From: Jiangella alba
GTDB lineage: Bacteria > Actinomycetota > Actinomycetes > Jiangellales > Jiangellaceae
Direction of reading: 5' to 3'
Length of the DNA: 64,000 nucleotides
NCBI RefSeq assembly: GCF_900106035.1
Contig: NZ_FNUC01000003.1
Location: 2,969,501 to 3,033,500, forward strand
The notes under the pieces were generated by a model. The model had not been told where the DNA came from. It was given only the letters and a program-made list of their open reading frames with translations, and searched no databases. Positions 1-64,000 of this stretch are shown one piece after another. The position numbers and the translations under genes are program-made. The first letter of the stretch is position 1. Every line of letters begins with the position of its first letter.

Positions 1-1
1 G

Positions 2-862
2 CGCGAGCTCGACTACCGCCCCAACGCGGTGGCCCGGGCGCTGCGCCTCCAGCGCGCCCAGGCCGTCGGCCTCGTCGTCCCCGACGTCAGCAACACCTAC
101 TTCGGCGCCCTGGCGCGCGAGCTGTCGAACCAGGCGTTCACCGCCGGCTACGCCCTGCTGCTCGGCGACTCCGACGACGATCCCGACCGCGAGCGCGCCC
201 AGATCGAGTCGCTGGTGAGCCACCAGATCGACGGCCTGATCATCGTCAGCCTCGCCCCCGACTCGGTGGCCGACGTCAACGGCACCCCGACGGTGTACCT
301 CAACCAGCGCAGCCAGCCCGGCCAGCTGTCCGTCATCGTCGACAACGAGGGCGGCGCCCGGCTCGCCGTGTCGCACCTGGTCGAGCACGGGCGGCGGCGC
401 ATCGCGCACCTGGGCGGACGTGAGGGCGCTCCCGGCGCCGACGAGCGGCGGGCCGGCTGGGCGGCCGCGCTGGCGGCGGCCGGGCTGACCGCCGACCCCG
501 CCCTGGTCCGGACGGCGGAGTACAGCCGCGTCGCCGGTCACGAGGCGGCGGCCGAGCTGCTGACCCGCGCGCCCCGGCCCGACGCCGTGTTCGTGGCCTC
601 CGACGTCCAGGCGCTCGGCCTGCTCGCCGCGGCGCGCGAGCTCGGCATCTCGGTGCCGCACGACCTCGCCGTCGTGTCGTTCGACGGCACCGACGACGCC
701 GTGTTCAGCGACCCGCCGCTCACCGCCGTCGAGCAGCCCGTCCCGGCCATCGCGGAGGCCGCTCTCCAGGCGGTCCTGGGCCAGGCGGCGCCGGCCGCGG
801 GCGGCCTCGTCCCCGTCCGCCTGGTCGTGCGCGCGTCGTGCGGGTGCCCGCCGGGTCACTGA
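2..862 (+). CDS. LacI-family transcriptional regulator (5' end outside window)
   Basis: The reading frame is open from the first bases of the window. It opens with ELDYRPNAVARALR, the sequence that follows the LacI helix-turn-helix and forms the hinge helix, so the missing part is roughly the N-terminal DNA-binding 45-50 residues. The remaining 286 residues have the periplasmic-binding-protein-like effector fold (VGLVVPDVSNTYFG near the start, FDGTDDAVFSDPPLTAVEQP near the end). It converges on a nucleoside/ribose catabolic operon and overlaps its last gene by 7 bp at 856-862. Control of that operon, with a nucleoside or sugar effector, is an inference from position only. Confidence 0.93.
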   Translation, partial: RELDYRPNAVARALRLQRAQAVGLVVPDVSNTYFGALARELSNQAFTAGYALLLGDSDDDPDRERAQIESLVSHQIDGLIIVSLAPDSVADVNGTPTVYLNQRSQPGQLSVIVDNEGGARLAVSHLVEHGRRRIAHLGGREGAPGADERRAGWAAALAAAGLTADPALVRTAEYSRVAGHEAAAELLTRAPRPDAVFVASDVQALGLLAAARELGISVPHDLAVVSFDGTDDAVFSDPPLTAVEQPVPAIAEAALQAVLGQAAPAAGGLVPVRLVVRASCGCPPGH

Positions 863-1761
863 CGGGCGCGGCGCCACCGGGTGAGCTCTTCCGACGTCGG
901 GTAGGAGCCCTGCGCCCCGGGCCGTGTCGCCACGTACGCGCCGGCCTCGACGGCCCGGGCCGCCGCGCCGGCCGGGTCCAGGTCCGCCGCCAGCCCCGCC
1001 ACCAGGGCGCCCATGAACGCGTCGCCGCACCCGGTGGTGTCCACCGCGTCGACCCGCGGCGCGACGAGCTCGGCCGTCCGACCGCCCGCCGCCTCGTGCA
1101 GCAGCGCGCCCCGGGCGCCCAGCGTCACCAGGACGTCGCAGCCGCCGAACCGCGCGCTGGCCGCGTCGGCCCGCCCGGCCACCGGGCCGTCGCCGGCCAG
1201 CATCGCCAGCTCGTGCTCGTTCACCACGAGCAGCGCGCCCGGGCCGAGCAGGCCGCCGGGCAGCGGCCGCATCGGTGACGGGTTGAGGACGAAGCGCGCG
1301 CCGAGCTCCCGGGCCCGGGCCGCGGCCGCGAGCACGGCGTCGTCGGGGACCTCGAAGCCGGTGACGACGAACCGCGCCGCACGCACCGCCGACGTCACCG
1401 CGGCCGCGTCGAGGCACAGGTTCGCCCCGCCGCTGACGACGATCAGGTTCTCGGCGTCCGCGTCGACGAGCACGACGGCCTCCCCCGTCGGCGCGTCGGC
1501 GCGCACGACCCCCGTGACGTCGACCCCCGCCGCGGCGACCGACGCCAGCAGGTCGTCGCCGCCCCGGTCCCGGCCCACGGCGCCCACGAGCGCGACGTCG
1601 GCGCCGAGCAGCGCCGCGGCGACGGCCTGGTTCGCGCCCTTCCCGCCCGCCGCCGTCGAGCTGCTCCGCGCGTGGATGGTGTGCCCCGCCGCGGGCAGGC
1701 GCTCGACCCGGAACGTGCGGTCCACGTTGAGCGAGCCCACCACGACGACCCGCGCGGTCAT
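856..1761 (-). CDS. rbsK: Ribokinase (PfkB family)
   Basis: 301 residues, the normal length for ribokinase. The N-terminus VVVVGSLNVDRTFRVERLP is the PfkB entry strand, and GGKGANQAVAAALLG is the sugar-binding GGKGANQA signature. Near the C-terminus DTTGCGDAFMGALVAGL gives the ATP/anion-hole motif DTxGxGD with the catalytic Asp; the usual A is replaced by C. It is the last gene of a minus-strand operon. Its ATG overlaps the permease stop codon (ATGA at 1758-1761), indicating translational coupling. With a nucleoside hydrolase at the head of the operon, its likely job is phosphorylating the ribose released from nucleosides to ribose 5-phosphate. Another pentose cannot be excluded. Confidence 0.9.
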   Translation of the reverse strand: MTARVVVVGSLNVDRTFRVERLPAAGHTIHARSSSTAAGGKGANQAVAAALLGADVALVGAVGRDRGGDDLLASVAAAGVDVTGVVRADAPTGEAVVLVDADAENLIVVSGGANLCLDAAAVTSAVRAARFVVTGFEVPDDAVLAAAARARELGARFVLNPSPMRPLPGGLLGPGALLVVNEHELAMLAGDGPVAGRADAASARFGGCDVLVTLGARGALLHEAAGGRTAELVAPRVDAVDTTGCGDAFMGALVAGLAADLDPAGAAARAVEAGAYVATRPGAQGSYPTSEELTRWRRARQ

Positions 1762-2594
1762 CCCTTGAGCCCCGTCGTCGACAACGACTCGGTGTACTGC
1801 TTCTGGAAGAACAGCAGCAGCACCATCGGGATGATCGTCAGCACGAACGAGCCGGCGAAGATCTGCCCGAGGTCGACGGTGAACAGCGTGCTGAGGTTGG
1901 CCAGCGCGATCGGCGCGAGCTGGCGTTCCGGCGAGGTCCCGATCAGCAGTGGCCACAGGTAGGCCTGCCACTGCGACAGGAACAGCATCATGCCGGCGCC
2001 GATGAGCGCGGGCTTCGACAACGGCAGGACGATGCGCCACAGCGTCGCGATGCGGCCGAGCCCGTCGACCTCGGCAGCCTCGAGCAGTTCCGCCGGGATG
2101 CCCAGGAAGAACTGCCGCAGGACGAAGATCGCGAAGCCGTTGGCCAGCGCGGGCAGCACCAGGCCCGCGTAGGAGTCGCTCAGGTGCCAGTCCTGGAACA
2201 GGCTCGACAGCGGGATCGCGATGGCGTCGAACGGGATCATCGCCACCAGCACGATGAAGGTGAATACGACGCCGCGCCCGGGGAAGTCGATCGTGGCGAG
2301 GGCGTACGCCGCGGGCACCGCGATGGCCAGGCCGAACACGATGGTGAGGCCGGCCACCAGGAAGCTGTTGAACAGGCCGGTGAGGAACGGCCCGGACAGC
2401 AGCCCGGAGTAGTTCGTGAGGTCGCCGCCCACCGGGACGAACGCCAGCCACGACAGCGGCGCCATGTTGTCGACGTAGCTGTTGCCGGGCCGGGTGGACG
2501 AGACGAACACCCACCACACCGGGAGGAAGACCGCGAGGGCGGCCAGCACCGCCGCGGCCGTCAGGACGATGGTTCCGCCGCGCGAGCGCCTCAT
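1758..2594 (-). CDS. ABC sugar transporter permease (MalG type)
   Basis: 278 residues with six predicted membrane helices, the CUT1 second-permease pattern. The first helix starts near residue 8 (TIVLTAAAVLAALAVFLPVWW), followed by a short extracytoplasmic stretch. The cytoplasmic EAA loop is ELLEAAEVDGLGRIATLWRIVLP, which contacts the ATPase. The protein ends in TGLKG, like many MalG-type proteins. The start was set at 2594 because it makes an ATGA overlap with the upstream permease; upstream in-frame codons run into that gene. No ATPase gene is present, as is usual in actinobacteria, where a shared MsiK-type ATPase energises many importers. Confidence 0.93.
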   Translation of the reverse strand: MRRSRGGTIVLTAAAVLAALAVFLPVWWVFVSSTRPGNSYVDNMAPLSWLAFVPVGGDLTNYSGLLSGPFLTGLFNSFLVAGLTIVFGLAIAVPAAYALATIDFPGRGVVFTFIVLVAMIPFDAIAIPLSSLFQDWHLSDSYAGLVLPALANGFAIFVLRQFFLGIPAELLEAAEVDGLGRIATLWRIVLPLSKPALIGAGMMLFLSQWQAYLWPLLIGTSPERQLAPIALANLSTLFTVDLGQIFAGSFVLTIIPMVLLLFFQKQYTESLSTTGLKG

Positions 2595-3550
2595 GACTTC
2601 TCCTCCCGGAGCAGCCGGAACTGGACGGCGACGATGACGGCGAGCAGCAGCATGAGGATGACGACCTCCGCCTGGCCGACGCCGACGTCGCCGAGCAGGT
2701 AGGTCCGGTTGTAGATGTCGAACATGATCAGGTTCGTCGACCCGTTCGGGCCGCCCTTCGTCAGGATCTGCACGGGCGCGAACAGCAGGAACGACCCCAC
2801 CGTGCAGGCGATCAGCACGAACGCCATCGGCCGCTTGAGCAGCGGGAGCGTGATCGAGAGCAGCCGGCGCCACCACCCCGCGCCGTCGAGCGCCGCCGCC
2901 TCGTAGAGCGAGTCGGGGATGTCCTTCAGCCCGGCGATCACGAAGATCATCCAGTATCCGAGGGCACCCCAGGTGACCATGATGCCGATCGAGAACGCCG
3001 CCTGGCTCGCCGACGTCAGGAACGGCTGCGGCGGCAGCCCCACGAGCTCGAGCAGGGCGTTGACGAGACCGTCGGGCTGCAGCGCGGTGCTCCAGATGAG
3101 CGCCACCACCGCGCCCGGCACGGCGGCCGGCACGAAGATCATCGACCGCCAGAGTCCGACCAGGGGCAGCCGCTGCGCGGTGAGCAGGGCGAGCGCCGTC
3201 GACAGCACCACGATCGCGGGGTTGAGGACGAGGTTGAAGACCAGCGTCACCACCAGCACGGAGTGGAACCCGGGGTCGCTGAGCAGGTGGGTGTAGTTCG
3301 ACAGGCCGTCGAACTCTGAGGCGCCGGTCGACAGCGAGACGTGCCGGAAGCTCTGGCTCACCGCGCTGATCATCGGCACCACCCGCATCAGCACCAGGGC
3401 GACGAGCGCCGGGCTGAGCAGGGCGAAGGCCACCAGCGTGGTCCGCACGGACCGGCGCCGCCGGGCCGAGCCGGCCGGCCGCGGGCTCCCCCGCCGGACG
3501 GCGCGCCCCGTGGAGCGCGCCGTCCGCCGCGTCGCCGTCGCCGGTCGCAT
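2591..3550 (-). CDS. ABC sugar transporter permease (MalF type)
   Basis: 319 residues. An Arg-rich cytoplasmic N-terminus of about 40 residues precedes the first membrane helix (LVAFALLSPALVALVLMRVVP); six helices are expected. The EAA loop SLYEAAALDGAGWWRRLLSITLP lies about two thirds along. The start ATG at 3550 overlaps the binding-protein stop by one base, and the stop overlaps the next permease start. It pairs with the MalG-type permease downstream to form the membrane channel of the same importer. The family usually carries oligosaccharides. Nucleoside or ribose transport here is inferred only from the enzymes in the operon. Confidence 0.93.
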   Translation of the reverse strand: MRPATATRRTARSTGRAVRRGSPRPAGSARRRRSVRTTLVAFALLSPALVALVLMRVVPMISAVSQSFRHVSLSTGASEFDGLSNYTHLLSDPGFHSVLVVTLVFNLVLNPAIVVLSTALALLTAQRLPLVGLWRSMIFVPAAVPGAVVALIWSTALQPDGLVNALLELVGLPPQPFLTSASQAAFSIGIMVTWGALGYWMIFVIAGLKDIPDSLYEAAALDGAGWWRRLLSITLPLLKRPMAFVLIACTVGSFLLFAPVQILTKGGPNGSTNLIMFDIYNRTYLLGDVGVGQAEVVILMLLLAVIVAVQFRLLREEKS

Positions 3551-4851
3551 CACCGCAAGCGCTCGATCTGGGCGGAGATCTCCTCGTCGGCCTGCGCGGC
3601 CCGTTCGGCCGGGTCGGAGCCGTTGCGGATGTCGGAGAACAGCTGACCGGCGCCCGGCTCGAACACGCTGTAGCCGACCACGGCCGGGCGGTGCACGGCG
3701 TTGTTCTCGAGCTGGTACTGCAGGATCGCCCCGAAGCCGGCCGTCGCCGCGCCCGCCGACGCCTCGACCCCGTCGACGTAGGCCGCGAACGCCTCCTTGT
3801 TGGTGGGCGTGATGCCGGCCACCTCGGCCGCCTGGGCGTTGCCGGCCGCGTCGATGGTCAGGTAGCGCAGGAACTCCTCGGCGGCTTCGCGGTTCTCCGA
3901 CTTCGACGAGATGCCCACCGCCCACGAGTCCGTGGACGTCGCCGGCTCGCCGCCCTCGAAGTAGGGCGCAGGCGCGACGCCGTAGTTGATCCCGCCGGCG
4001 TTCGCCACGCTCACGCCCCACGGACCGGAGATGATGAAAGCGCCCTTGCCCTCCTGGAACAGCGCGCCGTTCTTGTCGTTGGTGATGCCACGCGGCGAGA
4101 GCCCGTCCTCGAACAGGCCGTGATACCAGGTCAGCGCGCGCTGCCAGCCGTCGCCGGAGAAGTCCACGACCCCGTCGGCGTCGATGCCGTCGCCGCCGCC
4201 CGCGGAGACGCCCATCATCTGCAGCTGGTAGTAGGTGTCCCACTGGTCGAACAGCAGCGGGTACTCCGCCGCGCCGGCGCTCTGCACCGTCCGCGCCGCC
4301 TCGGTCAGCTGCTCGTACGTCCACGGCGAGGCCGGGTCGCCCGACGGCGGCTCGACACCGGCCGCGGCCAGGACGTCGGTGTTGTAGTAGAGGAACTGCG
4401 ACGTGGTCCAGGGCGCGATCGCCAGCAGCTTGCCGTCCACCTCGCGCGCGGTGACCATGCTCTCACTCACGGCCGCGGCGACGGCGTCGTCGCGCAGGGC
4501 GGAGAGGTCGGCGAGGTAGCCCCGGTTGTTCCAGTCGAGGACGGCGCCACCGGCGTCGACGACCATGAGGTCGATGCCGTCGCCGCCGGCCCCCATCCGC
4601 TGGTTGATGGTGCTCGTGTACTGCGCGTAGGGGATGTTGAGCTGCTTCACGGTGATGTCCGGGTGCTGCTCCTCGAACCCCTCGATCGCGGTGGCCCAGG
4701 TCTCGGCCGGATCGGCGTTCGCGAAGGTCAGCGTGACCTCGCCGTCGCCGCCGCCGCCCGAGCCGTCCGTCGACGACCCGCCGCAGCCGGCGAGCACCAG
4801 CAGGCCGGCGCCGAGCGCGGCGGCGGCGGGGAGGATCCGGGACGTTCCCAT
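3550..4851 (-). CDS. Extracellular solute-binding lipoprotein
   Basis: 433 residues. The N-terminus is a lipoprotein signal with lipobox LVLAGC, placing the acylated Cys at residue 23, followed by a Gly/Ser-rich linker. The rest is the family-1 extracellular solute-binding fold (TLTFANADPAETWATAIEGF then WTTSQFLYYNTDVLAAAGV). It would capture the substrate outside the membrane and hand it to the two permeases that follow. It is second in the operon, 36 bp after the nucleoside hydrolase. CUT1-type binding proteins normally bind sugars, so its pairing with a nucleoside hydrolase and ribokinase is slightly unusual. Confidence 0.92.
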   Translation of the reverse strand: MGTSRILPAAAALGAGLLVLAGCGGSSTDGSGGGGDGEVTLTFANADPAETWATAIEGFEEQHPDITVKQLNIPYAQYTSTINQRMGAGGDGIDLMVVDAGGAVLDWNNRGYLADLSALRDDAVAAAVSESMVTAREVDGKLLAIAPWTTSQFLYYNTDVLAAAGVEPPSGDPASPWTYEQLTEAARTVQSAGAAEYPLLFDQWDTYYQLQMMGVSAGGGDGIDADGVVDFSGDGWQRALTWYHGLFEDGLSPRGITNDKNGALFQEGKGAFIISGPWGVSVANAGGINYGVAPAPYFEGGEPATSTDSWAVGISSKSENREAAEEFLRYLTIDAAGNAQAAEVAGITPTNKEAFAAYVDGVEASAGAATAGFGAILQYQLENNAVHRPAVVGYSVFEPGAGQLFSDIRNGSDPAERAAQADEEISAQIERLR

Positions 4852-4887
4852 GGCGTTTCTCCTCTTCGAGCGATGCTGGGATGGGTG

Positions 4888-5775
4888 TCAGGCGGTGGTG
4901 GCGGGCTGCGCCGCGACGAGGATGCGGCCCACGATCTCCTCGGTCACGCGCGGCACGTCCAGGTCGACGACGATCTCGTGCGGCCCGGCCGGGTCGGGGA
5001 CGAACCGGGTCGTGCCCGCGGCGTCGCCCTCGGTCTCGACGGTGATGGCGCCGCGCTCGGTCGTGAACAGCTCCGGACGCGCCAGGGTGAGCACGGCGAT
5101 GGGGTCGTGCGGCACGTTGGAGTCACGTTCGGTGAAGTCCCAGAAGCGGCGCATCTCCGCGCCGATCAGCGCGCCGAACGGACCCCGCGCCGCGATGGCG
5201 TCGAGCTCGGCCCGGCCGAGCCTGATGCGCTGGGTCTGGTCGAGGCCGACGGCCAGCAGGTCCAGGCCGGACCCGAACACCTCGGCGGCCGCGGTCACGT
5301 CGCAGCGGATGTTGTGCTCGACCACGCCGGCGCGGAACTCGCCGCCCATCATGACGACGCGTTTCGTCACCCGGTCGGGCCGGCGCAGCGCGACGGCGAC
5401 GTTCGTGAGCGGGCCGATGGCCACGACGGTCGCCGTGGCCGCGAGCTCCTCGGTGGCGGCCCGGGCGGCCGCGTAGCGCTGCACGGCGAGGTCGGCGATG
5501 GTGGAGCCCTCGTGCCCCGGCCACCACACCGGCCGGCCGGACAGCGTCTCGGGCTCGCCCGCGGCGATCGGCGGCGCCGGCCGTCCCGTCGTCGCGAACG
5601 CCTTCGCGACGATCCGGGCGCGCAGGTCCACGTCGCCGTACACCGTCGTCACGGCGGACACGCCCAGCTCGGGCGAGCCCAGGACCATCGCGAGGGCCAG
5701 CAGGTCGTCGACGTCCGTGCCGATGTCGGTGTCGAGGGCGAAGGTGCAGCGCGCCGCCGAGCTGTCGTGGGTCAT
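4888..5775 (-). CDS. Nucleoside hydrolase (IU family)
   Basis: 295 residues. Near the N-terminus DTDIGTDVDD (residues 15-24) gives the DxDxxxDD calcium-binding active-site signature of inosine-uridine nucleoside hydrolases. Further family marks are AIGPLTNVAVALRRPD and MMGGEF in mid-protein. The enzyme splits the N-glycosidic bond of a nucleoside to base and ribose, probably in the cytosol, since no signal peptide is seen. It heads the operon; the ribokinase at the far end fits the released ribose. Its promoter region carries the paired operator-like sequences at 5845-5906. Confidence 0.92.
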   Translation of the reverse strand: MTHDSSAARCTFALDTDIGTDVDDLLALAMVLGSPELGVSAVTTVYGDVDLRARIVAKAFATTGRPAPPIAAGEPETLSGRPVWWPGHEGSTIADLAVQRYAAARAATEELAATATVVAIGPLTNVAVALRRPDRVTKRVVMMGGEFRAGVVEHNIRCDVTAAAEVFGSGLDLLAVGLDQTQRIRLGRAELDAIAARGPFGALIGAEMRRFWDFTERDSNVPHDPIAVLTLARPELFTTERGAITVETEGDAAGTTRFVPDPAGPHEIVVDLDVPRVTEEIVGRILVAAQPATTA

Positions 5776-5844
5776 GGGTTCCCGTCTGTCTGCCGCGCGT
5801 CGCCGGGTTCACGAGCGGTCGTCCAAAGCCTGTCGTCGACGCAT

Positions 5845-5906
5845 GCTATTCGAGTAGACTCGCCGCCGCAAGCATGGATCTACTCGAATAGCGCATCACG
5901 AGTAGA
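5845..5906. promoter_or_regulatory. Mirror-image operator pair before the nucleoside operon
   Basis: GCTATTCGAGTAGA (5845-5858) and its exact reverse complement TCTACTCGAATAGC (5879-5892) face each other. Each contains an imperfect 12-bp palindrome centred on CG (CTATTCGAGTAG), as LacI-type operators do, and the two centres are 34 bp apart. A third partial copy, CGAGTAGA, lies at 5899-5906. The site lies 70 bp upstream of the nucleoside hydrolase start and 33 bp upstream of the divergent secreted protein. The LacI regulator at the window start is the natural candidate ligand, by inference. Confidence 0.6.
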
Positions 5907-5938
5907 TGCGCTCTGACGACGGATGACGGAGGCCATCG

Positions 5939-7087
5939 ATGGCACCTTTCCGCACCATCAGACGATTCGGCGTGCTGGCGGCCGCGCTGGGCGTGGGCGC
6001 CCTGCTCGCGCCGCTGGGCACGGCGGCGGCGCAGGACGACGCGGGCCCGCGGCCGGCCCGCGACGGGGTCGCCTGGGACCCCGCGTCGCTGACCCAGGTG
6101 TACGCGCCGGAGCCCGGGTTCTACTCCTACGCGCCGTCAGTCGTGCGCGACGGCGACACCGAGTGGATCTGGTCCTGCCACAACGACCAGTCCCGCGTGA
6201 TCGAGGACCACATCTACCTCACCAAGCGCGTCGACGGCGTCGTGACGGAGACGAGGTCGGTGCTGCACGCCTCGCCGGCGCCGGCCTGGGACAGCTTCCA
6301 CACCTGCGACCCCAGCGTCGTGGCCGGCCGGTTCCACTACGGCGGCACCCGCTACTCGTACGCGATGTTCTACCTGGGCAACGACGTCGACGCCAGCGCG
6401 CACAACCAGGTCGGCGTCGCCTTCGCGACGGACCCGGCAGGGCCGTGGGTCAAGTACCCCGAGCCGATCGTGACGTCGGACCGCGTCGACCAGTGGGGCG
6501 CCGGCCAGCCGACCGCCGTCTCGCTCGCCGGCGACTCCGGGCGGGTGCTGCTCGCCTACACCCGCGGCGACACCTCCACCCGCGCCTACGCCAGCGTCGT
6601 CGACCTCACGCACGTCGAGCGGCTGCGGGTGGGCCCGCCCGTCCTGCTGCCGACGGACGGGCTCACCGGGGCCGACGGCGCCGCGGACTACCTCAACGGG
6701 TTCGACCTCGCCCTCGACCGCACCGGCCGGAACGTCGTGGTCGTCCGCGAACAGCACCCCTACCCCATCGACAACCCGTGGTGGATCGGCCCGTCGGTGC
6801 AGGTCGCGCGCCTGAGCCTGACGGACCTCCTGGCCGGGACGGGCACTTGGCAGCCGCTGGGCGACATCGACCACGACCTCACCGGGTTCACCCGCAACCA
6901 CAACGCCGGCCTGGTGCGCACCTGGCGCGGCCGGCTCGCCGACGCCCGCGGCGTCGAGGTCGTCTTCACCAGTTCCTGCTCCAGCCTGCCCACCGTCGAC
7001 GACCCCGACTGGAGCCAGGCCACCTGCGATTCGCTGTACTCGTACGACCTGTGGTCGATCACCGGGCGGTTCACCCGGTCGAGGTGA
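5939..7087 (+). CDS. Secreted beta-propeller-like protein, possible glycoside hydrolase
   Basis: 382 residues. A Sec-type signal peptide ends around residue 31 (LGTAAAQ then DDAGP). The mature part is rich in Trp, Tyr and His and has repeated Asp-rich turns (FYSYAPSVVRDGDTEWIWSC, FHTCDPSVVAGRF, VDQWGAGQPTAVSL). This pattern resembles five-bladed propeller hydrolases of the GH43/GH117 type, in which DPSVV and QPTAV would be blade starts with active-site Asp/Gln. No exact family could be fixed. The start ATG has a good ribosome-binding site (GGAGG at 5928-5932). It is divergent from the nucleoside operon and followed by a strong hairpin. Confidence 0.85.
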   Translation: MAPFRTIRRFGVLAAALGVGALLAPLGTAAAQDDAGPRPARDGVAWDPASLTQVYAPEPGFYSYAPSVVRDGDTEWIWSCHNDQSRVIEDHIYLTKRVDGVVTETRSVLHASPAPAWDSFHTCDPSVVAGRFHYGGTRYSYAMFYLGNDVDASAHNQVGVAFATDPAGPWVKYPEPIVTSDRVDQWGAGQPTAVSLAGDSGRVLLAYTRGDTSTRAYASVVDLTHVERLRVGPPVLLPTDGLTGADGAADYLNGFDLALDRTGRNVVVVREQHPYPIDNPWWIGPSVQVARLSLTDLLAGTGTWQPLGDIDHDLTGFTRNHNAGLVRTWRGRLADARGVEVVFTSSCSSLPTVDDPDWSQATCDSLYSYDLWSITGRFTRSR

Positions 7088-7093
7088 TCCGGG

Positions 7094-7138
7094 CCCCCAT
7101 GGTCGCGGCGCACCGTGAGTGTGCCGAGACCATGGGGG
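7094..7138 (+). terminator. Hairpin terminator after secreted propeller gene
   Basis: CCCCCATGGTC (7094-7104) pairs perfectly with GACCATGGGGG (7128-7138), and an inner GCGCAC/GTGTGC pair extends the stem. It starts 6 bp after the stop codon of the gene at 5939-7087. No T-tract follows, which is usual in very GC-rich actinobacteria. The downstream arm holds the G-run nearest the next gene's start at 7145. Confidence 0.6.
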
Positions 7139-7144
7139 TCGACG

Positions 7145-7792
7145 ATGTCCGAGGCCGATGACGACGCGGGCAACGACGCACGCGCCGGCGTCCGTGAGCT
7201 GGTGGCCGTCGTCGTGCTCTCCGTCACGGCGGTGCTCACCGCGTGGAGCGGCTTCGAGGCGAGCAAGTGGGGCGGCGAGATGTCCATCGCCTTCTCCCAG
7301 GCGTCGGGCGCGCGGATCGAGGCGTCGCGCTTCGCGGCGGAGGCCGACGCGGCCCGGAACTTCGACCTCGACATCTTCGCGGTGTACGTGCAGGCCGTCG
7401 CCGAGGGGGACGACGCGCTCACCGACTTCGTCGAGACGCGGTTCACCGACCACTTCGCGGTGGCCTTCGACGCCTGGATCGCGATGCGGCCGCTGCAGAA
7501 CCCCGAGGCGCCCAACGGCCCGTTCGCGCTGCCCGAGTACCGGCCGCCGGGCGCGGCCGAGGCGAAGGCGGCCGACGCCCGTGCCGACGGGCTGTTCGCG
7601 GAGGCGCTCGAGAACAACCAGCGCGGCGACGACTACACGCTGCTGACCGTCCTGTTCGCCCTGGTGCTCTTCTTCACCGCGGTGTCCCAGCGGCTCCGGT
7701 CGGCGACGCTGACCTGGGTCGTCCTCGGTGGCGCGATGACGTTGCTGCTGGTGGGCGTGGGCTTCCTGATCGCCTTCCCGAAGATCATCTGA
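7145..7792 (+). CDS. Membrane protein of unknown function (DUF4337-like)
   Basis: 215 residues from ATG 7145, which has a G-rich run 6-10 bases upstream; an in-frame GTG at 7115 lies inside the preceding hairpin and is less likely. One membrane helix near residues 17-35 (LVAVVVLSVTAVLTAWSGFEASKW) is followed by an alpha-helical extracytoplasmic region rich in Ala, Asp and Glu. Two more helices lie near the C-terminus (LLTVLFALVLFFTAVSQ and VVLGGAMTLLLVGVGF). This layout resembles DUF4337-type proteins; function unknown. It ends convergently with the HAD phosphatase, overlapping by 8 bp. Confidence 0.75.
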   Translation: MSEADDDAGNDARAGVRELVAVVVLSVTAVLTAWSGFEASKWGGEMSIAFSQASGARIEASRFAAEADAARNFDLDIFAVYVQAVAEGDDALTDFVETRFTDHFAVAFDAWIAMRPLQNPEAPNGPFALPEYRPPGAAEAKAADARADGLFAEALENNQRGDDYTLLTVLFALVLFFTAVSQRLRSATLTWVVLGGAMTLLLVGVGFLIAFPKII

Positions 7793-8714
7793 AGACGGTC
7801 GTCCAGTCGTCGCGGACGCTGATCACCGTCCACCCGCGGCGCTCGGCCCGGTCGAGCAGCTCGTCGGCGCCGTCGGTGTAGGCGAACTCGCGGTCCTCGT
7901 CGTCGTGCAGGACGACCAGCCGGAGGGCGGGCAGGGACGGCCCGCCGGTGAACTCCAGCATCGGGATGTCACCGTTGGCGTTGCCGGCCGCCAGGATGGG
8001 CCGGCGGCCGACCCGGCTCCAGATCCGCACCGCCTTGACCGGCCCGTCGTCGAACACGTCGGGCCGGGCCCGGTACACGACGGACGCGCCGCCGTCGTCC
8101 TCCTGGTAGGCGAGCGCGTTGGAGCTGCCGATCACCCGCTCAGCGGGGATGCCATACACCTCGTCGCTGATCGCGCGGATGAAGTCCCGGTCGCCGCCCG
8201 AGGCGATGTAGACGGTGAAGCCGTGCGCCTCCAGGTAGCGCAGCAGCTCGACCATCGGCGGGTACGCGCACTGGCGGAACCCGCGGCCCAGCGTGGGGTG
8301 CGACCCACGGCGCAGGTACTCCCCCGACGCCGCCAGGTAGTCCTCCGCGGACATCCCGGCGAACGCCCGGACGAACCCGCCCATCAGCACCTTCAGGTCG
8401 GAGTCGTCGCCGCGGTAGTGCTTGGTGATGGCGCCGCCCAGCCAGTCGTAGTCGTCGGTGGAGGCCGCCTTCCACGGCTGCTGCTCCCGCAGATCCGGAG
8501 TCTCCTCGGCCATGGCCGCCAGCCGCTGGAGGATGAAGCCGATCTCGATCTGCATCGGCTTCTCGGTCCACAGCGTGCCGTCGTTGTCGAGCACGGCGAC
8601 CCGCTCGACGGGGTCGACGTAGTCGTCGCCGCCCTCCGTGGTGACCCGGCGGACGAAGTCGGTGATCGCCGATCGGGCCGCTCCGTCGCGCCACGAACCG
8701 AGCTCGGCGTCCAC
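7785..8714 (-). CDS. HAD-superfamily hydrolase (phosphoserine-phosphatase-like)
   Basis: 309 residues. Motif I is LDNDGTLW, with nucleophile Asp43 and acid/base Asp45. Motif II is in VYIASGGDRDF and motif IV is GNANGDIPML with the magnesium-binding Asp. A roughly 130-residue helical cap lies between motifs I and II, so this is a C1-cap phosphatase like SerB-type enzymes, but the substrate is unknown. No signal peptide is evident. The start ATG lies 1 bp from the stop of the upstream membrane protein, so the pair is probably co-transcribed. Confidence 0.88.
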   Translation of the reverse strand: MDAELGSWRDGAARSAITDFVRRVTTEGGDDYVDPVERVAVLDNDGTLWTEKPMQIEIGFILQRLAAMAEETPDLREQQPWKAASTDDYDWLGGAITKHYRGDDSDLKVLMGGFVRAFAGMSAEDYLAASGEYLRRGSHPTLGRGFRQCAYPPMVELLRYLEAHGFTVYIASGGDRDFIRAISDEVYGIPAERVIGSSNALAYQEDDGGASVVYRARPDVFDDGPVKAVRIWSRVGRRPILAAGNANGDIPMLEFTGGPSLPALRLVVLHDDEDREFAYTDGADELLDRAERRGWTVISVRDDWTTVFR

Positions 8715-8715
8715 G

Positions 8716-9135
8716 TCAGGACTCCAGGATGCCGGAGCTCGCGATGAACCAGATCACGACGATGTCGAGCGCGATGATCAGCAGCGTCCAGAACGGGTAG
8801 TTCGGGAGGAAGGCGAAGTTGGCGATGGCGCTCATCCCGGCCAGCGCCATCGCGACGCCGCCGGCGATGGCGCTCCCCGAGAAGAGGAACAGCCCTGCCA
8901 CCACGAGGATCGCCCCGATGATCAGGTGGCCCCAGCCCCACGCCGTGACGTCGAGGTCGTACGCGTAGCCGGGCCGCGCGGAGAAGACGTCGTCGTCGGC
9001 GATCGCCGCCACGCCCTGCAGCGCCTGGAAGGCTCCGGCGAGCATCAGGAGTACCGCCGCCGGCACCGCCTTGTCGCGCGCCGTCGCTGCCGCCGCCCGC
9101 GGCTCGTCGTCGGCGGTTGATCGGATGTCGGCCAT
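8716..9135 (-). CDS. Four-helix membrane protein (DUF7144-like)
   Basis: 139 residues. A short polar N-terminus precedes four hydrophobic helices (AVPAAVLLMLAGAFQALQGV, WGHLIIGAILVVAGLFLFSG, IAGGVAMALAGMSAIANF, WTLLIIALDIVVIWFIAS). Y-x-Y-D-L-x-x-WGW in the first loop and FLPNYPFW before the last helix are the pattern of the actinobacterial DUF7144 family. Function unknown. It probably forms an operon with the HAD phosphatase, whose start lies 1 bp downstream. Confidence 0.82.
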   Translation of the reverse strand: MADIRSTADDEPRAAAATARDKAVPAAVLLMLAGAFQALQGVAAIADDDVFSARPGYAYDLDVTAWGWGHLIIGAILVVAGLFLFSGSAIAGGVAMALAGMSAIANFAFLPNYPFWTLLIIALDIVVIWFIASSGILES

Positions 9136-9286
9136 GCAAGCTCCCGCGCCTCGAGACGATTCGACCAGGTCACTCGCGGTCGTCGCCCTCGACGATCGCC
9201 GCCGGGACCGGCCGGCGCCTCACCCCGGCTGGGTGAATCCGCGGACCGGCCGCCGGCGGCGAGGCGGCCAGGACCGCGGTGACCAC

Positions 9287-9566
9287 GAGTCCGAATGGGT
9301 TCTTCCCTTCGCTCGGCCGGCCTCGCGCGCGACGTTGTGAGATCGCTGCGTGATTGATGTGAGCACGATGTCGCGTCCACGACCATGACCCCACGTCGTT
9401 TCGGCAGCGATCTCACATCGATCGAACCGGCCCTGACGTGGGGTGCAGCGCGCCTTGAATAGGGGTGTACCGGCCGGTGAGGGTGAGCAGTGATGCCACC
9501 CGGCCCACCGGACCGGCCGAACGCCGGCCACAGCCACGTACCCGTCCGGCGAACCCATTCGGACTC
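9287..9566. repeat. Nested and interleaved inverted repeats in a 450-bp gap
   Basis: The gap 9136-9585 has no convincing gene. It holds a perfect 16-bp inverted repeat (GAGTCCGAATGGGTTC 9287-9302, reverse complement 9551-9566). Inside are a perfect 14-bp pair (TGTGAGATCGCTGC 9336-9349 with 9404-9417) and a perfect 10-bp pair (ACCCCACGTC 9388-9397 with 9435-9444). The two inner pairs interleave (A-B-A'-B'), which is pseudoknot topology. A near-perfect alternative partner for the right arm lies at 9352-9363. It may be a structured RNA, an operator array for the downstream LuxR-type gene, or a small mobile-element relic. No clear target duplication flanks the outer repeat. Confidence 0.7.
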
Positions 9567-9585
9567 ACTCATCTAGGCTGATGAG

Positions 9586-12300
9586 ATGCCTGTCCTGGGC
9601 ACCAAGCTGCACGTGCCGAGCCCGCGCCGGCAGCTGGTGCCACGGCCACGGCTGCTCGATCGGCTGCAGGCCGGCCAGGGCTCGTCACCGCGGCTGGTCC
9701 TCGTGTGCGCACCGGCGGGGTTCGGCAAGACCACGCTGCTGGCCCAGTGGCTGGCGGAGGCCGCGACCGACGGCGCCCGGGCGCGGTCGTCGGTGGCGTG
9801 GCTGTCGCTGGACCCCGGTGACGCAGACCTGCGGCGGTTCCTGACGCACCTCGTCGCCGCCGCGCGGACCGCCGCCCCCGACGCCGGCGCCGAGGCCCTG
9901 GCGATGCTGGCCGGCGACCGCGACCCGGCCGCCGAGGCGGTGCTGGTCAGCCTGGTCAACGACCTCGACGCCCACGCCGGCCCGATGGTGCTGGCGCTGG
10001 ACGACTACCACGTCATCGACGCGTCCGCGGTGCACGACACCGTGGCCTTCCTGCTCGACCACCTGCCCCCGCGGGTGACCGTCGCCGTCGCGACCCGCGC
10101 CGACCCGCCGCTGCGGCTCTCGCGGCTGCGCGCACGCGGCGAGCTGCTCGAGTTCCGGGCCGCCGATCTGCGGTTCACCACCGCCGAAGCGGGCGCCTTT
10201 CTCAACGAGGCGATGGGCCTGGCGCTCGAGCCGGCGCTGGTCGCCGCCCTGGAGGCGCGGACCGAGGGCTGGCCCGCGGGGTTGCAGCTGGCCGCCCTGA
10301 CCGCACGCGGCCACGCGGGCTCGGGGGTGGAGGGGTTCGTCGAGGCGTTCGGCGGCAGCCATCGCTTCGTCCTGGACTACCTCGTCGACGAGGTGCTGGA
10401 CGCCCAGCCCGAGGACGTGCGGGCCTTCCTGCTGCACACGTCGGTGCTCGGGCAGCTGGCGGCGTCGCTGTGCGACGCGGTCACCGGGCGAGCCGACGGA
10501 CAACGCATGCTCGAGGCGCTCGACCGCGACAACCTGTTCGTCGTCCCGCTCGACGACCACCAGCGGTGGTACCGCTACCACCACCTGTTCGCCGAGGCGC
10601 TGCGCGCCCGCCTGCTGGCCGAACAACCGGACCGGCCGCCCGCACTCCACCGGGCTGCCAGCCGTTGGTACGCCGGCTCCGGCCTGCTGGAGGAGGCGAT
10701 CGGACACGCGCTCGCCGCCGGTGACGTCGAGGCCGCGGCCGACCTGATCGAGCGTGCGCTGCCGGAGGCTCGACGGCACCGGCACGACCGCGACATCGGG
10801 ACCTGGCTGACGGCGTTGCCGGACGAGGTGGTCCGGCGGCGGCCGGTGCTGAGCACCCAGCAGGCCTGGATGCGGCTGGCCGAGGGCGACCTCGACGGGG
10901 TCGAGGTGTCGCTGCGGCACGCGGAGCGGGCCCTGGAGTCGACGCCGCCCGCGGAGCGTGCCGCCGGCGACGATCAGCTGCGCACGGTGCCCGCCTGGAT
11001 CGCGATCTACCGCGCCTCCGTCGCCCAGGCCCGCGGCGACGCCGGCGCCACGGCCGGGCACGCGCGCCGCGCGCTCGAGCTGGCCGAGCCCGAGGACCAC
11101 TTCGCCCGCGGCGGCGCCGCCGGCTTCCTCGGCCTGGCCGCGTGGGCCGACGGCGACCTCGAGACCGCGGTCGACACGTTCACGCAGGCCATCGCCAGCC
11201 TGCGCGCGGCCGGGAACGTGGCCGACGCGCTCGGCAGCACCGTCGTGCTCGCCGAGCTGTGGCAGGCCCGGGGCCTCCCGGCGCGGGCCAGGCAGCTGTA
11301 CGAGCAGGCGTTGCAGACCGCGCGGACGCACCCGGGAGTCCCGCTGTCGACCACCGGCGACCTCCACGTCGGACTCGCCGGCGTCCTGCGCGAGCAGGGC
11401 GAGCTCGACGCCGCCGAGGAGCAGCTGCGGGCCGGCCGCGCGCTCGGTGATGCGGCGTCCCTGCCCGAGAACCGGCACCGGCGGCACCTCGCCCGCGCCG
11501 GCCTCCTGCGGGCCCGCGGCGACCTCGACGGGGCGCTGTCGGAGCTGCGGCAGGCGTCCTCGCTGTACCTGCCGGGCTTCTTTCCCGACGTCCACCCCAT
11601 CCCCGCCGCAATCGCCCGGCTCCAGATCGCCCTGGGCCACCTCGATCAGGCGTGGGACTGGGCACGCGACCACCAGGTCACCCCGGCCGGCGACCTGAAC
11701 TACCTGGGCGAGTTCGACCACCTCACCCTCGCCCGCCTGCTCATCGCCCAGCACCGCGCCGACGCCGGCCCCGGCGGCCTCCAGGACGCCACCGGCCTGC
11801 TCGACCGGCTCCTCGCCACCGCGCGGGCCGCCCACCGCGGGGCGAGCGCCGTCGACGCCCAGCTGCTGCTGGCCCTCGCCCACGACCTCCGCGGCCGGCG
11901 AGCGGCAGCGCTGGCGCTGCTGGACGACGCCCTGGCCGCCGCCGTCCCGGCCGGCTACGCCCGCCTCTTCCTCGACGAGGGCGCCCCGATGCAGGACCTG
12001 CTGCGCGCGGCCGCGCGACGGCCACGGACCGGCCCGTTGGCCCGGGCGCTGCTCGCGGCCGGCGCCACCGTCGCGGCAGCGCCACGCGGGGACGCCACGG
12101 CGCCCGCCGACGCGCTCAGTGACCGCGAGGCCGAGGTGCTGCGGCTGCTGGCGACCGACCTCACCGGCCCGGAGATCGCCGCGCGGCTGTTCCTGTCCGT
12201 CAACACGTTCCGCACGCACACGCGGCACATCTTCACCAAGCTCGACGTGACGACCAGACGGGCGGCCGTCCGGCGCGGCGCCGAACTCGGCCTGCTCTGA
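9586..12300 (+). CDS. Large LuxR-family regulator, MalT-like (LAL type)
   Basis: 904 residues in three parts. The N-terminal NTPase has Walker A APAGFGKTT (42-50) and Walker B MVLALDDYHVID near 130-140. A long all-helical middle of TPR-like pairs (about 400-820) is rich in Ala, Leu and Arg. The C-terminal LuxR helix-turn-helix spans the last 60 residues (LSDREAEVLRLLATDLTG, then NTFRTHTRHIFTKLDV). The architecture matches MalT-like ATP-dependent activators, in which a small inducer drives oligomerisation; the inducer here is unknown. It precedes a membrane protein and a 77-aa protein, its possible targets. The only upstream signal is the repeat-rich gap. Confidence 0.92.
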   Translation: MPVLGTKLHVPSPRRQLVPRPRLLDRLQAGQGSSPRLVLVCAPAGFGKTTLLAQWLAEAATDGARARSSVAWLSLDPGDADLRRFLTHLVAAARTAAPDAGAEALAMLAGDRDPAAEAVLVSLVNDLDAHAGPMVLALDDYHVIDASAVHDTVAFLLDHLPPRVTVAVATRADPPLRLSRLRARGELLEFRAADLRFTTAEAGAFLNEAMGLALEPALVAALEARTEGWPAGLQLAALTARGHAGSGVEGFVEAFGGSHRFVLDYLVDEVLDAQPEDVRAFLLHTSVLGQLAASLCDAVTGRADGQRMLEALDRDNLFVVPLDDHQRWYRYHHLFAEALRARLLAEQPDRPPALHRAASRWYAGSGLLEEAIGHALAAGDVEAAADLIERALPEARRHRHDRDIGTWLTALPDEVVRRRPVLSTQQAWMRLAEGDLDGVEVSLRHAERALESTPPAERAAGDDQLRTVPAWIAIYRASVAQARGDAGATAGHARRALELAEPEDHFARGGAAGFLGLAAWADGDLETAVDTFTQAIASLRAAGNVADALGSTVVLAELWQARGLPARARQLYEQALQTARTHPGVPLSTTGDLHVGLAGVLREQGELDAAEEQLRAGRALGDAASLPENRHRRHLARAGLLRARGDLDGALSELRQASSLYLPGFFPDVHPIPAAIARLQIALGHLDQAWDWARDHQVTPAGDLNYLGEFDHLTLARLLIAQHRADAGPGGLQDATGLLDRLLATARAAHRGASAVDAQLLLALAHDLRGRRAAALALLDDALAAAVPAGYARLFLDEGAPMQDLLRAAARRPRTGPLARALLAAGATVAAAPRGDATAPADALSDREAEVLRLLATDLTGPEIAARLFLSVNTFRTHTRHIFTKLDVTTRRAAVRRGAELGLL

Positions 12301-12415
12301 GCCGGCCGAGATCACCATGCCGGTCACATCGTCATGTGATGTGCGCTCACCACCCCGGCTCCTAGCGTCCTGGCCAGCCCCGGAATCACCGGGCACCAGG
12401 AACAGGAGTCCCGTC

Positions 12416-13099
12416 ATGACCATCACCAGCAGCGACCTCACCAAGGCGGCCGGCGCCGCGGCCGCGATCGCCGGGGCCGTCTTCATCGCCGTTCAGATCG
12501 GCCACCCGGCCGGCGACGCCTTCACCACCGACACGGCCGACTGGGTGGCGCGAAGCTGCGCCAAGATCGTGATGGCCGCCCTCGCGCTCGCGGGCATCAC
12601 CGGCATGTACCTGCGCCAGTACCGCCGATCCGGCCTGCTCGGCCTGGCCGGCTACCTGCTCTTCGCCGCCGGGTACCTGGCCATGTTCTCCGTCGAGGTC
12701 ATCGCCGCGACCGTCCTCCCCCGCCTGGTCGACACCGAGCCCGGGTTCGTCGACGACGTCGTCACCGCGGCAGCCGGCGGAACGCCGAACGGTGACATCG
12801 GCGCACTCCAGACCCTGTTCGACGTCGCCGGCGCCGGCTACCTGCTCGGCGGCCTCGTCTTCGGCATCGCCCTGTTCCGCACCCGCGTCCTGGCCCGCTG
12901 GGCGGCGGCCCTGCTCGCCGTCAGCACCGTCGGGACGGCGGCGCTGGCCGTGCTGCCGGAGTCGTTCAACCGGCCGTTCGCCGTTCCCGCGGGCATCGCG
13001 CTCATCGGCCTGGGCGTGTCCCTGTGGCGCGGCTCGCGCTCCACCACGCCCGACGCCGACGTGTCCGCCGCGCGGCCCGAGCAGCCCGCCGTCCGATGA
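12416..13099 (+). CDS. Integral membrane protein of unknown function
   Basis: 227 residues starting at the ATG with an upstream GGAG in CAGGAGTCCCG; an earlier in-frame codon at 12317 lies too close to the preceding gene and reads as leader. Six hydrophobic helices are visible (for example AAAIAGAVFIAVQIG, GLLGLAGYLLFAAGYLAMFSV, YLLGGLVFGIALFRT, FAVPAGIALIGLGVSLW). The pattern recalls DUF4386-like proteins, but no firm family was recognised. Such proteins often sit beside LAL/MalT-like regulators in actinobacteria. It is coupled to the next small gene by an ATGA overlap. Confidence 0.8.
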   Translation: MTITSSDLTKAAGAAAAIAGAVFIAVQIGHPAGDAFTTDTADWVARSCAKIVMAALALAGITGMYLRQYRRSGLLGLAGYLLFAAGYLAMFSVEVIAATVLPRLVDTEPGFVDDVVTAAAGGTPNGDIGALQTLFDVAGAGYLLGGLVFGIALFRTRVLARWAAALLAVSTVGTAALAVLPESFNRPFAVPAGIALIGLGVSLWRGSRSTTPDADVSAARPEQPAVR

Positions 13100-13329
13100 C
13101 CGGCCGGGCGGCGCCGGCGTACGAGATCCGCGTCGCCGGCCACCTCGACGACCACTGGTCGGCCCTGCTCGGCGACCTCACGCTGACCCGCCGGGACGAC
13201 GGCACCACGTCCCTCACCGGACCCGTCACCGACCAGGCTCACCTGCACGGCGTGCTCGCCCGGATCCGCGACCTCGGGATCCCCCTGCTGTCACTGCGGG
13301 TGATCTCCGACGCCGGACCAGCCGCCTGA
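13096..13329 (+). CDS. Small conserved-looking protein, 77 aa
   Basis: 77 residues. The ATG overlaps the preceding stop (ATGA at 13096-13099), which supports translation. The sequence alternates beta strands and one helix (YEIRVAGHLDDHWSALLGDL, LTGPVTDQAHLHGVLARI, LLSLRVI), a compact alpha/beta fold. Its start resembles small proteins encoded after MalT-like regulators, from memory only. Function unknown. Its last 104 bp overlap the antisense 3' end of the DedA-like gene. Confidence 0.7.
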   Translation: MTGRAAPAYEIRVAGHLDDHWSALLGDLTLTRRDDGTTSLTGPVTDQAHLHGVLARIRDLGIPLLSLRVISDAGPAA

Positions 13330-14026
13330 CCACCGGGATCAGCATGGCGACGGCGATCATGGCGAGGCTCACGACCGAGGCGTACCGGTCGACCAGAAGG
13401 ACGACGTCCACCGCCTGCTGACCGAGCCCGTAGCCGAGGCCCGCGACCAGGCCGGTCATCGCCAGAGCGCCGGCGAAGTCGAGGAACAGGAACGTCACCA
13501 GGCGCATCCCGGCCATGCCCGCCATGGCGTACACGACCGGGGTGGGGACACCGGGCAGCACCGCCAGCACGACCGCGACGCGCAGGGCCCACGGCCGCAG
13601 CTCGGTGGCGCGGCCGGCGACGCGCAGGGCGCGCTCGCTGGTCGTGAACATCCGGACGATGCCCAGGCCCCACTGCCGGCCCGTCCACCAGGTCAGCCAG
13701 TCGAGCTTCACCATGCCCGCGGCCCCGGCCGCCACGACCAGCCAGAGCGGAGCCTCGCCGATCCGGGCGAACGCGGCGGCGGCGCCGATCGCCGTCAGGT
13801 CGCCGGTGAGGAACGCCAGCAGGACCGGATGCGAGGCGAGCAGGAACGGCTTCAGCGGCCGCAGCACCAACCCGAGCGCCACCACGGCGAGGATCGCGCC
13901 CATCAGGGCCAGGTCCAGGCGGGTGGCGCGACCCTGCCACGGCACGAACCGGCGCCACGGGCCGATCGCTGCGGGCGCGGCGCCGGCAGCGGCCAGGCTG
14001 CTGGACGTCCGTTCGACGGTGCTCAT
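13226..14026 (-). CDS. DedA-like (VTT domain) membrane protein
   Basis: 266 residues. Several hydrophobic helices surround the loop GEAPLWLVVAAGAAG and the motif FxDxxG in FLFLDFAGALAMTGLV. The GIVRMF-ERALRV stretch and the VLPGVPTPVVYAMAGMAGM segment, with conserved Pro and Gly, are the SNARE-associated/VTT (DedA) pattern. Members flip or transport lipids and affect membrane homeostasis. The Arg-rich tail of about 35 residues overlaps the 77-aa protein antisense; the functional core ends before it. CAGGTGCACCTG (14060-14071), a 12-bp palindrome upstream, could be an operator. Confidence 0.75.
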   Translation of the reverse strand: MSTVERTSSSLAAAGAAPAAIGPWRRFVPWQGRATRLDLALMGAILAVVALGLVLRPLKPFLLASHPVLLAFLTGDLTAIGAAAAFARIGEAPLWLVVAAGAAGMVKLDWLTWWTGRQWGLGIVRMFTTSERALRVAGRATELRPWALRVAVVLAVLPGVPTPVVYAMAGMAGMRLVTFLFLDFAGALAMTGLVAGLGYGLGQQAVDVVLLVDRYASVVSLAMIAVAMLIPVVRRLVRRRRSPAVTAGGSRGRGSGRARRAGEPGR

Positions 14027-14178
14027 GCTTCAAGGCTGGGCGACCCGCCCGTCGAACGGCAGGTGCACCTGTCATGAGTGCGCCGTGCACTCCGCAGGGC
14101 CAGAAGGTGCGCCCGAGGTCAAGCAGTTCTGCAAGCGCGCGTCGTGACGTGCCGCGCCGCGGTTCACGCCGTAGGTGG

Positions 14179-14211
14179 TAAGATCACCACATGCATTTGT
14201 ACTTCCTGTGA
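14179..14211 (+). CDS. Leader peptide MHLYFL with leaderless-style promoter (ABC-F attenuator)
   Basis: ATG CAT TTG TAC TTC CTG TGA at 14191-14211 encodes Met-His-Leu-Tyr-Phe-Leu. TAAGAT at 14179-14184 looks like a -10 element ending 6 bases before the ATG, so transcription would begin at or near the start codon (leaderless). A terminator hairpin and a competing hairpin follow before the ABC-F gene. This matches known antibiotic-sensing leaders of ABC-F resistance genes, in which a drug-stalled ribosome on the short peptide prevents premature termination. The site lies in the 324-bp gap 14027-14350; the rest of that gap shows no gene. Confidence 0.75.
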
Positions 14212-14272
14212 CGGCTGAGTAGGCCATCCGCGCTCGTCGAGTCACTCCGAGCCCGCGGCGGCCGCTCTGTTC

Positions 14273-14300
14273 CGACCCCTTTCGGGTCGCCGTCTTTGCG
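14273..14300 (+). terminator. Attenuator terminator before the ABC-F gene
   Basis: CGACCC (14273-14278) pairs with GGGTCG (14284-14289) around a CTTTC loop, followed by CCGTCTTTGCG, a T-containing tail. It lies between the leader peptide and the ABC-F gene, where premature termination would operate in the absence of drug. Confidence 0.65.
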
Positions 14301-14333
14301 CACCCCCTGGCCTGGTTCCTGGCTGTGGTGCGC
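14298..14333 (+). promoter_or_regulatory. Second hairpin in the ABC-F leader
   Basis: GCGCACC (14298-14304) pairs with GGTGCGC (14327-14333) immediately after the terminator hairpin and 17 bases before the ABC-F start. It could hold the ribosome-binding region apart or join in an alternative fold with the terminator. Which pairing forms in which state cannot be told from sequence alone. Confidence 0.5.
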
Positions 14334-14350
14334 CTGTTCGAAGGATGCGA

Positions 14351-16000
14351 ATGCGCACCCACCGTCTACCCGCGCGCCAGCGCGCGCAACTCATGGCTTC
14401 CGATGTCTCGGTGATGCGAGCCGCCACCCCCGTTCTGCACCAGGTCGACCTCACCCTGACCCCCTCGTCGCGGGTCGCGATCGTCGGCGAGAACGGGAGA
14501 GGAAAGTCGACCCTGCTCCATGTGCTCGCGGGCACCCTCGACCCCGACGCCGGCACCGTCCAGCGCATCGGCACGATCGGCGTCGCCGAGCAGGAGATGG
14601 ACACCGCCGACTCGCGCACCGTCGGACAAGCCGTCGCGGACGCGATCGCCGACGCGATCGCGGCGCTGGCGAGGCTCGACGCTGCCAGCCACGCGCTCAC
14701 CGAGGACGTCGAGTCCGCGGCCGCGGAATACGCGGCCGCACTGGAACTCGTCGACGTGCTCGACGCGTGGGAGGCCGAACGCCGGGTGCTGATCGCGCTC
14801 GACGCGCTCGACGCGGAGACCGACCTGACGAGACCGCTCGCCGAGCTCTCCGTCGGACAGCGCTTCCGCGTGCGCCTGGCGTGCCTGCTGGGCGCCGACG
14901 ACGACTTCCTGCTGCTCGACGAGCCGACGAACCATCTCGACCGCGGCGGGCTCGAGTTCCTGACCGCCCAGCTCCGCTCCCGCGAGGGCGGCGTGGTGGT
15001 CGTCAGTCACGATCGAGCCCTGCTGTCGGACTTCGCGGAGACCGTCGTCGATCTCGACCCGTCGCCGGACGACCGTCCGCGCGTCTACGGAAACGGCTAC
15101 GCGGGCTACCGGGAGGGACGACTGGCCGAACGGGAACGCTGGGAACAGGACTACGAGCGGCAGCAGGCCGAGCGGGCCCGGCTGCAGGACGACCTCACCG
15201 CCGCGCAGAACCGGCTCGTCTCCGGCTGGCGGCCGGAGAAGGGCACGAACAAGCACGGGCGCGCCACCCGGGCCGGCAGCATCGCCCAGACCGTTCATCG
15301 GCGTCAGGAGGCGCTCGAGGCGCACGCCGTCACCGTTCCCGAACCGCCGCTGGAGTTCCGCTTCCCGGAGCTTCGCGCCCGGGCCGGCGCGACGTTGCTG
15401 AGCGTCGAGAACGTCGGCGTCACCGGGCGGCTACGCGGGCCGGTGTCGTTCTCGCTGTCCCGGCACGGCCGGCTGGTCGTGACCGGCCCCAACGGTGCGG
15501 GCAAGTCCACCCTGCTCAGGGTCGCCGCCGCCGAGCTGGCGCCGGACACGGGATCGGTGCGCCGGCCCGGCGGCACCCGGGTCGGCTTCCTGCGCCAGGA
15601 GAGCGATCTGCCGCCCGATCGGCGGGCCAGCGAGGTGTACGCCACGCGCGTCGACGCGCTCGTCTCCGCCGGCATCGTGGCGCCGCCGGAGGTGATCGGG
15701 ATGTCCCAGCTCGGTCTCCTGAAGCCGCGTGAGTCGAGCAAGCGGGTGGGCGAGCTCTCGGTGGGCCAGCAACGCCGCCTCGATCTGGCGCTCGTGCTCG
15801 CCAAGCGCCCGCACGTGCTGCTCCTGGACGAGCCGACCAACCATCTCTCCATCGCGCTCGTGGACGAGCTCACCGAAGCGCTGGGCGCGACCCAGGCGGC
15901 CGTCGTCGTGTCCTCGCACGACCGGCAGCTCCTTCGTGACGTGGCCGGCTGGCCGAGCATCGACCTGTCGGCGACGGCCGGAGTCGGGGTGCCGGCATGA
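14351..16000 (+). CDS. ABC-F ATPase, ribosome-protection type
   Basis: 549 residues, two ABC domains in one chain and no membrane segment. The first domain has Walker A GENGRGKST, signature LSVGQ and Walker B LLLDEPTNHLD. The second has GPNGAGKST, LSVGQQRR and LLLDEPTNHLS. Between them is the linker (YERQQAERARLQDDLTAAQN) that reaches the peptidyl-transferase centre in ABC-F proteins. The family displaces macrolides, lincosamides, pleuromutilins or streptogramins from the ribosome, or acts as a housekeeping translation factor. The drug-sensing leader upstream favours resistance. ATG 14351 was chosen over 14345 because GAAGG (14340-14344) touches 14345 and sits 6 bases from 14351. Confidence 0.9.
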   Translation: MRTHRLPARQRAQLMASDVSVMRAATPVLHQVDLTLTPSSRVAIVGENGRGKSTLLHVLAGTLDPDAGTVQRIGTIGVAEQEMDTADSRTVGQAVADAIADAIAALARLDAASHALTEDVESAAAEYAAALELVDVLDAWEAERRVLIALDALDAETDLTRPLAELSVGQRFRVRLACLLGADDDFLLLDEPTNHLDRGGLEFLTAQLRSREGGVVVVSHDRALLSDFAETVVDLDPSPDDRPRVYGNGYAGYREGRLAERERWEQDYERQQAERARLQDDLTAAQNRLVSGWRPEKGTNKHGRATRAGSIAQTVHRRQEALEAHAVTVPEPPLEFRFPELRARAGATLLSVENVGVTGRLRGPVSFSLSRHGRLVVTGPNGAGKSTLLRVAAAELAPDTGSVRRPGGTRVGFLRQESDLPPDRRASEVYATRVDALVSAGIVAPPEVIGMSQLGLLKPRESSKRVGELSVGQQRRLDLALVLAKRPHVLLLDEPTNHLSIALVDELTEALGATQAAVVVSSHDRQLLRDVAGWPSIDLSATAGVGVPA

Positions 16001-16168
16001 CCGTCATGGCCTTCCAGGTGATCGCGCTCGACGACAGCCCGCTCGCGCTCTCGGCGGTCGCGACCGGAATGAGCCTGGGCCTTGCACGTCGCTGCCGCGT
16101 CGTTCGCCATGGGGCCGGCGTCCGTCCGCCCCCGGGACTCGCTTCACTCGTCGGTGTGACGAACCCGG

Positions 16169-16486
16169 TCACGGACACCGGGTGGCGTCGTCGCCGTCGA
16201 TCTCCCCGAGGAAGGCGCCGAAGTCTCCGACGTGAGCGTCCTCGCCGAGGATCTCGCGCGTGATGTTCCCGATGCCCTGCCGCGGCTCCTCCTGCTCCGA
16301 CGCGTGCTCACCGAGGTCGTGGTGGGCCACGGCACGCTGAGAGGTGACCACACCGAGGCAGTTCGGGTTCGCCGGTGCGTTCCCGGCCGCACCGGCGGCG
16401 ACGGCGCCGGCGGGGATGACGGCGAGAGTGAGTCCGCCGATCGCGAGCGCGGCGCGCATCGGTCGCGGGATCCGGATCGAACGCAT
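16169..16486 (-). CDS. Small secreted protein of unknown function
   Basis: 105 residues. ATG 16486 has an AGGAGG ribosome-binding site 7 bases upstream, which decides the start. The first 35 residues are a signal peptide (positively charged MRSIRIPRPMR, hydrophobic core ALAIGGLTLAVIPAGAVAAG, Ala-rich end). The mature part is acidic and polar with a single Cys in NPNCLGVV and a second near the C-terminus (TRCP), which could form a disulfide. No family was recognised. It is convergent with the ABC-F gene and divergent from the winged-helix regulator. Confidence 0.75.
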   Translation of the reverse strand: MRSIRIPRPMRAALAIGGLTLAVIPAGAVAAGAAGNAPANPNCLGVVTSQRAVAHHDLGEHASEQEEPRQGIGNITREILGEDAHVGDFGAFLGEIDGDDATRCP

Positions 16487-16613
16487 GAGGGTGCCTCCTC
16501 GGTAGTGTCGGGAACGGCGGCTCGGCCGCGCCGGCACCGTAGCGACCGCCGTGCTCGAGATGCGAACGATTCGGCTCCCGACGAATCGTCGGGCGTGCCA
16601 GGAGGTGCGAGAG

Positions 16614-17561
16614 ATGTTGCGGCTCCGGATGACGGTCGACGATCTCGCGCGCACGACGCTCGCCCTGCCGGGCCGGTGCGAGGAGCTGCCGGTGAGCGTG
16701 CAGGCACTCGAACAGATCGGCCATCCCTACCGCGGGCTGTGGCGCTCCCTCGACGGCCGGGTCCCGGACCGGGCTCGGTGTCTCTGGGAGCTCATCCCGG
16801 CCCGCGGTGACGTCCCGCTGTTCCTCGCCCCCGAACTGGTGGACGACATCGACGAGGCCGTCGACATCGTGCAGTCCACGCCGCCGGCGCGGATCAGAGC
16901 CGAGATCAGCGCCGGCCGGAGCCGTCCGACGCCGTGGGTGGACGACCTCTGCCGCGGTCGCCCGGCGGCGCTGCGCCGGCTCGCGGCGGCGATGCGCGCC
17001 TACCACGACCGCGTCATGACCTCGCTGTCCGACGTCCACCGCCGAGCCCTCCGGGCCGAGCTGGGCCGCCGCACCCACCAGCTCGCGCGCGAGGGCATCG
17101 CCGCCACCCTGACCGGGCTGCATCCGTCGGTCCGCTGGTCCGACGGCGTCCTCGAGGTCGCGGGGCCGGTGCACGCCGACATCGACCTGTCGGGGCGAGG
17201 CCTGCGCGTCATGCCGTCGGTGTGGCCCCGCCCCGGGTTCGCCCTCGGCTGGGGCACCCCGACGCTGTCGTACCCGGTCCCCTACGGCGTCTGGCTCGCC
17301 GAGTCCGACGCCGGCCGCGACGGTGCCCAGGCCGCGCTGGGCGCCACTCGCGCGAAGGTCCTCCACGCCTTGGCGGACGCTCACACCACCACGTCCCTCG
17401 CCCGTGCGCTGCGGATCAGCCCGGCCTCGGCCTCCGCGCACACCACGGCCCTGCGTCGCGCCGGGCTGATCAGCAGCCACCGCGAGGGCAAGACCATGGT
17501 GCACACGCTGACCTCGGTGGGGCTCGCGGTGATCGACGCGGCGCCCGGCCCGGGTGGGTGA
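16614..17561 (+). CDS. ArsR-like winged-helix transcriptional regulator
   Basis: 315 residues. ATG 16614 has an AGGAGG 8 bases upstream, so longer in-frame starts are rejected. The N-terminal two thirds is an alpha/beta region (MTVDDLARTTLA, FLAPELVDDIDEAVDIV) typical of long actinobacterial ArsR/GntR-like regulators with a domain of unknown function. The winged helix lies near residues 255-305 (HTTTSLARALRISPASASAH, then LRRAGLISSHREGKTM). The ligand is unknown. It may control the neighbouring secreted protein; no operator was identified. A strong convergent hairpin overlaps its stop. Confidence 0.85.
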   Translation: MLRLRMTVDDLARTTLALPGRCEELPVSVQALEQIGHPYRGLWRSLDGRVPDRARCLWELIPARGDVPLFLAPELVDDIDEAVDIVQSTPPARIRAEISAGRSRPTPWVDDLCRGRPAALRRLAAAMRAYHDRVMTSLSDVHRRALRAELGRRTHQLAREGIAATLTGLHPSVRWSDGVLEVAGPVHADIDLSGRGLRVMPSVWPRPGFALGWGTPTLSYPVPYGVWLAESDAGRDGAQAALGATRAKVLHALADAHTTTSLARALRISPASASAHTTALRRAGLISSHREGKTMVHTLTSVGLAVIDAAPGPGG

Positions 17562-17582
17562 CGTCGGAACGTCACCCGCCCG
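17551..17582. terminator. Bidirectional terminator between convergent genes
   Basis: CGGGTGGGTGACGT (17551-17564) pairs with ACGTCACCCGCCCG (17569-17582) around a CGGA tetraloop, with one G-T wobble. It lies at the end of the winged-helix gene and 7 bp from the stop of the sialidase-like gene, so it can serve both. Confidence 0.75.
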
Positions 17583-17588
17583 GACGCC

Positions 17589-20500
17589 TCACCGGCCGAC
17601 GGCGCTGCGGGCGGCGGCGCGGACCAGTGCGCCGTGCTCGCGGCTCTCGATCACGCCCTCGGCCAGCAGCCGGTCGGCCACCGCCCCGACGTGTCTGACG
17701 AACGCTCCGTGGTCGTCCCACGCGCGCTCGTCGGCGATGCGGTCGTTGATCGAGCAGCCGCCGCCGGCCGCGCGGTTCGGCAGCCCGCTGTCGACGCCGC
17801 CGATCACCACCGTCTCCCGGCCGTCCGTCTCCGGACAGGTCACCTCGACCGCGACGGTCGCGGTGCGGGTCTGGGTCCGGTCCGCGACGGTGAGAGTCAC
17901 GTCGAACGTGCCACCCACGTCGAACAGATGCGACCCGGTGACGTCGTGCCCGGCCGCGACCTCGGTCACCACGCCGGGCGACCCACCCGTGCCGTCGCCC
18001 CAGTCGATGCTCGCGGTCAGCGACGCGCCGGGGTTCCCCCACCCGCCGGTGACGCCGGCGAGCACGTCGCCGAACTCCTCGCCGACGGCGGCGGTGACCC
18101 CGGTCGCGGGCGTGACCTCGAGGTTCAGCTCGGGATCGCGGTAGTCCGCGAGCTCGGTGAAGATGCCGTAGAGCGTCCGGGCCGGAACGTCGTACGCCAG
18201 CGTCATGAACACGCCGGGCTCGATCTCGACGCTGGACGGGTTGGCCTGGTCGCCGTGCCCGGAATCGTAGATCGGTATCTGGTGGTGCCCGCTCCAGTCG
18301 CCGCTGGCGTCCGGGACGAGCACCCCGCCGGTCGGCCGGTTCGCCACCCCGGCGATCCCGTAGGTGACCAGCACGCTCCCGTCGTCGAGCAGCAGCTGGT
18401 CGTGCGAGGACGCCGGGATGTCGGACGGTTCGGCGGGGGTCCAGGTGTACCCGTTGTCGAACGACCGGGACACGTACAGCACCTGCGGGTTCGAGGTGGC
18501 CCGCAGGCCCGCCACGATCTCGCCGCTGGGCAGCACGGTCAGGTTGGGCTCCTGGAAGTGGATGCGGTCGTCCACCGCGATGGTGACCTCGTCGTCGCCC
18601 TCCCAGGTCAGGCCGCCGTCGGTGCTGCGCACCACGGTGGCCCGCTGAGACGGAGCGGAGGACACCGAGCTCAGCAGGATCCAGTAGGCGTTGCCGGTGC
18701 CTCCGGCGGCGGTGTCGCCCTGGATGCCGAAGGTGAACCCGTTCGCGAACCGCTCCGGCGCGAAGGTGAAGCTGAGGTGCTTCTCGTCGGACGCGGGGTG
18801 CGGGCACGTCAGCGACGTGATCTGGGTGCTGCTGTCGTCGAGGAGCCGGACCGCACGGTTGTCCGTCCCGGCGTCGCCGAACGGCGCACCGGTCACCTCG
18901 ACGTCGCCCCGGACGGCGCAGCCGGCCGGCGGCTCGCCGAGCGGTTCGTCGTCGAACGTCCGCACGTCGAGCTCGGCGGACGGCGGCGCCTGCGCTCCGA
19001 CCGCGAGGTCGTCGACGTAGAACTCCATGCCGGTCGGCGCCGTGCCGGCCGACGCGAACGTGACGTTGGTGAGGTTCACCGTGTCGTCGCGGCGCACGTC
19101 GGTGCTGAACGTCTCGTCGCCGACCGTGATCTCCAGGCTGGTGGCGGTCGCGTCCACCGACACCGGCTTCAACCGGCCGGGCGTGCCGAAGTCCTCGACG
19201 CGGCCGAGCGTCTGCCACCCGCTTCCGTCGTAGATGCGGACGTCGACGTCCTGACCGGCCGAGCCGGGCCTGACACCGTAGAGCGGGGCCAGCAGGTCGC
19301 CGTCGGCCAGTTCGACGATCGGGCCGTGGCTGGCGGACCAACCGTCCGCCGAGGCACAGCCCTCCGCCGGGGGCGGCTGCGCACAGCTCATCCGCGTGTC
19401 GAGCCAGATCGGGTCGCTCCAGGTCCGGCCGTCGTCCTCGGAGCGCACCACGTGGGTGCCCAGCTGCCGCGAGCCGGCCGGGTCCTCCCAGCTGGTGACG
19501 AAGTAGTCGAGCAGGATGGTGCCGTCGGAGAGCCGGGTCAGCTTCGGGTCGCGGTTGTCGAACCGGCCGGTCACGGCCGTGCGCGGCTCCGACCAGGTCG
19601 CGCCGTTGTCGTCGCTCTCGGTCACCCTGATCAGGCCCTGGGGGTCGACGTGCCCGACGCCCGAGTAGTAGGCGGCGAGCAGCCGGCCGTCGTCCAGCCG
19701 GATCACGGACGGGAAGCGCGGCGCCATGCCTTCGGGCTCGACCGCGACGACACTGCGCCGCTCGACCGCCACCGTCAGGGCCGACCGTCCGGACGTTCCG
19801 GCCGAGCCAGTGACGTCGACGACGACACTGTGCGGCCCGGTCTCCGAGTACGGATGCGAGCCGATGACGTCGAACCGGCCGGGCTGCCCGGATGCCTCGA
19901 CCGTCGCCGGCTCCGGGCCGGCGCCCCAGTCGACCGTCGCCTCGAACGTCTCGCCGGACGCCGCGCCGATCGGGCGGAAGCTCACCAGCCGGAAGGCGGG
20001 CGAGGGCTCCCCTTCGCTCACCGGGTTCACCCAGGACGCGATGTCCACGAACTGCAGCCCGACGGGGTCGTCGGTGAGCTCGGTCCCCACCGCCAGGTCG
20101 TCGAGGTAGAACTCCATGCCCACCGCGGATCGACCGGACGAGGAGAACACGACGGCGCCGAGGTTCACGGTGTCGTCACGGCGCAGGTCCGTGATGAACG
20201 TCGCGCCGGCGGCGGTGATCTGCGCGACGTGCATGGTGGCCGCCACCGTCACCTCGGTGAACTCACCCGGCGAGCTCAGTCCCTCGACCCGGCCCAGCTG
20301 GTTCCAGGCGGCGCCGTCGTACACCATGACGGTCGCGTCGTCGGTGCCGGCGATCGGGCTGATGCCGAACCACCACGCGTTCCCGGTGCCGCCCGCGGCC
20401 GTGTCGCCGCGGATGCCGAAGAGCAGCGGCCCGCCGTGGCGCTGCGGGTTGAACCCGAAGCTGACGTACCGCTCGCCGGAGTCCGGGTAGGCGCACGTCA

Positions 20501-20786
20501 TCGTCGTCGTCCCCGCATCGGTGTCGTCGATCAGGCGGACGGCCCGGTTGCCCGCGCCGGCAGCACCGAACGGCGCCTCGCCGACCACGACGTCACCGGT
20601 CGTCGCGCAGCCTTCGGGCGGCTCGCCGAGCTCCTCCCCGTCGAACGTTCGCACGTCGATCGCCGCGGCCGGGTCCACCTCTTCGGCCGCAGGCGCACCT
20701 GCCGCGACAGCCAGGGAGACGGTCGCCGCCGCCGTGAGGGCGGTCAAGCGGCGCGGCCATGATCGCCAACGGATCGGGCTGGACAT
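17589..20786 (-). CDS. Secreted exo-sialidase-like protein with nested duplicate module
   Basis: 1065 residues from ATG 20786, which has GGAGG 5 bases upstream; an ATG at 20798 is possible. A signal peptide ends near residue 34. Then come a beta-sandwich-like module in two halves (A and B), an Ig/PKD-like part, and a sialidase propeller of the BNR type. Four Asp boxes are visible (SDDNGATW, SEDDGRTW, STDGGLTW, SFDNGYTW), plus the Arg-containing PRFPSVI at the first blade. A copy of the first module interrupts the propeller between LLAPLYG and ATVVRSTDGG in the order B-then-A. A PKD-like domain (IDWGDGTGG) and a helical tail end the protein. Sialic-acid release from glycans is the likely role; the active site was not verified. 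Confidence 0.85.
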   Translation of the reverse strand: MSSPIRWRSWPRRLTALTAAATVSLAVAAGAPAAEEVDPAAAIDVRTFDGEELGEPPEGCATTGDVVVGEAPFGAAGAGNRAVRLIDDTDAGTTTMTCAYPDSGERYVSFGFNPQRHGGPLLFGIRGDTAAGGTGNAWWFGISPIAGTDDATVMVYDGAAWNQLGRVEGLSSPGEFTEVTVAATMHVAQITAAGATFITDLRRDDTVNLGAVVFSSSGRSAVGMEFYLDDLAVGTELTDDPVGLQFVDIASWVNPVSEGEPSPAFRLVSFRPIGAASGETFEATVDWGAGPEPATVEASGQPGRFDVIGSHPYSETGPHSVVVDVTGSAGTSGRSALTVAVERRSVVAVEPEGMAPRFPSVIRLDDGRLLAAYYSGVGHVDPQGLIRVTESDDNGATWSEPRTAVTGRFDNRDPKLTRLSDGTILLDYFVTSWEDPAGSRQLGTHVVRSEDDGRTWSDPIWLDTRMSCAQPPPAEGCASADGWSASHGPIVELADGDLLAPLYGVRPGSAGQDVDVRIYDGSGWQTLGRVEDFGTPGRLKPVSVDATATSLEITVGDETFSTDVRRDDTVNLTNVTFASAGTAPTGMEFYVDDLAVGAQAPPSAELDVRTFDDEPLGEPPAGCAVRGDVEVTGAPFGDAGTDNRAVRLLDDSSTQITSLTCPHPASDEKHLSFTFAPERFANGFTFGIQGDTAAGGTGNAYWILLSSVSSAPSQRATVVRSTDGGLTWEGDDEVTIAVDDRIHFQEPNLTVLPSGEIVAGLRATSNPQVLYVSRSFDNGYTWTPAEPSDIPASSHDQLLLDDGSVLVTYGIAGVANRPTGGVLVPDASGDWSGHHQIPIYDSGHGDQANPSSVEIEPGVFMTLAYDVPARTLYGIFTELADYRDPELNLEVTPATGVTAAVGEEFGDVLAGVTGGWGNPGASLTASIDWGDGTGGSPGVVTEVAAGHDVTGSHLFDVGGTFDVTLTVADRTQTRTATVAVEVTCPETDGRETVVIGGVDSGLPNRAAGGGCSINDRIADERAWDDHGAFVRHVGAVADRLLAEGVIESREHGALVRAAARSAVGR
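18651..19256 (-). repeat. Circularly permuted copy of the N-terminal module inside the sialidase propeller
   Basis: The N-terminal module (coding 20660-20079) reads half A then half B. A begins DVRTFDGEELGEPPEGC and ends GDTAAGGTGNAWW; B begins with a VYDG strand and ends GMEFYLDDLAVG. Here the order is B' first (19256-18990: RIYDGSGWQTLGRVE to GMEFYVDDLAVG), then A' (18977-18651: DVRTFDDEPLGEPPAGC to GDTAAGGTGNAYW). Similarity is evident by eye in both halves, so this is a duplicated module, permuted and inserted in a propeller loop. Confidence 0.8.
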
Positions 20787-20932
20787 GAGCACCTCCATGC
20801 AGTGGACGGGTGCTCAGAGCAGACATAAAAGATCATTCCATGTCAATGCCACATAACGCCCGGTGAGACCGGCTCCGACCGTGGGCGTCCGTCACCCGTG
20901 GCGCGCCGCTGTAGTCACCCTCTACAGTCGGT

Positions 20933-21955
20933 TCACGCGGGGCGGGCCAGTGTGTTGACGGCGGCGCCGAAGAGGCGGGGCAGGGCGGTCGCGGCCGGCA
21001 CGATCGCGCGTCGCCCGGCCGTGGTCGAGGTGGCGCCGACCAAGGCGCGCGTCAGCAGCTCGTAGCGCCAGGTCAGCCGCCGCCAGCTCGTCTCGTAGCC
21101 GGACGGCGCGCCGGCGACGATCGCGGCGACGGCGGCGCGGGCCTGCGCCATTCCCAGCGCGACGCCCTCGCCGGTGAGGGCGTCGACGTAGCCGGCGGCG
21201 TCGCCGACCAGCAGGATGCGCCCGGCCACCCGGCGCCGCGACCGCTGCCGCAGCGGACCGGCGCCGAGCACCGTCGTCACGGGCCGGCCCTCGACCCGCT
21301 CGAGCAGGGCCGGGAACGCGCTGAGGTGCTGGTCGAACGGTCCCCGCTTGCGAGTGAGCACCGCGATCCCGACCAGCCCGGGCGCGACCGGCGTCACGTA
21401 GGCCTCCGCCGCCGGCGACCAGTGCACCTCCACGTAGTCGGTCCAGGGAGCCAGCCGCACGTGCAGCCGCTGCCCGAACCGGCGGGTCGTCGTGACCGGG
21501 GCGTCCAGGCCGAGACGTCGCCGGAGCGGCGAGTGCAGCCCGTCGGCCGCCACGAGGTACCGCGCGCGGACCCCGTCGACGTCGACGCCGCCCGCGTCCT
21601 GCCCGACGGTGTGGACGGCGGTGGGCAGGACGGGCACGCCGGCCTCCTCGACCGCGCGGCGCAGCGCGTCGTGCAGGATCGTCCGCCGGACGCCGCGGCC
21701 GGGGCCGGCACGGAAGTCGGCGACCACCGAGCGGCGGCCCGACACGTACCGGATCCCCCGCAGCAGCTGCCCCTCCGGCTCGATGCCGAGGTCGCCGAGC
21801 GCGGCGACGGCGCCGGGCATCAGCCCCTCGCCGCACGCCTTGTCGATCGGCCCGGCCTGCGGCTCGAACACGACGACGTCCAGGCCCGCGCGGGCCGCGT
21901 GCAGCGCCGTCGTCAGTCCGGCCGGGCCGCCGCCGGCGACGGCGAGGTCGATCAC
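20933..21955 (-). CDS. FAD-dependent oxidoreductase, geranylgeranyl-reductase/aromatic-hydroxylase-like
   Basis: 340 residues. The N-terminus AVAGGGPAGLTTALHAARAGL is the FAD-binding GxGxxG motif, followed by FEPQAGPIDKACGEGL, a form of the KxCGE/G motif of geranylgeranyl-reductase-type flavoproteins. GDAAGYVDALTGEGVALGM is the second FAD motif with the GD. The start is GTG 21955, coupled to the methyltransferase stop by a GTGA overlap. It ends the minus-strand operon with the type III PKS and methyltransferase, which is the layout of the phenolic-lipid operon srsABC, where the flavoprotein hydroxylates the ring. Saturation of a prenyl chain is an alternative. Confidence 0.87.
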   Translation of the reverse strand: MIDLAVAGGGPAGLTTALHAARAGLDVVVFEPQAGPIDKACGEGLMPGAVAALGDLGIEPEGQLLRGIRYVSGRRSVVADFRAGPGRGVRRTILHDALRRAVEEAGVPVLPTAVHTVGQDAGGVDVDGVRARYLVAADGLHSPLRRRLGLDAPVTTTRRFGQRLHVRLAPWTDYVEVHWSPAAEAYVTPVAPGLVGIAVLTRKRGPFDQHLSAFPALLERVEGRPVTTVLGAGPLRQRSRRRVAGRILLVGDAAGYVDALTGEGVALGMAQARAAVAAIVAGAPSGYETSWRRLTWRYELLTRALVGATSTTAGRRAIVPAATALPRLFGAAVNTLARPA

Positions 21956-22485
21956 GGCGCCGCCCCCTCGCGGCTCAGGGCCGTCAGCGCCGCGTTCTCC
22001 ACCGACAGCCTGACGGCGAGCAGCGCGGCGTTGAGCGCCGTGAACACGACCGCCGTGATCCAGGCCGAATGCACCAGCGGCAGCGCGAACCCCTCGACCA
22101 CGACCGCGACGTAGTTCGGATGACGCAGCACCCGGTACGGCCCGCCGTCCACGCGGTCGAGGCCGGGAACGACGATGACCCTGGTGTTCCACTGATGCCC
22201 GAGCGTCGCGATGCACCACCAGCGCAATGCCTGCGACGCCACGACGAGCGCCAGCATCGTCCAGCCGAGGGCCGGCACGAAGTCGGGCCGGCGGATCCAC
22301 ACCTCCGCGACGGCGCCGGCCAGCAGCGCCGTGTGCAGGACCACCATGATCGGGAAGTGCCGCTGCCCGTGCTCCACGCCGCCCCGGGCGAAGCTCCAGG
22401 CCGCGTTCCGCTTCGAGACCACCAGCTCGGCCAGCCGTTCCAGGCCGACCAGGCCGACCAGCACGGTGAACAGGATCTCGGACAT
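21952..22485 (-). CDS. Isoprenylcysteine-methyltransferase-family membrane methyltransferase
   Basis: 177 residues. Several hydrophobic helices precede LGHQWNTRVIVV and GPYRVLRHPNYVAVVVEG, the RHPxY cofactor-binding signature of the ICMT family. In the srs phenolic-lipid operon a homologous enzyme methylates the phenol oxygen of an alkylresorcinol, and the same role is inferred here. ATG 22485 is the default start; GTG 22491, which overlaps the PKS stop as GTGA, would add two residues. Hydrophobic helices suggest a lipid-like, membrane-held substrate. Confidence 0.88.
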   Translation of the reverse strand: MSEILFTVLVGLVGLERLAELVVSKRNAAWSFARGGVEHGQRHFPIMVVLHTALLAGAVAEVWIRRPDFVPALGWTMLALVVASQALRWWCIATLGHQWNTRVIVVPGLDRVDGGPYRVLRHPNYVAVVVEGFALPLVHSAWITAVVFTALNAALLAVRLSVENAALTALSREGAAP

Positions 22486-22487
22486 GA

Positions 22488-23567
22488 TCACGCTCGCAGC
22501 AGGACGAGTTCGAGGCAGAAACCTGGGCCCATGGCCAGCATGATCCCGTACGACCCCGGCCGCGGCGGGCGCAGCTCGAGCGTGTCGGCCAGGACGTGCA
22601 ACACCGATGCCGACGACAGGTTGCCGATGCGATCGAGCGAGTCCCACGTCACCGCCAGCGCGTCGCGGTCGACGCCGAGCGCCTCCTGCATCGCCTCCAG
22701 CACCTTCGGCCCGCCGGGATGGCACACCCACCAGCCGACGTCCTCGCGGCCCAGCCCCTGCGCGGACAGGAACCGGTCGACGTCGGCGCCGACCCGGTGG
22801 CGCACGAGGTCGGGGACGTCCGCGCTCAGCACGATGCGCAGGCCCGACGATCCGACGTCCCAGCCCATCACCCGCTCGGTGTCCTCGTAGAGCCGGCTGC
22901 GGCTGGCCAGCACGGCGGGACGCAGGCGGCCGGGCGGCGGCGCGATCGCGGCGGCCCGCTCCTCGCCGGCCGCGACGACCGCGGCGGCGCCGTCGCCGAA
23001 CAGGCCGCTGGCCACGAGGTTCGGGATCGACGCGTCGCCCCGCTGGACCGTCAGCGAGCACAGCTCCACCGACAGCAGGACGGCGACCTCACCGGGATGG
23101 CCGAGCAGGTAGTCGTGCGCCCGCGCGACGCCCGCGGCGCCGGCCACGCAGCCCAGGCCGACGATCGGCACCCGTTTCACGTCGTCGCGCAGGCCGATGC
23201 GCCCGGCGATCCGGGCGTCCAGCGACGGCACCGCGATGCCGGTGATCGTCGTCGAGACGATCAGGTCGACGTCGGACGGCGTCAGCCCGGCGGCGTCCAG
23301 CGCATCGGTGACCGCCCGCGAGCCCAGCTCGACGGCCGCCGTCACGAACGCGTCGTTGGCCGCGCCGAAGTCGCCCAGGCTCGCATAGCGCTCCTTCGGC
23401 AGCGCGAGATGGCGGGTGCTCACGCCGGCGTTGGCGTGGAATCGCTCCAGCAGGGCCCGGTCGTGGCGGCCCTCCGGAGCCAGCATGGCCGCGACCTGCG
23501 CCGTCAGGTCGGCCTGCGCGTACTTGTGGTCGGGCAGAACCCCGCGGACCGACAGAATGCGCGTCAT
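22488..23567 (-). CDS. Type III polyketide synthase
   Basis: 359 residues, the usual size for a chalcone-synthase-fold enzyme. The catalytic triad is visible: Cys140 in [11 protein letters not shown], His283 in [12 protein letters not shown] and Asn316 in GNLSSASVL. The thiolase-like elements GDGAAAVV and C-terminal GxGPGF ([12 protein letters not shown]) are present. The N-terminus ([21 protein letters not shown]) recalls alkylresorcinol/phloroglucinol-type bacterial enzymes rather than RppA. It would make a phenolic ring from an acyl starter and malonyl-CoA. It starts a three-gene minus-strand operon; the opposite strand carries a prenyltransferase and a second flavoenzyme. Confidence 0.93.
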
Positions 23568-23608
23568 CGTCCATTAATACTCGAATACGGCGCGCCTAAA
23601 CTGCCTGC
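23568..23608. promoter_or_regulatory. Divergent promoter of the type III PKS cluster
   Basis: Only 41 bp separate the divergent starts. It is AT-richer than its surroundings (ATTAATACTCGAATAC) and contains TACTCGAATA (23578-23587), identical to 10 bp of the operator-like sites at 5845-5906. It could hold overlapping promoters and a shared regulator site. Confidence 0.45.
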
Positions 23609-24415
23609 GTGGCGGTGGCGACGGCGGCGACGGGCCTGGTGCGGGCCTGCCATCCGGAGCCGACGGCGGCGGTGACGGCGCTGAGCGGGCTGCTGGCGCT
23701 GCGGCTGGGACACGATCCGGGCACGCTGACGCTCGTGATGGCGGCCGTGTTCACCGGGCAGCTCACGGTCGGGTGGTCCAACGACCTCGTCGACGCCGGC
23801 CGCGACGTCGCCGTCGGCCGCACGGACAAACCGCTGGCCACGGGCCGGGTCTCGGCCCGGACGGTCGCCGTCGCGCTGGCGGTCGCGGCGGCCGCCTGCG
23901 TGGTGCTGTCGCTGGCCCTCGGCCCGGCCGCCGGGCTCGTCCACCTCGGCCTGGTGGGGTGCGGCGTCGGGTACAACCTGCTGCTGAAGCGGACGGCGCT
24001 GTCGTGGCTGCCGTACGCGGTCGCCTTCGGGCTGCTCCCCGCGGTGGTGAGCCTGGCCCTCGACCCGCCGCAGTGGCCGCCGTGGTGGATGATCGTCGCC
24101 GGTGCCCTGCTGGGCGTGGGCGCGCACCTGGTCAACGTGCTGCCCGACCTCGCCGACGACGCCGCGACCGGTGTGCGCGGGCTGCCGCACCGCATCGGCC
24201 CCGCGCGGACGCGGGTCGTCGCCGTCGTCGTGCTGGTCGCGGCGTCGCTGCTGGTGGTGCTGGGGCCGGGCCGGCCACCGGCGTGGGCGTGGGCCGGCCT
24301 GGCACTGGTCGTGGTCCTCGCCGCGGTGGCGCTGCGCGGCCGGGGCTCGGCGCCGTTCCGCGCGGCGATGGCCATCGCGCTGGTCGACGTGGTGCTGCTG
24401 GTGCTGCGCAGCTGA
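23609..24415 (+). CDS. UbiA-family prenyltransferase
   Basis: 268 residues with about eight hydrophobic helices. The first Asp-rich motif is N58-D59-L-V-D62-A-G-R-D66 (WSNDLVDAGRDVAVGRTDKP), matching NDxxDxxxD, which binds Mg-prenyl diphosphate. The second is around DLADDAATG in the second half, after LGVGAHLVNVLPDL. The enzyme would attach an isoprenyl chain to an aromatic ring at the membrane. It is divergent from the type III PKS gene by 41 bp, making a prenylated phenolic product plausible. The start is GTG. Confidence 0.9.
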   Translation: MAVATAATGLVRACHPEPTAAVTALSGLLALRLGHDPGTLTLVMAAVFTGQLTVGWSNDLVDAGRDVAVGRTDKPLATGRVSARTVAVALAVAAAACVVLSLALGPAAGLVHLGLVGCGVGYNLLLKRTALSWLPYAVAFGLLPAVVSLALDPPQWPPWWMIVAGALLGVGAHLVNVLPDLADDAATGVRGLPHRIGPARTRVVAVVVLVAASLLVVLGPGRPPAWAWAGLALVVVLAAVALRGRGSAPFRAAMAIALVDVVLLVLRS

Positions 24416-24444
24416 ACCTCGTGCGGCTGGGTAGTGCTCCGTGC

Positions 24445-25608
24445 ATGGATGAGCCCTGGGATCTCGTCGTCGTGGGCGCCGGGCCGGCCGGAGCGGCGGC
24501 GGCGCTCGGCGGGTTGACGGCCGCGCCCGGCCTGCGGGTGCTGCTGCTGGATCGGGCCGGTTTCCCGCGCGACAAGGCCTGCGGCGACGGCATCTCGCCG
24601 GACGCGACGGCCGTGCTGGCGGACCTCGGTCTCGCGGACCTGCTGGACGACTGGACGCCGGTGCGGCGGCTGGAGCTCGCGCGCGGCACGCACCGGGTGT
24701 CGCGGCCCATGCGCCGGCCGGTCCGGGTGGTGCCGCGCCGCGTCCTCGACGACCGGCTGCTCGGCGCCGCTGTCAGCGCCGGAGCACGCTTCGAGCGGCG
24801 CCGCGTCCGCACCGTCGTGACCCGCGGCGACGTCGTGGTGGTCGACGACGAGCTGGCGGCGCGCGTGGTGGTCGGCGCGGACGGCGCCTACTCGGTCGTC
24901 CGCCGCGCCGCGGGCGCCCCCGCGGTCCGGCGCCGGGCCATCGCCCTGCGCGGGTACGTCCCGACGACGCCGCGCTGGGCCGGCCGCCAGATCATCGCGT
25001 TCGACCCGGACGACACCCAGGCCTACGCCTGGTGCTTCGACCGCGGCGACGGCCTGGCCAACGTCGGCTACGGCGCGTTCGGTCGCAACGGACTGACCCG
25101 CACCGCGCTGCTGCGGCGACTGGGCGAGCTGCTGCCCGGCGCCGACGAGGGCGCCGACTGGCGCGGCCACCACCTGCCGCTGTCGTCGTGGCGCTGGTCC
25201 CAGCCCGGCGGCCGCCTCCTGCTGGCCGGCGACGCGGCCGGCCTGATCAATCCCATGACGGGCGAAGGCATCCACTACGCGGTGACGACGGGCGCGGCGG
25301 CCGGACGCGCGGCCGCGGCCGCCCTGCTCGCGGGGCGGCCGGACACCGCGGGCGCGCGGCACCGCGCGGCCGTGCGCCGCCTGCTCGGGCGACATCTGCG
25401 CCACACCGCCGCGGCGGCCCGGCTGGCCACCGCGCCGGCCGTGCTGACCGCCGGCCTCTCCGCGGCCGATCGCGACCAGCACGTGTTCGACGACCTGGTC
25501 GACCTCGGCCTCGGCGAAGGACGCCTGACTCCGCGGGTCATCTCGGGCCTCGCCCGCGCCGTCGTCACGGGCCGGGGGCGGCCGCACGCGGATCGAACGC
25601 GCGACTGA
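24445..25608 (+). CDS. FAD-dependent oxidoreductase, second in the PKS/UbiA cluster
   Basis: 387 residues. ATG 24445 lies 29 bp after the prenyltransferase stop. VVVGAGPAGAAAALG is the FAD GxGxxG, KACGDGISPDA the CGDG motif of geranylgeranyl-reductase-like flavoproteins, and LLLAGDAAGLINPMTGEGIH the second FAD motif. The C-terminal 100 residues are Ala/Arg-rich helices. It is distinct from the flavoenzyme at 20933. It could reduce the isoprenyl chain added by the UbiA enzyme or oxidise the ring; both are inference. Co-transcription with the UbiA gene is likely. Confidence 0.9.
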   Translation: MDEPWDLVVVGAGPAGAAAALGGLTAAPGLRVLLLDRAGFPRDKACGDGISPDATAVLADLGLADLLDDWTPVRRLELARGTHRVSRPMRRPVRVVPRRVLDDRLLGAAVSAGARFERRRVRTVVTRGDVVVVDDELAARVVVGADGAYSVVRRAAGAPAVRRRAIALRGYVPTTPRWAGRQIIAFDPDDTQAYAWCFDRGDGLANVGYGAFGRNGLTRTALLRRLGELLPGADEGADWRGHHLPLSSWRWSQPGGRLLLAGDAAGLINPMTGEGIHYAVTTGAAAGRAAAAALLAGRPDTAGARHRAAVRRLLGRHLRHTAAAARLATAPAVLTAGLSAADRDQHVFDDLVDLGLGEGRLTPRVISGLARAVVTGRGRPHADRTRD

Positions 25609-25711
25609 CGACCGAGAAGTCGCGGCGCTCCGCCGCAGCCTGCCGTGGTGAGCGTCGTCGTCTCACGGATGCGAGAGCATCAGGTCGCCAGCAACCCGAG
25701 ATGAGGCCCCG

Positions 25712-26494
25712 TCAGCCTGCGGCGAGCAGCTCGTCGCGGTGCGCGGCCAGCCACGTGCGTTCCTGCTCGATCTCGTCGGCGCTGCCTTTCGCGAGGAAGC
25801 TGGCGTAGGGCTCGATCCCAGCACCGCCGCAGGCGCGGATCCGGTCGCGCTCGAAGCACTGGACGTCGTCGAGCACGTCGAGCACGTGGGCAGGGTCCTC
25901 GTCGAGCTCGTCGCACCAGACGGTCAACCGGTGCGCGCGCTCGGACATCGTCGGCGTCGGGCCGGTCGAGCGGTAGCCGGTCCGGTCGCGCAGCGGCACG
26001 AAGTACCAGGCGCCCTGGGCTGCGTCCCACCCGGCCGGAGCGGGGCCGGCGGTGTCCCAGTCGATGATCCCGGTGAGACGGTCGCCGTCCCAGAGCGTGT
26101 TCCACGGCGCCAGGTCTCCGTGCCTGATCTCCTGGTGGCCGTCCGTGCGAGGACCGCCGTGCCAGACGGCGTCAGCGGGTGCGTCGAAGCTGCGCAGCGC
26201 AGCCTGCATCCGACGCACGGCGGACGCGACCGCACGAAGCCCCTCATCCCGTAGGAGGACCGCGGGCCACGGCCACCACGCGACCTCACCGGGCAGGAAC
26301 CGCAGGATCTCTCTCCCCCGCTCGTCGATCCCGAGCGGTTCGGGCACGAGGTCGAAGCCGGTGCTGCGCAGGTGGCGCAGGAGCGCGTGCACCGCCGGCG
26401 TCCACGGCCCGGCGTTGCGCCGGACCGTCTCGCCGCGCTTGAACACCACGTTGGCGAAGCCCCCGCTGAGCCGTTCCTCCGCGTCATCGCTCAT
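25712..26494 (-). CDS. APH-family phosphotransferase
   Basis: 260 residues from ATG 26494. The kinase-like fold is marked by RHGDLAPWN (catalytic HGDxxxxN) and IIDWDTAGP, the Mg-binding D of the IDW motif. VVFKRGETVRRNAGPWT lies near the N-terminus in place of a standard ATP loop. The family includes aminoglycoside phosphotransferases, homoserine and choline kinases. Substrate unknown; the context (PKS cluster one side, TetR gene the other) gives no clue. Resistance activity is only one possibility. Confidence 0.85.
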   Translation of the reverse strand: MSDDAEERLSGGFANVVFKRGETVRRNAGPWTPAVHALLRHLRSTGFDLVPEPLGIDERGREILRFLPGEVAWWPWPAVLLRDEGLRAVASAVRRMQAALRSFDAPADAVWHGGPRTDGHQEIRHGDLAPWNTLWDGDRLTGIIDWDTAGPAPAGWDAAQGAWYFVPLRDRTGYRSTGPTPTMSERAHRLTVWCDELDEDPAHVLDVLDDVQCFERDRIRACGGAGIEPYASFLAKGSADEIEQERTWLAAHRDELLAAG

Positions 26495-26590
26495 GCCAGA
26501 AACGTATCCAGTCCTCGGCCGCTCCAGCCGTCGCGACATCCCACCGAACCGTGAAGACGCGGCCGAGGTACGCGGCGCCCGGGCAGCGGG

Positions 26591-27226
26591 TCATCCAGCG
26601 CCGCCGTCGGCAATGCCCGCCTGCGAGCCGGGCGACAACGTGCCGGACACGAGCGTCTCGTGGATGAGGCCCGCGACGATGACGGCCAGCTCGGGGGCAC
26701 GAGCGGGATCCTCGTCGAGCATGATCAACCAGGCGAACATGGGCCCGAGCAGCAGCACGTGAACCACCGCGGTGTCCGGTCGATGCGACAGCTCGCCGCG
26801 AACGACGGCGCGGTCGATCAGGGTGGCGACGATCGACCGTTCGACGGCGAGGAACGTCCGCTCGAACCGCTCGCTGAGGGCTGGGTCGGCATACACGTCC
26901 GCGAGCAGACCCGCCATGACGCCGGCCGAGGACTCGGCGAGCTGGTCGGCGATCTGCGACGTCAACGCCAGCAGATCACCCTTGAGCGAGCCCGTGTCCG
27001 CGGGCGCGGGCTCGCGAGCGTCATGCAGGAGCACGCTGAAGGTCATCTCCTGCTTCGTCGCATAGCGCCGGTAGATGGCCGCCTTGCCCACTCCGGCGCG
27101 AGCCGCCACCGCGTCGACGGTGAGCGATGGGTAGCCGCGTTCGGCGAGCAGCGTCCGCACGGCGTCCGCGATCGCGTGATCGACTCGGCGCTCGCGGGGC
27201 CGGCCCGGTTGCGGTGCGCTCGTCAT
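26591..27226 (-). CDS. TetR-family transcriptional repressor
   Basis: 211 residues. The N-terminal helix-turn-helix is SLTVDAVAARAGVGKAAIYRRYATKQEM, preceded by DHAIADAVRTLLAERG. The helical C-terminal region binds an effector; the long hydrophobic pocket helix (VVHVLLLGPMFAWLIML) is TetR_C-like. ATG 27226 was chosen because the longer ORF has no ribosome-binding site. It is divergent from a DUF3995-like membrane protein, and a palindrome lies between them, so it probably represses itself and that gene. Confidence 0.93.
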   Translation of the reverse strand: MTSAPQPGRPRERRVDHAIADAVRTLLAERGYPSLTVDAVAARAGVGKAAIYRRYATKQEMTFSVLLHDAREPAPADTGSLKGDLLALTSQIADQLAESSAGVMAGLLADVYADPALSERFERTFLAVERSIVATLIDRAVVRGELSHRPDTAVVHVLLLGPMFAWLIMLDEDPARAPELAVIVAGLIHETLVSGTLSPGSQAGIADGGAG

Positions 27227-27238
27227 TCCGCCAGCATA

Positions 27239-27255
27239 CGATACTGTTAGTATCG
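27239..27255. promoter_or_regulatory. TetR operator palindrome
   Basis: CGATAC (27239-27244), TGTTA spacer, GTATCG (27250-27255): a 17-bp perfect palindrome between the TetR start (27226) and the divergent membrane gene (27288). Extra partial copies of the half-site (ATCGTATCG at 27262-27270) lie next to it. Confidence 0.7.
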
Positions 27256-27287
27256 GAACAGATCGTATCGTAATGGGAGAAGTCGAA

Positions 27288-27788
27288 ATGCTGTCAGCGA
27301 GTGCGCGAAGCCGGAGAACGACCGCACGTAGGACGCGGAGCCCGTTCGACCTCGTGGGTCCGGTCGGCTTGGGTGGGCTGGGACTCCTGCATGCGGCCTG
27401 GGCGCTCGGCTGGAGATGGCCGGGCGGCTCGGACGAGGCGTGGGCGGAGCGCATCGGCGGCTCGACCGAGATGCCGACCAAGGCCGAGACATGGACGATG
27501 GCGGTGGTCCTGGCAGGCGCAGCTGGGGTGGTGGCCGCGTCCACGTCCAGCGCCCTCCGCCCTCCGCTGCTGCGTCGCGGGGTGCGCCTCGCGGCGTGGG
27601 GCGGGTCGGCAGTGCTGATCGGTCGTGCCCTCTACTTCCTGCCGCAGGACCTCACCGGCGAGCCCGGGGTCTTCAACAAGCTCGATCTGGCCGTGTACGC
27701 GCCGTTGTCGGCGACGTTGGGAATCTGCATCGCGAATGGCCTGCGACGTTCCGCGCACGAGGTCGCGACAGCCTCCCATGCCGCCTGA
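27288..27788 (+). CDS. DUF3995-like membrane protein
   Basis: 166 residues from ATG 27288; GGGAGA 8 bases upstream favours it over ATG 27273. Four hydrophobic segments are seen (LVGPVGLGGLGLLHAAWALGW, TWTMAVVLAGAAGVVAAS, LAAWGGSAVLIGRALYFL, VYAPLSATLGICIANGLR). HAAWALGWRWPGG after the first helix is the DUF3995 pattern. Function unknown. The divergent TetR gene and palindrome make it the likely regulated target. Confidence 0.8.
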   Translation: MLSASARSRRTTARRTRSPFDLVGPVGLGGLGLLHAAWALGWRWPGGSDEAWAERIGGSTEMPTKAETWTMAVVLAGAAGVVAASTSSALRPPLLRRGVRLAAWGGSAVLIGRALYFLPQDLTGEPGVFNKLDLAVYAPLSATLGICIANGLRRSAHEVATASHAA

Positions 27789-27866
27789 CATCGACGCCTG
27801 GGAGTGCCGGCCGTAGCCCGTCGCCTGGTCCGTCGCGGTGTGCTCACGCCGCCGCCATCCCCCGCC

Positions 27867-27958
27867 TACCGGCTCGGTTCCCCCGAACGTGGGAGGCCAA
27901 CCATCGAACCGATCGACATGGTGATGGACATGGACACGGCACATCGCGCGGCGCACCA
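27867..27958 (+). repeat. Promoter/N-terminal segment, copy 1
   Basis: About 92 bp that match 33472-33563 at roughly 80% by eye, including an exact 20-base block ATGGTGATGGACATGGACAC at 27918-27937 and a downstream CGCGCGGCGCACC. The upstream half has a CCCCC-N-ACGTGGGAGG dyad-like element. The two copies precede different small membrane proteins. Confidence 0.8.
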
Positions 27959-27986
27959 CGGCGCAGACCGCAGGGACCCGCGATGA
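27918..27986 (+). CDS. Upstream small ORF coupled to a membrane protein gene
   Basis: Codes for 22 residues starting MVMDMDTAHRAAHHG. Its TGA overlaps the ATG of the next gene (ATGA at 27983-27986). The first residues match the start of the protein at 33523 (MVMDMDTRSRAAH). It may be a leader that couples translation to the next gene, or the truncated N-terminus of a duplicated gene. No separate function is supported. Confidence 0.45.
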   Translation: MVMDMDTAHRAAHHGADRRDPR

Positions 27987-28618
27987 CGACCGCTCACCCC
28001 ATGGCTGCGGCACCGACCGCGCGTCGCCGACGGCCTCGGAGTCCGAGGACGTGGATCCGCGTGTGCGCATGGAGCGCATTCCTCGCCGCGCTCCCGACGG
28101 CGGTATGGCGCATCCTCCCCGGCCTCGGGCTCCCACTCGGCACGCCTGGCGAGTGGCGTGCCGAGCAGCACCTGCCCGGGGCCGGAACCTGGTACGTGCT
28201 CGGCCTGTCGGCGGTGCAACTCGTGGCGGCGACCTGCTGCCTCGCGCTCGCGATCGACGTACGACGGCTCGTGCCGCGATGGGCACCGGCATGGGGGCGG
28301 AGGCGAGCGGCGCAGATCGCCGGCGGCGCGGGGCTCGCCGGGGCGGCACTCCTCGGCGTCGTCGTGGCGATGTCCATCATGGCCTGGGACAAGGTCGACC
28401 CCTTCGCCGGGCAGGACCATGACGCGTGGGCCCGGCTGTGTCTGGGCTGCTACCTCAGCGCCGCACTCTGGCCGGTCCTCCTGATCCCCGCTGCCATCGG
28501 ATACCTCGTCGTGCGCGGACGCCTCGACGGCGCGATGCGGCATACCCCAGGACGCCAGGTCGAGGTCGTCGCCCGTCCGCCGCGGCCACCCAAAAGACCC
28601 CGCGACGACGCTCTCTGA
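27983..28618 (+). CDS. Membrane protein of unknown function (DUF3995-like)
   Basis: 211 residues from ATG 27983. A basic N-terminus is followed by about four hydrophobic helices (WIRVCAWSAFLAALPTAVWR, YVLGLSAVQLVAATCCLALA, GGAGLAGAALLGVVVAMSIM, LGCYLSAALWPVLLIPAAIGY). The pattern is similar to the 33523 protein, with a Trp-rich loop. Function unknown. The coupled upstream small ORF and conserved promoter segment suggest a shared regulatory signal with 33523. Confidence 0.75.
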   Translation: MTTAHPMAAAPTARRRRPRSPRTWIRVCAWSAFLAALPTAVWRILPGLGLPLGTPGEWRAEQHLPGAGTWYVLGLSAVQLVAATCCLALAIDVRRLVPRWAPAWGRRRAAQIAGGAGLAGAALLGVVVAMSIMAWDKVDPFAGQDHDAWARLCLGCYLSAALWPVLLIPAAIGYLVVRGRLDGAMRHTPGRQVEVVARPPRPPKRPRDDAL

Positions 28619-28637
28619 GCGTGGCCGGGAACAGAGC

Positions 28638-28663
28638 GCACCGCGCTTCGCTCGTCGCGGTGC
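28638..28663 (+). terminator. Short hairpin before the NADH dehydrogenase gene
   Basis: GCACCGCG (28638-28645) pairs with CGCGGTGC (28656-28663) around a 10-base loop. It lies 20 bp after the membrane-protein stop and 19 bp before the ndh start, so it may end that transcript or shape the ndh leader. Confidence 0.45.
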
Positions 28664-28682
28664 ACCCACGACAGGAGGCAAT

Positions 28683-30008
28683 GTGATCGCAGGAACCGGC
28701 ACCCGGCCCCGGGTGCTCATCATCGGCTCGGGATTCGGCGGCCTGTTCGCCGCCCGTGCCCTCAAGCGTGTCGACGTCGACGTCAAGCTGATCGCCAGGA
28801 CGACCCACCACCTGTTCCAGCCGTTGTTGTACCAGGTGGCGACGGGGATCGTGTCCCAAGGGGAGATCGCACCGTCCACCAGGGAGGTACTCGCCCGGCA
28901 GCGCAACGTCGAGGTGCTGCTGGGTGACGTCACCGAGATCGATCTGGCGAGCCGTACGGTCACCGCCGAGACCTTCGGCCAGGTGCACACCCATGGCTAC
29001 GACCAGCTGATCGTCGCGGCAGGCGCCGATCAGTCGTGGTTCGGCCGCGACGAGTTCGCGCTGCACGCTCCAGGGCTCAAGAGCATCGACGACGCGCTGG
29101 AGCTGCGCGGAAGGATCTTCGGCGCGTTCGAGCTGGCCGAGCGCGCGGGCGCCGAGTCGCGGCCCGCTGACGTCGAGCGGTTCACGACCTTCGTCGTGGT
29201 CGGAGCCGGGCCCACCGGGGTGGAGATGGCGGGGCAGCTGGCCGAGCTGTCCGGGCGGACGCTGCGCCACGAGTTCCGGCACATCGACCCGGCCTCGGCT
29301 CGGATCGTCCTGCTCGACGCCGCGCCCCACCTGCTCGGCAGCTTCGACGCGAAGCTGCAGCGCAAGACCCACGCGGCTCTGCACAAGCTCGGCGTCGAGG
29401 TGCGGCTCGGCGCCAAGGTGGTCGAGGTCGACGAGACCGGCCTGGACGTCGAGGACCCTTCGGGCCGGACCCGGATCGACGCCGCCACCAAGGTCTGGGC
29501 CGCCGGCGTCGCCGCCAGCCCACTGGCCGAGCAACTGGCCGGGCAGGTCGGCGTGGAGGTCGATCACTCGGGCCGCATCCCGGTGCTGCCGGACCTGACC
29601 CTGCCGGGCCACCCCGAGGTCCACGTCGTCGGCGACATGATCAGTCTCGACTCGCTGCCAGGCGTGGCGCAGGTGGCGATTCAGGGCGCCCGCCACTCCG
29701 TGGCGGAGATCCGACGCTCCCTCGGAGGTGAGGAGACAGGTCGGGCCTTCCGGTACAAGGACAAGGGAAGCATGGCGACCATCTCCCGCTTCCGGGCCGT
29801 CGCCGAGGTCGGCTCGGTCAAGATCACCGGCTTCCTCGCCTGGCTGATGTGGCTCGCCGTCCACCTCGTCTACATCATCGGCTTCAAGTCCCGGATCACG
29901 ACCCTGCTGCACTGGTTCGTCAGCTTCATCGGGCGGGGCCGGTCCGAGCGCGCCGTCACCGAGCAGCAGACGTTCGCCCGGGTGGAGCGGCAACGCCAGG
30001 AAGCCTGA
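28683..30008 (+). CDS. ndh: Type II NADH dehydrogenase (NDH-2)
   Basis: 441 residues. It starts at GTG 28683 with AGGAGG upstream (28672-28677). The N-terminal FAD motif is VLIIGSGFGGLFAARAL, and the second dinucleotide motif VVVGAGPTGVEMAGQLAEL binds NADH. QPLLYQVATGIVSQGEIAPS and HVVGDMISLDSLPGVAQVAIQGA are NDH-2 marks. The C-terminal KITGFLAWLMWLAVHLVYII is an amphipathic/hydrophobic helix that docks to the membrane. The enzyme feeds electrons from NADH to menaquinone without pumping protons. It appears to be its own transcription unit. Confidence 0.93.
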   Translation: MIAGTGTRPRVLIIGSGFGGLFAARALKRVDVDVKLIARTTHHLFQPLLYQVATGIVSQGEIAPSTREVLARQRNVEVLLGDVTEIDLASRTVTAETFGQVHTHGYDQLIVAAGADQSWFGRDEFALHAPGLKSIDDALELRGRIFGAFELAERAGAESRPADVERFTTFVVVGAGPTGVEMAGQLAELSGRTLRHEFRHIDPASARIVLLDAAPHLLGSFDAKLQRKTHAALHKLGVEVRLGAKVVEVDETGLDVEDPSGRTRIDAATKVWAAGVAASPLAEQLAGQVGVEVDHSGRIPVLPDLTLPGHPEVHVVGDMISLDSLPGVAQVAIQGARHSVAEIRRSLGGEETGRAFRYKDKGSMATISRFRAVAEVGSVKITGFLAWLMWLAVHLVYIIGFKSRITTLLHWFVSFIGRGRSERAVTEQQTFARVERQRQEA

Positions 30009-30019
30009 CGACGGCCCTC

Positions 30020-30067
30020 CACCAGCTTGGCCGGTTCACCGGCGAAGGCTACCCGGCCAAGCTGGTG
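30020..30067. terminator. Bidirectional terminator between ndh and GH20 genes
   Basis: CACCAGCTTGGCCGG (30020-30034) pairs with CCGGCCAAGCTGGTG (30053-30067), a perfect 15-bp stem with an 18-base loop. It sits between converging genes, 12 bp after ndh and 4 bp after the GH20 stop. Confidence 0.85.
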
Positions 30068-30071
30068 CGCA

Positions 30072-33000
30072 TCAGCGCAGCGCCATCGCGAAGATCCGGT
30101 GGAAGAACTTGCCACCCTGGTCCGAGACCGGCAGCACCACGTACTCGACGGTCTTCCGCCGGTCGAGCGGGACGGCATGGAAGAAGACGTAGGTCGGGCG
30201 GTCCACCCGGCCCACCGGCGCGTAGTTGTTGTACGCCATGGTGATCGCGACGTCCGACCCCGGCGGCGCGACGTGCCAGTCGGGGTCGGCCAGCGCGAAC
30301 TCCGTCACGGTGCCGTCCGTGTAGTGGACGCTGCCGGTGCCGGTCACCGGTGCGTAGGCGCCGGTGGTGAGCAGCCCGAGCTCGGAGCCGGACGCACCGA
30401 CCTCGATCGTCTGGCCCTGCGCCGCGAGGTGGTCGGGTCCGCCCTCGGCGGGCCAGGTGAAGTCGAACCCGCCGTGCTGGACGGTGCCGCCCGGCTGGAC
30501 GCCGGCGGCCGCCAGCGCGTCCCACGAGATCGACGAGCCGTCGCCGTCGATGCCGCCGCCCAGCCAGGCCGGCGCCACGTCGTCGTCGCGGGTCATGCCA
30601 TGCCGATCGAACGCCGCGGCGAGGTTCGGATAGGGCACGCTCAGCGAGACCGTCGCCGTTGGGCCGTCATGCTCGGTGCGATCGTGGGTGACGACGGTCT
30701 CGAACGGCAGCCGCACCACGCCGGGACGGTCCGCGAGGTCGACCACGAACGTCAGGCGGCGCGACTGGCCGGGACCGAGGCGCACCGGCAGCGCGCCGGG
30801 CCGTACCGCCGTGCCGTCCGGCGGTCGTGGCGTGACGGTCACCCGAACCGCCTGGGCGGCGTTGTTGGTGGCGGTCAGGCTGACGACGGTCCGGCCACCA
30901 TCGACGACGGGGACACCGCCCTCGCTGGTCAAGGCGACTGGTGCACCGTCGAGCACCGTGGTCGCGGTCCGAACCGTCTGGGAGCGGCCCGCGTCGGCGC
31001 CGTCGCCGGCCCGCCAGCTGGTGACGGCCTGGATGCGGTAGTCGCCGGGGAGGGCGTCGAGGCCGAGCGGCAGCCGCACGTCGATCTCGCGCCGTTCGCC
31101 GGGCTCCAGTCGCTGCGGGACCTGTGGTGCCTCGACGGCAACGGTGCGGTAGTCGAGCCCGCCACGGGCGCTGACGTCCAGCCGGACGCCCTCCACCGGC
31201 GTCGCGCCGGGGTTCTCCAGCTCGACGGTGACGACGTTCTCGCCGAGCGCGCGCATGGTCGCCGGCGGCCGCAGGACGGTGCGCACGTCGCTCGGCGCGT
31301 CGGTGAGGAATCGCACCTCGGCGAGGTTGGCGTGCCCGCCGCCGGGCGACAGGTACCGGAACCAGCGGTACGACCCGGCGCTGGTGACCGGCAGGTCGAG
31401 CCAGTCGCGGAACGGCCGCCACTGCACGACCGCGAGATCGGTGCAGCCCGCGTCCGGACCGTCCGTGCAGCCCTGGAAGCGGCCGCCGACCATGCGCGCC
31501 AGCCCGGAACCCGGCCGCGGGATCGCCCGGACGCCGCTCAGCCGGGTCTCGTTGCCGGCGCCGAGGTCGAGGCCGACGTACCCGCCGTCGGCGGCGGCGA
31601 GGTCGACGAACGTGCCGGGATCGCCGTCGAACGCGTGCTCCGCAGCGCCTGCGGCGTCCCACGGCTCGCCCGAGGCGTACACGTCACCCGTCACCGGGAC
31701 CGCTCCGGCCGGGACGTCGGTCACCACGCCCGGCGGCGCGCCGATGGCGTCGGCCCGCTCCTCGAGCGCGAAGTTCGACGGCGCGGCCGGTCCGCCCCAG
31801 GCCCGGTCGGCCAGCACCTGCTGCGGCCGCCCGGCGAACCACTCGAAGTAGCTGTCCGGCTGGTCGAATGCCTGGTCCGACCACCGGGAGAGGAGGTAGC
31901 CCTGCACGGCGGCGTCGTCGTCCGGCACGAACGAGGCGTTGATCCAGCCGGTGTCCGGAAGCAGCGCTCCCCCGGGCGGCCCCAGGGGCGTGATGTAGAA
32001 GTGCCGGCTGTCGGAGTTGATGACGTCGTAGCCCTGGTCGACGTAGGGCTGGTGGTCGCCCGTCCACGCCTCGACGATGATGTCCTTGCTCGGCGCCGTG
32101 ACCGGTGCCTGATCGTGATCCCACCAGTTCCAGATGACCGTGCGCTTGCCGTGCGCCTTGACCATCTCGTTCATCCGGTCGATGAAGTCGACGAAGACGT
32201 CGGCGGTGGTCGGGTAGCCGTTCTGGGCCGCGTACTCGACCAGCTCGGGGCACTGTGCCTGCGCACCGGCCGTCGGGTACTCGTCGGTGCCGACGTGGAA
32301 GCGCGGGCCGCTGAACCACGGCACGAACTCGTCGAGGATCGACTTCACCGTCGCCTCGGTCTCCGGCTTGGTGACGTTCAGCGTGAAGTCGCGTTCGAAC
32401 CAGTTCGCCGCCGAGGGGCAGCTCCACTTGGTCTCCGGCGCCCAGTCCGCGATGGCGGTGGCATGCCCGGGCAGGTCGATCTCCGGGAGGATCTCGACAC
32501 CGTACCGGGCGGCGACCTCCTCGAACCGGGAGATGTCCGCCTGCGTGTAGGAGTCCTCGTGTGCCAGGCCGGGGAAGGCCGGGCTGTCCAGCCGGAAGGC
32601 GTTCCACTCCGTGAGGTGCAGGTGCAGCGTGTTCAGCTTGTACCAGGCCATCGTGCGGATGGTCTGCTCGATGTAGGCCGGGTCGTAGTAGTGCCGGCCT
32701 GCGTCGAGCATGAAGCCGCGGTCGCCGGCCCTCGGCCAGTCGCGTGCGTGCCCGGCCGGGACCTCGACGCGCTCGGGGTCGAGGGAGAACAGCTGCAGGA
32801 CGGTCTGGGTGCCGCGCTGGACGCCGGCCGGCGTCCGGCCGCGCACGGTGAGGCCGGCCGCGATGTCCAGTTCGTACACCTCGTCGCGGGCCTTGCCGCC
32901 GGCCTGGACCGGTGACTCGGCCACGGCCTCGTCCACGTCGAGGACGACGTCACCGGGCGCCGGCTGCGCGTCGACCGTGACGGGGAGCTCGCGCCCGGTG

Positions 33001-33278
33001 ATGGCCCGCAGGTCGGCCGCGAACGCCTCCAGCGAGGTGCCCAGTAGCTGAGCATCTCGTGTGTCGGCCACGATGCGCGCGCCCGACGGCAGCAGGAGCG
33101 TCCCGCCGTTTCCGGTCCATTCCTGCAGCGCCGGCACGACGGCCGGCGCCGCGTCCACCGCCGTCGGGCCGTCGGCGCCAGGGGCCGGCCCGGGTTCACC
33201 TGCCGATGGCAGCGTGGAACTCATGAGCGCGACCGCCGCGGCGGTGGCGACCAGACTTGTACGCACGGTGGATGACAT
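30072..33278 (-). CDS. Secreted GH20 beta-N-acetylhexosaminidase
   Basis: 1068 residues. A signal peptide of about 27 residues comes first. A GH20b-type domain (about 50-180) precedes the catalytic barrel, which starts near GDRGFMLDAGRHYY and continues through YKLNTLHLHLTEWNAFRL. Substrate-assisted catalysis residues are Asp332-Glu333 in HVGTDEYP; most GH20 enzymes have GGDE at this point and GTDE is a less common variant. Further domains are a coagulation-factor-5/8-like carbohydrate-binding part (about 525-655) and two NEW3/NPCBM-like beta domains (ENPGATPVEGVRLDV; TNNAAQAVRV). It releases GlcNAc/GalNAc from glycans outside the cell. A monocistronic transcript is likely. Confidence 0.92.
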   Translation of the reverse strand: MSSTVRTSLVATAAAVALMSSTLPSAGEPGPAPGADGPTAVDAAPAVVPALQEWTGNGGTLLLPSGARIVADTRDAQLLGTSLEAFAADLRAITGRELPVTVDAQPAPGDVVLDVDEAVAESPVQAGGKARDEVYELDIAAGLTVRGRTPAGVQRGTQTVLQLFSLDPERVEVPAGHARDWPRAGDRGFMLDAGRHYYDPAYIEQTIRTMAWYKLNTLHLHLTEWNAFRLDSPAFPGLAHEDSYTQADISRFEEVAARYGVEILPEIDLPGHATAIADWAPETKWSCPSAANWFERDFTLNVTKPETEATVKSILDEFVPWFSGPRFHVGTDEYPTAGAQAQCPELVEYAAQNGYPTTADVFVDFIDRMNEMVKAHGKRTVIWNWWDHDQAPVTAPSKDIIVEAWTGDHQPYVDQGYDVINSDSRHFYITPLGPPGGALLPDTGWINASFVPDDDAAVQGYLLSRWSDQAFDQPDSYFEWFAGRPQQVLADRAWGGPAAPSNFALEERADAIGAPPGVVTDVPAGAVPVTGDVYASGEPWDAAGAAEHAFDGDPGTFVDLAAADGGYVGLDLGAGNETRLSGVRAIPRPGSGLARMVGGRFQGCTDGPDAGCTDLAVVQWRPFRDWLDLPVTSAGSYRWFRYLSPGGGHANLAEVRFLTDAPSDVRTVLRPPATMRALGENVVTVELENPGATPVEGVRLDVSARGGLDYRTVAVEAPQVPQRLEPGERREIDVRLPLGLDALPGDYRIQAVTSWRAGDGADAGRSQTVRTATTVLDGAPVALTSEGGVPVVDGGRTVVSLTATNNAAQAVRVTVTPRPPDGTAVRPGALPVRLGPGQSRRLTFVVDLADRPGVVRLPFETVVTHDRTEHDGPTATVSLSVPYPNLAAAFDRHGMTRDDDVAPAWLGGGIDGDGSSISWDALAAAGVQPGGTVQHGGFDFTWPAEGGPDHLAAQGQTIEVGASGSELGLLTTGAYAPVTGTGSVHYTDGTVTEFALADPDWHVAPPGSDVAITMAYNNYAPVGRVDRPTYVFFHAVPLDRRKTVEYVVLPVSDQGGKFFHRIFAMALR

Positions 33279-33471
33279 CGGCTACCCGCTCCCGGATCGA
33301 AGGGTGGGACACGTCCACGGCCGGCGGCGAGGCAGCCGGCCGCTGCGGATGGGGAACGAACTTAGCTGGGCCGCGAATGAGCGGTCAAGCACGATTGGTC
33401 GCTATTTCGCGCATGAACAATCACGGCGCGACGGCCTTGCGCCGTGAAGCCGAAGCGTCGGCTCCCCCACG

Positions 33472-33563
33472 TACCGGCCCGGCTCCCCCAGACGTGGGAG
33501 GTGACCGAGCGAGCCGATCGCCATGGTGATGGACATGGACACGAGATCACGCGCGGCGCACCG
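33472..33563 (+). repeat. Promoter/N-terminal segment, copy 2
   Basis: Second copy of the segment at 27867-27958. Here the conserved ATGGTGATGGACATGGACAC (33523-33542) is in frame with the full membrane protein. The palindromic CCCACGT-N19-ACGTGGG element upstream is more complete than in copy 1, so this may be the ancestral copy. Confidence 0.8.
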
Positions 33564-34026
33564 GCGATGGGCCGTCGCCGCGATGGCCTGGACGATGCTC
33601 TACGTCGCCTCCAAGGTCGACTACGCCGTCCGCGAGAGGCTCGGCGTCACCGGAGGTCCGGAGGTCGGCCCGGCGAGCTACGACACGTACGGGCCGGGCG
33701 ACGTCGCGTGGGCTCAAGGGAGCAACGCAGGCGTCGGACTGCTGGGCATCGCCCTCCTCGCCGCGCCGCTGCTTCCCGTGTCGAGACGGCTCCCCCGCCG
33801 GGTCCTCGCGGCACCGCTCGCGGCGATCACGCTCCTCGCCCTGGCCGGCGGAATCGGCATGATCGCCCGCGCGATCACCAGCGACGTCGGCGGCATGCTG
33901 TTCGGCGCCTACTGCCTGATCTGGGCCGCGCTCATCGCCATGACCACCAAGCAGGTGGCTACGCGCACCGACGCTCGCCGCAAAACTTCGTCAACGTCGT
34001 TGACGAAGATCGGTGACCCGCTGTAG
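33523..34026 (+). CDS. Small membrane protein, DUF3995-like
   Basis: 167 residues, starting with a conserved MVMDMDT. Four hydrophobic segments are visible (VAAMAWTMLYVASKVD, AGVGLLGIALLAAPLLPVS, LAAITLLALAGGIGMIARAI, GMLFGAYCLIWAALIAM). The loop between helices 1 and 2 has YDTYGPGDVAWAQGSNAG. Similar layout to the protein at 27983. Function unknown. A 23-bp palindrome lies inside the last codons. Confidence 0.78.
   Translation: MVMDMDTRSRAAHRRWAVAAMAWTMLYVASKVDYAVRERLGVTGGPEVGPASYDTYGPGDVAWAQGSNAGVGLLGIALLAAPLLPVSRRLPRRVLAAPLAAITLLALAGGIGMIARAITSDVGGMLFGAYCLIWAALIAMTTKQVATRTDARRKTSSTSLTKIGDPL
33986..34008. promoter_or_regulatory. Perfect 23-bp palindrome before a helix-turn-helix gene
   Basis: CTTCGTCAAC-GTC-GTTGACGAAG, arms of 10 bp. 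It lies in the last codons of the membrane gene and 72 bp upstream of the small DNA-binding protein at 34080, so it may be that protein's operator. A terminator role is less likely because it lies within a coding region. Confidence 0.6.
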
Positions 34027-34079
34027 CGTCGGCCGACGACAGGGACGACGAGGCCGGTGGAACGGAGACGTTGGCGCAC

Positions 34080-34457
34080 ATGGTCGAGCACTATGTCGGC
34101 GTCCTCGGCGTTGCCGAGGCGATGAGCGTGACGCGACACGCTGTGCACAAGTGGCGCTCGCGCTACCCACCAGACTCGGATCACCCGTTCCCCGGACCCG
34201 ACGTCGACGTCGACGGAAGCCCCGGCTGGCGAGCGACCCGCCTGCAGGAGATCGTGCAGTGGCGTGACGGCCTCCCAGGTCGCGGCGCCGGCGGTGGACG
34301 GCCGACCGCCGCACGCCAGGAGTACTTCCGGGCAGCGGAACGTCGTGGGCTGGACCGGGACGAGGCCATCCGCGCCCTCGCCACCTTCGCCGAGGAATTC
34401 CCCCAGATGACCGAGCCGGAACTGTGCGCCTGGCTGATCGAGAGGTTCGGCTCCTAG
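34080..34457 (+). CDS. Small helix-turn-helix protein of unknown target
   Basis: 125 residues from ATG 34080; a TTG at 34071 would add three, and GGAG at 34064-34067 sits at an awkward distance from both. GVLGVAEAMSVTRHAVHKW is a helix-turn-helix, followed by a short WRATRLQEIVQWRDGLPG stretch and a basic, Gly-rich linker, then a helical C-terminus (YFRAAERRGLDRDEAIRALATFAEEF). It looks like the DNA-binding half of MerR/excisionase-like small regulators. The upstream palindrome is the candidate site. Confidence 0.7.
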   Translation: MVEHYVGVLGVAEAMSVTRHAVHKWRSRYPPDSDHPFPGPDVDVDGSPGWRATRLQEIVQWRDGLPGRGAGGGRPTAARQEYFRAAERRGLDRDEAIRALATFAEEFPQMTEPELCAWLIERFGS

Positions 34458-34656
34458 CCGTTCTGTGGGGCCAACCCGCGAAGGGACTCGGGGCACGACC
34501 CGCGGAGCGCAAGGATGCGCCGCACACCGCCGAGCGGGGCGCCGAGCCGCAGCATCACTGCGACTCCCGTCATGCCGCCGGTCGTCCCCAAGGGCAGGAC
34601 GGGCCACGCCGTGCGCCGAGCGGGACCACCGAGGATCGTGCCCGCCAGCAGAGCGC

Positions 34657-34899
34657 TCAGCGACGCCGCCGGGTCGACGAGTCGCGCAGGACCATCGCCC
34701 TGAGCCGGTCACATGCCTCGCCCTCCGTCTCGAACCGCATCTCGCCGGAGCGCTGGCCTCGTTCGGAGTAATAGACCGCCCAGCCCGACGCCCTGCGCTC
34801 CAGGACATAGGCCTCGGTCGGAAGCCCGCCGTCCAGCCAGTAGCTGTCCGGATCGACGCCCTCGGCATCGAACAGCGCTCGGAGTTCGGCCACGTTCAC
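34657..34899 (-). CDS. Small conserved-looking protein, 80 aa
   Basis: 80 residues from GTG 34899 (weak ribosome-binding site). The pattern YWLDGGLPTEAYVLERR, GWAVYYSERGQRSGEMRFE and EGEACDRL resembles a small alpha/beta family of actinobacteria whose members begin MNVAELR (from memory). No function is known; it may be an immunity-type or stress protein. The roughly 200-bp stretch 34458-34656 beside it shows nothing recognisable. Confidence 0.55.
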   Translation of the reverse strand: MNVAELRALFDAEGVDPDSYWLDGGLPTEAYVLERRASGWAVYYSERGQRSGEMRFETEGEACDRLRAMVLRDSSTRRRR

Positions 34900-35004
34900 C
34901 GGCTCAACCTACGACTCCCGGCAGCCAGCCCGCCGCTCACCGGCCGATCCATCTCACGCCGAGCCGCCGGCACCATCACTCTTGGTGTCAGTCCGTGAAC
35001 GACA

Positions 35005-36003
35005 TCAGTCGACCTGCGATGTGCCGTTCCTCTTGTTCGCCTGCATGTCTCGGACGACCTCGCCCACCATGCGGGTCGACGCTGCGTCGAGCACGTAGCC
35101 GAACTGGATCACCTCGGCCTTCTGGTCCAGCAGCGCCGTCAGCTCCGTCGATTCCTCGGGGACCACGACGATGTCGATGCCCTCCAGATCCGCATCCTCG
35201 AGCCCGTCGAGCACCTGGACGTTCTCGACGCCGACGTCCCTGAGCGAGTCCCGCACGGTGACGCCCTGCTCATGGGTCCCGCACCAGACCCCCACGACCC
35301 TGGCCTCCGCCACGGACGCGATCCGCACGAGCGTCGGGACGTGCAGCGCGACGACGACGGCGACGACCTCGGTCTCCGGCCGGCGCATCAGAGCGCGGGC
35401 CTCCGCGAGAAGGGGGAACGTCGTCAGGACGAGGTTGGCCCGCTCTTCCTCGGGCTCGAACCGCCCCAGCACGAGCGGGTTCACCTTGACACCGACCAAG
35501 ACTTCCAGCTCCGCGGCAAAGCGCTGGGCCCGGCCGGCGTCGGACTCGACGAACGAGACCTTGAGCAGATCGCTCTCGGCGCGCACAGCAATGCTCAGCA
35601 CGAGCGACTGGACCTCGACGGCGGACAGACCGAGTGCGACACACTCACGAATGCACGACTCCAAGATCCGGCGCGCACGCTCACGCACCCGGGAGTCGGC
35701 GCTCGCCAACCCGGGCCCCACGACGAACGTCCCGGTCCGCCCGCGCCCCTCCACGAGACCGATCTCGCCGAGCTCCGCGTACGCACGCGCCACGGTGTTC
35801 CGGTTGATCCGTAGGTCCTCGGCCAGCAGCCGGGCGCCGGGAAGGACCTGGCCGGGTCTGAGATCACCGGTCTCGACCATGAACGACAACTGGTTGACGA
35901 TCTGCCGGTAGACCGGCATGTCCGAGTGCACGCTCACCTGAATCTTGTCGGCCACCGTGCGCGTCCGGCCGTTCACCGAGGAGCTGCTGGTGGTTGCAGT
36001 CAC
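35005..36003 (-). CDS. GntR-family transcriptional regulator under a cobalamin riboswitch
   Basis: 332 residues from GTG 36003, with GGAGAG 6 bases upstream; a longer ORF would run into the leader. The N-terminal winged helix (PVYRQIVNQLSFMVETG, LAEDLRINRNTVARAYAELG, GLVEGRGRTGTFV) is GntR. The C-terminal 200 residues (FVESDAGRAQRFAAELEVL, then EVVAVVVALHVPTLVRIASV) look like an alpha/beta effector domain and not a MocR aminotransferase. A cobalamin riboswitch lies directly upstream on the same strand, so B12 should set its level. The target genes and effector are unknown; no nearby gene is an obvious B12 enzyme. Confidence 0.85.
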   Translation of the reverse strand: MTATTSSSSVNGRTRTVADKIQVSVHSDMPVYRQIVNQLSFMVETGDLRPGQVLPGARLLAEDLRINRNTVARAYAELGEIGLVEGRGRTGTFVVGPGLASADSRVRERARRILESCIRECVALGLSAVEVQSLVLSIAVRAESDLLKVSFVESDAGRAQRFAAELEVLVGVKVNPLVLGRFEPEEERANLVLTTFPLLAEARALMRRPETEVVAVVVALHVPTLVRIASVAEARVVGVWCGTHEQGVTVRDSLRDVGVENVQVLDGLEDADLEGIDIVVVPEESTELTALLDQKAEVIQFGYVLDAASTRMVGEVVRDMQANKRNGTSQVD

Positions 36004-36124
36004 AGGGCTCTCCTTCGCGAGTCCCAGAGGACCTCGCACGGACAACCCAGCGCCCACGCCGCGGCGTGATCGCCGACGACCCTCCCGCGAGGCCACGGCC
36101 AGCGACCCACCCGGCAAGGCGGAC

Positions 36125-36330
36125 CGCACAGCGGGCAGGTCTTCGGACTCGCGGGCACAACCGGCACACGCCGATCACCTACCGGCCGTCGCTTCCCAGA
36201 CGCTCACACGCCCAGTGCTGTCCCTCCCACGAGACAGACGGCTCTCGTTCCCACTCACCGCTGCGGGGCAGCTCCGGACTCACACCGGATTCCCTCTCAC
36301 GTCGGCACCACCCTGACGAACCGGCCGGCA
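36125..36330 (-). promoter_or_regulatory. Cobalamin (B12) riboswitch
   Basis: Read 5' to 3' on minus, the conserved elements are all present and in order. They are GGTGCC (36302-36309 region), GGGAATCCGGTGTGAGTCCG and the kissing-loop part CTGCCCCGCAGC (36252-36296), CACTGG and GGGAAGC (36192-36215), and the 3' box GAGTCCGAAGACCTGCC (36134-36152). This matches the Rfam cobalamin aptamer pattern. The aptamer ends 125 bp upstream of the GntR start, leaving room for an expression platform in which CTCT-AGAG could pair over the ribosome-binding site. B12 binding normally lowers expression of the gene downstream. Confidence 0.92.
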
Positions 36331-36596
36331 CCGAACCAGCTGCACCCACAGTCTAGCCGCGGTCGCCGCGACGGCCCACGCCGCAGAGACACTCGTCGTG
36401 AATCCGATCAAGGAGCAGCAGGAGATCGACGAGCTGGCGTGCACCCGATCCGCCAACGGCCACCACCATGTCTGCGTGCACGACCGCCGCCGACCGCGTC
36501 CCACCAGCCCTCTAGACCTGCATGTGATCCGAGAACCCGGGGGGGGGGGGGGGGGCGGCGCGCGGCGATCCCGCCCGAGCCCTTCTGGGGCCGTGC
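36331..36596. other. Stretch with a G17 tract; no gene identified
   Basis: Between the riboswitch and the aldehyde dehydrogenase stop. Contains an uninterrupted run of 17 G (36539-36555), very long for a stable chromosome, and a plus-strand open frame from 36398 that reads VNPIKEQQEIDELACT into the run. No family recognised. Together with the leader and riboswitch this fills the 593-bp gap 36004-36596. Confidence 0.6.
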
Positions 36597-38030
36597 TCAG
36601 TCGTGGCCGAGGTAGACGGACTTGATCCAGGTGAAGAAGTCGACGGCGGCGGCGCCCTGCTCGCGGTAGGTGTTGGTCGAGGAGTCCTTGACCCCGCCGA
36701 ACGGCACGTTGAGGTCCAGTCCGCTGGTCGGCCGGTTGATCTTGACGACGCCCGCCTGCGCCCGCTCGACGAACCGGTGGACGGCGCGCAGGTCGTTGCT
36801 GACGAGACCGGCCGTGAGCCCGTAGTCGACACCGTTCACGATGTCGATCGCCTCGTCCAGGTCTGTCGCCGTCAGCACCGACACGACCGGGCCGAAGACC
36901 TCCTCCCGGGCGATGCGGTGGCCGGGGCGGACGCCGGCGACGACGGCGGGTGGCTGGAACAGCCCGTCGCCGGGGTCGCGGCCGGTCAGCACCTCGCCGC
37001 CGTCCTCCTCGGCGATCTCCAGGTAGGAGCGGCCGGTGGCGAGCTGCGACTCGCTGACCACGGGGCCCATGAGGACGCCGTCGGCCAGTCCGTCGCCGGG
37101 CGCGAAGCGGCCGGCCTCCTCGACGAGTGCCGCGGTGAACGCCTCGGCGATCTTCGGCGTGCAGACGACCCGGCTGGTGGCGGTACACGCTTGCCCGGTG
37201 AGGGCGAAGCCGCCGGCGGCGGCGATCCGCGCCGCCACCGCGGGGTCGGCGTCGTCGAGGACGACCAGGGCGTTCTTGCCGCCCATCTCGGTCTGCACCC
37301 GGGCCCGCCGGGCGGCCGCGCGGGCCTGGATCGACAGCCCGACGGCGGTGGAGCCGGTGAACGTCACCGCGGCGACGTCGCGGTGCCCCACCAGCGCGTC
37401 GCCGAGCAGCGCACCGGAACCGTGCACCAGGTTGAGCACGCCGGACGGCAGGCCGGCGTCGACGAGCGCGCGAGCCAGGTGCCAGGTGGACACCGTGGTC
37501 AGGCCGGCCGGCTTGAGCACGACGGCGTTGCCGGCGACGAGTGCCGGCGCGATCTTCCAGGCCGGGATGGCGATCGGGAAGTTCCAGGGCGTGATGGCCG
37601 CGACGACGCCGAGCGGCTCCTTGCGCGTGTACGTCAGGGTCGCCGGTACCGACGACGGGTAGATGTCGCCGGCCGACCGCCAGCCCTCGCCGCCGAAGAA
37701 CCGCAGCACGTCGGCGGCGCGCTGCACCTCGCCGCGCGCCTCGGCCAGCGTCTTGCCCTCCTCGCGGGTGAGGTCGCGAGCGACCTCGTCGAGCCGGGCC
37801 GACAGCAGCTCACCGCCGCCGGTGAGCACCCGGCCCCGAGCCGGGCCGGGCAGCGCGGCCCACGCCGGCTGGGCGGCGGTGGCCGCCGCGACGGCGTCGT
37901 CGACGAGGCCGGCGTCCCCGGCGGCGGTGACGGATACGAGGTCGCCGGGGTCGGCGGGGTTGCGCCGCTCGGTTGCGGGCTCGCCGGTCCAGGTGCCCGC
38001 CACGAGATGCCGGATCTGCCTCGTCGTCAT
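36597..38030 (-). CDS. NAD(P)-dependent aldehyde dehydrogenase
   Basis: 477 residues. Catalytic Cys282 in TGQACTATSR, Glu248 in QTEMGGKNALV and Asn150 in ITPWNFPIAI are the ALDH active-site residues; TFTGST is the cofactor loop. QTEMGGKN replaces the common LELGGKN. It resembles alpha-ketoglutaric-semialdehyde dehydrogenase-type members, though the substrate is unknown. It ends a three-gene minus operon with the FGGY kinase and aldolase (ATGA overlap 38027-38030). It would oxidise an aldehyde formed by those enzymes. Confidence 0.92.
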   Translation of the reverse strand: MTTRQIRHLVAGTWTGEPATERRNPADPGDLVSVTAAGDAGLVDDAVAAATAAQPAWAALPGPARGRVLTGGGELLSARLDEVARDLTREEGKTLAEARGEVQRAADVLRFFGGEGWRSAGDIYPSSVPATLTYTRKEPLGVVAAITPWNFPIAIPAWKIAPALVAGNAVVLKPAGLTTVSTWHLARALVDAGLPSGVLNLVHGSGALLGDALVGHRDVAAVTFTGSTAVGLSIQARAAARRARVQTEMGGKNALVVLDDADPAVAARIAAAGGFALTGQACTATSRVVCTPKIAEAFTAALVEEAGRFAPGDGLADGVLMGPVVSESQLATGRSYLEIAEEDGGEVLTGRDPGDGLFQPPAVVAGVRPGHRIAREEVFGPVVSVLTATDLDEAIDIVNGVDYGLTAGLVSNDLRAVHRFVERAQAGVVKINRPTSGLDLNVPFGGVKDSSTNTYREQGAAAVDFFTWIKSVYLGHD

Positions 38031-39385
38031 CGGTTCGCCTCCTGCTGGTCGGTCGGGTCGGGAAGATCGTCGATGGAGTCGTAGCGGCCGGCGGCCAGGC
38101 CGGCGAACAGCGCCGCGCCGCGTGCGGCGGCCTCCGCCACCGGCGGGATGAGCACGTCGCCCAGCGCCGCCCGCTTGGTCGCGACGACAGCGTCGCCGCG
38201 CAGCCAGCCGCCGACGGCGACGACGCGGGTGTGCGGGCCGGTGACCGACGCCATGACGTCGAGCGCGGCGCGCCCGCGCCGCATCACCGCGTCGAGCGCG
38301 GCTCGCCAGACCATGGCCGGGCTCGGCTCGGCCGGAATGCCGGTCAGCGTCGCTACCGCTCCGGCCACGTCGGCCACCCCGATCGGCACCGGGTCCGGCG
38401 CCAGCGCGAGCGCCGCCGCGTCGAGGTCCCGCCGCGCCTCGTGATCGTCCTCCGCGACGCCCAGCAGCCGCAGGAACCGACGCAGCGCCAGGCCGCTGCC
38501 CAGCCCGGTGAACAGCGACTGCGTGCCGGGGAAGACGTGGCAGCCGACGGTGACGCCGGCCCGCACGGCCGCTACGGTGGCAGCCGGCCCGACGGCGCGC
38601 ACCGCCTGCCGGACCATGGCCTCGCCGGTGCCCAGCGAGTTCAGGACGTCGCCCGGCCGGGTCGCCCCGGCGCCCACTGCCGCGCACAGATGGTCGTGCC
38701 CGCCCACCGTCAGCACCGCGCCGGCGAGACGGCCGCCAGGGTCGGCACGCCCGGCAGGGGCGCCTGCCGGAACCGGCTCCGGCAGGGACAGCCGGACGCC
38801 GCTGGCGGCGACGTGACCGGGCAGCCAGCGCCGCTCGTGAACGTCGAGCCAGCCGGTCCGGGCGGCCAGCGACAGTTCGTTGACGAAGCTCCCGCCGAGC
38901 CGGGCGACCAGCAGCTCCGGCACGGTCGCCCAGCCGGCCGGGGCGCCGTCGACGAGGTCCTGGTCGGCCAGCCAGCGCGTCTTCACGGCGGTGCAGCGGG
39001 TACTGAGCGGCAGGCCGGTGCGCGTGGTGAACGCGTCGTCGCCGCCCACGTCGGCGCGTACGTCCGGCAGCACGGCGTCGGGCCGCTCGTCGTACCAGGC
39101 CAGGATCGGTGTCAGGGCCCGGCCGGCGACGTCCACCAGGACGCCGCTCTCGGCCATGCCCGTGACCCCGACGCCGATGACGTCGCCGGAAACGCCGGAC
39201 AGCGCGTCGCCGATGGCGCCGAGCGCCGCCGCGGTCAGCTCGTCCGCGTCCATCCGCACGACGCCGCTACGCTCGCGCCACGGCGTCGGGCGCCGGCCGG
39301 AACCGAGGGCCCGGCCGGTCAGCGTGTGCGCGACCGCCTTGACCGTCGTGGTCCCGGCGTCGACGCCGACGAGCACGCCGGTCAC
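38027..39385 (-). CDS. FGGY-family sugar kinase
   Basis: 452 residues. The N-terminus GVLVGVDAGTTTVKAVA is the first FGGY phosphate-binding loop (DAGTTxxK). VGVTGMAESGVLVD fits the sugar-binding region, and GGHDHLCAAVGAGAT is the region around the catalytic Asp. The C-terminal ATP-binding part has VAVGGWLRGDAVVATKRAALG and AAARGAALFAGLAAG. Substrate unknown; xylulose, ribulose or glycerol-like polyols are typical of the family. Coupled by ATGA overlap on both sides with the aldehyde dehydrogenase and the aldolase. Confidence 0.9.
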   Translation of the reverse strand: MTGVLVGVDAGTTTVKAVAHTLTGRALGSGRRPTPWRERSGVVRMDADELTAAALGAIGDALSGVSGDVIGVGVTGMAESGVLVDVAGRALTPILAWYDERPDAVLPDVRADVGGDDAFTTRTGLPLSTRCTAVKTRWLADQDLVDGAPAGWATVPELLVARLGGSFVNELSLAARTGWLDVHERRWLPGHVAASGVRLSLPEPVPAGAPAGRADPGGRLAGAVLTVGGHDHLCAAVGAGATRPGDVLNSLGTGEAMVRQAVRAVGPAATVAAVRAGVTVGCHVFPGTQSLFTGLGSGLALRRFLRLLGVAEDDHEARRDLDAAALALAPDPVPIGVADVAGAVATLTGIPAEPSPAMVWRAALDAVMRRGRAALDVMASVTGPHTRVVAVGGWLRGDAVVATKRAALGDVLIPPVAEAAARGAALFAGLAAGRYDSIDDLPDPTDQQEANR

Positions 39386-40299
39386 GACACCGGCACCCCG
39401 CGGGCCTCGCGGAAGGTGGTGACGAAGCCCAGGTAGGAGGCGCCGATGGCCGCCACGGCCTCGTCACGGGAGACGTCGCCGGCGAACCAGGACTCCAGCG
39501 GTCCCTCGAAGATGCTGCGGCCGATGGCGAAGCCGTTGACGGCGGCCACCGGCGCGGCGGCGGTCAGCCAGCCGCGCACGTCGTCGTCGTCGGCGGCCCG
39601 GCCGAGAACCAGGCAGACGACGTGGTCGCGGCCGCCACCGCGGGTCAGCTCGGCGACGGCGGCGTAGTCGTCGGTGGCGTCGAAGCCCTCGATCTTCCAG
39701 ATGTCCGGCTCGACGCCGGCGGCGTGTGCCTGGCGCACGGCCTCCAGCATCAGGCCGGGACGCATCTCACGGTCGAAGCGGCGCTGGTCGCCGCCGACGA
39801 CCGCCAGCTGGTCCGCGGTGGCCGGGATCAGCAGCTCGAGCATGAAGCGCTGCCGGCGCGGCGAGCACCAGCGACTGAACTCGGCCAGCCGGGCCAGCTG
39901 CTCCTGATGCTCGTCATGCCGCGACTCGTCCTGCGGGTTGTGGAAGACCAGCACCTTCACCAGATCGGGGTCGTAGGCGTCGACGTGGGCGGCGAAGTCG
40001 TCGCCGTGCTCGAGGGTGAACAGCGGGGCGAGGCTGCGCTCCACCGGCATGCACGTGGTGAAGCCGTGCTGGCGCGCCAGCGGCAGCGTGTGTGCGCCGT
40101 ACTGCTCGTCGACCAGCACCCCCACCGACGACGGGTCCATGCCCTCGCGCACCGCGGCGACCGCGCCGTCGAGGATGACCTGCTTGGCCGCGGCGAACCG
40201 CGCGTACCGGTCGCCGGTGCTCTCGGCGTCGCGGGGGAACCGGCGCTCCATCGCGACCCGGTGGTCGAACGCCAGGATGAACAGGTCTTCTGTGGCCAT
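39382..40299 (-). CDS. DUF2090-type aldolase (IolC C-terminal-domain-like)
   Basis: 305 residues from ATG 40299, preceded by GAGAGAGAG; an earlier in-frame start at 40398 lies in the promoter region. LAFDHRVAMERRF near the N-terminus, ILDGAVAAVREG, VLVDEQYG and FMLELLIPAT, then WKIEGFDATDDYAAVAEL, match the DUF2090 barrel found as the C-terminal domain of some IolC proteins and as stand-alone 2-deoxy-5-keto-gluconate-6-phosphate-aldolase-like enzymes. Here it stands alone beside an FGGY kinase rather than a PfkB kinase. It would cleave a phosphorylated keto-sugar acid. Confidence 0.8.
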   Translation of the reverse strand: MATEDLFILAFDHRVAMERRFPRDAESTGDRYARFAAAKQVILDGAVAAVREGMDPSSVGVLVDEQYGAHTLPLARQHGFTTCMPVERSLAPLFTLEHGDDFAAHVDAYDPDLVKVLVFHNPQDESRHDEHQEQLARLAEFSRWCSPRRQRFMLELLIPATADQLAVVGGDQRRFDREMRPGLMLEAVRQAHAAGVEPDIWKIEGFDATDDYAAVAELTRGGGRDHVVCLVLGRAADDDDVRGWLTAAAPVAAVNGFAIGRSIFEGPLESWFAGDVSRDEAVAAIGASYLGFVTTFREARGVPVS

Positions 40300-40535
40300 G
40301 AGCTCTCTCTCGTCAAGCTCGACGGAAATGTCCTCGGCCGCGGCCGGACCGTCGTCGAGCGGCGGAATGCGTGTGACTCTATGTGGATTCAGTTGCATTC
40401 GTCAATCGACCCGCGCCTGGTGCACTGGGCGGCCCAGGAGTGAACTGTCGCGCCAAGCTCGTGTTATCCCTGTTCAGGCGGGCTGATTCGCAACGGCAAC
40501 GTCATCACGGGGCAACAACGTCTTCATCTCGGGCC

Positions 40536-40600
40536 TTGACGGCGACGCTGCCTCCGGCCCTATAGTGACCGGCCATGTGGAATTTGGTGGAGCCGTGTGG
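40536..40600 (+). promoter_or_regulatory. Promoter and repeat operators before the ABC operon
   Basis: TTGACG (40536-40541) and TATAGT (40561-40566) are 19 bases apart, close to sigma-70-type elements. Downstream lie two GTGG repeats 20 bases apart (ATGTGG at 40575-40580, GTGTGG at 40595-40600); a similar ATGTGG is at 40381-40386 beside the divergent aldolase. A repressor such as the DeoR protein at 45638 could bind them. The rest of the 334-bp gap 40300-40633 shows nothing else. Confidence 0.5.
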
Positions 40601-40633
40601 AGCTGGCCTCCCGCCGCGGACTGAGGCTCCGGC

Positions 40634-41581
40634 GTGAGCGCCCGGACATCCGCGCGACCCGAGACTCAGCGCCCGGCGCCGGCGGCGACCACGGCCGCCG
40701 CACCGCGACGCCGGCGCAGCCGGGCCGCCGGCACCTGGTACTTCCTGCTGCCCGCTCTCGCGTTGTACGCGTTCGCCGTGCTGATCCCCAGCGCGCGAGG
40801 GATCGGCTTCGCCTTCACCGACTGGAATGGGCTGAACCTCAGCTGGAACTTCGTCGGCCTGGACAACTTCGCCCGGGTCCTCGACGACGAGCAGGCGCTG
40901 CGGGCGGTGCGCAACACGCTCGCGCTGGCGATCGTGATCACGATCGTCGAGAACGTCATCGGCCTGCTGCTGGCGCTCGGTGTACACAGCAAGATCAAGA
41001 GCCGGAACGTGCTGCGGCTGATCTTCTTCGCCCCGGTTGTCGTGGTGTCCGTCGTGATCGCCTTCCTGTGGCAGTTCATCTACACGCCGGGCGGCCCGCT
41101 GACGCAGCTGTTCGACGGCATCGGGCTGGGCGCGCTGGCGCAGAACTGGCTCGGCGACCCGTCGATCGCGCTGTGGGCGATCGCCTTCGTGGTGATCTGG
41201 CAGTTCGCCGGCTACTCCATGGTGATCTTCCTGGCCGGGTTGCAGGGAGTCCCCCAGGAACTGCTCGAGGCCGGTGCCATCGACGGCGCCGGGCCGGTGC
41301 GGCGGTTCTGGTCGATCATCCGGCCGCTGCTCGGGCCGGCCATCACCGTCAACGTCATGCTCTCGATGATCCGCGGCCTGATGATCTTCGACCAGATCTG
41401 GGTGATGACGCAGGGCGGGCCCGCGCAGTCGACCGACTCGCTGTCGACGCTCGTCTACCGCAACGCCTTCCAGTACGGCGAGTTCGGCTACAGCACCGCC
41501 CTGGCCGTGGTCCTGGCGCTGTTCGTCGCCGTCATCTCGATCCTCCAGTACCGGATGCTGTCCCGGCGAGAGAAGAAGTAG
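40634..41581 (+). CDS. ABC sugar transporter permease (MalF type)
   Basis: 315 residues. GTG 40634 has GAGG 7 bases upstream. An Arg-rich N-terminus of about 30 residues precedes six hydrophobic helices, the first being WYFLLPALALYAFAVLIPSA. The EAA loop ELLEAGAIDGAGPVRRFWSII lies near residue 210. First gene of a plus-strand operon divergent from the aldolase operon. Confidence 0.93.
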   Translation: MSARTSARPETQRPAPAATTAAAPRRRRSRAAGTWYFLLPALALYAFAVLIPSARGIGFAFTDWNGLNLSWNFVGLDNFARVLDDEQALRAVRNTLALAIVITIVENVIGLLLALGVHSKIKSRNVLRLIFFAPVVVVSVVIAFLWQFIYTPGGPLTQLFDGIGLGALAQNWLGDPSIALWAIAFVVIWQFAGYSMVIFLAGLQGVPQELLEAGAIDGAGPVRRFWSIIRPLLGPAITVNVMLSMIRGLMIFDQIWVMTQGGPAQSTDSLSTLVYRNAFQYGEFGYSTALAVVLALFVAVISILQYRMLSRREKK

Positions 41582-41583
41582 AC

Positions 41584-42405
41584 ATGGACCGCTACACCTG
41601 GCGCACCGGCGTCCGCGAGGCCGTCATGATCGCGACCGCGATCGTGTTCGCCTTCCCGCTCTACATCCTGGTCAACATCGCCCTGAAGCCGTCCGGCGAC
41701 ACGTCGTCGGCACTCTCCCCCGCCACCGCGCCGACGCTGGAGAACTTCCAGGAGGCCTGGCAGCGCGCCGGACTGGGCGGCGCGATCGCGAACAGCGCCA
41801 TCGTCACCGTCGTCAGCGTCACGATCATCGTGGTGGTGTCCGCGGCCGCGGCCTACCCCATCGCCCGCGCGACCGCGAGGTGGTCGACCGCCGCGTTCTA
41901 CACCTTCATGGTCGGCCTGCTGCTGCCGCTGCAGCTCGCGCTGATCCCGCTGTACCAGACCATGCGCGACCTCGGGCTGCTCGGCACCATCACCCCACTG
42001 ATCCTGCTCTACTGCGGCCTGCGGGTGCCGTTCTCGATCTTCCTGTACGTCCAGTTCCTCCGGCTGATCCCGGTGGACTACGAGGAGGCCGCCTCCATCG
42101 ACGGGTGCTCGCCCCTGCAGACCTTCCGCCGGGTCGTGTTCCCGCTGCTGCGGCCGGTGACGGGCACCGTCATCATCCTCAACGGGCTGTTCGTCTGGAA
42201 CGACTTCCTCTCGCCGCTGCTCTATCTGAGCGGCTCGGCCAACCAGACGGTCCCGGTGGCGATCTACGGCTTCGTCGGCCAGTACGCCTCCGAGTGGGAG
42301 CTGGTCTTCGCCGCTCTCATCATCGGCGCCCTGCCCGTGCTGATCGCCTACTTCTTCCTGCAGCGCTCCCTCATCCAGGGCTTCGCCAGCGGTGTCAAGG
42401 GCTGA
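41584..42405 (+). CDS. ABC sugar transporter permease (MalG type)
   Basis: 273 residues with six hydrophobic helices. The EAA loop DYEEAASIDGCSPLQTFRRV and the C-terminal GFASGVKG end are MalG-like. It starts 2 bp after the stop of the first permease (41581). The Cys in the EAA loop is a minor deviation. Confidence 0.93.
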   Translation: MDRYTWRTGVREAVMIATAIVFAFPLYILVNIALKPSGDTSSALSPATAPTLENFQEAWQRAGLGGAIANSAIVTVVSVTIIVVVSAAAAYPIARATARWSTAAFYTFMVGLLLPLQLALIPLYQTMRDLGLLGTITPLILLYCGLRVPFSIFLYVQFLRLIPVDYEEAASIDGCSPLQTFRRVVFPLLRPVTGTVIILNGLFVWNDFLSPLLYLSGSANQTVPVAIYGFVGQYASEWELVFAALIIGALPVLIAYFFLQRSLIQGFASGVKG

Positions 42406-42438
42406 GCCCGCCCGCGTCCCACGTCTGAAAGGGTCCAC

Positions 42439-43734
42439 ATGAGCACGATCCGCCGTCTCCCCCTCGTCGCCGCCTGCGGCCTGGCCGGCTCAGCCCTCGT
42501 CCTGACCTCCTGTTCCGGCGGGGTGCAGTCCGGCTCCGACACCGCCGGAGGCGGCGAGAGCGACTCTCTCACCCTGATCTGGAAGGGGTCCGAGCGCGCC
42601 GGTCTCGAAGCGGTGATGGAGCAGTACGCGAAGGACTTCCCCGAGGTGGACGTCGACTTCACCTTCGCCGACGTCGAGCAGTTGCAGTCGACGCTGCGCA
42701 CCCAGCTCAGCTCCGGCACCGCGCCCGACGTGCTGTTCGTATGGCCCGGCAACGGCAACCCGGGGTCGATCGAGCAGATCGCGCCCGGCGGCTACCTGGA
42801 GGACCTGTCCGGCCACGACTGGGCCGGGCAGTACCCGGCCGGGCTGGAACCGCTGACGCAGGTGGAGGACAAGACGTACCTGATGGCGCCGACGGTCACC
42901 GCGTTCGGCGGCTGGTACAACGACCAGGCGATGCAGGCCGCCGGGCTGACGGCGCCGACGACGTGGCCGGAGGTGCTGGCGTTCTGCGCCGATGCCCAGG
43001 CCGCCGGGAAGGTCGCCTACGCGATGGGCGCGCAGACGCTCAACTTCACCCAGAACATCCCCTACTCGCTGGTGCCGACCCTGGTGTACGGCCAGGAGCC
43101 GGACTTCGACGAACTGCTCGCCGCCGGTGAGACGACGTTCACCGACAGCCCCGGCTGGCAGGATGCGATGACCAAGTACCAGCAGCTGAACGACGCCGGA
43201 TGCTTCAACGAGGGCGCCACCGGCACGTCCACCGACCAGGCCGTCGAGATCGCGGCCCGCGGCGACGCCCTGGCCACCGTCGCCATCGGCTACACGCTCA
43301 GCTCGCTCGAGGCCGCCAACGCGGAGGCGACCTTCAGCTTCGCCCCGCTGCCGGCCACCGACGACCCGGCGGACACGCTGCTGGCCGCGTCCAGCGCCGG
43401 CGGTGCCGCGGTGAACGCGAAGGCGAAGAACAAGGACCGGGCGCTGGAGTTCGTCGACTACCTCGCGAGCCCGGAGATCATGAACATCTACAATTCGGCC
43501 CTGCGCGGTGCCGTGCCGTCGATCTCCAACGACGCGTTCGACGCCGACGACAGCTTCTCCGTGATCACCGAGTACCTCGACGCCGGCGAGACCGTAGCCT
43601 TCCTCGACCAGAACTGGCCGAACGCCCGCATCCAGCAGGCGCTCTACTCCGGTTCGCAGGCGCTGCTGGCCGGCCAGGTCGGTCCGGAGGACGTGCTGGC
43701 CGACATGGACAAGGAGTACGAGACGGAGGAATGA
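42439..43734 (+). CDS. Extracellular solute-binding lipoprotein
   Basis: 431 residues. The lipobox LVLTSC puts the acylated Cys near residue 28, followed by a Gly/Ser-rich linker. The fold is the family-1 solute-binding type (LTLIWKGSERAGLEAVMEQ; MAPTVTAFGGWYNDQAM; a Trp/Tyr-rich second half). It is the third gene of the operon, 33 bp after the permease. No ATPase is present here. The sugar it binds is not predictable from sequence. Confidence 0.92.
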   Translation: MSTIRRLPLVAACGLAGSALVLTSCSGGVQSGSDTAGGGESDSLTLIWKGSERAGLEAVMEQYAKDFPEVDVDFTFADVEQLQSTLRTQLSSGTAPDVLFVWPGNGNPGSIEQIAPGGYLEDLSGHDWAGQYPAGLEPLTQVEDKTYLMAPTVTAFGGWYNDQAMQAAGLTAPTTWPEVLAFCADAQAAGKVAYAMGAQTLNFTQNIPYSLVPTLVYGQEPDFDELLAAGETTFTDSPGWQDAMTKYQQLNDAGCFNEGATGTSTDQAVEIAARGDALATVAIGYTLSSLEAANAEATFSFAPLPATDDPADTLLAASSAGGAAVNAKAKNKDRALEFVDYLASPEIMNIYNSALRGAVPSISNDAFDADDSFSVITEYLDAGETVAFLDQNWPNARIQQALYSGSQALLAGQVGPEDVLADMDKEYETEE

Positions 43735-43780
43735 CCGCCGAGGCACCCGCACCGCACACCAGAGCATCGGAAGGACACAC

Positions 43781-44824
43781 GTGGACGACGCACGCCGGTA
43801 CCGCGGCGCCGTGATCAGCGCCGCGGAGACGGTGGCCGTGACCGAGCGGGAGCTGGCCGCGCCCGGCCCCGGCGAGGTGACCCTGCGCCCCCTCACCGTC
43901 GGCATCTGCGGCTCGGACCTGCACATCTTCTCCGGCCACCACCCGTTCGTGCCGCTGCCCTGCCAGCCCGGCCACGAGATGGTGGGCGTCGTCGACGTGC
44001 TCGGGCCGGGCGTCGACGGCGTCGCGCCGGGCGACCGCGTCGTCGTCGAGCCGCTGCTCACCTGCGGCGAGTGCCTGCTGTGCCGGGCGGGCCGGTACAA
44101 CTTGTGCCGGTCCCGCCGGGTCATCGGCAGCCGGGCGCCCGGCGGCATGGCCGAGCTCGTGACCGTCCCGGCGGCCCGGCTGCACCCCGTCCCGGACGGC
44201 TTCTCCGACGCCGAGGCCGCCCTGGTCGAGCCGCTGACGGCCGGCGTGCACGCGGTCCGGATGGCCGGTGACGTCACGGGTGCGCGGGTCGCCGTGCTGG
44301 GCGCCGGCAGCATCGGGCTGATGACGCTGGTGGCGGCGCTCGCGGCCGGTGCCGCGGCGGTCGTGGTCACCGACCCGGTCCCGGGCAAGCGCGACGTCGC
44401 CCGCCGGCTGGGCGCCGCGGACGCCTTCGACCCGCGCGACGACGACGTCACCGGCCGCATCGTCGCCCGGCTCGGCGAACGTCCGGATGTCATCCTCGAC
44501 TGCGTCAGCAACCAGAGTTCCGTCGACCAGGCGGTGACGCTGGCCGAGCGGGCCGGCGTCGTGGTCGCCGTCGGCGTGGCCACGGGACCGGTCCGCATCC
44601 CGCTGCAGCTGGTGCAGGACCGCGAGCTGCGGCTCGAGGGCACCGCGCTGTACGTCGCCGACGACGTGCGGCGCGCGGTCGACGTCATGGCCGGCACCCG
44701 CGACGACCTGCGCGAGCTGGTGACCTCGACCTACCCGCTGGACGAGGTCGCCGCGGCGTTCGCGGCCGCCCGCGACCCCGGCCAGATCAAGGTGCAGGTC
44801 CGAGTCCAGGACGGCCGGCCGTGA
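43781..44824 (+). CDS. Zinc-dependent alcohol/polyol dehydrogenase (MDR family)
   Basis: 347 residues. Catalytic zinc ligands Cys43 (GICGSDLH), His65 and Glu66 (PGHEM) and the four structural-zinc cysteines (95, 98, 101, 109) are present. The NAD-binding motif AVLGAGSIGLMTLVA is in the second half. GTG start with GGAAGGA upstream. It would oxidise a polyol or hydroxy-acid imported by the ABC system. It couples to the shikimate-dehydrogenase-like gene by a GTGA overlap. Confidence 0.9.
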   Translation: MDDARRYRGAVISAAETVAVTERELAAPGPGEVTLRPLTVGICGSDLHIFSGHHPFVPLPCQPGHEMVGVVDVLGPGVDGVAPGDRVVVEPLLTCGECLLCRAGRYNLCRSRRVIGSRAPGGMAELVTVPAARLHPVPDGFSDAEAALVEPLTAGVHAVRMAGDVTGARVAVLGAGSIGLMTLVAALAAGAAAVVVTDPVPGKRDVARRLGAADAFDPRDDDVTGRIVARLGERPDVILDCVSNQSSVDQAVTLAERAGVVVAVGVATGPVRIPLQLVQDRELRLEGTALYVADDVRRAVDVMAGTRDDLRELVTSTYPLDEVAAAFAAARDPGQIKVQVRVQDGRP

Positions 44825-45645
44825 CCGCCACCGGCGCGGAGATCACCGGGCGGACCGGCGTCTACGTCCACCTGTCGCACCCGAGCACCCACGTTCGCAC
44901 GCCGCAGACGTTCAACCGCGCGTTCGCCGAGCGCGGCATCGACGTCGTCGCGGTCTCCGCGGACGTCGCGCCGGCCGACCTCGCCGCCACCGTCGACGGC
45001 CTGCGCGGCTGGCGCAACCTGGCCGGCATCGGCGTCACCATGCCGCACAAGGCGGCCATCGCCGCGCTGTGCGACGAGCTCACCCCGGCGGCCGCGGCCA
45101 TCGGGTCGGCGAACGCGATCAAGCGCACCGAGGACGGCCGGCTGATCGGCGAGAACACCGACGGCAGCGGCTTCGTCCGCGGCCTCACCGACCACGCGAT
45201 CCCGGTGGCCGGGGCACACGCGCTCGTCGTCGGCGTCGGCGGCGCCGGCCGGGCCGTCGCGTGGGCGCTGGCCGAGGCCGGCGTGGCCACGCTCACCCTC
45301 GCGAACCGCACGGCCGCCAAGGCCGAGGACCTCGCCGCCCAGCTGGGCGCGGCCCACCCGGGCGTCGCCGTCGCGGCCGGCCCGCCGGACCCGTCCGGCC
45401 ACACCCTGGTGGTGAACGCCACCTCGCTGGGGATGCGCGAGAGCGACCCGTTGCCGGTCGATCCGGACCGGCTGGCGCCACGGACCGTCGTCGCGGAGAT
45501 CATCATGGAGCCACGGGAGACGCCGCTCATGCGGGCCGCCGCCGGCCGTGGATGCGTGGTCCAGGAGGGGTTGCCCATGCTGACGTCCCAGATCGACCTC
45601 GTCGTGGAGTACCTGGGACTGGGGAAGGGAGAGTCGCGTGCGTGA
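44821..45645 (+). CDS. Shikimate/quinate-dehydrogenase-like oxidoreductase
   Basis: 274 residues. The N-terminal substrate domain has the motif MPHKAAI with the catalytic Lys and ENTDGSGF with the Asp. The NAD(P) fold (VVGVGGAGRAVAWALAEAG) follows, then NATSLGM. No shikimate pathway genes are nearby. Context suggests a catabolic dehydrogenase on a polyol, quinate-like or hydroxy-acid substrate. Confidence 0.85.
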   Translation: MTATGAEITGRTGVYVHLSHPSTHVRTPQTFNRAFAERGIDVVAVSADVAPADLAATVDGLRGWRNLAGIGVTMPHKAAIAALCDELTPAAAAIGSANAIKRTEDGRLIGENTDGSGFVRGLTDHAIPVAGAHALVVGVGGAGRAVAWALAEAGVATLTLANRTAAKAEDLAAQLGAAHPGVAVAAGPPDPSGHTLVVNATSLGMRESDPLPVDPDRLAPRTVVAEIIMEPRETPLMRAAAGRGCVVQEGLPMLTSQIDLVVEYLGLGKGESRA

Positions 45646-46444
45646 CCGCAACGGATCGCTCTTCGCGTCCGAGCGCCAGGAGGAGATCTACGCCCGAGCC
45701 CGGCGCGACGGACGGGTCGACAGCGCCGGCCTCGCCGCCGAGCTGGGCGTGAGCCATGAGACCATCCGGCGCGACCTGAAATACCTGGAGGACATCGAGC
45801 TGCTGCGTCGCGTGCACGGCGGCGCGATCCTCGTCGACCGCCTGCAGTTCGTGCCCGACCTCGCCGAACGCTCGTTGTCCATGGCCGAGGAGAAGCGGGC
45901 GATCGGCGCCGCCGCGCTGTCGGTGATCCCGGACGAGGGGACGGTGATCCTCGACTCCGGGACCACGACGGCCCGGCTCGCGGAGGCGTTGCCGGCCGAC
46001 ATCCGGCTGACCGTGCTGACGAACTCGCTCCCGATCACCCAGACCCTGCTGGACCGGCCGCACATCGAGATCCTCAACCTCGGCGGGCGGGTGAACCGCC
46101 GCACGCGTTCGACGTCGGAGTCCTGGGCGCTGCACGCGCTGAGCGAGGTCAGCGTCGACGTCGCGGTGCTCGGCGCCTCCGGGCTGTCCGTCCGCCGCGG
46201 GCTGACCACCTCCGACCAACACGAGAGCGCCGTCAAACGGGCCATGATCAAAGCCGCCCGGCGGGTCGTCGTGCTCGCCGACCACAGCAAGTTCGGCGCC
46301 GACCTCCTGTCCATCGTCGCCCCGTTGCCCGAGCTCGACCTGCTGATCACCGACGACGGCGGTGACCCCGCGGCCCGGCAGGAGCTCGCCGCGGCCGGCC
46401 TGGCCGTCGAGGTCATCGGAACGGACCGATCGCGGCCGGCATGA
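45638..46444 (+). CDS. DeoR-family transcriptional regulator
   Basis: 268 residues. The N-terminal helix-turn-helix is ERQEEIYARARRDGRVDSAG then LGVSHETIRRDLKYLE, followed by RVHGGAI. The DeoRC sugar-phosphate sensing fold follows (ILDSGTTTARLAEALP; LGGRV; VVVLADHSKFG). GTG start, overlapping the upstream gene by 8 bp. Typical effectors are sugar phosphates; the kinase and aldolase of the divergent operon could supply one. Confidence 0.92.
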   Translation: MRDRNGSLFASERQEEIYARARRDGRVDSAGLAAELGVSHETIRRDLKYLEDIELLRRVHGGAILVDRLQFVPDLAERSLSMAEEKRAIGAAALSVIPDEGTVILDSGTTTARLAEALPADIRLTVLTNSLPITQTLLDRPHIEILNLGGRVNRRTRSTSESWALHALSEVSVDVAVLGASGLSVRRGLTTSDQHESAVKRAMIKAARRVVVLADHSKFGADLLSIVAPLPELDLLITDDGGDPAARQELAAAGLAVEVIGTDRSRPA

Positions 46445-49248
46445 CCGCGACGGCCGACGCCGGCGAACTGACCCACCGGCTGAAACGCGTAGTGCCGGGT
46501 GGGGTGGACGCGTCGTCGCGGCGGCGGGCGGAGTACTCGTCGGATGCGTCCAACTACCGGGTCGTACCGCAGGTGGTCGTGTTCCCCCGTCACGTGGACG
46601 AGGTCGTCGCGGCGGCGGAGGCCGCCCGCGCGGCCGGCGTGCCGCTGACCGCACGCGGCGGCGGGACGTCGGTGGCGGGAAACGCCGTGGGACCGGGCGT
46701 CGTCGTCGACTTCTCCCGGCACCTGAACCGCGTGCTGGAGCTCGATCCGGAGTCGTCGACGGCGCTGGTGCAGCCGGGGGTGGTCCTCGCGTCGTTGCAG
46801 GCCGCCGCCGCGCCGCACGGGCTGCGGTTCGGGCCGGACCCGTCCACGCACGCTCGCTGCACGCTTGGCGGCATGATCGGCAACAACGCCTGCGGCCCGC
46901 ACGCCGTCGCCTACGGCACCACCGCCGACAACGTCCTCGAGTTGGACTGGCTGGACGGCACCGGGCGGCGGTTCACCGCCGGTCGTGGCCTGGACCCGGT
47001 GCCCGGGCTCGCCGAGCTGGTCGGGTCGGGGCTCGCCGTGCTGCGCACCGAGCTGGGCCGCTTCGGCCGCCAGGTTTCCGGCTACGGCCTGCAGCACCTG
47101 CTGCCCGAACACGGCGCCGACCTGGCCAAAGCGCTGGTCGGGACCGAGGGGACCTGCGGGCTGCTGCTCGGCGCCCGCGTCCGGCTGGTGCCGGTCGCTC
47201 CCGCGCGGGTCCTGGTGGTGCTCGGCTACCCGGACATGCCGGCCGCCGCCGACGCCGTCCCCGCCGTACTCGCCCACCGGCCGCTGGCCGTCGAGGGCCT
47301 CGACGCCCGGCTGGTCGACGTCGTGCGCCGCCACCACGGACCGGCGCGAGTGCCCGTGCTGCCGGCAGGTGGCGGCTGGCTGCTGGTCGAGGTCGGCGGC
47401 GACACCACGGCAGGCGCCATGGCAGCCGCGGCCGCGCTCGTGGGCAACGCCGACGCCGTCGACCACACCGTCCTCGAGGCCGGCCCGGCCGCGGCGGCGC
47501 TGTGGCGGATCCGCGAGGACGGCGCCGGACTGGCCGGACGTACCGCCGCCGGAGCGCAGGCGTGGCCCGGCTGGGAGGACGCCGCCGTCCCACCCGAACG
47601 GCTCGGCGCCTACCTGCGCGACTTCGACGCGCTGCTCACCGAACACGACATCGACGGGTTGCTGTACGGGCACTTCGGCGACGGCTGCGTCCACGTCCGC
47701 CTCGACCTCCCGCTCGCCGACGCACCACAACGGTTGCGGCCGTTCCTCACCGACGCCGCCACCCTGGTGGCGTCGCACGGCGGCTCACTGTCCGGCGAAC
47801 ACGGCGACGGCCGCGCACGAAGCGAACTACTCCCCCACATGTACTCCCCCGCTGCCATCGACCTGTTCGGACGCTTCAAGGGCCTCCTCGACCCCCACGA
47901 CCTGCTCAACCCCGGCATCCTCGTGCGGCCCGCGCCGGTCGACACCGACCTGCGCCGCCCCGCCGCCCACCGGCTGCCCGCCGACGGTGGGTTCGCGTTC
48001 GCCGCCGACGACGGCGACCTCACCACCGCCGTGCACCGCTGCGTCGGCGTCGGCAAGTGCCGCGCCGACACGTCCGCGGCGGGCGGCTTCATGTGCCCGT
48101 CCTACCTCGCCACCCGCGACGAGAAGGACTCCACGCGCGGCCGGGCCCGCGTGCTCCAAGAGCTCAGCAACGGAGCACTCGTCAACGGGTTCGCCTCGGC
48201 GGACGTGCACGAGTCGCTCGATCTGTGCCTGTCCTGCAAGGCGTGCGCGTCGGACTGCCCCACCGGCATCGACATGGCCACCTACAAGTCCGAGGTGCTG
48301 TACCGCACCTACCGAGGCCGCCTGCGGCCCCGCACCCACTACCTGCTCGGGCGGCTTCCCACCTGGACCCGCCTCGCCGGCCTCGCGCCCCGCCTCGTCA
48401 ACGCGGTCGCGGGCATCCGGCCGCTGCGACACGCGGTGCTCCGGCTCGGCGGCATGGACCCACGACGCGACCTCCCCCGCTTCACCCGTCCGTTCCGCCG
48501 CCAGCGCCGCCGGCCCGGGCCGGCCACGGCCGGGCCGCGTGGGCCGGTACTGCTGTGGGTCGACTCGTTCAGCGACGCCTTCACCCCCGACTCCGCCCAC
48601 GCCTCCATCAGCCTGCTCACCGACGCGGGCTACGACGTCACCGTCTCAGCCGGGGACGTCTGCTGCGCGCTCACCTGGATCACCACCGGCCAACTCGACC
48701 AGGCCAAGGCCAGACTCCGCCGTCTGCTCGACGCCTTCGCCCCTCATGCCGCGGCCGGCACCCCGATCGTCGGCCTGGAACCCTCCTGCACCGCCGTACT
48801 GCGCGGCGACCTCACCGAACTCCTCGGCGACGACCCCCGCTCGCACTCCGTCGAGGCGGCCACCCGGACGCTGGCCGAACTGCTCGACAGCACCGACGGC
48901 TGGACACCCCCGGACCTCACCGGCCGCGCCGTCGTCGCCCAGCCGCACTGCCACCAGCACGCCACCATCGGCTACGACGCCGACCTCCGCCTGCTGCGCC
49001 GCGCCGGCGCCTCCGTCACCACCATCTCCGGCTGCTGCGGCCTCGCCGGCAACTTCGGCATGGAGGCCGGGCACTACGACGTCTCGGTCGCGGTCGCCGA
49101 GAACGGCCTCCTGCCCGCCCTGCGCTCCGCCCCCGACGCCGTCCTGCTCGCCGACGGGTTCTCCTGCCGCACCCAGGCCCAGCACCTCACCGGGCGGCAG
49201 GGCGTCCACCTCGCCCAGCTGTTGCACGAACCAGGGCGGCGTCCCTGA
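46441..49248 (+). CDS. FAD/Fe-S D-lactate-dehydrogenase-like oxidase (GlcD-GlcF fusion type)
   Basis: 935 residues. The N-terminal FAD-binding domain (VVFPRHVDEVVAAAEAARAA; ARGGGTSVAGNAVGPGVVVD; GNNACGPHAVAYGTTADNV) is followed by an FAD-oxidase C-terminal domain (HFGDGCVHVRLD). A 4Fe-4S region has CVGVGKCRADT and CLSCKACASDCPTG, and a CCG-type domain has GDVCCALTW and SGCCGLAGNF. Such enzymes oxidise D-lactate or glycolate-like 2-hydroxyacids and pass electrons to the quinone pool. The ATG overlaps the DeoR stop (ATGA). Confidence 0.9.
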   Translation: MTATADAGELTHRLKRVVPGGVDASSRRRAEYSSDASNYRVVPQVVVFPRHVDEVVAAAEAARAAGVPLTARGGGTSVAGNAVGPGVVVDFSRHLNRVLELDPESSTALVQPGVVLASLQAAAAPHGLRFGPDPSTHARCTLGGMIGNNACGPHAVAYGTTADNVLELDWLDGTGRRFTAGRGLDPVPGLAELVGSGLAVLRTELGRFGRQVSGYGLQHLLPEHGADLAKALVGTEGTCGLLLGARVRLVPVAPARVLVVLGYPDMPAAADAVPAVLAHRPLAVEGLDARLVDVVRRHHGPARVPVLPAGGGWLLVEVGGDTTAGAMAAAAALVGNADAVDHTVLEAGPAAAALWRIREDGAGLAGRTAAGAQAWPGWEDAAVPPERLGAYLRDFDALLTEHDIDGLLYGHFGDGCVHVRLDLPLADAPQRLRPFLTDAATLVASHGGSLSGEHGDGRARSELLPHMYSPAAIDLFGRFKGLLDPHDLLNPGILVRPAPVDTDLRRPAAHRLPADGGFAFAADDGDLTTAVHRCVGVGKCRADTSAAGGFMCPSYLATRDEKDSTRGRARVLQELSNGALVNGFASADVHESLDLCLSCKACASDCPTGIDMATYKSEVLYRTYRGRLRPRTHYLLGRLPTWTRLAGLAPRLVNAVAGIRPLRHAVLRLGGMDPRRDLPRFTRPFRRQRRRPGPATAGPRGPVLLWVDSFSDAFTPDSAHASISLLTDAGYDVTVSAGDVCCALTWITTGQLDQAKARLRRLLDAFAPHAAAGTPIVGLEPSCTAVLRGDLTELLGDDPRSHSVEAATRTLAELLDSTDGWTPPDLTGRAVVAQPHCHQHATIGYDADLRLLRRAGASVTTISGCCGLAGNFGMEAGHYDVSVAVAENGLLPALRSAPDAVLLADGFSCRTQAQHLTGRQGVHLAQLLHEPGRRP

Positions 49249-49259
49249 GCGGCGCGAGT

Positions 49260-49861
49260 TCAGCTCGATTCGAGCGCCTGCAGGAAGCGCAGGACGGCGG
49301 TGGCGCCGCCGTCGGGGACGCCGAGGCCGCGCTCGCCGACCCAGGCTGCCCGGCCGCGCGCCGGGACCATCGTGGTCGTGGCGTCGACGCCGGCGCTCGC
49401 GGTGCTGACGAGCTCGGCGAGCGACGCCGGCGGTGACGCCGTCAGTGCCTCGCCCAGCGGGACCAGGACGTCGAGCACGGTCCGGTCGCCCGGCGCCGAT
49501 CCGCCGCGTTCGGCGATGGTCGAGGTGGCCGTGGTGACGATCGCGCGCACAGTAGCCGGGTCGAACGTGGCGGCCTCGGCGGTCACGCGTGCGGCCGCCA
49601 CCAGCCCGCCGCCGACCAGCGCGGCGAACGACGACGGGTTGCCGCGGGCGAACGCGGCCCCGGCCGCACGCAGCACGTCGGCCACCGCGGCATCCGGTCC
49701 GAGCGCCCGCAGCGCCGCGGCCACCTCGGTGGCGCCGGCCGCGACCGTCACCCCGAGGTCGCCGTCGCCGGCAGCGGCGTCCAGCTCGGTGAGCTCGTCC
49801 TTGGCATCGGCCGTGCGGTCGCAGGCGGCCGCGATCCAGGCGGTGGCGGCGTCGACGCGCA

Positions 49862-49862
<1 letters not shown>
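49260..49862 (-). CDS. dhaL: Dihydroxyacetone-kinase L subunit
   Basis: 200 residues from ATG 49862, one base overlapping the DhaK stop; a GTG at 49865 is an alternative. LDAAAGDGDLGVTVAAGATE is the Mg-ADP-binding DxGDGD signature. The alpha-helical ATP domain continues with GNPSSFAALVGGGL and GDRTVLDVLVPLGEAL. It pairs with the K subunit upstream. No DhaM phosphotransferase gene is present, so it is likely an ATP-dependent two-subunit kinase like those acting on dihydroxyacetone or erythrulose. Last of the minus-strand operon. Confidence 0.88.
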
Positions 49863-50868
<1,006 letters not shown>

Positions 50869-50872
<4 letters not shown>

Positions 50873-51888
50873 ACCTTCTCTCGGTGCGGCGGCTCCGCGC
50901 AGGACGAGCGGATCCGGAACTCGGTGGGGAGGACGACCTCGCGCGGCACGACGGCGGCGCCGGACAGCATGGCCAGCAGCGAGCGACCGGCCTCGACGCC
51001 GATCTCGTAGGCCGGCTGCGCGATGGCGGTGATCGGCGGGTCGACGAACGGGAACAGGTCCATGTCGTCGAACGTCACGAGCGAGATGTCACGCGGCGCC
51101 ACGACGCCCCGCTCACGCAGGGCCTGCAGGGCGCCGACGGCGCTGAGGTTGTTGAAGGAGAACACGGCGGTCGGCCGCTCGGGGAGGTCGAGCAGGTCAC
51201 GCATGCCCCGGAGCCCGCCGTCGACGCCGAGGTGCCCCTCGCGGACGCACTCGGCCCGCACGGTGAGACCATGCTCGGCGCACGCCGCCCGGAACCCGCG
51301 CAGCCGGGCCGACGCCGTCGGCAGCCAGGACGGTCCGGAGATCATCGCGAGGTCGCGGTGACCCAGCTCGATGAGGTGGCCCACCGCCTGCCGCGCCGCG
51401 GTCTCGTTGTCTGTGCGCACCAGCGGCGCGGCGGTGTCGCCGTCGGGCCGCCGGTCGATGTAGACGACCGGCAACCCGGTGCGGGCCAGCCGCGCCATCG
51501 CGGGCGTCGAGCCCCGCGCGGACACCAGCGCGACCGCGTCGACCGTCTTGGCCGCGAAGGAGTCCAGCAGCCGGGTCTCACGCTCCAACTCGAAGTCGGA
51601 GCTGCCGACCAGCACCTGGTAGTCGTGCCGGGCGGCCTCGTCCTCGAGCCCGCGCGCCACCTGAGCGGCGAACGGGTTGCCGATGTCGGAGACCAGCAGG
51701 CCGAGCATGTTCGTCCGCCCGCGGGACAGGCTGCGGGCGATGTCGTTGGGGACGTAGTTGAGCTCGTCGACGGCTCGGCGGACCCGCTCGCTCAGCTCGG
51801 GGCTCACCGTGATGCGCCCGGACAGGACCCGCGCGACGGTCGCGGTGGACACGCCCGCGTGCTCTGCCACTTGCCGGATGCTGGCCAT
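50869..51888 (-). CDS. LacI-family transcriptional regulator
   Basis: 339 residues. The N-terminal helix-turn-helix MASIRQVAEHAGVSTATVAR is followed by the hinge YVPNDIARSLSRGR. The sugar-sensing fold (GLLVSDIGNPFAAQVARGLE; SFNNLSAVGALQALRERG; FDDMDLFPFVDPPITAIAQ) follows. It lies between the lyase gene and the DhaK gene, sharing a minus-strand unit. Matching palindromes at 51927-51940 and 52904/53085 make it the likely regulator of both this operon and the divergent importer. Confidence 0.93.
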
Positions 51889-51926
51889 GGGACCTCCAGT
51901 ACCTGCCGTGAGCGGGACCGTCCGGC

Positions 51927-51940
51927 CCGGTGATCACCGG
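51927..51940. promoter_or_regulatory. Palindrome upstream of the LacI gene
   Basis: CCGGTGATCACCGG, a perfect 14-bp palindrome, lies 38 bp upstream of the LacI start. It shares GGTGA...TCACC logic with the TGTCACCGGTGACA sites and may be autoregulatory. Confidence 0.5.
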
Positions 51941-51973
51941 ATCGTACCGGCGCACCGGACCGGACCGGCTCGC

Positions 51974-52864
51974 TCAGACGACCGCGACCCCGGCTGCCGT
52001 CAGGGCCGTGGCGATGGTTTCCCGCTCGGCGTCGCTGACGAGGGTCAGCGGGCTCGCGCCGAGGCCGCCGTCGCGGCCCTGCAGCCGCAGCGCGGCCTTG
52101 ATGCGGACGGTCATGTTGGGCCCGTCGATGGAGCGCCAGACCGGCAGCAGCTTGTTGTGGATCGCCAGCGCCGTCTCGTGGTCGCCGGCCTGGACCGCGT
52201 CCCACTGCGACACGGCCAACTCGGGTGCCACCGTCAACGTGGCGCTGATGGCGCCCTTCGCCCCGAGCAGGTACGCGGGGTAGAGCAGGTCGTCGACCGC
52301 GGTCAGAACGGTGCCTCCCGCGGGTTCGGCATGCAGGAGGTCGGCGAGCTGGTGGATGTTGCCGCCGGACTGCTTGACGGCGACGACGGACGGAATCTCG
52401 TTCAGCACCCGCAGGACGGTCGTCGCCGGGATGAGCGCGTACGGGATGACGTTGTAGACGACGATCGGCAGCCCGGTGGCGTCGGCGATGCGCCGGTAGT
52501 AGTCGACGGTGGTCGCCTCGTCGGGCTGGAAGAGGTAGTGGACCGGTGTGACCTGCAGCGCGTCGACGCCGGTCTCCTTGAGCGCGAGCCCGTAGCGGAT
52601 GACCTCGGCGGTGGAGTCGCGGATGATGCCGGCGATGACGGGCACCGCCCCGGCCGTCTCCTCGACGGTGGCCCGGGCGACCGCCACGGACGCCTCGGCC
52701 GACAGCATCTGGCCGTCACCCGTGCTGCCCGTGACGCACAGGCCCGGCACACCGACGTCGAGGTGGTGGCGCACCTCGGCGCGCAGCAGGTCGACGTCGA
52801 CGTTCTCGTCGCTGTCGAACGGCGTGACCAGCGGCGGGATGACGCCGTGGAGATTCAACGACAT
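51974..52864 (-). CDS. DHDPS/NAL-family lyase
   Basis: 296 residues from ATG 52864; the ORF extends upstream but the promoter palindrome lies there. The family signature is GSTGDGQMLSAEA near residue 46. The Schiff-base Lys164 is in VVAVKQSGGN, and the active-site Tyr137 in VVYNVIP. Members join or split pyruvate with an aldehyde (dihydrodipicolinate synthase, N-acetylneuraminate lyase, keto-deoxy sugar-acid aldolases). With DhaK/DhaL downstream, cleavage to pyruvate plus a triose or tetrose carbonyl is inferred. NAL activity is possible because a sialidase gene is in the window, though far away. Confidence 0.88.
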   Translation of the reverse strand: MSLNLHGVIPPLVTPFDSDENVDVDLLRAEVRHHLDVGVPGLCVTGSTGDGQMLSAEASVAVARATVEETAGAVPVIAGIIRDSTAEVIRYGLALKETGVDALQVTPVHYLFQPDEATTVDYYRRIADATGLPIVVYNVIPYALIPATTVLRVLNEIPSVVAVKQSGGNIHQLADLLHAEPAGGTVLTAVDDLLYPAYLLGAKGAISATLTVAPELAVSQWDAVQAGDHETALAIHNKLLPVWRSIDGPNMTVRIKAALRLQGRDGGLGASPLTLVSDAERETIATALTAAGVAVV

Positions 52865-52903
52865 GGAGGCGGGTCCTCTCGTCGAGCATGGTTCGGAACG
52901 GTG

Positions 52904-52921
52904 GATGTCACCGGTGACATC
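52904..52921. promoter_or_regulatory. LacI-type operator, lyase side
   Basis: GATGTCACCGGTGACATC, an exact 18-bp palindrome 40 bp upstream of the lyase start. Core TGTCACCGGTGACA is typical of LacI-family operators (central CG). Confidence 0.8.
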
Positions 52922-53084
52922 GCTGCCATGGTCGCCAGGAATCACGGCCCTTGTCAATGCCGAGCCCTACACATCGGCGCTGACCTGCCTTTTCACGCTG
53001 AGATCGACCGTCGGAGCATCCTCGACCGCCCGGACCGCTCCCACCAGTGGGCCTTGACAGATCGCCGACTCGGGCCCAAAGTCG

Positions 53085-53098
53085 TGTCACCGGTGACA
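53085..53098. promoter_or_regulatory. LacI-type operator, importer side
   Basis: TGTCACCGGTGACA again, followed by TC as in the first copy, centred about 180 bp from it and 86 bp upstream of the binding-protein gene. Two operators facing the two divergent operons suggest shared repression, possibly with looping. The rest of the 319-bp gap 52865-53183 shows nothing else. Confidence 0.8.
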
Positions 53099-53183
53099 TC
53101 TGCCGTTTACGAGACGGAGACCTGGATTCGGGCGGGCCGCACGTCGCCGCCCCCACCGTTCACCCGAGCATCGGAGCCACACC

Positions 53184-54542
53184 ATGAGCAGACTGGCGCG
53201 GTCCGCCTGTGCGCTGGCGCTCGGCGGCACCGCGGTCCTGATCGCGGCCGCTTGCAGCCCGCCGAGCCCACAGGTCGGCAACAACAACCCGACGTCGGAG
53301 AGCGGGCCGATCGAGCTGCGGTTCTGGACCAACCTCACCGTCGACGCGCAGGCCGGCGTCATCGAGGAGCAGGCCCGGTCGTGCGTGGCCGGTCTCGACG
53401 ACGTGAGCATCGAGTTCGAGGCGGTGCCCTTCGACAGCATGTACGCCCGCATGGTCACCGCATTCCGCGGCGGCCAGGGACCGGACATCATGAACACCAT
53501 CGAGGGGGCCGTCTCGTTCGGCGAGGCCGGCGGCTACCTGACCCCGGTCGACGACGTCATCGACGACCACGGCCGCGACGATTTCATCCCGTCCTTCCTG
53601 CACGCCGCCAGCAAGGACGACCAGGTCTGGGCCGTGCCCGACTGGGCGCTGCACCAGGAGGTCTGGTACCGCACGGACCTGTTCGAGGCCGCCGGCGTCG
53701 AGGTCCCGACGTCCTGGCCGGAGCTGCTCGAGGTGGCCCGGGCGGTCGACCGCGTCGACGGCGAGACCCGCGGGTTCGCCGTGCCACTGGGCGCCGCGCT
53801 GGTGGCGCCGCAGACGTACTACCAGTTCCTCTACGCCAACGGCGTGTACACGTTCGACCCTCAGACCGGTGAGTACGCCTTCGACCGCGACCGCGACGCG
53901 GCGGTCGAGGCGACCCAGTACATGCTCGACCTCTACGCGGCGGCCTCGCCGCCGGAGGCGCGGACCTGGAGCTGGAACGAGTTCCGCACCGCGTTCGCCG
54001 GCGGCGACCTCGCCATGGTCATGGACTTCGGCGCCGTGGTCGGCATGGCCGCCGAACAGAACCCGGACCTGCTCGACCACATCAGCTCGTTCCCGCTGCC
54101 GCCGCCGGTGTCCGGCGCCGAGCCGGGCGGCATCCTCGGCGGCGGCTACTACTACATGGTCGGCGCAAGCAACCCCCGCCGCGAGGCCGCGGCGAAGGAG
54201 GTCGTCGGCTGCCTCCTGCAGCCAGACCTCGTCGCCGAACGCACCAACACCAGGCCGGTCTTCGCGCTGCCCGCCACCCGCAGCGCGGCGGAGTCGCCGG
54301 TCTACACGTCGGACCCGATGGTGCAGCGGTTCGCCGCCGAGATCGAGACGATCCGCGAGGTCGAGCTGCCGCGCTGGTACCGCTACGGCATGGAGGCCGG
54401 GCTCAACCCGCTGGCCGGGCAGATCGAGGCGACCACGTTCATCGGCGACCACCTGCAGTCGGCGGCCGCCGGGCGCATGACCGCGGCCGAGGCCGTCGAC
54501 GCGATCGACGCCGACCTGCGCCGGCTCGTCCGCCGGCAATGA
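53184..54542 (+). CDS. Extracellular solute-binding lipoprotein
   Basis: 452 residues. The lipobox LIAAAC places the Cys near residue 25. After it comes an Asn/Ser linker (SPQVGNNNPTSESG) and the family-1 solute-binding fold (LRFWTNLTVDAQAGVIEEQ; MARLV-like middle; WAVPDWALHQEVWYRTDLFE). First gene of the plus-strand arm controlled by the operator at 53085. Ligand unknown. Confidence 0.92.
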   Translation: MSRLARSACALALGGTAVLIAAACSPPSPQVGNNNPTSESGPIELRFWTNLTVDAQAGVIEEQARSCVAGLDDVSIEFEAVPFDSMYARMVTAFRGGQGPDIMNTIEGAVSFGEAGGYLTPVDDVIDDHGRDDFIPSFLHAASKDDQVWAVPDWALHQEVWYRTDLFEAAGVEVPTSWPELLEVARAVDRVDGETRGFAVPLGAALVAPQTYYQFLYANGVYTFDPQTGEYAFDRDRDAAVEATQYMLDLYAAASPPEARTWSWNEFRTAFAGGDLAMVMDFGAVVGMAAEQNPDLLDHISSFPLPPPVSGAEPGGILGGGYYYMVGASNPRREAAAKEVVGCLLQPDLVAERTNTRPVFALPATRSAAESPVYTSDPMVQRFAAEIETIREVELPRWYRYGMEAGLNPLAGQIEATTFIGDHLQSAAAGRMTAAEAVDAIDADLRRLVRRQ

Positions 54543-54574
54543 CCCGACCCGACCTCCGCCACGAGGAGACGCCC

Positions 54575-55516
54575 ATGACGACGACGTCGACGGCACCGCC
54601 GGCGCGCGCCGTGCCCCAGAGGCAGCGGCGGCGCGGCTCGATCCGGGCCCGGGAACGACGGCTCGGCATCATGTTCGCGCTGCCGGCCACGCTGCTCTTC
54701 CTCGCCGCGCTCGCCTACCCGATCTTCGAGAACATCCGCACGACGTTCTTCTCCGTCGACCTGCTCACCGGCCGCACCGAGTACGTCGGGCTGGCCAACC
54801 TGCGCGAGCTGGCCGGCGACGAGACGCTGCGCAGCACCGTCGGGCGCACCCTGCTCTGGACGGTCGCCTGCCTCGCCGGCCAGCTGGGCCTGGGCCTGCT
54901 GGCGGCGCTGCTGATCGACCAGCCGTGGAAGGGCATGCGCTGGGTCCGCCAGCTGCTCCTGCTCCCCTACGTCGTGCCGGTCATCGCCAGCGCGTTGATC
55001 TGGACGTGGATGCTCGACGGCAGCTACGGCATCCTCGGCTCCGGCCTGCAGAGCCTCGGCGTCGTGCCCGACGGCACCAGCCCGCTGGGCATGGAGTCGG
55101 CGTCGTTGTGGACCGTCATCGTCATCAACGTCTGGCGCGGCTTCCCGTTCGCGATGCTGGTCTTCTGGGCCGCGTTGCAGGGCATCGACCAGCAGCAGTA
55201 CGAGGCGGCGAAGGTCGACGGCGCCGGGCCGCTGCGCGAGTTCTGGAGCATCACGCTGCCGAACCTGCGCGGCGCGGTGATCGCGCTGGTCGCCTTGCGC
55301 GGCATCTGGACGCTCATGTACTTCGAGCTGATCTGGCTCACCACCCGCGGCGGGCCGGTCAACTCCAGCGACATCATCCCCACCTACATCTACAAGATCG
55401 TGATGGGCGAGTTCCGGCTCGGCTACGCGGCCGCGATCGCCACGGTCACCGGCCTGACGCTGTTCGCGCTGGCCGCGGTCGTCGTGGTCGCCCGCAAGGT
55501 TCGGAGGGCCGCATGA
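54575..55516 (+). CDS. ABC sugar transporter permease (MalF type)
   Basis: 313 residues. ATG 54575 has GAGGAG 6 bases upstream (54563-54568) and is preferred to ATG 54539, which overlaps the binding-protein stop. A basic N-terminus precedes six hydrophobic helices, the first IMFALPATLLFLAALAYPIF. The EAA loop is QQYEAAKVDGAGPLREFWSI. Confidence 0.92.
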   Translation: MTTTSTAPPARAVPQRQRRRGSIRARERRLGIMFALPATLLFLAALAYPIFENIRTTFFSVDLLTGRTEYVGLANLRELAGDETLRSTVGRTLLWTVACLAGQLGLGLLAALLIDQPWKGMRWVRQLLLLPYVVPVIASALIWTWMLDGSYGILGSGLQSLGVVPDGTSPLGMESASLWTVIVINVWRGFPFAMLVFWAALQGIDQQQYEAAKVDGAGPLREFWSITLPNLRGAVIALVALRGIWTLMYFELIWLTTRGGPVNSSDIIPTYIYKIVMGEFRLGYAAAIATVTGLTLFALAAVVVVARKVRRAA

Positions 55517-56370
55517 GCGCCGCCACCACCACCACCGGCAGCACCCTGACGACGACCGCGGGCCGGGTCTGGCGGGTCGTCGCGCTCGCCCTGATCGTGC
55601 TGTTCGCCTGCGGGCCGATCGTCTGGATGGTGCTGAGCTCGTTCCGCCCGCCCGAGCAGCTGTTCCAGAACCCGCCGCAGGTGCTGCCGCGCGGCTGGAC
55701 CGGCCAGTGGTACGACGAGGTCTTCGCCGGCAGCGACGTGCTGCGCTGGTTCGCCAACAGCTTCACCGTCTCGGTCGCGACCACGCTGATCGCGGTCACC
55801 GTCGGCACGCTGGCCGCGTACGCGCTGACCCGGTTCGACTTCCCCGGCCGCCGGACGCTGCTGGGCAGCCTCGTCGTCGCGTACCTGTTCCCCGCCATCC
55901 TGCTGCTGGTGCCGGTGTACCTGCTGCTGTCAGCGCTGGGACTGGTCGGCAACCTCAGCGGCCTCGTCGTCGCGCACCTCGCCACGACGCTGCCACTGGC
56001 GATCTGGCTGATGAAGTCGTTCGTCGAGTCGGTGCCGCGCGAGCTGGAGGAGGCCGCGTTGGTCGACGGATGCGGACAGCTGCGCGCGTTCGCACTGGTC
56101 ACGGTGCCGCTGCTCCGGACCGGCCTGGCGACCACGGCGCTGTTCGTGTTCATCCTGTCGTGGGACGAGTACCTGTTCGCCAGCGTGCTCACCCAGGGCG
56201 ACACCATGACCGTTCCGGTGGCCATCGCCGGCTACGTGACCTCGTTCGACATCCGCTGGGGCGCCATCATGGCGCTCGGCACCCTGGTCACACTGCCCAT
56301 CGTGGTGATCTTCTCGCTGCTGCAGCGGCTGTTCGAGAAGGGCATCACGTCGGGGAGCGTGAAGGGATGA
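55513..56370 (+). CDS. ABC sugar transporter permease (MalG type)
   Basis: 285 residues. The ATG overlaps the upstream stop (55513-55516). Six hydrophobic helices; the EAA loop is ELEEAALVDGCGQLRAFALV. The C-terminus GITSGSVKG is MalG-like. Confidence 0.93.
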   Translation: MSAATTTTGSTLTTTAGRVWRVVALALIVLFACGPIVWMVLSSFRPPEQLFQNPPQVLPRGWTGQWYDEVFAGSDVLRWFANSFTVSVATTLIAVTVGTLAAYALTRFDFPGRRTLLGSLVVAYLFPAILLLVPVYLLLSALGLVGNLSGLVVAHLATTLPLAIWLMKSFVESVPRELEEAALVDGCGQLRAFALVTVPLLRTGLATTALFVFILSWDEYLFASVLTQGDTMTVPVAIAGYVTSFDIRWGAIMALGTLVTLPIVVIFSLLQRLFEKGITSGSVKG

Positions 56371-56390
56371 CGACCGGAAAGGACCACCGC

Positions 56391-57791
56391 ATGACCGACA
56401 CCGCCAGTGCGCCCGGCACCCTCGATGCCGATGTCGTCGTGGCCGGCGCCGGCTCGGCCGGTGTCGCGGCCGCCATCGCCGCCGCGGAGTCCGGTGCGCG
56501 CACCGTCCTGGTCGAGGCCGGCGGGCAGGTGGGAGGCACGCTGGCCTGGCAACTGCTCGAGCACAGCGCCGGCTTCCACGACGTCCACGGCAACCAGGTG
56601 GTCGGTGGCGTCGGCCAGCGCATCGTCGACCGCCTGCGCCAGTACGGCGGCACCCCGGGCCACATCCCCGACGATGTCGGCTACACCGCCACCCGCACCC
56701 CGGTGAACCACGCCGAGCTGGCCATGGCCGAGGCGACGCTGCTGGCCGACGCCGGCGTGCGCGTGCTGCTCTCGTGCCCCGTGGTCGCCGCCGGCACCGA
56801 CGAGCGCCGGGTCGGCTGGATCGACGTCGAGACGCCGGACGGGCGGCGGCGGGTCACCGCACGGGTGTACGTCGACACCACCGGCGACGCAGTGCTCGCC
56901 GCCCTGGCCGGAGCGGCCGTGCACGACGACGTGGCGCACCGGCAGCCGGCGTCGCTGCTGCTCAAGCTCGGCGGTGTCGACTTCGCGGCACTGCTCGCCT
57001 ACGCCGCGGACCACCCTGACGACCTGCGTCCCGGAAACGCCGTCGGGACGGCGGACGACGAATGCGTCAACCTGTGGGGGTTCGGGACGCTGCTCGACGC
57101 CGGGCACCGGCAGGGCCTGCTGGAGCTGCGCCGCACCGAGTTGCACCTGGCCGGCTGGCCGCGTCGCGGCGAAGCCGTCCTCAACGTCACGCGGGTGCCG
57201 TGGCCCGGTACCGGGCTCGACGGCGGAGCGGCGTACCTGCGCCTGTCGAAACAGGTCCTGGAGACCGTGCGCTGGTTCCGGCAGCTGGTGCCAGGAGGCC
57301 GCGACGCCTACCTCGCCGCGGTCGCCGACCGGGTCGGAGTGCGCGAGTCCCGCCGCGTCGTCGGCCTGGCGACTCTGACCCGCGACGATGTCGTCTCCGG
57401 CCGTCGCCGTGCCGACAGCGTGGGCACCGGCGCCTTCCCGATCGACATCCACGACGCGAGCTCGCCCGGGCTGGAGCACGCCGACACGATCGCCTCGTCG
57501 TACGACATCCCGTTCGGCTGCCTCGTCCCGCGCGACCTCGACAACGTGCTGGTGGCCGGACGCTGCGTGTCGTCGACCCACGAGGGCAACGGCTCGGTGC
57601 GCATCACCGCCACCTGCTTCGCGACGGGTGAGGCGGCCGGTGTCGCGGCCGCGATGACCGCCCGAGACGCCGTCGCGGTCGGGTCGCTCGACGTCGCACG
57701 CCTCCAGGACCAGTTGCGGCGCCGTGGAGTGCTCGGCGCGCGCGACGGCGTCGCCGTCCAGGTGCGCCGGACTCGGCAAGGACAGCCGTAG
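56391..57791 (+). CDS. FAD-dependent oxidoreductase (PF12831-like)
   Basis: 466 residues from ATG 56391 with GGAAAGGA 7 bases upstream; ATG 56367, overlapping the permease stop, is an alternative. VVVAGAGSAGVAAAIAAAESG is the FAD-binding motif. GGQVGGTLAWQLLEHSAGF near it and DIPFGCLVPRDLDNVLVAGRC late in the protein are the FAD_oxidored pattern. HEGNGSVRITATC is close to the C-terminus. Such enzymes are often next to sugar importers in actinobacteria and oxidise an imported sugar or cofactor. It would act before the lyase in this regulon. Confidence 0.85.
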   Translation: MTDTASAPGTLDADVVVAGAGSAGVAAAIAAAESGARTVLVEAGGQVGGTLAWQLLEHSAGFHDVHGNQVVGGVGQRIVDRLRQYGGTPGHIPDDVGYTATRTPVNHAELAMAEATLLADAGVRVLLSCPVVAAGTDERRVGWIDVETPDGRRRVTARVYVDTTGDAVLAALAGAAVHDDVAHRQPASLLLKLGGVDFAALLAYAADHPDDLRPGNAVGTADDECVNLWGFGTLLDAGHRQGLLELRRTELHLAGWPRRGEAVLNVTRVPWPGTGLDGGAAYLRLSKQVLETVRWFRQLVPGGRDAYLAAVADRVGVRESRRVVGLATLTRDDVVSGRRRADSVGTGAFPIDIHDASSPGLEHADTIASSYDIPFGCLVPRDLDNVLVAGRCVSSTHEGNGSVRITATCFATGEAAGVAAAMTARDAVAVGSLDVARLQDQLRRRGVLGARDGVAVQVRRTRQGQP

Positions 57792-57817
57792 CGAGCCGTC
57801 GGCGCCCCGGACAGACC

Positions 57818-57860
57818 GAAGCGCCCCTCACCTTGCGTTTCCGCAGGCGAGGGGCGCTTC
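57818..57860. terminator. Terminator after the FAD oxidoreductase operon
   Basis: GAAGCGCCCCTC (57818-57829) pairs with GAGGGGCGCTTC (57849-57860); an inner CCT-TGCG/CGCAGG part extends the stem. TCTGT follows. It lies 27 bp after the stop codon, before convergent GH84. Confidence 0.9.
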
Positions 57861-57863
57861 TCT

Positions 57864-57910
57864 GTAGCCCGACGGGAGTCGAACCCGCGCTACGGCCTTG
57901 AGAGAGCGGC
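57864..57910 (-). pseudogene. tRNA-Glu 3'-half remnant
   Basis: On the minus strand the sequence reads, 5' to 3', CTCTCTCAAGGCCGTAG, then the T-arm GCGGGTTCGACTCCCGT and the 3' end CGGGCTAC. This resembles tRNA-Glu(CTC) from the anticodon arm to the 3' end. The anticodon stem has a mismatch, one acceptor base is missing, and no D arm or matching 5' acceptor strand is present upstream. It is therefore a tRNA relic rather than a working gene. Confidence 0.7.
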
Positions 57911-57968
57911 GTGCCGTCGGCTCACGGACTGCCTCCTCGAATCGCCGGACGCTGCGGTCAGCCGCACG

Positions 57969-60900
57969 TCAGCCGACCCCGGTCAGGTAGTGCTCCTGGA
58001 TCTCCTGGGCCGACAGCGCACGATCGTAGATCGCGACCTCGTCCAAGTCCCCCCGCAGACGCTGGAAGCTGTCATCGCCGCGTCCGCCGAGCTTGATGGT
58101 CGCGCTCCCGCTGCCCGGTGAGATCGACGTGGCCACACTGCCGTCGGCGACCCCGTCGAGGTAGACCGTCAGCTGAGAGCCGTCGTACACGGCGGCGACG
58201 TGATGCCAGTCGTCCACCGTGAGCCGGGTCCGCCCGGTGACGACGCCGTACCCCTGTCCGGGGCTGCCCAGCGTCCACGCCTGAGCCACGCCGTTGTCCA
58301 CCCGCAAGGCGAAACCGTTGACCGCCGGACCGGTGTAGCTCTCGATGATCGCCTGTCCCGGTGAGGCGACGATCGTGTCGAGCTTCACCCAGGCCTCCAA
58401 GGTGAACGGGCCCGTGAGATCGGTCCGCTCGGTGCGAGGAACCCCGACGTAGCCCGCGGCGAGGTCGGCGCTGGTGTCGTCGGCGAGTGCTCCCGCAGCG
58501 CCGGGTTCGGCACCGTCGAGGTAGCTGCCGTTCTGCCCGGTCGGCGAGGTGTCGACGGCGACGTCCGATCCGACGGAATCGCCGAGACGCCAGTAGCCGA
58601 CGGGGCCCGCCACGCCGACGAGATCGGGATAGTTCGTGTCGCCGACCAAGACCGGCACCGACACCGTGCGAGGCGTCGCGTCGCCGCTTCGGAACGTCAC
58701 CTCGACCTGGTGGCGTCCGTCCTCGGTCCCGGCCGGGACGGTGACGTCCACCGGCACGCGTGCCACGATGGTCCGCCCGTCGGGTCGAAGTCGCACCCGC
58801 CGGTCCGCCGGATCGAGGGTCCACCCGTCCGGTCCGGTCGCGCTGACCTCACCGGTGAGCGCGTCGTCGGCGAACACCTCGAGCTCGACGTCGAACCGCT
58901 TGGTCGACCCCGCCGCGATCCGAGCGCCGGGCGGGTCGAGACGGACTCGTCCGCTGAGGACGTCGGAATAGTGCGGGACGACTTCGTAGATCCGGGGTTC
59001 GCTGCTGCCGGCGGCCCAGCTGATCCGTACCGCACTCGCCTCGAGGCCCTGCCCCGGCACCGTCGTGAAGCCGTCGCCGAGCGGTCCGAGGTCGGTCCAC
59101 CGGTCGCCGACCAGGGCCTGGACCATGCCGTCCGCCGGCGCGCCGGCGTCCTGGACGACCGTGACGGACTCGAGTGGGTGTGGCTGGGTGATCGGCACGG
59201 TCACCGCGTCGCCGGGCTGCGGTCGGCCGGCGGCGACGTATGCGGTGTCGTTCCGGCTGTCGGTCAGGTTGGCCAGCGACGAGCCGTCTGCCGCGGACGG
59301 TGCCCCGGCCGGCGTCCCGAGATCGCCGTACCAGTGGGTGCCGATGTAGCTGTCGCTCTGCCTCGCCGCGAAGTCGAGAAGCCGGTCGATCGGCCCTGGC
59401 GCGATCTGGTGCCAGGTGCCGTCGAGGATGCCGCGGGCCCGCGCCTGCTCCCGCCGAGCCAGCCAGGCCGCCTCGCTCTTGCCGCTGTCCTGGGCACGCA
59501 GGAGGTCCAGCGCGGCGCGACCCGCTTCGCCGGTCACGCCGATCCGATCCAGCCACGGCCCGGTCTGCGAGAGCATCAGTTCGTCGTCCAGTCGCGCCCG
59601 GAGCCGGGCCGGGAGGTTCTCGAGGCGGCGCAGCTGTTCGTCGAGCCGGTCGAGCACGTCGTCCACCGGTCGGCCCTCGGTGTAGGCCGAGATCAGCTCC
59701 TCGACCAGTGCGGCCAGTTCGGGCCGCTCGGTGGGATCGAGGAGGCTCGCCCGGTTGTTCTCGGCGAAGAGGCGGAGCTCCGGGTAGGCGTCTTCGCCGA
59801 GGATGCGCAGCGTGTGGGTCCAGGAGCGCTCCGGGTCGTAGTCATCGGGGTTCCAGGAATAGTCGGCCTGCGTGCCCAGCGGGATCTGCGACACCTGCTG
59901 GTTCCGGACCAGCTCGTTGAAGGAGATGCCGATGACGTCGTCGGCCATCGCGGGGTCGCGATTCACCAGCGGTCCCAGCAACAGGCGGTTCGACGCGTAG
60001 TCGTTGACCGGATAGTTGTCCCAGATCATGATCCGGTGCCGCGGGAAGGCGTCCTGGGCGGCGGCGAGGTCGTCGGAGGTGATCGTCGGCGAGACCACGG
60101 CCGGACCGGTCCAGTAGATGTCGACCTCGGTACTCAACAGCTCGTCGAACCGGTCGCGGTACGTCGTCTGGCTGGTCCCCCAGTATTCCGTCGGCACCGT
60201 GACCAGGCGGGACGCCCCGGGGTGAGTCTCGACGAACTCGCGTTGCACGAAGTTGGTGACGTCCGCCTGGGCGGCCGCCAGGGGTGAGACGTCGCCACCG
60301 TACGCCGCCCGGTCATCCTCGCAGGCGAAGTTGCCGGACACGTCGTCCCACGCGATGACGAAGCTGCGAACGCCGATGTCCCAGAGCTGGTCGAAGCGGG
60401 CCAGCAGCTTCTCGCGATCGGACGCTCTGACGTGGCAGATGCCTCGGCTCGGCGCCATCGGAGCCTCGGGCGAGACCCGATACACGAAGTCGACGTGGCT
60501 GGCCCGCGCGAGGTCGACGATCTCCTTCAGCCGGACGAGCTCCTCCGCCTCGTAGGGCAGGGCCCAGTCGCTGCCGGTGCGCAGGTCGTCGGCCGGGCCG
60601 AAGAAGAACTGGTTCATCTTGTGCCGGGCCAGGAACTCGATCTGCGAGCGGCGGTCCTCCTGTGTCCAGACCGGTCCGTAGAAGGACTCCATGCCGCCGC
60701 GGATCCCATACGCCGGCCAGTCCCGGATCTCGACCCCGTCGACCCGCGCCCCGGCGCCGGACTCGGCCAGCAGCTGCCGAAGCGACTGCACGGCGTAGAA
60801 GGTCCCGGCGCCGTCGACGCCGGACAGCACGATGCGCGACCGTCCGCCGGCGTCCCGGCCGGCGACCAGGACGTAGCCCTCGGCGGGCAGCCCCTCCGGC

Positions 60901-61295
60901 CCGTCGACGTCGAGCGCTCGAAGAGCATCGACGCTGGCCGGTGTCTCGTCCGGCCCGCCCAGGACGACGACCGGCCGCCTGGTCCCGGCGTCGGCCTCGG
61001 ATGCGACCCGCATGGTCAGCCCGTACTCCCCGAACAACTCCTCGAGTGCTCGCAACGCCGCCGGATCCGCGGCGTCGCCGGCGACGACCGGGATCTCGCC
61101 GGTGAGCACGATGCTGCCCGCTCGCGAACCGGCCTCCTGCGGCATCGGCAGGATCGACGACCCGGGATCGGCCGGTTCGGTCGTCCGCTCGCCGCCGGCC
61201 GACACCGGGGTGAGGCTGATGGCGAGGACGGCGACCCCGGCGACCGCGCCGATCACTCGTCGCCGCCACCGGCGTAAGGACAGGGGGTGTGTCAT
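57969..61295 (-). CDS. Secreted GH84 beta-N-acetylglucosaminidase with LamG tail
   Basis: 1108 residues. ATG 61295 has AGGAGG 7 bases upstream. A signal peptide of about 33 residues comes first. A GH20b-like domain (45-190) precedes the GH84 catalytic barrel, with the two catalytic aspartates Asp317-Asp318 in IAWDDVSGN. GGMESFYGPVWTQEDR marks the barrel start. A helical bundle, a discoidin-like part, NEW3-like domains and a C-terminal LamG domain (about 905-1108; LEAWVKLDTI, HHVAAVYDGSQLTVYLDG) follow. It releases GlcNAc from glycans or glycoproteins outside the cell. Confidence 0.92.
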   Translation of the reverse strand: MTHPLSLRRWRRRVIGAVAGVAVLAISLTPVSAGGERTTEPADPGSSILPMPQEAGSRAGSIVLTGEIPVVAGDAADPAALRALEELFGEYGLTMRVASEADAGTRRPVVVLGGPDETPASVDALRALDVDGPEGLPAEGYVLVAGRDAGGRSRIVLSGVDGAGTFYAVQSLRQLLAESGAGARVDGVEIRDWPAYGIRGGMESFYGPVWTQEDRRSQIEFLARHKMNQFFFGPADDLRTGSDWALPYEAEELVRLKEIVDLARASHVDFVYRVSPEAPMAPSRGICHVRASDREKLLARFDQLWDIGVRSFVIAWDDVSGNFACEDDRAAYGGDVSPLAAAQADVTNFVQREFVETHPGASRLVTVPTEYWGTSQTTYRDRFDELLSTEVDIYWTGPAVVSPTITSDDLAAAQDAFPRHRIMIWDNYPVNDYASNRLLLGPLVNRDPAMADDVIGISFNELVRNQQVSQIPLGTQADYSWNPDDYDPERSWTHTLRILGEDAYPELRLFAENNRASLLDPTERPELAALVEELISAYTEGRPVDDVLDRLDEQLRRLENLPARLRARLDDELMLSQTGPWLDRIGVTGEAGRAALDLLRAQDSGKSEAAWLARREQARARGILDGTWHQIAPGPIDRLLDFAARQSDSYIGTHWYGDLGTPAGAPSAADGSSLANLTDSRNDTAYVAAGRPQPGDAVTVPITQPHPLESVTVVQDAGAPADGMVQALVGDRWTDLGPLGDGFTTVPGQGLEASAVRISWAAGSSEPRIYEVVPHYSDVLSGRVRLDPPGARIAAGSTKRFDVELEVFADDALTGEVSATGPDGWTLDPADRRVRLRPDGRTIVARVPVDVTVPAGTEDGRHQVEVTFRSGDATPRTVSVPVLVGDTNYPDLVGVAGPVGYWRLGDSVGSDVAVDTSPTGQNGSYLDGAEPGAAGALADDTSADLAAGYVGVPRTERTDLTGPFTLEAWVKLDTIVASPGQAIIESYTGPAVNGFALRVDNGVAQAWTLGSPGQGYGVVTGRTRLTVDDWHHVAAVYDGSQLTVYLDGVADGSVATSISPGSGSATIKLGGRGDDSFQRLRGDLDEVAIYDRALSAQEIQEHYLTGVG

Positions 61296-61356
61296 GCCAG
61301 GCCTCCTGGTTGTCGGGTCGGTGTTCGGAGTCAGCCTTCGTCGTGCCGGCGTGACG

Positions 61357-61390
61357 CACGGGTGGGCCACCGATCGGCGGCCCACCCGTG
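61357..61390 (-). terminator. Terminator between GH84 and downstream LamG protein
   Basis: CACGGGTGGGCC (61357-61368) and GGCCCACCCGTG (61379-61390) form a perfect 12-bp stem. It lies 11 bp after the stop of the gene at 61401, ending its transcript. The GH84 gene has its own start 62 bp further on. Confidence 0.85.
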
Positions 61391-61400
61391 CTGATGCCTG

Positions 61401-64000
61401 TCAGCCGCCGGCGTCGGGCCGGCGCCCCAGCGTGTAGTGGTGCTGGATCCGCTCCGCCGTGAGGGCGTGGTCGTAGACAGCGACCTCGTCGAGGCCGCCG
61501 CGTAGCCGCTCGGCGGCGTCGTCGCCCCGGGCGCCCAGCTTGAGGTCGGCCAGACCGTCGAGCGGATCGATGCTGGTGGCCACCGAGCCGTCCAGCTCGC
61601 CGTCGAGGTACACGGAGAGACTCGTGCCGTCGTAGACGGCGACCACGTGGTGCCATTCGCCCGGCATCACGACGGACTGGCCGGTCACCGCCGCGGCTTG
61701 GCCCTCGCCACCCAGGGTGAAGGCGCTCAACCGGCCGCCGGGTGTCACCCGCATCAGGTAGCCGTTGAAGGCGGGAGCGTCGTACTTCTCGACGACGCCT
61801 TGTTGCGTACAGACGTCGTTGAGGTTCACCCACGCTTCGAGGGTGAACGGCCCCGTCGGGCTCAGCGAGCCGGAGTCGGACACCGAGACGTAGCCGCCCA
61901 TGAGCTCGGCGGCGGTGTCCGGGTCGCCGTCCAGGGCGCCCGGCAGCCCGGGCATCACGGCGCCGGTGTGCGTGCCGTGGTTGCTCAGACCCGAAGCGTC
62001 CTGCGCGGCGGTGCCGGACGACTCGCCCAGCCGCCAGTAGCCGACCGGCTCGTCGGCCAGGACCTGCGCCGTGTACTCACCGGGAGCGGCCTGAGCCCCC
62101 GCCTGCGGTGCCTCCGCCAGATCGGCCGCCGCCGGCTTCGCTGCTGCGACGTCGCGCTCACCAGGGGTGCCGAGAACGCCCTTGACGTAGTGGGCGTCGA
62201 GCTGATCGGCGCTGAGCGCCGTGTCGTACACCGCGACCTCGTCGATCCACCCTTCGAACAGGTCGCCTGCGGCATCACCACGGGCGCCGATCTTCAGGCT
62301 GCCGCTCCCGTCCGTGGGAGCCGTCGTCAGCGGCGTCTCGGACTGGAGTCGGCCGTCGATATACGTCCGAAGGGTCGTCCCGTCGTACACGGACGCGACA
62401 TGCTGCCAGACCGTCTGCCGCACGCTGCGTTCGCTGGCCGCGCCGACGCGGAGCTGGTCGCCACCGATGGAGAACGGCTGCAGCTTGTTGCCGGCGACCA
62501 GGCGGACGCCGTAGCCGTCCCGGGACGGCAGGCACTGGTCGCTCTGGTACTTCTCCACGAGGCTCTGCTGGCCGCCGGCCCGCACGTTGACCCAGGCCTC
62601 GAGCGTGTAGGGGCCGGTCAGACTCAACGACGAGCTGTCGGGGATCTCGACGTACCCGTTGACCAGCCCGACGGCAGAGCTCGGGTCGCCGGCCAGGGCA
62701 CCGGGCGCCGACGTCTCGACCTGCCCGCGGAACTCACCCATGTTGCCGGAGCCCGACGCGTCCGCCACGGCCTCGTCGGCGCTGGTCTCGTCGAACCTCC
62801 AGAAGCCCACCGGCTGGGCCCGTTCCACCAGGTCGGCGTAGGTGCCGTCGGCCGGCACGGCGACGCGGAGGTCGACGCTGGTGGTCTGTTCGGTACCTCT
62901 GTAGGGCTTGGAGACGAAGGTCAGCTCGTAGCTTCCCGGTGCCGCGTCATGCGGCACTGTGACCGTGAGGGGCAGTCTCGTCCACGCGAGCTCGCCCGCG
63001 CTGTCGACGTCGAACCGCAGTTTGGTCCGCGACGCCGTCCACCCGGCCGGCACGTCGACGTCCACGAGGCCACGGACCTTGTTCAGGCCCAACGTCTCGA
63101 CGTCGAGCTCGAGCTCCACCGTCTCCCCGGGTTCGACCAGCGTGCGCTCGGTGTCGGCCGTGGCCACGGCGGCGTACGCGTCAGAGCTGACGGGGGCGTC
63201 CTCGTAACTCGCCTCGAGCGTCACCGGCTCGCGCGCCGCGCCGAGCCGCACCGACTCCGACGCGGCGTCGAACGGCACCTGCTCACCGTCGACAGTCACC
63301 CCCGTGAGCCGATGGCCGGCCGGCGCCCGCAGATGGACCGTGACCTCCGCGGCGGTCGCGCGCCCTTCCTCGACGGCGGGCGGCTCGATCCGGGCGGTCA
63401 CGTGGCCGTCCTCCAGGCTCGACGTCACCTCGAAGGCGATCGGGCCGAACGACGACGGCAGGTCGCGCACCGCGATGCGCTCGCCGTCGCGTAGCCACTC
63501 GCGCGGCGTCGCGGGGGCGATGTGCAGTTCGGTCGGCAGGCCGGCCGCATCGACGTCCTCCCGCACCAGCATCAGCCGCAGCGCCTTCAGGTAGGTCGCG
63601 TTGTTCGGCGAGAGGGGAGGCCAGTACTGCGATCGGTAGTACTCGCCCAGCTGCGGGCAGGGTGACAGCGTTGCGCCCTCACCGGCGACGAACGTGTTCG
63701 GGGTGAAGTTGTGCGCCAGCATGCCGTAGAAGCTCAGGCCCAGCCGGTCGGCGTCCTCGGAGTCGGCGAGGAAGCGTCCGAGCGAGTACCCGTACTGCTG
63801 GTCGATCCCGGTCGACTTGTATCCCGGTGAGGAGGGCCACCACGGAGCGCCCTTGGTGTGGCAGACGCCGGGGTCGCCGCCGGCGAGGTTGAACCGGACC
63901 ATCCCGAGGAACATCGACCCGTGCCGGTTCAGGTACTCGCGCAGGCCGGTCGCCGTCGGACCGTCAGGTGGCAGAACGCCGGTGGCGAGCGCGTACGGCA
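61401..64000 (-). CDS. Secreted glycosidase-like protein with two LamG domains (5' end outside window)
   Basis: Frame open to the window end: the first visible residues are PYALATGVLPPDGPTATG, and the N-terminus is missing. The N-terminal visible part (QQYGYSLGRFLADSEDADRL; EYYRSQYWPPLSPNNATYL; LPTELHIAPATPREWL) resembles the end of a six-hairpin barrel plus a beta domain of a glycoside hydrolase; the exact family is not fixed. Then come a NEW3-like domain and two LamG domains (TGPYTLEAWVNVRAGG; TGPFTLEAWVNLNDV), separated by a short Ala/Pro linker. Binding and breakdown of polysaccharide is likely. Confidence 0.85.
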   Translation of the reverse strand, partial: PYALATGVLPPDGPTATGLREYLNRHGSMFLGMVRFNLAGGDPGVCHTKGAPWWPSSPGYKSTGIDQQYGYSLGRFLADSEDADRLGLSFYGMLAHNFTPNTFVAGEGATLSPCPQLGEYYRSQYWPPLSPNNATYLKALRLMLVREDVDAAGLPTELHIAPATPREWLRDGERIAVRDLPSSFGPIAFEVTSSLEDGHVTARIEPPAVEEGRATAAEVTVHLRAPAGHRLTGVTVDGEQVPFDAASESVRLGAAREPVTLEASYEDAPVSSDAYAAVATADTERTLVEPGETVELELDVETLGLNKVRGLVDVDVPAGWTASRTKLRFDVDSAGELAWTRLPLTVTVPHDAAPGSYELTFVSKPYRGTEQTTSVDLRVAVPADGTYADLVERAQPVGFWRFDETSADEAVADASGSGNMGEFRGQVETSAPGALAGDPSSAVGLVNGYVEIPDSSSLSLTGPYTLEAWVNVRAGGQQSLVEKYQSDQCLPSRDGYGVRLVAGNKLQPFSIGGDQLRVGAASERSVRQTVWQHVASVYDGTTLRTYIDGRLQSETPLTTAPTDGSGSLKIGARGDAAGDLFEGWIDEVAVYDTALSADQLDAHYVKGVLGTPGERDVAAAKPAAADLAEAPQAGAQAAPGEYTAQVLADEPVGYWRLGESSGTAAQDASGLSNHGTHTGAVMPGLPGALDGDPDTAAELMGGYVSVSDSGSLSPTGPFTLEAWVNLNDVCTQQGVVEKYDAPAFNGYLMRVTPGGRLSAFTLGGEGQAAAVTGQSVVMPGEWHHVVAVYDGTSLSVYLDGELDGSVATSIDPLDGLADLKLGARGDDAAERLRGGLDEVAVYDHALTAERIQHHYTLGRRPDAGG

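Follow-up and report, generated by a model that had tools for sequence, protein, structure and literature searches.

Can a domain be copied into its own protein chain with its two halves in circularly permuted order, and stand there as one complete extra domain inside another? This question is raised by a gene of Jiangella alba located at 17589-20786 on the minus strand of the window, i.e., the whole stretch of 64,000 nucleotides analysed here. In a preliminary description, the gene product was read as a sialidase whose propeller is invaded by a permuted copy of the protein's own N-terminal module. From the analyses reported here, we consider it very probable that a whole circularly permuted module was placed in a propeller loop, where it would be a probable binding wing and is likely to have come from a tandem duplicate.

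Gene and domain layout

The gene (17589-20786, minus strand, as are all features described in this section unless otherwise stated) is one uninterrupted open frame for a multi-domain protein of the sialidase fold, 1065 aa long when counted from MSSP; the longer numbering of 1069 aa starts from an ATG in the same frame at 20798. Residues are numbered here from the S that follows the first M of MSSP. The N terminus of the gene product is signal-peptide-like by eye, and the sialidase-shaped protein is probably secreted. An N-terminal module in the order A-B occupies residues 42-238 (20070-20660; full match to the module profile over 42-235) and is followed by a linker domain, Ig/PKD-like by eye, at residues 239-341 (19761-20069), which the alignment shows to be lacking in a relative from genome G013. 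The propeller, delimited by alignment and the predicted model, comes in two parts: residues 342-503 (19275-19760), the last of which are LLAPLYG, and residues 714-885 (18129-18644), which include the Asp boxes STDGGLTW and SFDNGYTW. Between them lies the inserted, circularly permuted module at residues 504-713 (18645-19274), as delimited by blastp, HMM and alignments.

The chain ends with a PKD domain (residues 919-982, 17838-18029), which matched PF18911 with 24.9 bits, below the curated cut-off of 27, and a C-terminal domain (about residues 983-1064, 17592-17837), which recurs in many proteins of the same and related genomes. These ~80 residues are present in many otherwise unlike large proteins, for example G000:C4:315326, with 58% identity over residues 977-1064. 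An antisense open frame of 1042 aa (window 17634-20762, plus strand) spans the whole gene and is most likely a by-product of the high G+C coding sequence.

Order of the module halves

When the insert was compared with the N-terminal module by blastp, both halves were recovered in exchanged order, i.e., A-B in the N-terminal module and B'-A' in the insert. The second half of the module, B', comes first (residues 504-598, 18990-19274) and matched B with 49% identity over 95 aa (E 5e-30); the first half, A', comes last (residues 606-709, 18657-18968) and matched A with 58% identity over 103 aa (E 4.5e-42). The short linker between them (residues 599-605, 18969-18989, from blastp and the junction alignment) joins what are the natural ends of the domain. 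The same order was obtained with a module profile (HMM) built from 24 unpermuted A-B copies only, with the inserts left out: on the window protein it gave a full match at 42-235, a second-half match at 504-597 and a first-half match at 606-723. The insert covers HMM positions 99/100-196 and then 2-119 of 198, which amounts to the whole module once; the two matched segments overlap in the hinge, a place at which propeller and module are indistinguishable. The inserts of the three genomes that carry one scored 204-212 bits, against a best score of 7.7 bits when the window insert was shuffled 1000 times.

The insert is 210 aa long compared with 193 aa for the module, and a few outer residues at each side may belong to the propeller loop, its boundaries being approximate. 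It is flanked by LLAPLYG (497-503) and by the third Asp box, STDGGLTW (720-727), within the downstream strand RATVVRSTDGG; the left flank can be read either as propeller loop (compare GTRPDS) or as module hinge. The exchanged order of the halves and the splitting of the propeller between LLAPLYG and STDGGLTW, both of which had been proposed in the preliminary description, were thus confirmed.

The module family

Module-bearing frames were scanned as a subset, 24 in number, of the module matches in the class sample of genomes described below. Each of them contains one A-B copy; B'-A' is additionally found in only three, and the other 21 have the single A-B copy only. Two frames taken up as permuted candidates, G008:C18 and G015:C142, were dropped, as they proved to carry ordinary C-terminal A-B modules. 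The module normally occurs once, at the N or the C terminus, on BNR-propeller proteins of Jiangella, and in several other BNR proteins of the genus a C-terminal A-B module stands behind a domain that was named F5/8-like by eye.

No Pfam family was matched by the module copy of the window protein, and on the 24 members Pfam gave scattered weak matches, each in at most three members. A sequence search of solved structures with the module returned no relative (best E 1.8). It is a unit of ~195 residues, predicted to be all-beta with 14 strands, and its fold is probably a concanavalin A-like jelly roll, as the predicted model suggests. The predicted strands, the weak scattered Pfam matches and the context point to a module that is probably carbohydrate-binding. 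Module matches of any kind were present in 11 of the 393 genomes of the class sample, all of them Jiangella (best seven or fewer candidates per genome); in a phylum sample of 386 genomes (best eight or fewer candidates per genome) they were found in the window's own genome, together with one marginal match (E 6.4e-4). These results indicate a domain family not represented in Pfam and, in the sampled genomes, almost restricted to Jiangella.

Recurrence of the insert and the empty site

Twenty-two genomes of the family, 12 of them of the genus Jiangella, were searched. The inserted form was found in three of the 12, i.e., the window genome, G012 and G014. G012 corresponds to J. muralis DSM 45357; L001 is the same assembly and was counted once, so that three independent genomes are concerned. 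The G012 and G014 proteins, with 89% and 90% identity to that of the window, have the same architecture and the same junctions, and the insert is 210 aa long in all three. In the class sample of 393 genomes (best seven or fewer candidates per genome), B'-A' appeared as one match in the same three only.

A misassembled or collapsed tandem repeat had been feared in the preliminary description, and repeated DNA within a GC-rich gene would be a natural source of such an artefact. However, the longer DNA blocks common to both copies are merely 78, 81 and 82% identical (one 35-nt block reaches 91%), the frame is open throughout, and identical junctions recur in three separate assemblies whose proteins are 89-90% identical to that of the window. 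The divergence of the copies and the recurrence exclude this explanation for all practical purposes.

The nearest relative, G013:C389 (611 aa), has propeller halves 67% and 70% identical to those of the window protein. In the alignment, its A-B module is followed directly by a propeller that runs uninterrupted through the site as LAPLYG-TTLGDPRQ-RATVV. The junctions in G012 and G014 and this empty site in G013 bear out the order of the domains in homologues. Since the copies have diverged, the architecture recurs and a related species has the empty site, a real evolutionary rearrangement rather than an assembly error is indicated. A more distant paralogue, also free of the insert, is present in at least 10 of the 12 Jiangella genomes. 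The G013 relative (L038 1609-3441) stops right after the propeller, with neither linker, PKD nor C-terminal domains; therefore, the gene has gained or lost several modules within one genus.

The orthology of the G013 gene rests on the tree described below; the flanking genes differ. The flanks in G013 and G012 have no orthologue-like genes in common with the window, and those in G013 gave a few family-level matches at 36-52%. When both flanks of the gene (17592-20813) were compared with L042 and L043, G012 had nothing in common with the window within about 5 kb, and G014 matched the window only in the block from 20936 on, with ~2.4 kb extra in between. The flanks differ among the three genomes, and the gene may be situated in a region that varies. 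A DNA-pattern scan of genome contigs led to J. muralis alone, while plasmids gave no relative at E 0.01 and viral contigs no confirmed relative; in all three collections, records near the window's own genome may be missing.

Age and parentage of the insert

Among 19 aligned propellers the insert is present in three and absent from 16. In the tree of these propellers, the three insert-bearing sequences form a clade (support 100) and the G013 sequence joins next (support 98). The insertion looks derived, since it is confined to a three-member clade next to G013 and lacking from the 16 other propellers, and it would have taken place on the branch leading to the three Jiangella species, after their gene had parted from that of G013.

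The parent copy is less evident. The window insert is identical to its own N-terminal module at 107 of 193 positions and to the G013 module at 109 of 193, and the pairwise identities among the three modules (55-60%) are close to a three-way tie. Parentage trees from A, B and both halves jointly conflict, with weak support (57, 73 and 40). As the three modules are about equidistant and these trees disagree, the duplication is dated to about the time at which the G013 gene split off. The expression "copy of its own N-terminal module" in the preliminary description is therefore appropriate for the domain family, but not for the exact parent. The near equidistance would also agree with an older insertion, one that predated the G013 split and was later lost from that gene. 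However, the insert is lacking in every one of the 16 other propellers, and the loss would need to have been clean at the loop; an older insertion is thus unlikely, and a derived one on the branch to the three species is preferred.

Predicted structure of the insert

AlphaFold2 was run on residues 342-885 with an input of 58 rows, comprising orthologues, uninterrupted propellers and separate A and B halves. The model had a pLDDT of 88.9 and a pTM of 0.74, and within the insert the values of ten-residue blocks ranged from 69 to 96. In VIA-align, it was matched to 5hx0_B with a Z of 41.1 and an rmsd of 2.3 over 326 residues, and to the sialidases listed below 5hx0_B with Z 34-35.5. Because the alignment with 5hx0_B spans model residues 1-538, the propeller is predicted to be complete and closed round the insert.

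The G013 protein, modelled from residue 32 (pLDDT 84.1), supplied the unpermuted module. When the insert was rotated, its strands agreed with those of the G013 N-terminal module at 178 of 193 positions, a comparison between two predicted models; among other circular shifts of the strand pattern the best value was 154 and the mean 95, and near the unrotated order the best was 107. The order of the halves by itself is no proof of joint folding, and B' and A' could be two separate half-domain insertions that fold separately or pair with other domains. However, B' and A' together make up about one module with the linker at its natural ends, and the model shows the full strand pattern with fair to good confidence in the blocks concerned, which leaves two half insertions as a very unlikely reading. 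Little co-evolution lies behind the predicted contact of B' with A', because the A and B rows of the input were separate fragments. On the predicted model, both halves form one domain. Sequence comparison, two further genomes, the empty-site relative and the structure prediction all support the nested, circularly permuted insertion that had been suggested for this protein.

Selective constraint

In three species pairs, the dN/dS of the insert was 0.21, 0.21 and 0.20 and that of the N-terminal module 0.47, 0.49 and 0.33, while the propeller parts gave 0.08-0.27, all by simple counting and with no error bars. These values show the insert to be conserved, and more strongly so than the N-terminal copy. 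Its rarity, with three genomes only, might suggest a decaying or neutral sequence with no role; such a reading has very little probability in view of dN/dS values of 0.20-0.21 and a length maintained at 210 aa in all three.

Proposed origin of the permutation

We infer that a hairpin loop of the propeller received a copy of the module in circularly permuted form. The polypeptide would enter the insert at strand 8 of the module, run to strand 14, pass through the short linker to strand 1 and leave after strand 7. In this way the natural ends would be joined, and the hairpin that connects strand 7 with strand 8 would provide the new ends. The propeller would have gained a complete additional domain, attached through two adjacent strands. 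The most likely origin is permutation by duplication, a model given in PMC3320104: from a tandem A-B-A-B, a central B-A segment of about one period would have been brought into the propeller loop. A cut from such a tandem fits, because the junction lies at the natural ends and the piece measures about one period. No tandem A-B-A-B intermediate was present among the 24 frames scanned.

In a one-step origin, circular DNA carrying the module would have undergone a single Campbell-like recombination with the propeller loop, by which the module would be permuted automatically. One event would then account for the B'-A' junction as well as for the presence of just one period, and the propeller strands at the site loosely resemble the hinge strands of the module; at first look, the strands flanking the site even ranked first and second in the G013 propeller. 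However, when hinge was scanned against site in an unbiased manner with all 24 modules, the ranks were 26, 8 and 12 (of 756, 695 and 697 clusters); nine representatives gave ranks of 45-58 among 703-745 clusters, and G013 alone gave 57-122 among 707-754. These low ranks do not constitute evidence, and the signature of a single crossover was dropped, the match being unremarkable. We regard the one-step origin as quite unlikely. An equally small chance is given to a broader reading, i.e., that a circular copy of coding DNA was integrated in a single step and that the permuted version, being under stronger constraint, is now the main binding wing. Permutation by duplication from a tandem remains the preferred origin.

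Fold, activity and possible role

The propeller has the six-bladed BNR fold, according to a match to PF13088 (E 4.3e-19) and to the structural matches of the predicted model to sialidases. For the sialidase PG_0352 of P. gingivalis, the catalytic residues named in PMC10553830 include the Tri-Arg R194, R398 and R460 and the acid/base D219. The Tri-Arg is present here as R356, R761 and R816, aligned with those three residues in that order and kept in 14, 19 and 17 of the 19 propellers, respectively. D380 and an Asp of the G013 protein align with D219, and Asp is found there in 6 of 19 propellers, while the Glu partner, E745, is found in 19 of 19. At the position of the Tyr nucleophile, mapped via the 5hx0 alignment alone, N occurs in 17 of 19 propellers (N848 here) and D in 2 of 19; N or D is thus read throughout the 19 Jiangella propellers (window 18129-19760, L038, L039, L019 and L006). 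We do not assign the protein to the GH33 sialidases, because the Tyr position reads N/D and its mapping comes from one alignment. To judge from these residues, the propellers may represent a sialidase-fold subfamily with another activity. The name sialidase used in the preliminary description is retained for the fold but not supported as stated for the activity, with the Tyr position N or D in every propeller.

As to its role, the insert would most likely serve as a second substrate-binding wing beside the propeller, held in place by two strands. If the V. cholerae sialidase is taken as a model, a second wing would give bivalent attachment to a secreted glycan-acting enzyme.

Comparison with known systems

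Lectin-like inserts in sialidases are known. The V. cholerae sialidase has one N-terminal jelly-roll domain and a second one inserted in its propeller, and bivalent attachment has been proposed for these dual lectin-like domains, which were reportedly described in Vibrio cholerae by Crennell in 1994. The Jiangella protein resembles this sialidase (1kit, which was among the Foldseek matches) in that a sialidase-type propeller is combined with an N-terminal and an inserted domain. The lectin insertion family PF09264 was absent among the Pfam matches of the whole protein up to E 1, and the V. cholerae insert presumably lies, to judge from residue numbers, in an earlier propeller loop than the Jiangella insert.

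The nearest solved propellers by sequence are 5hx0 (the uncharacterised Dfer_1899), which is nearest also by fold, and PG_0352 (8feb, 8gn6); in the alignments, the loop carries no insert in either. According to PMC10553830, PG_0352 has a CBM domain too, and it has the catalytic Tyr, whereas the Jiangella propellers have N or D there.

The nesting of a circularly permuted form of a known domain in an enzyme, as seen here, is already known from the aspartic proteinases of plants, whose plant-specific insert is called swaposin; permutation by duplication is the model put forward for it (PMC3320104). However, the unpermuted relative of swaposin is found in another protein, prosaposin, whereas both orders occur in one chain in Jiangella, where, also unlike swaposin, a beta propeller serves as host and a relative with the empty site is available. 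Circular permutation in a lectin fold of broadly this type is known from concanavalin A and favin (same source); that of concanavalin A is post-translational, while that of the Jiangella module is at the gene level. Searches of open literature, as covered by the titles and abstract openings listed, gave no mention of this protein or of any sialidase-type propeller in which a permuted module is nested. They likewise named no chain that holds one domain in both orders while a species of the same genus retains the empty site, and such a coexistence is not known to have been described.

Natural circular permutations usually come to notice as differences between distant proteins, when the event is long past. 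In Jiangella, a single genus offers the unpermuted sister module, the permuted copy and the empty-site relative, with identities of about 55-90%, and because all three states exist there, models for the origin and function of a permuted insertion are directly testable.
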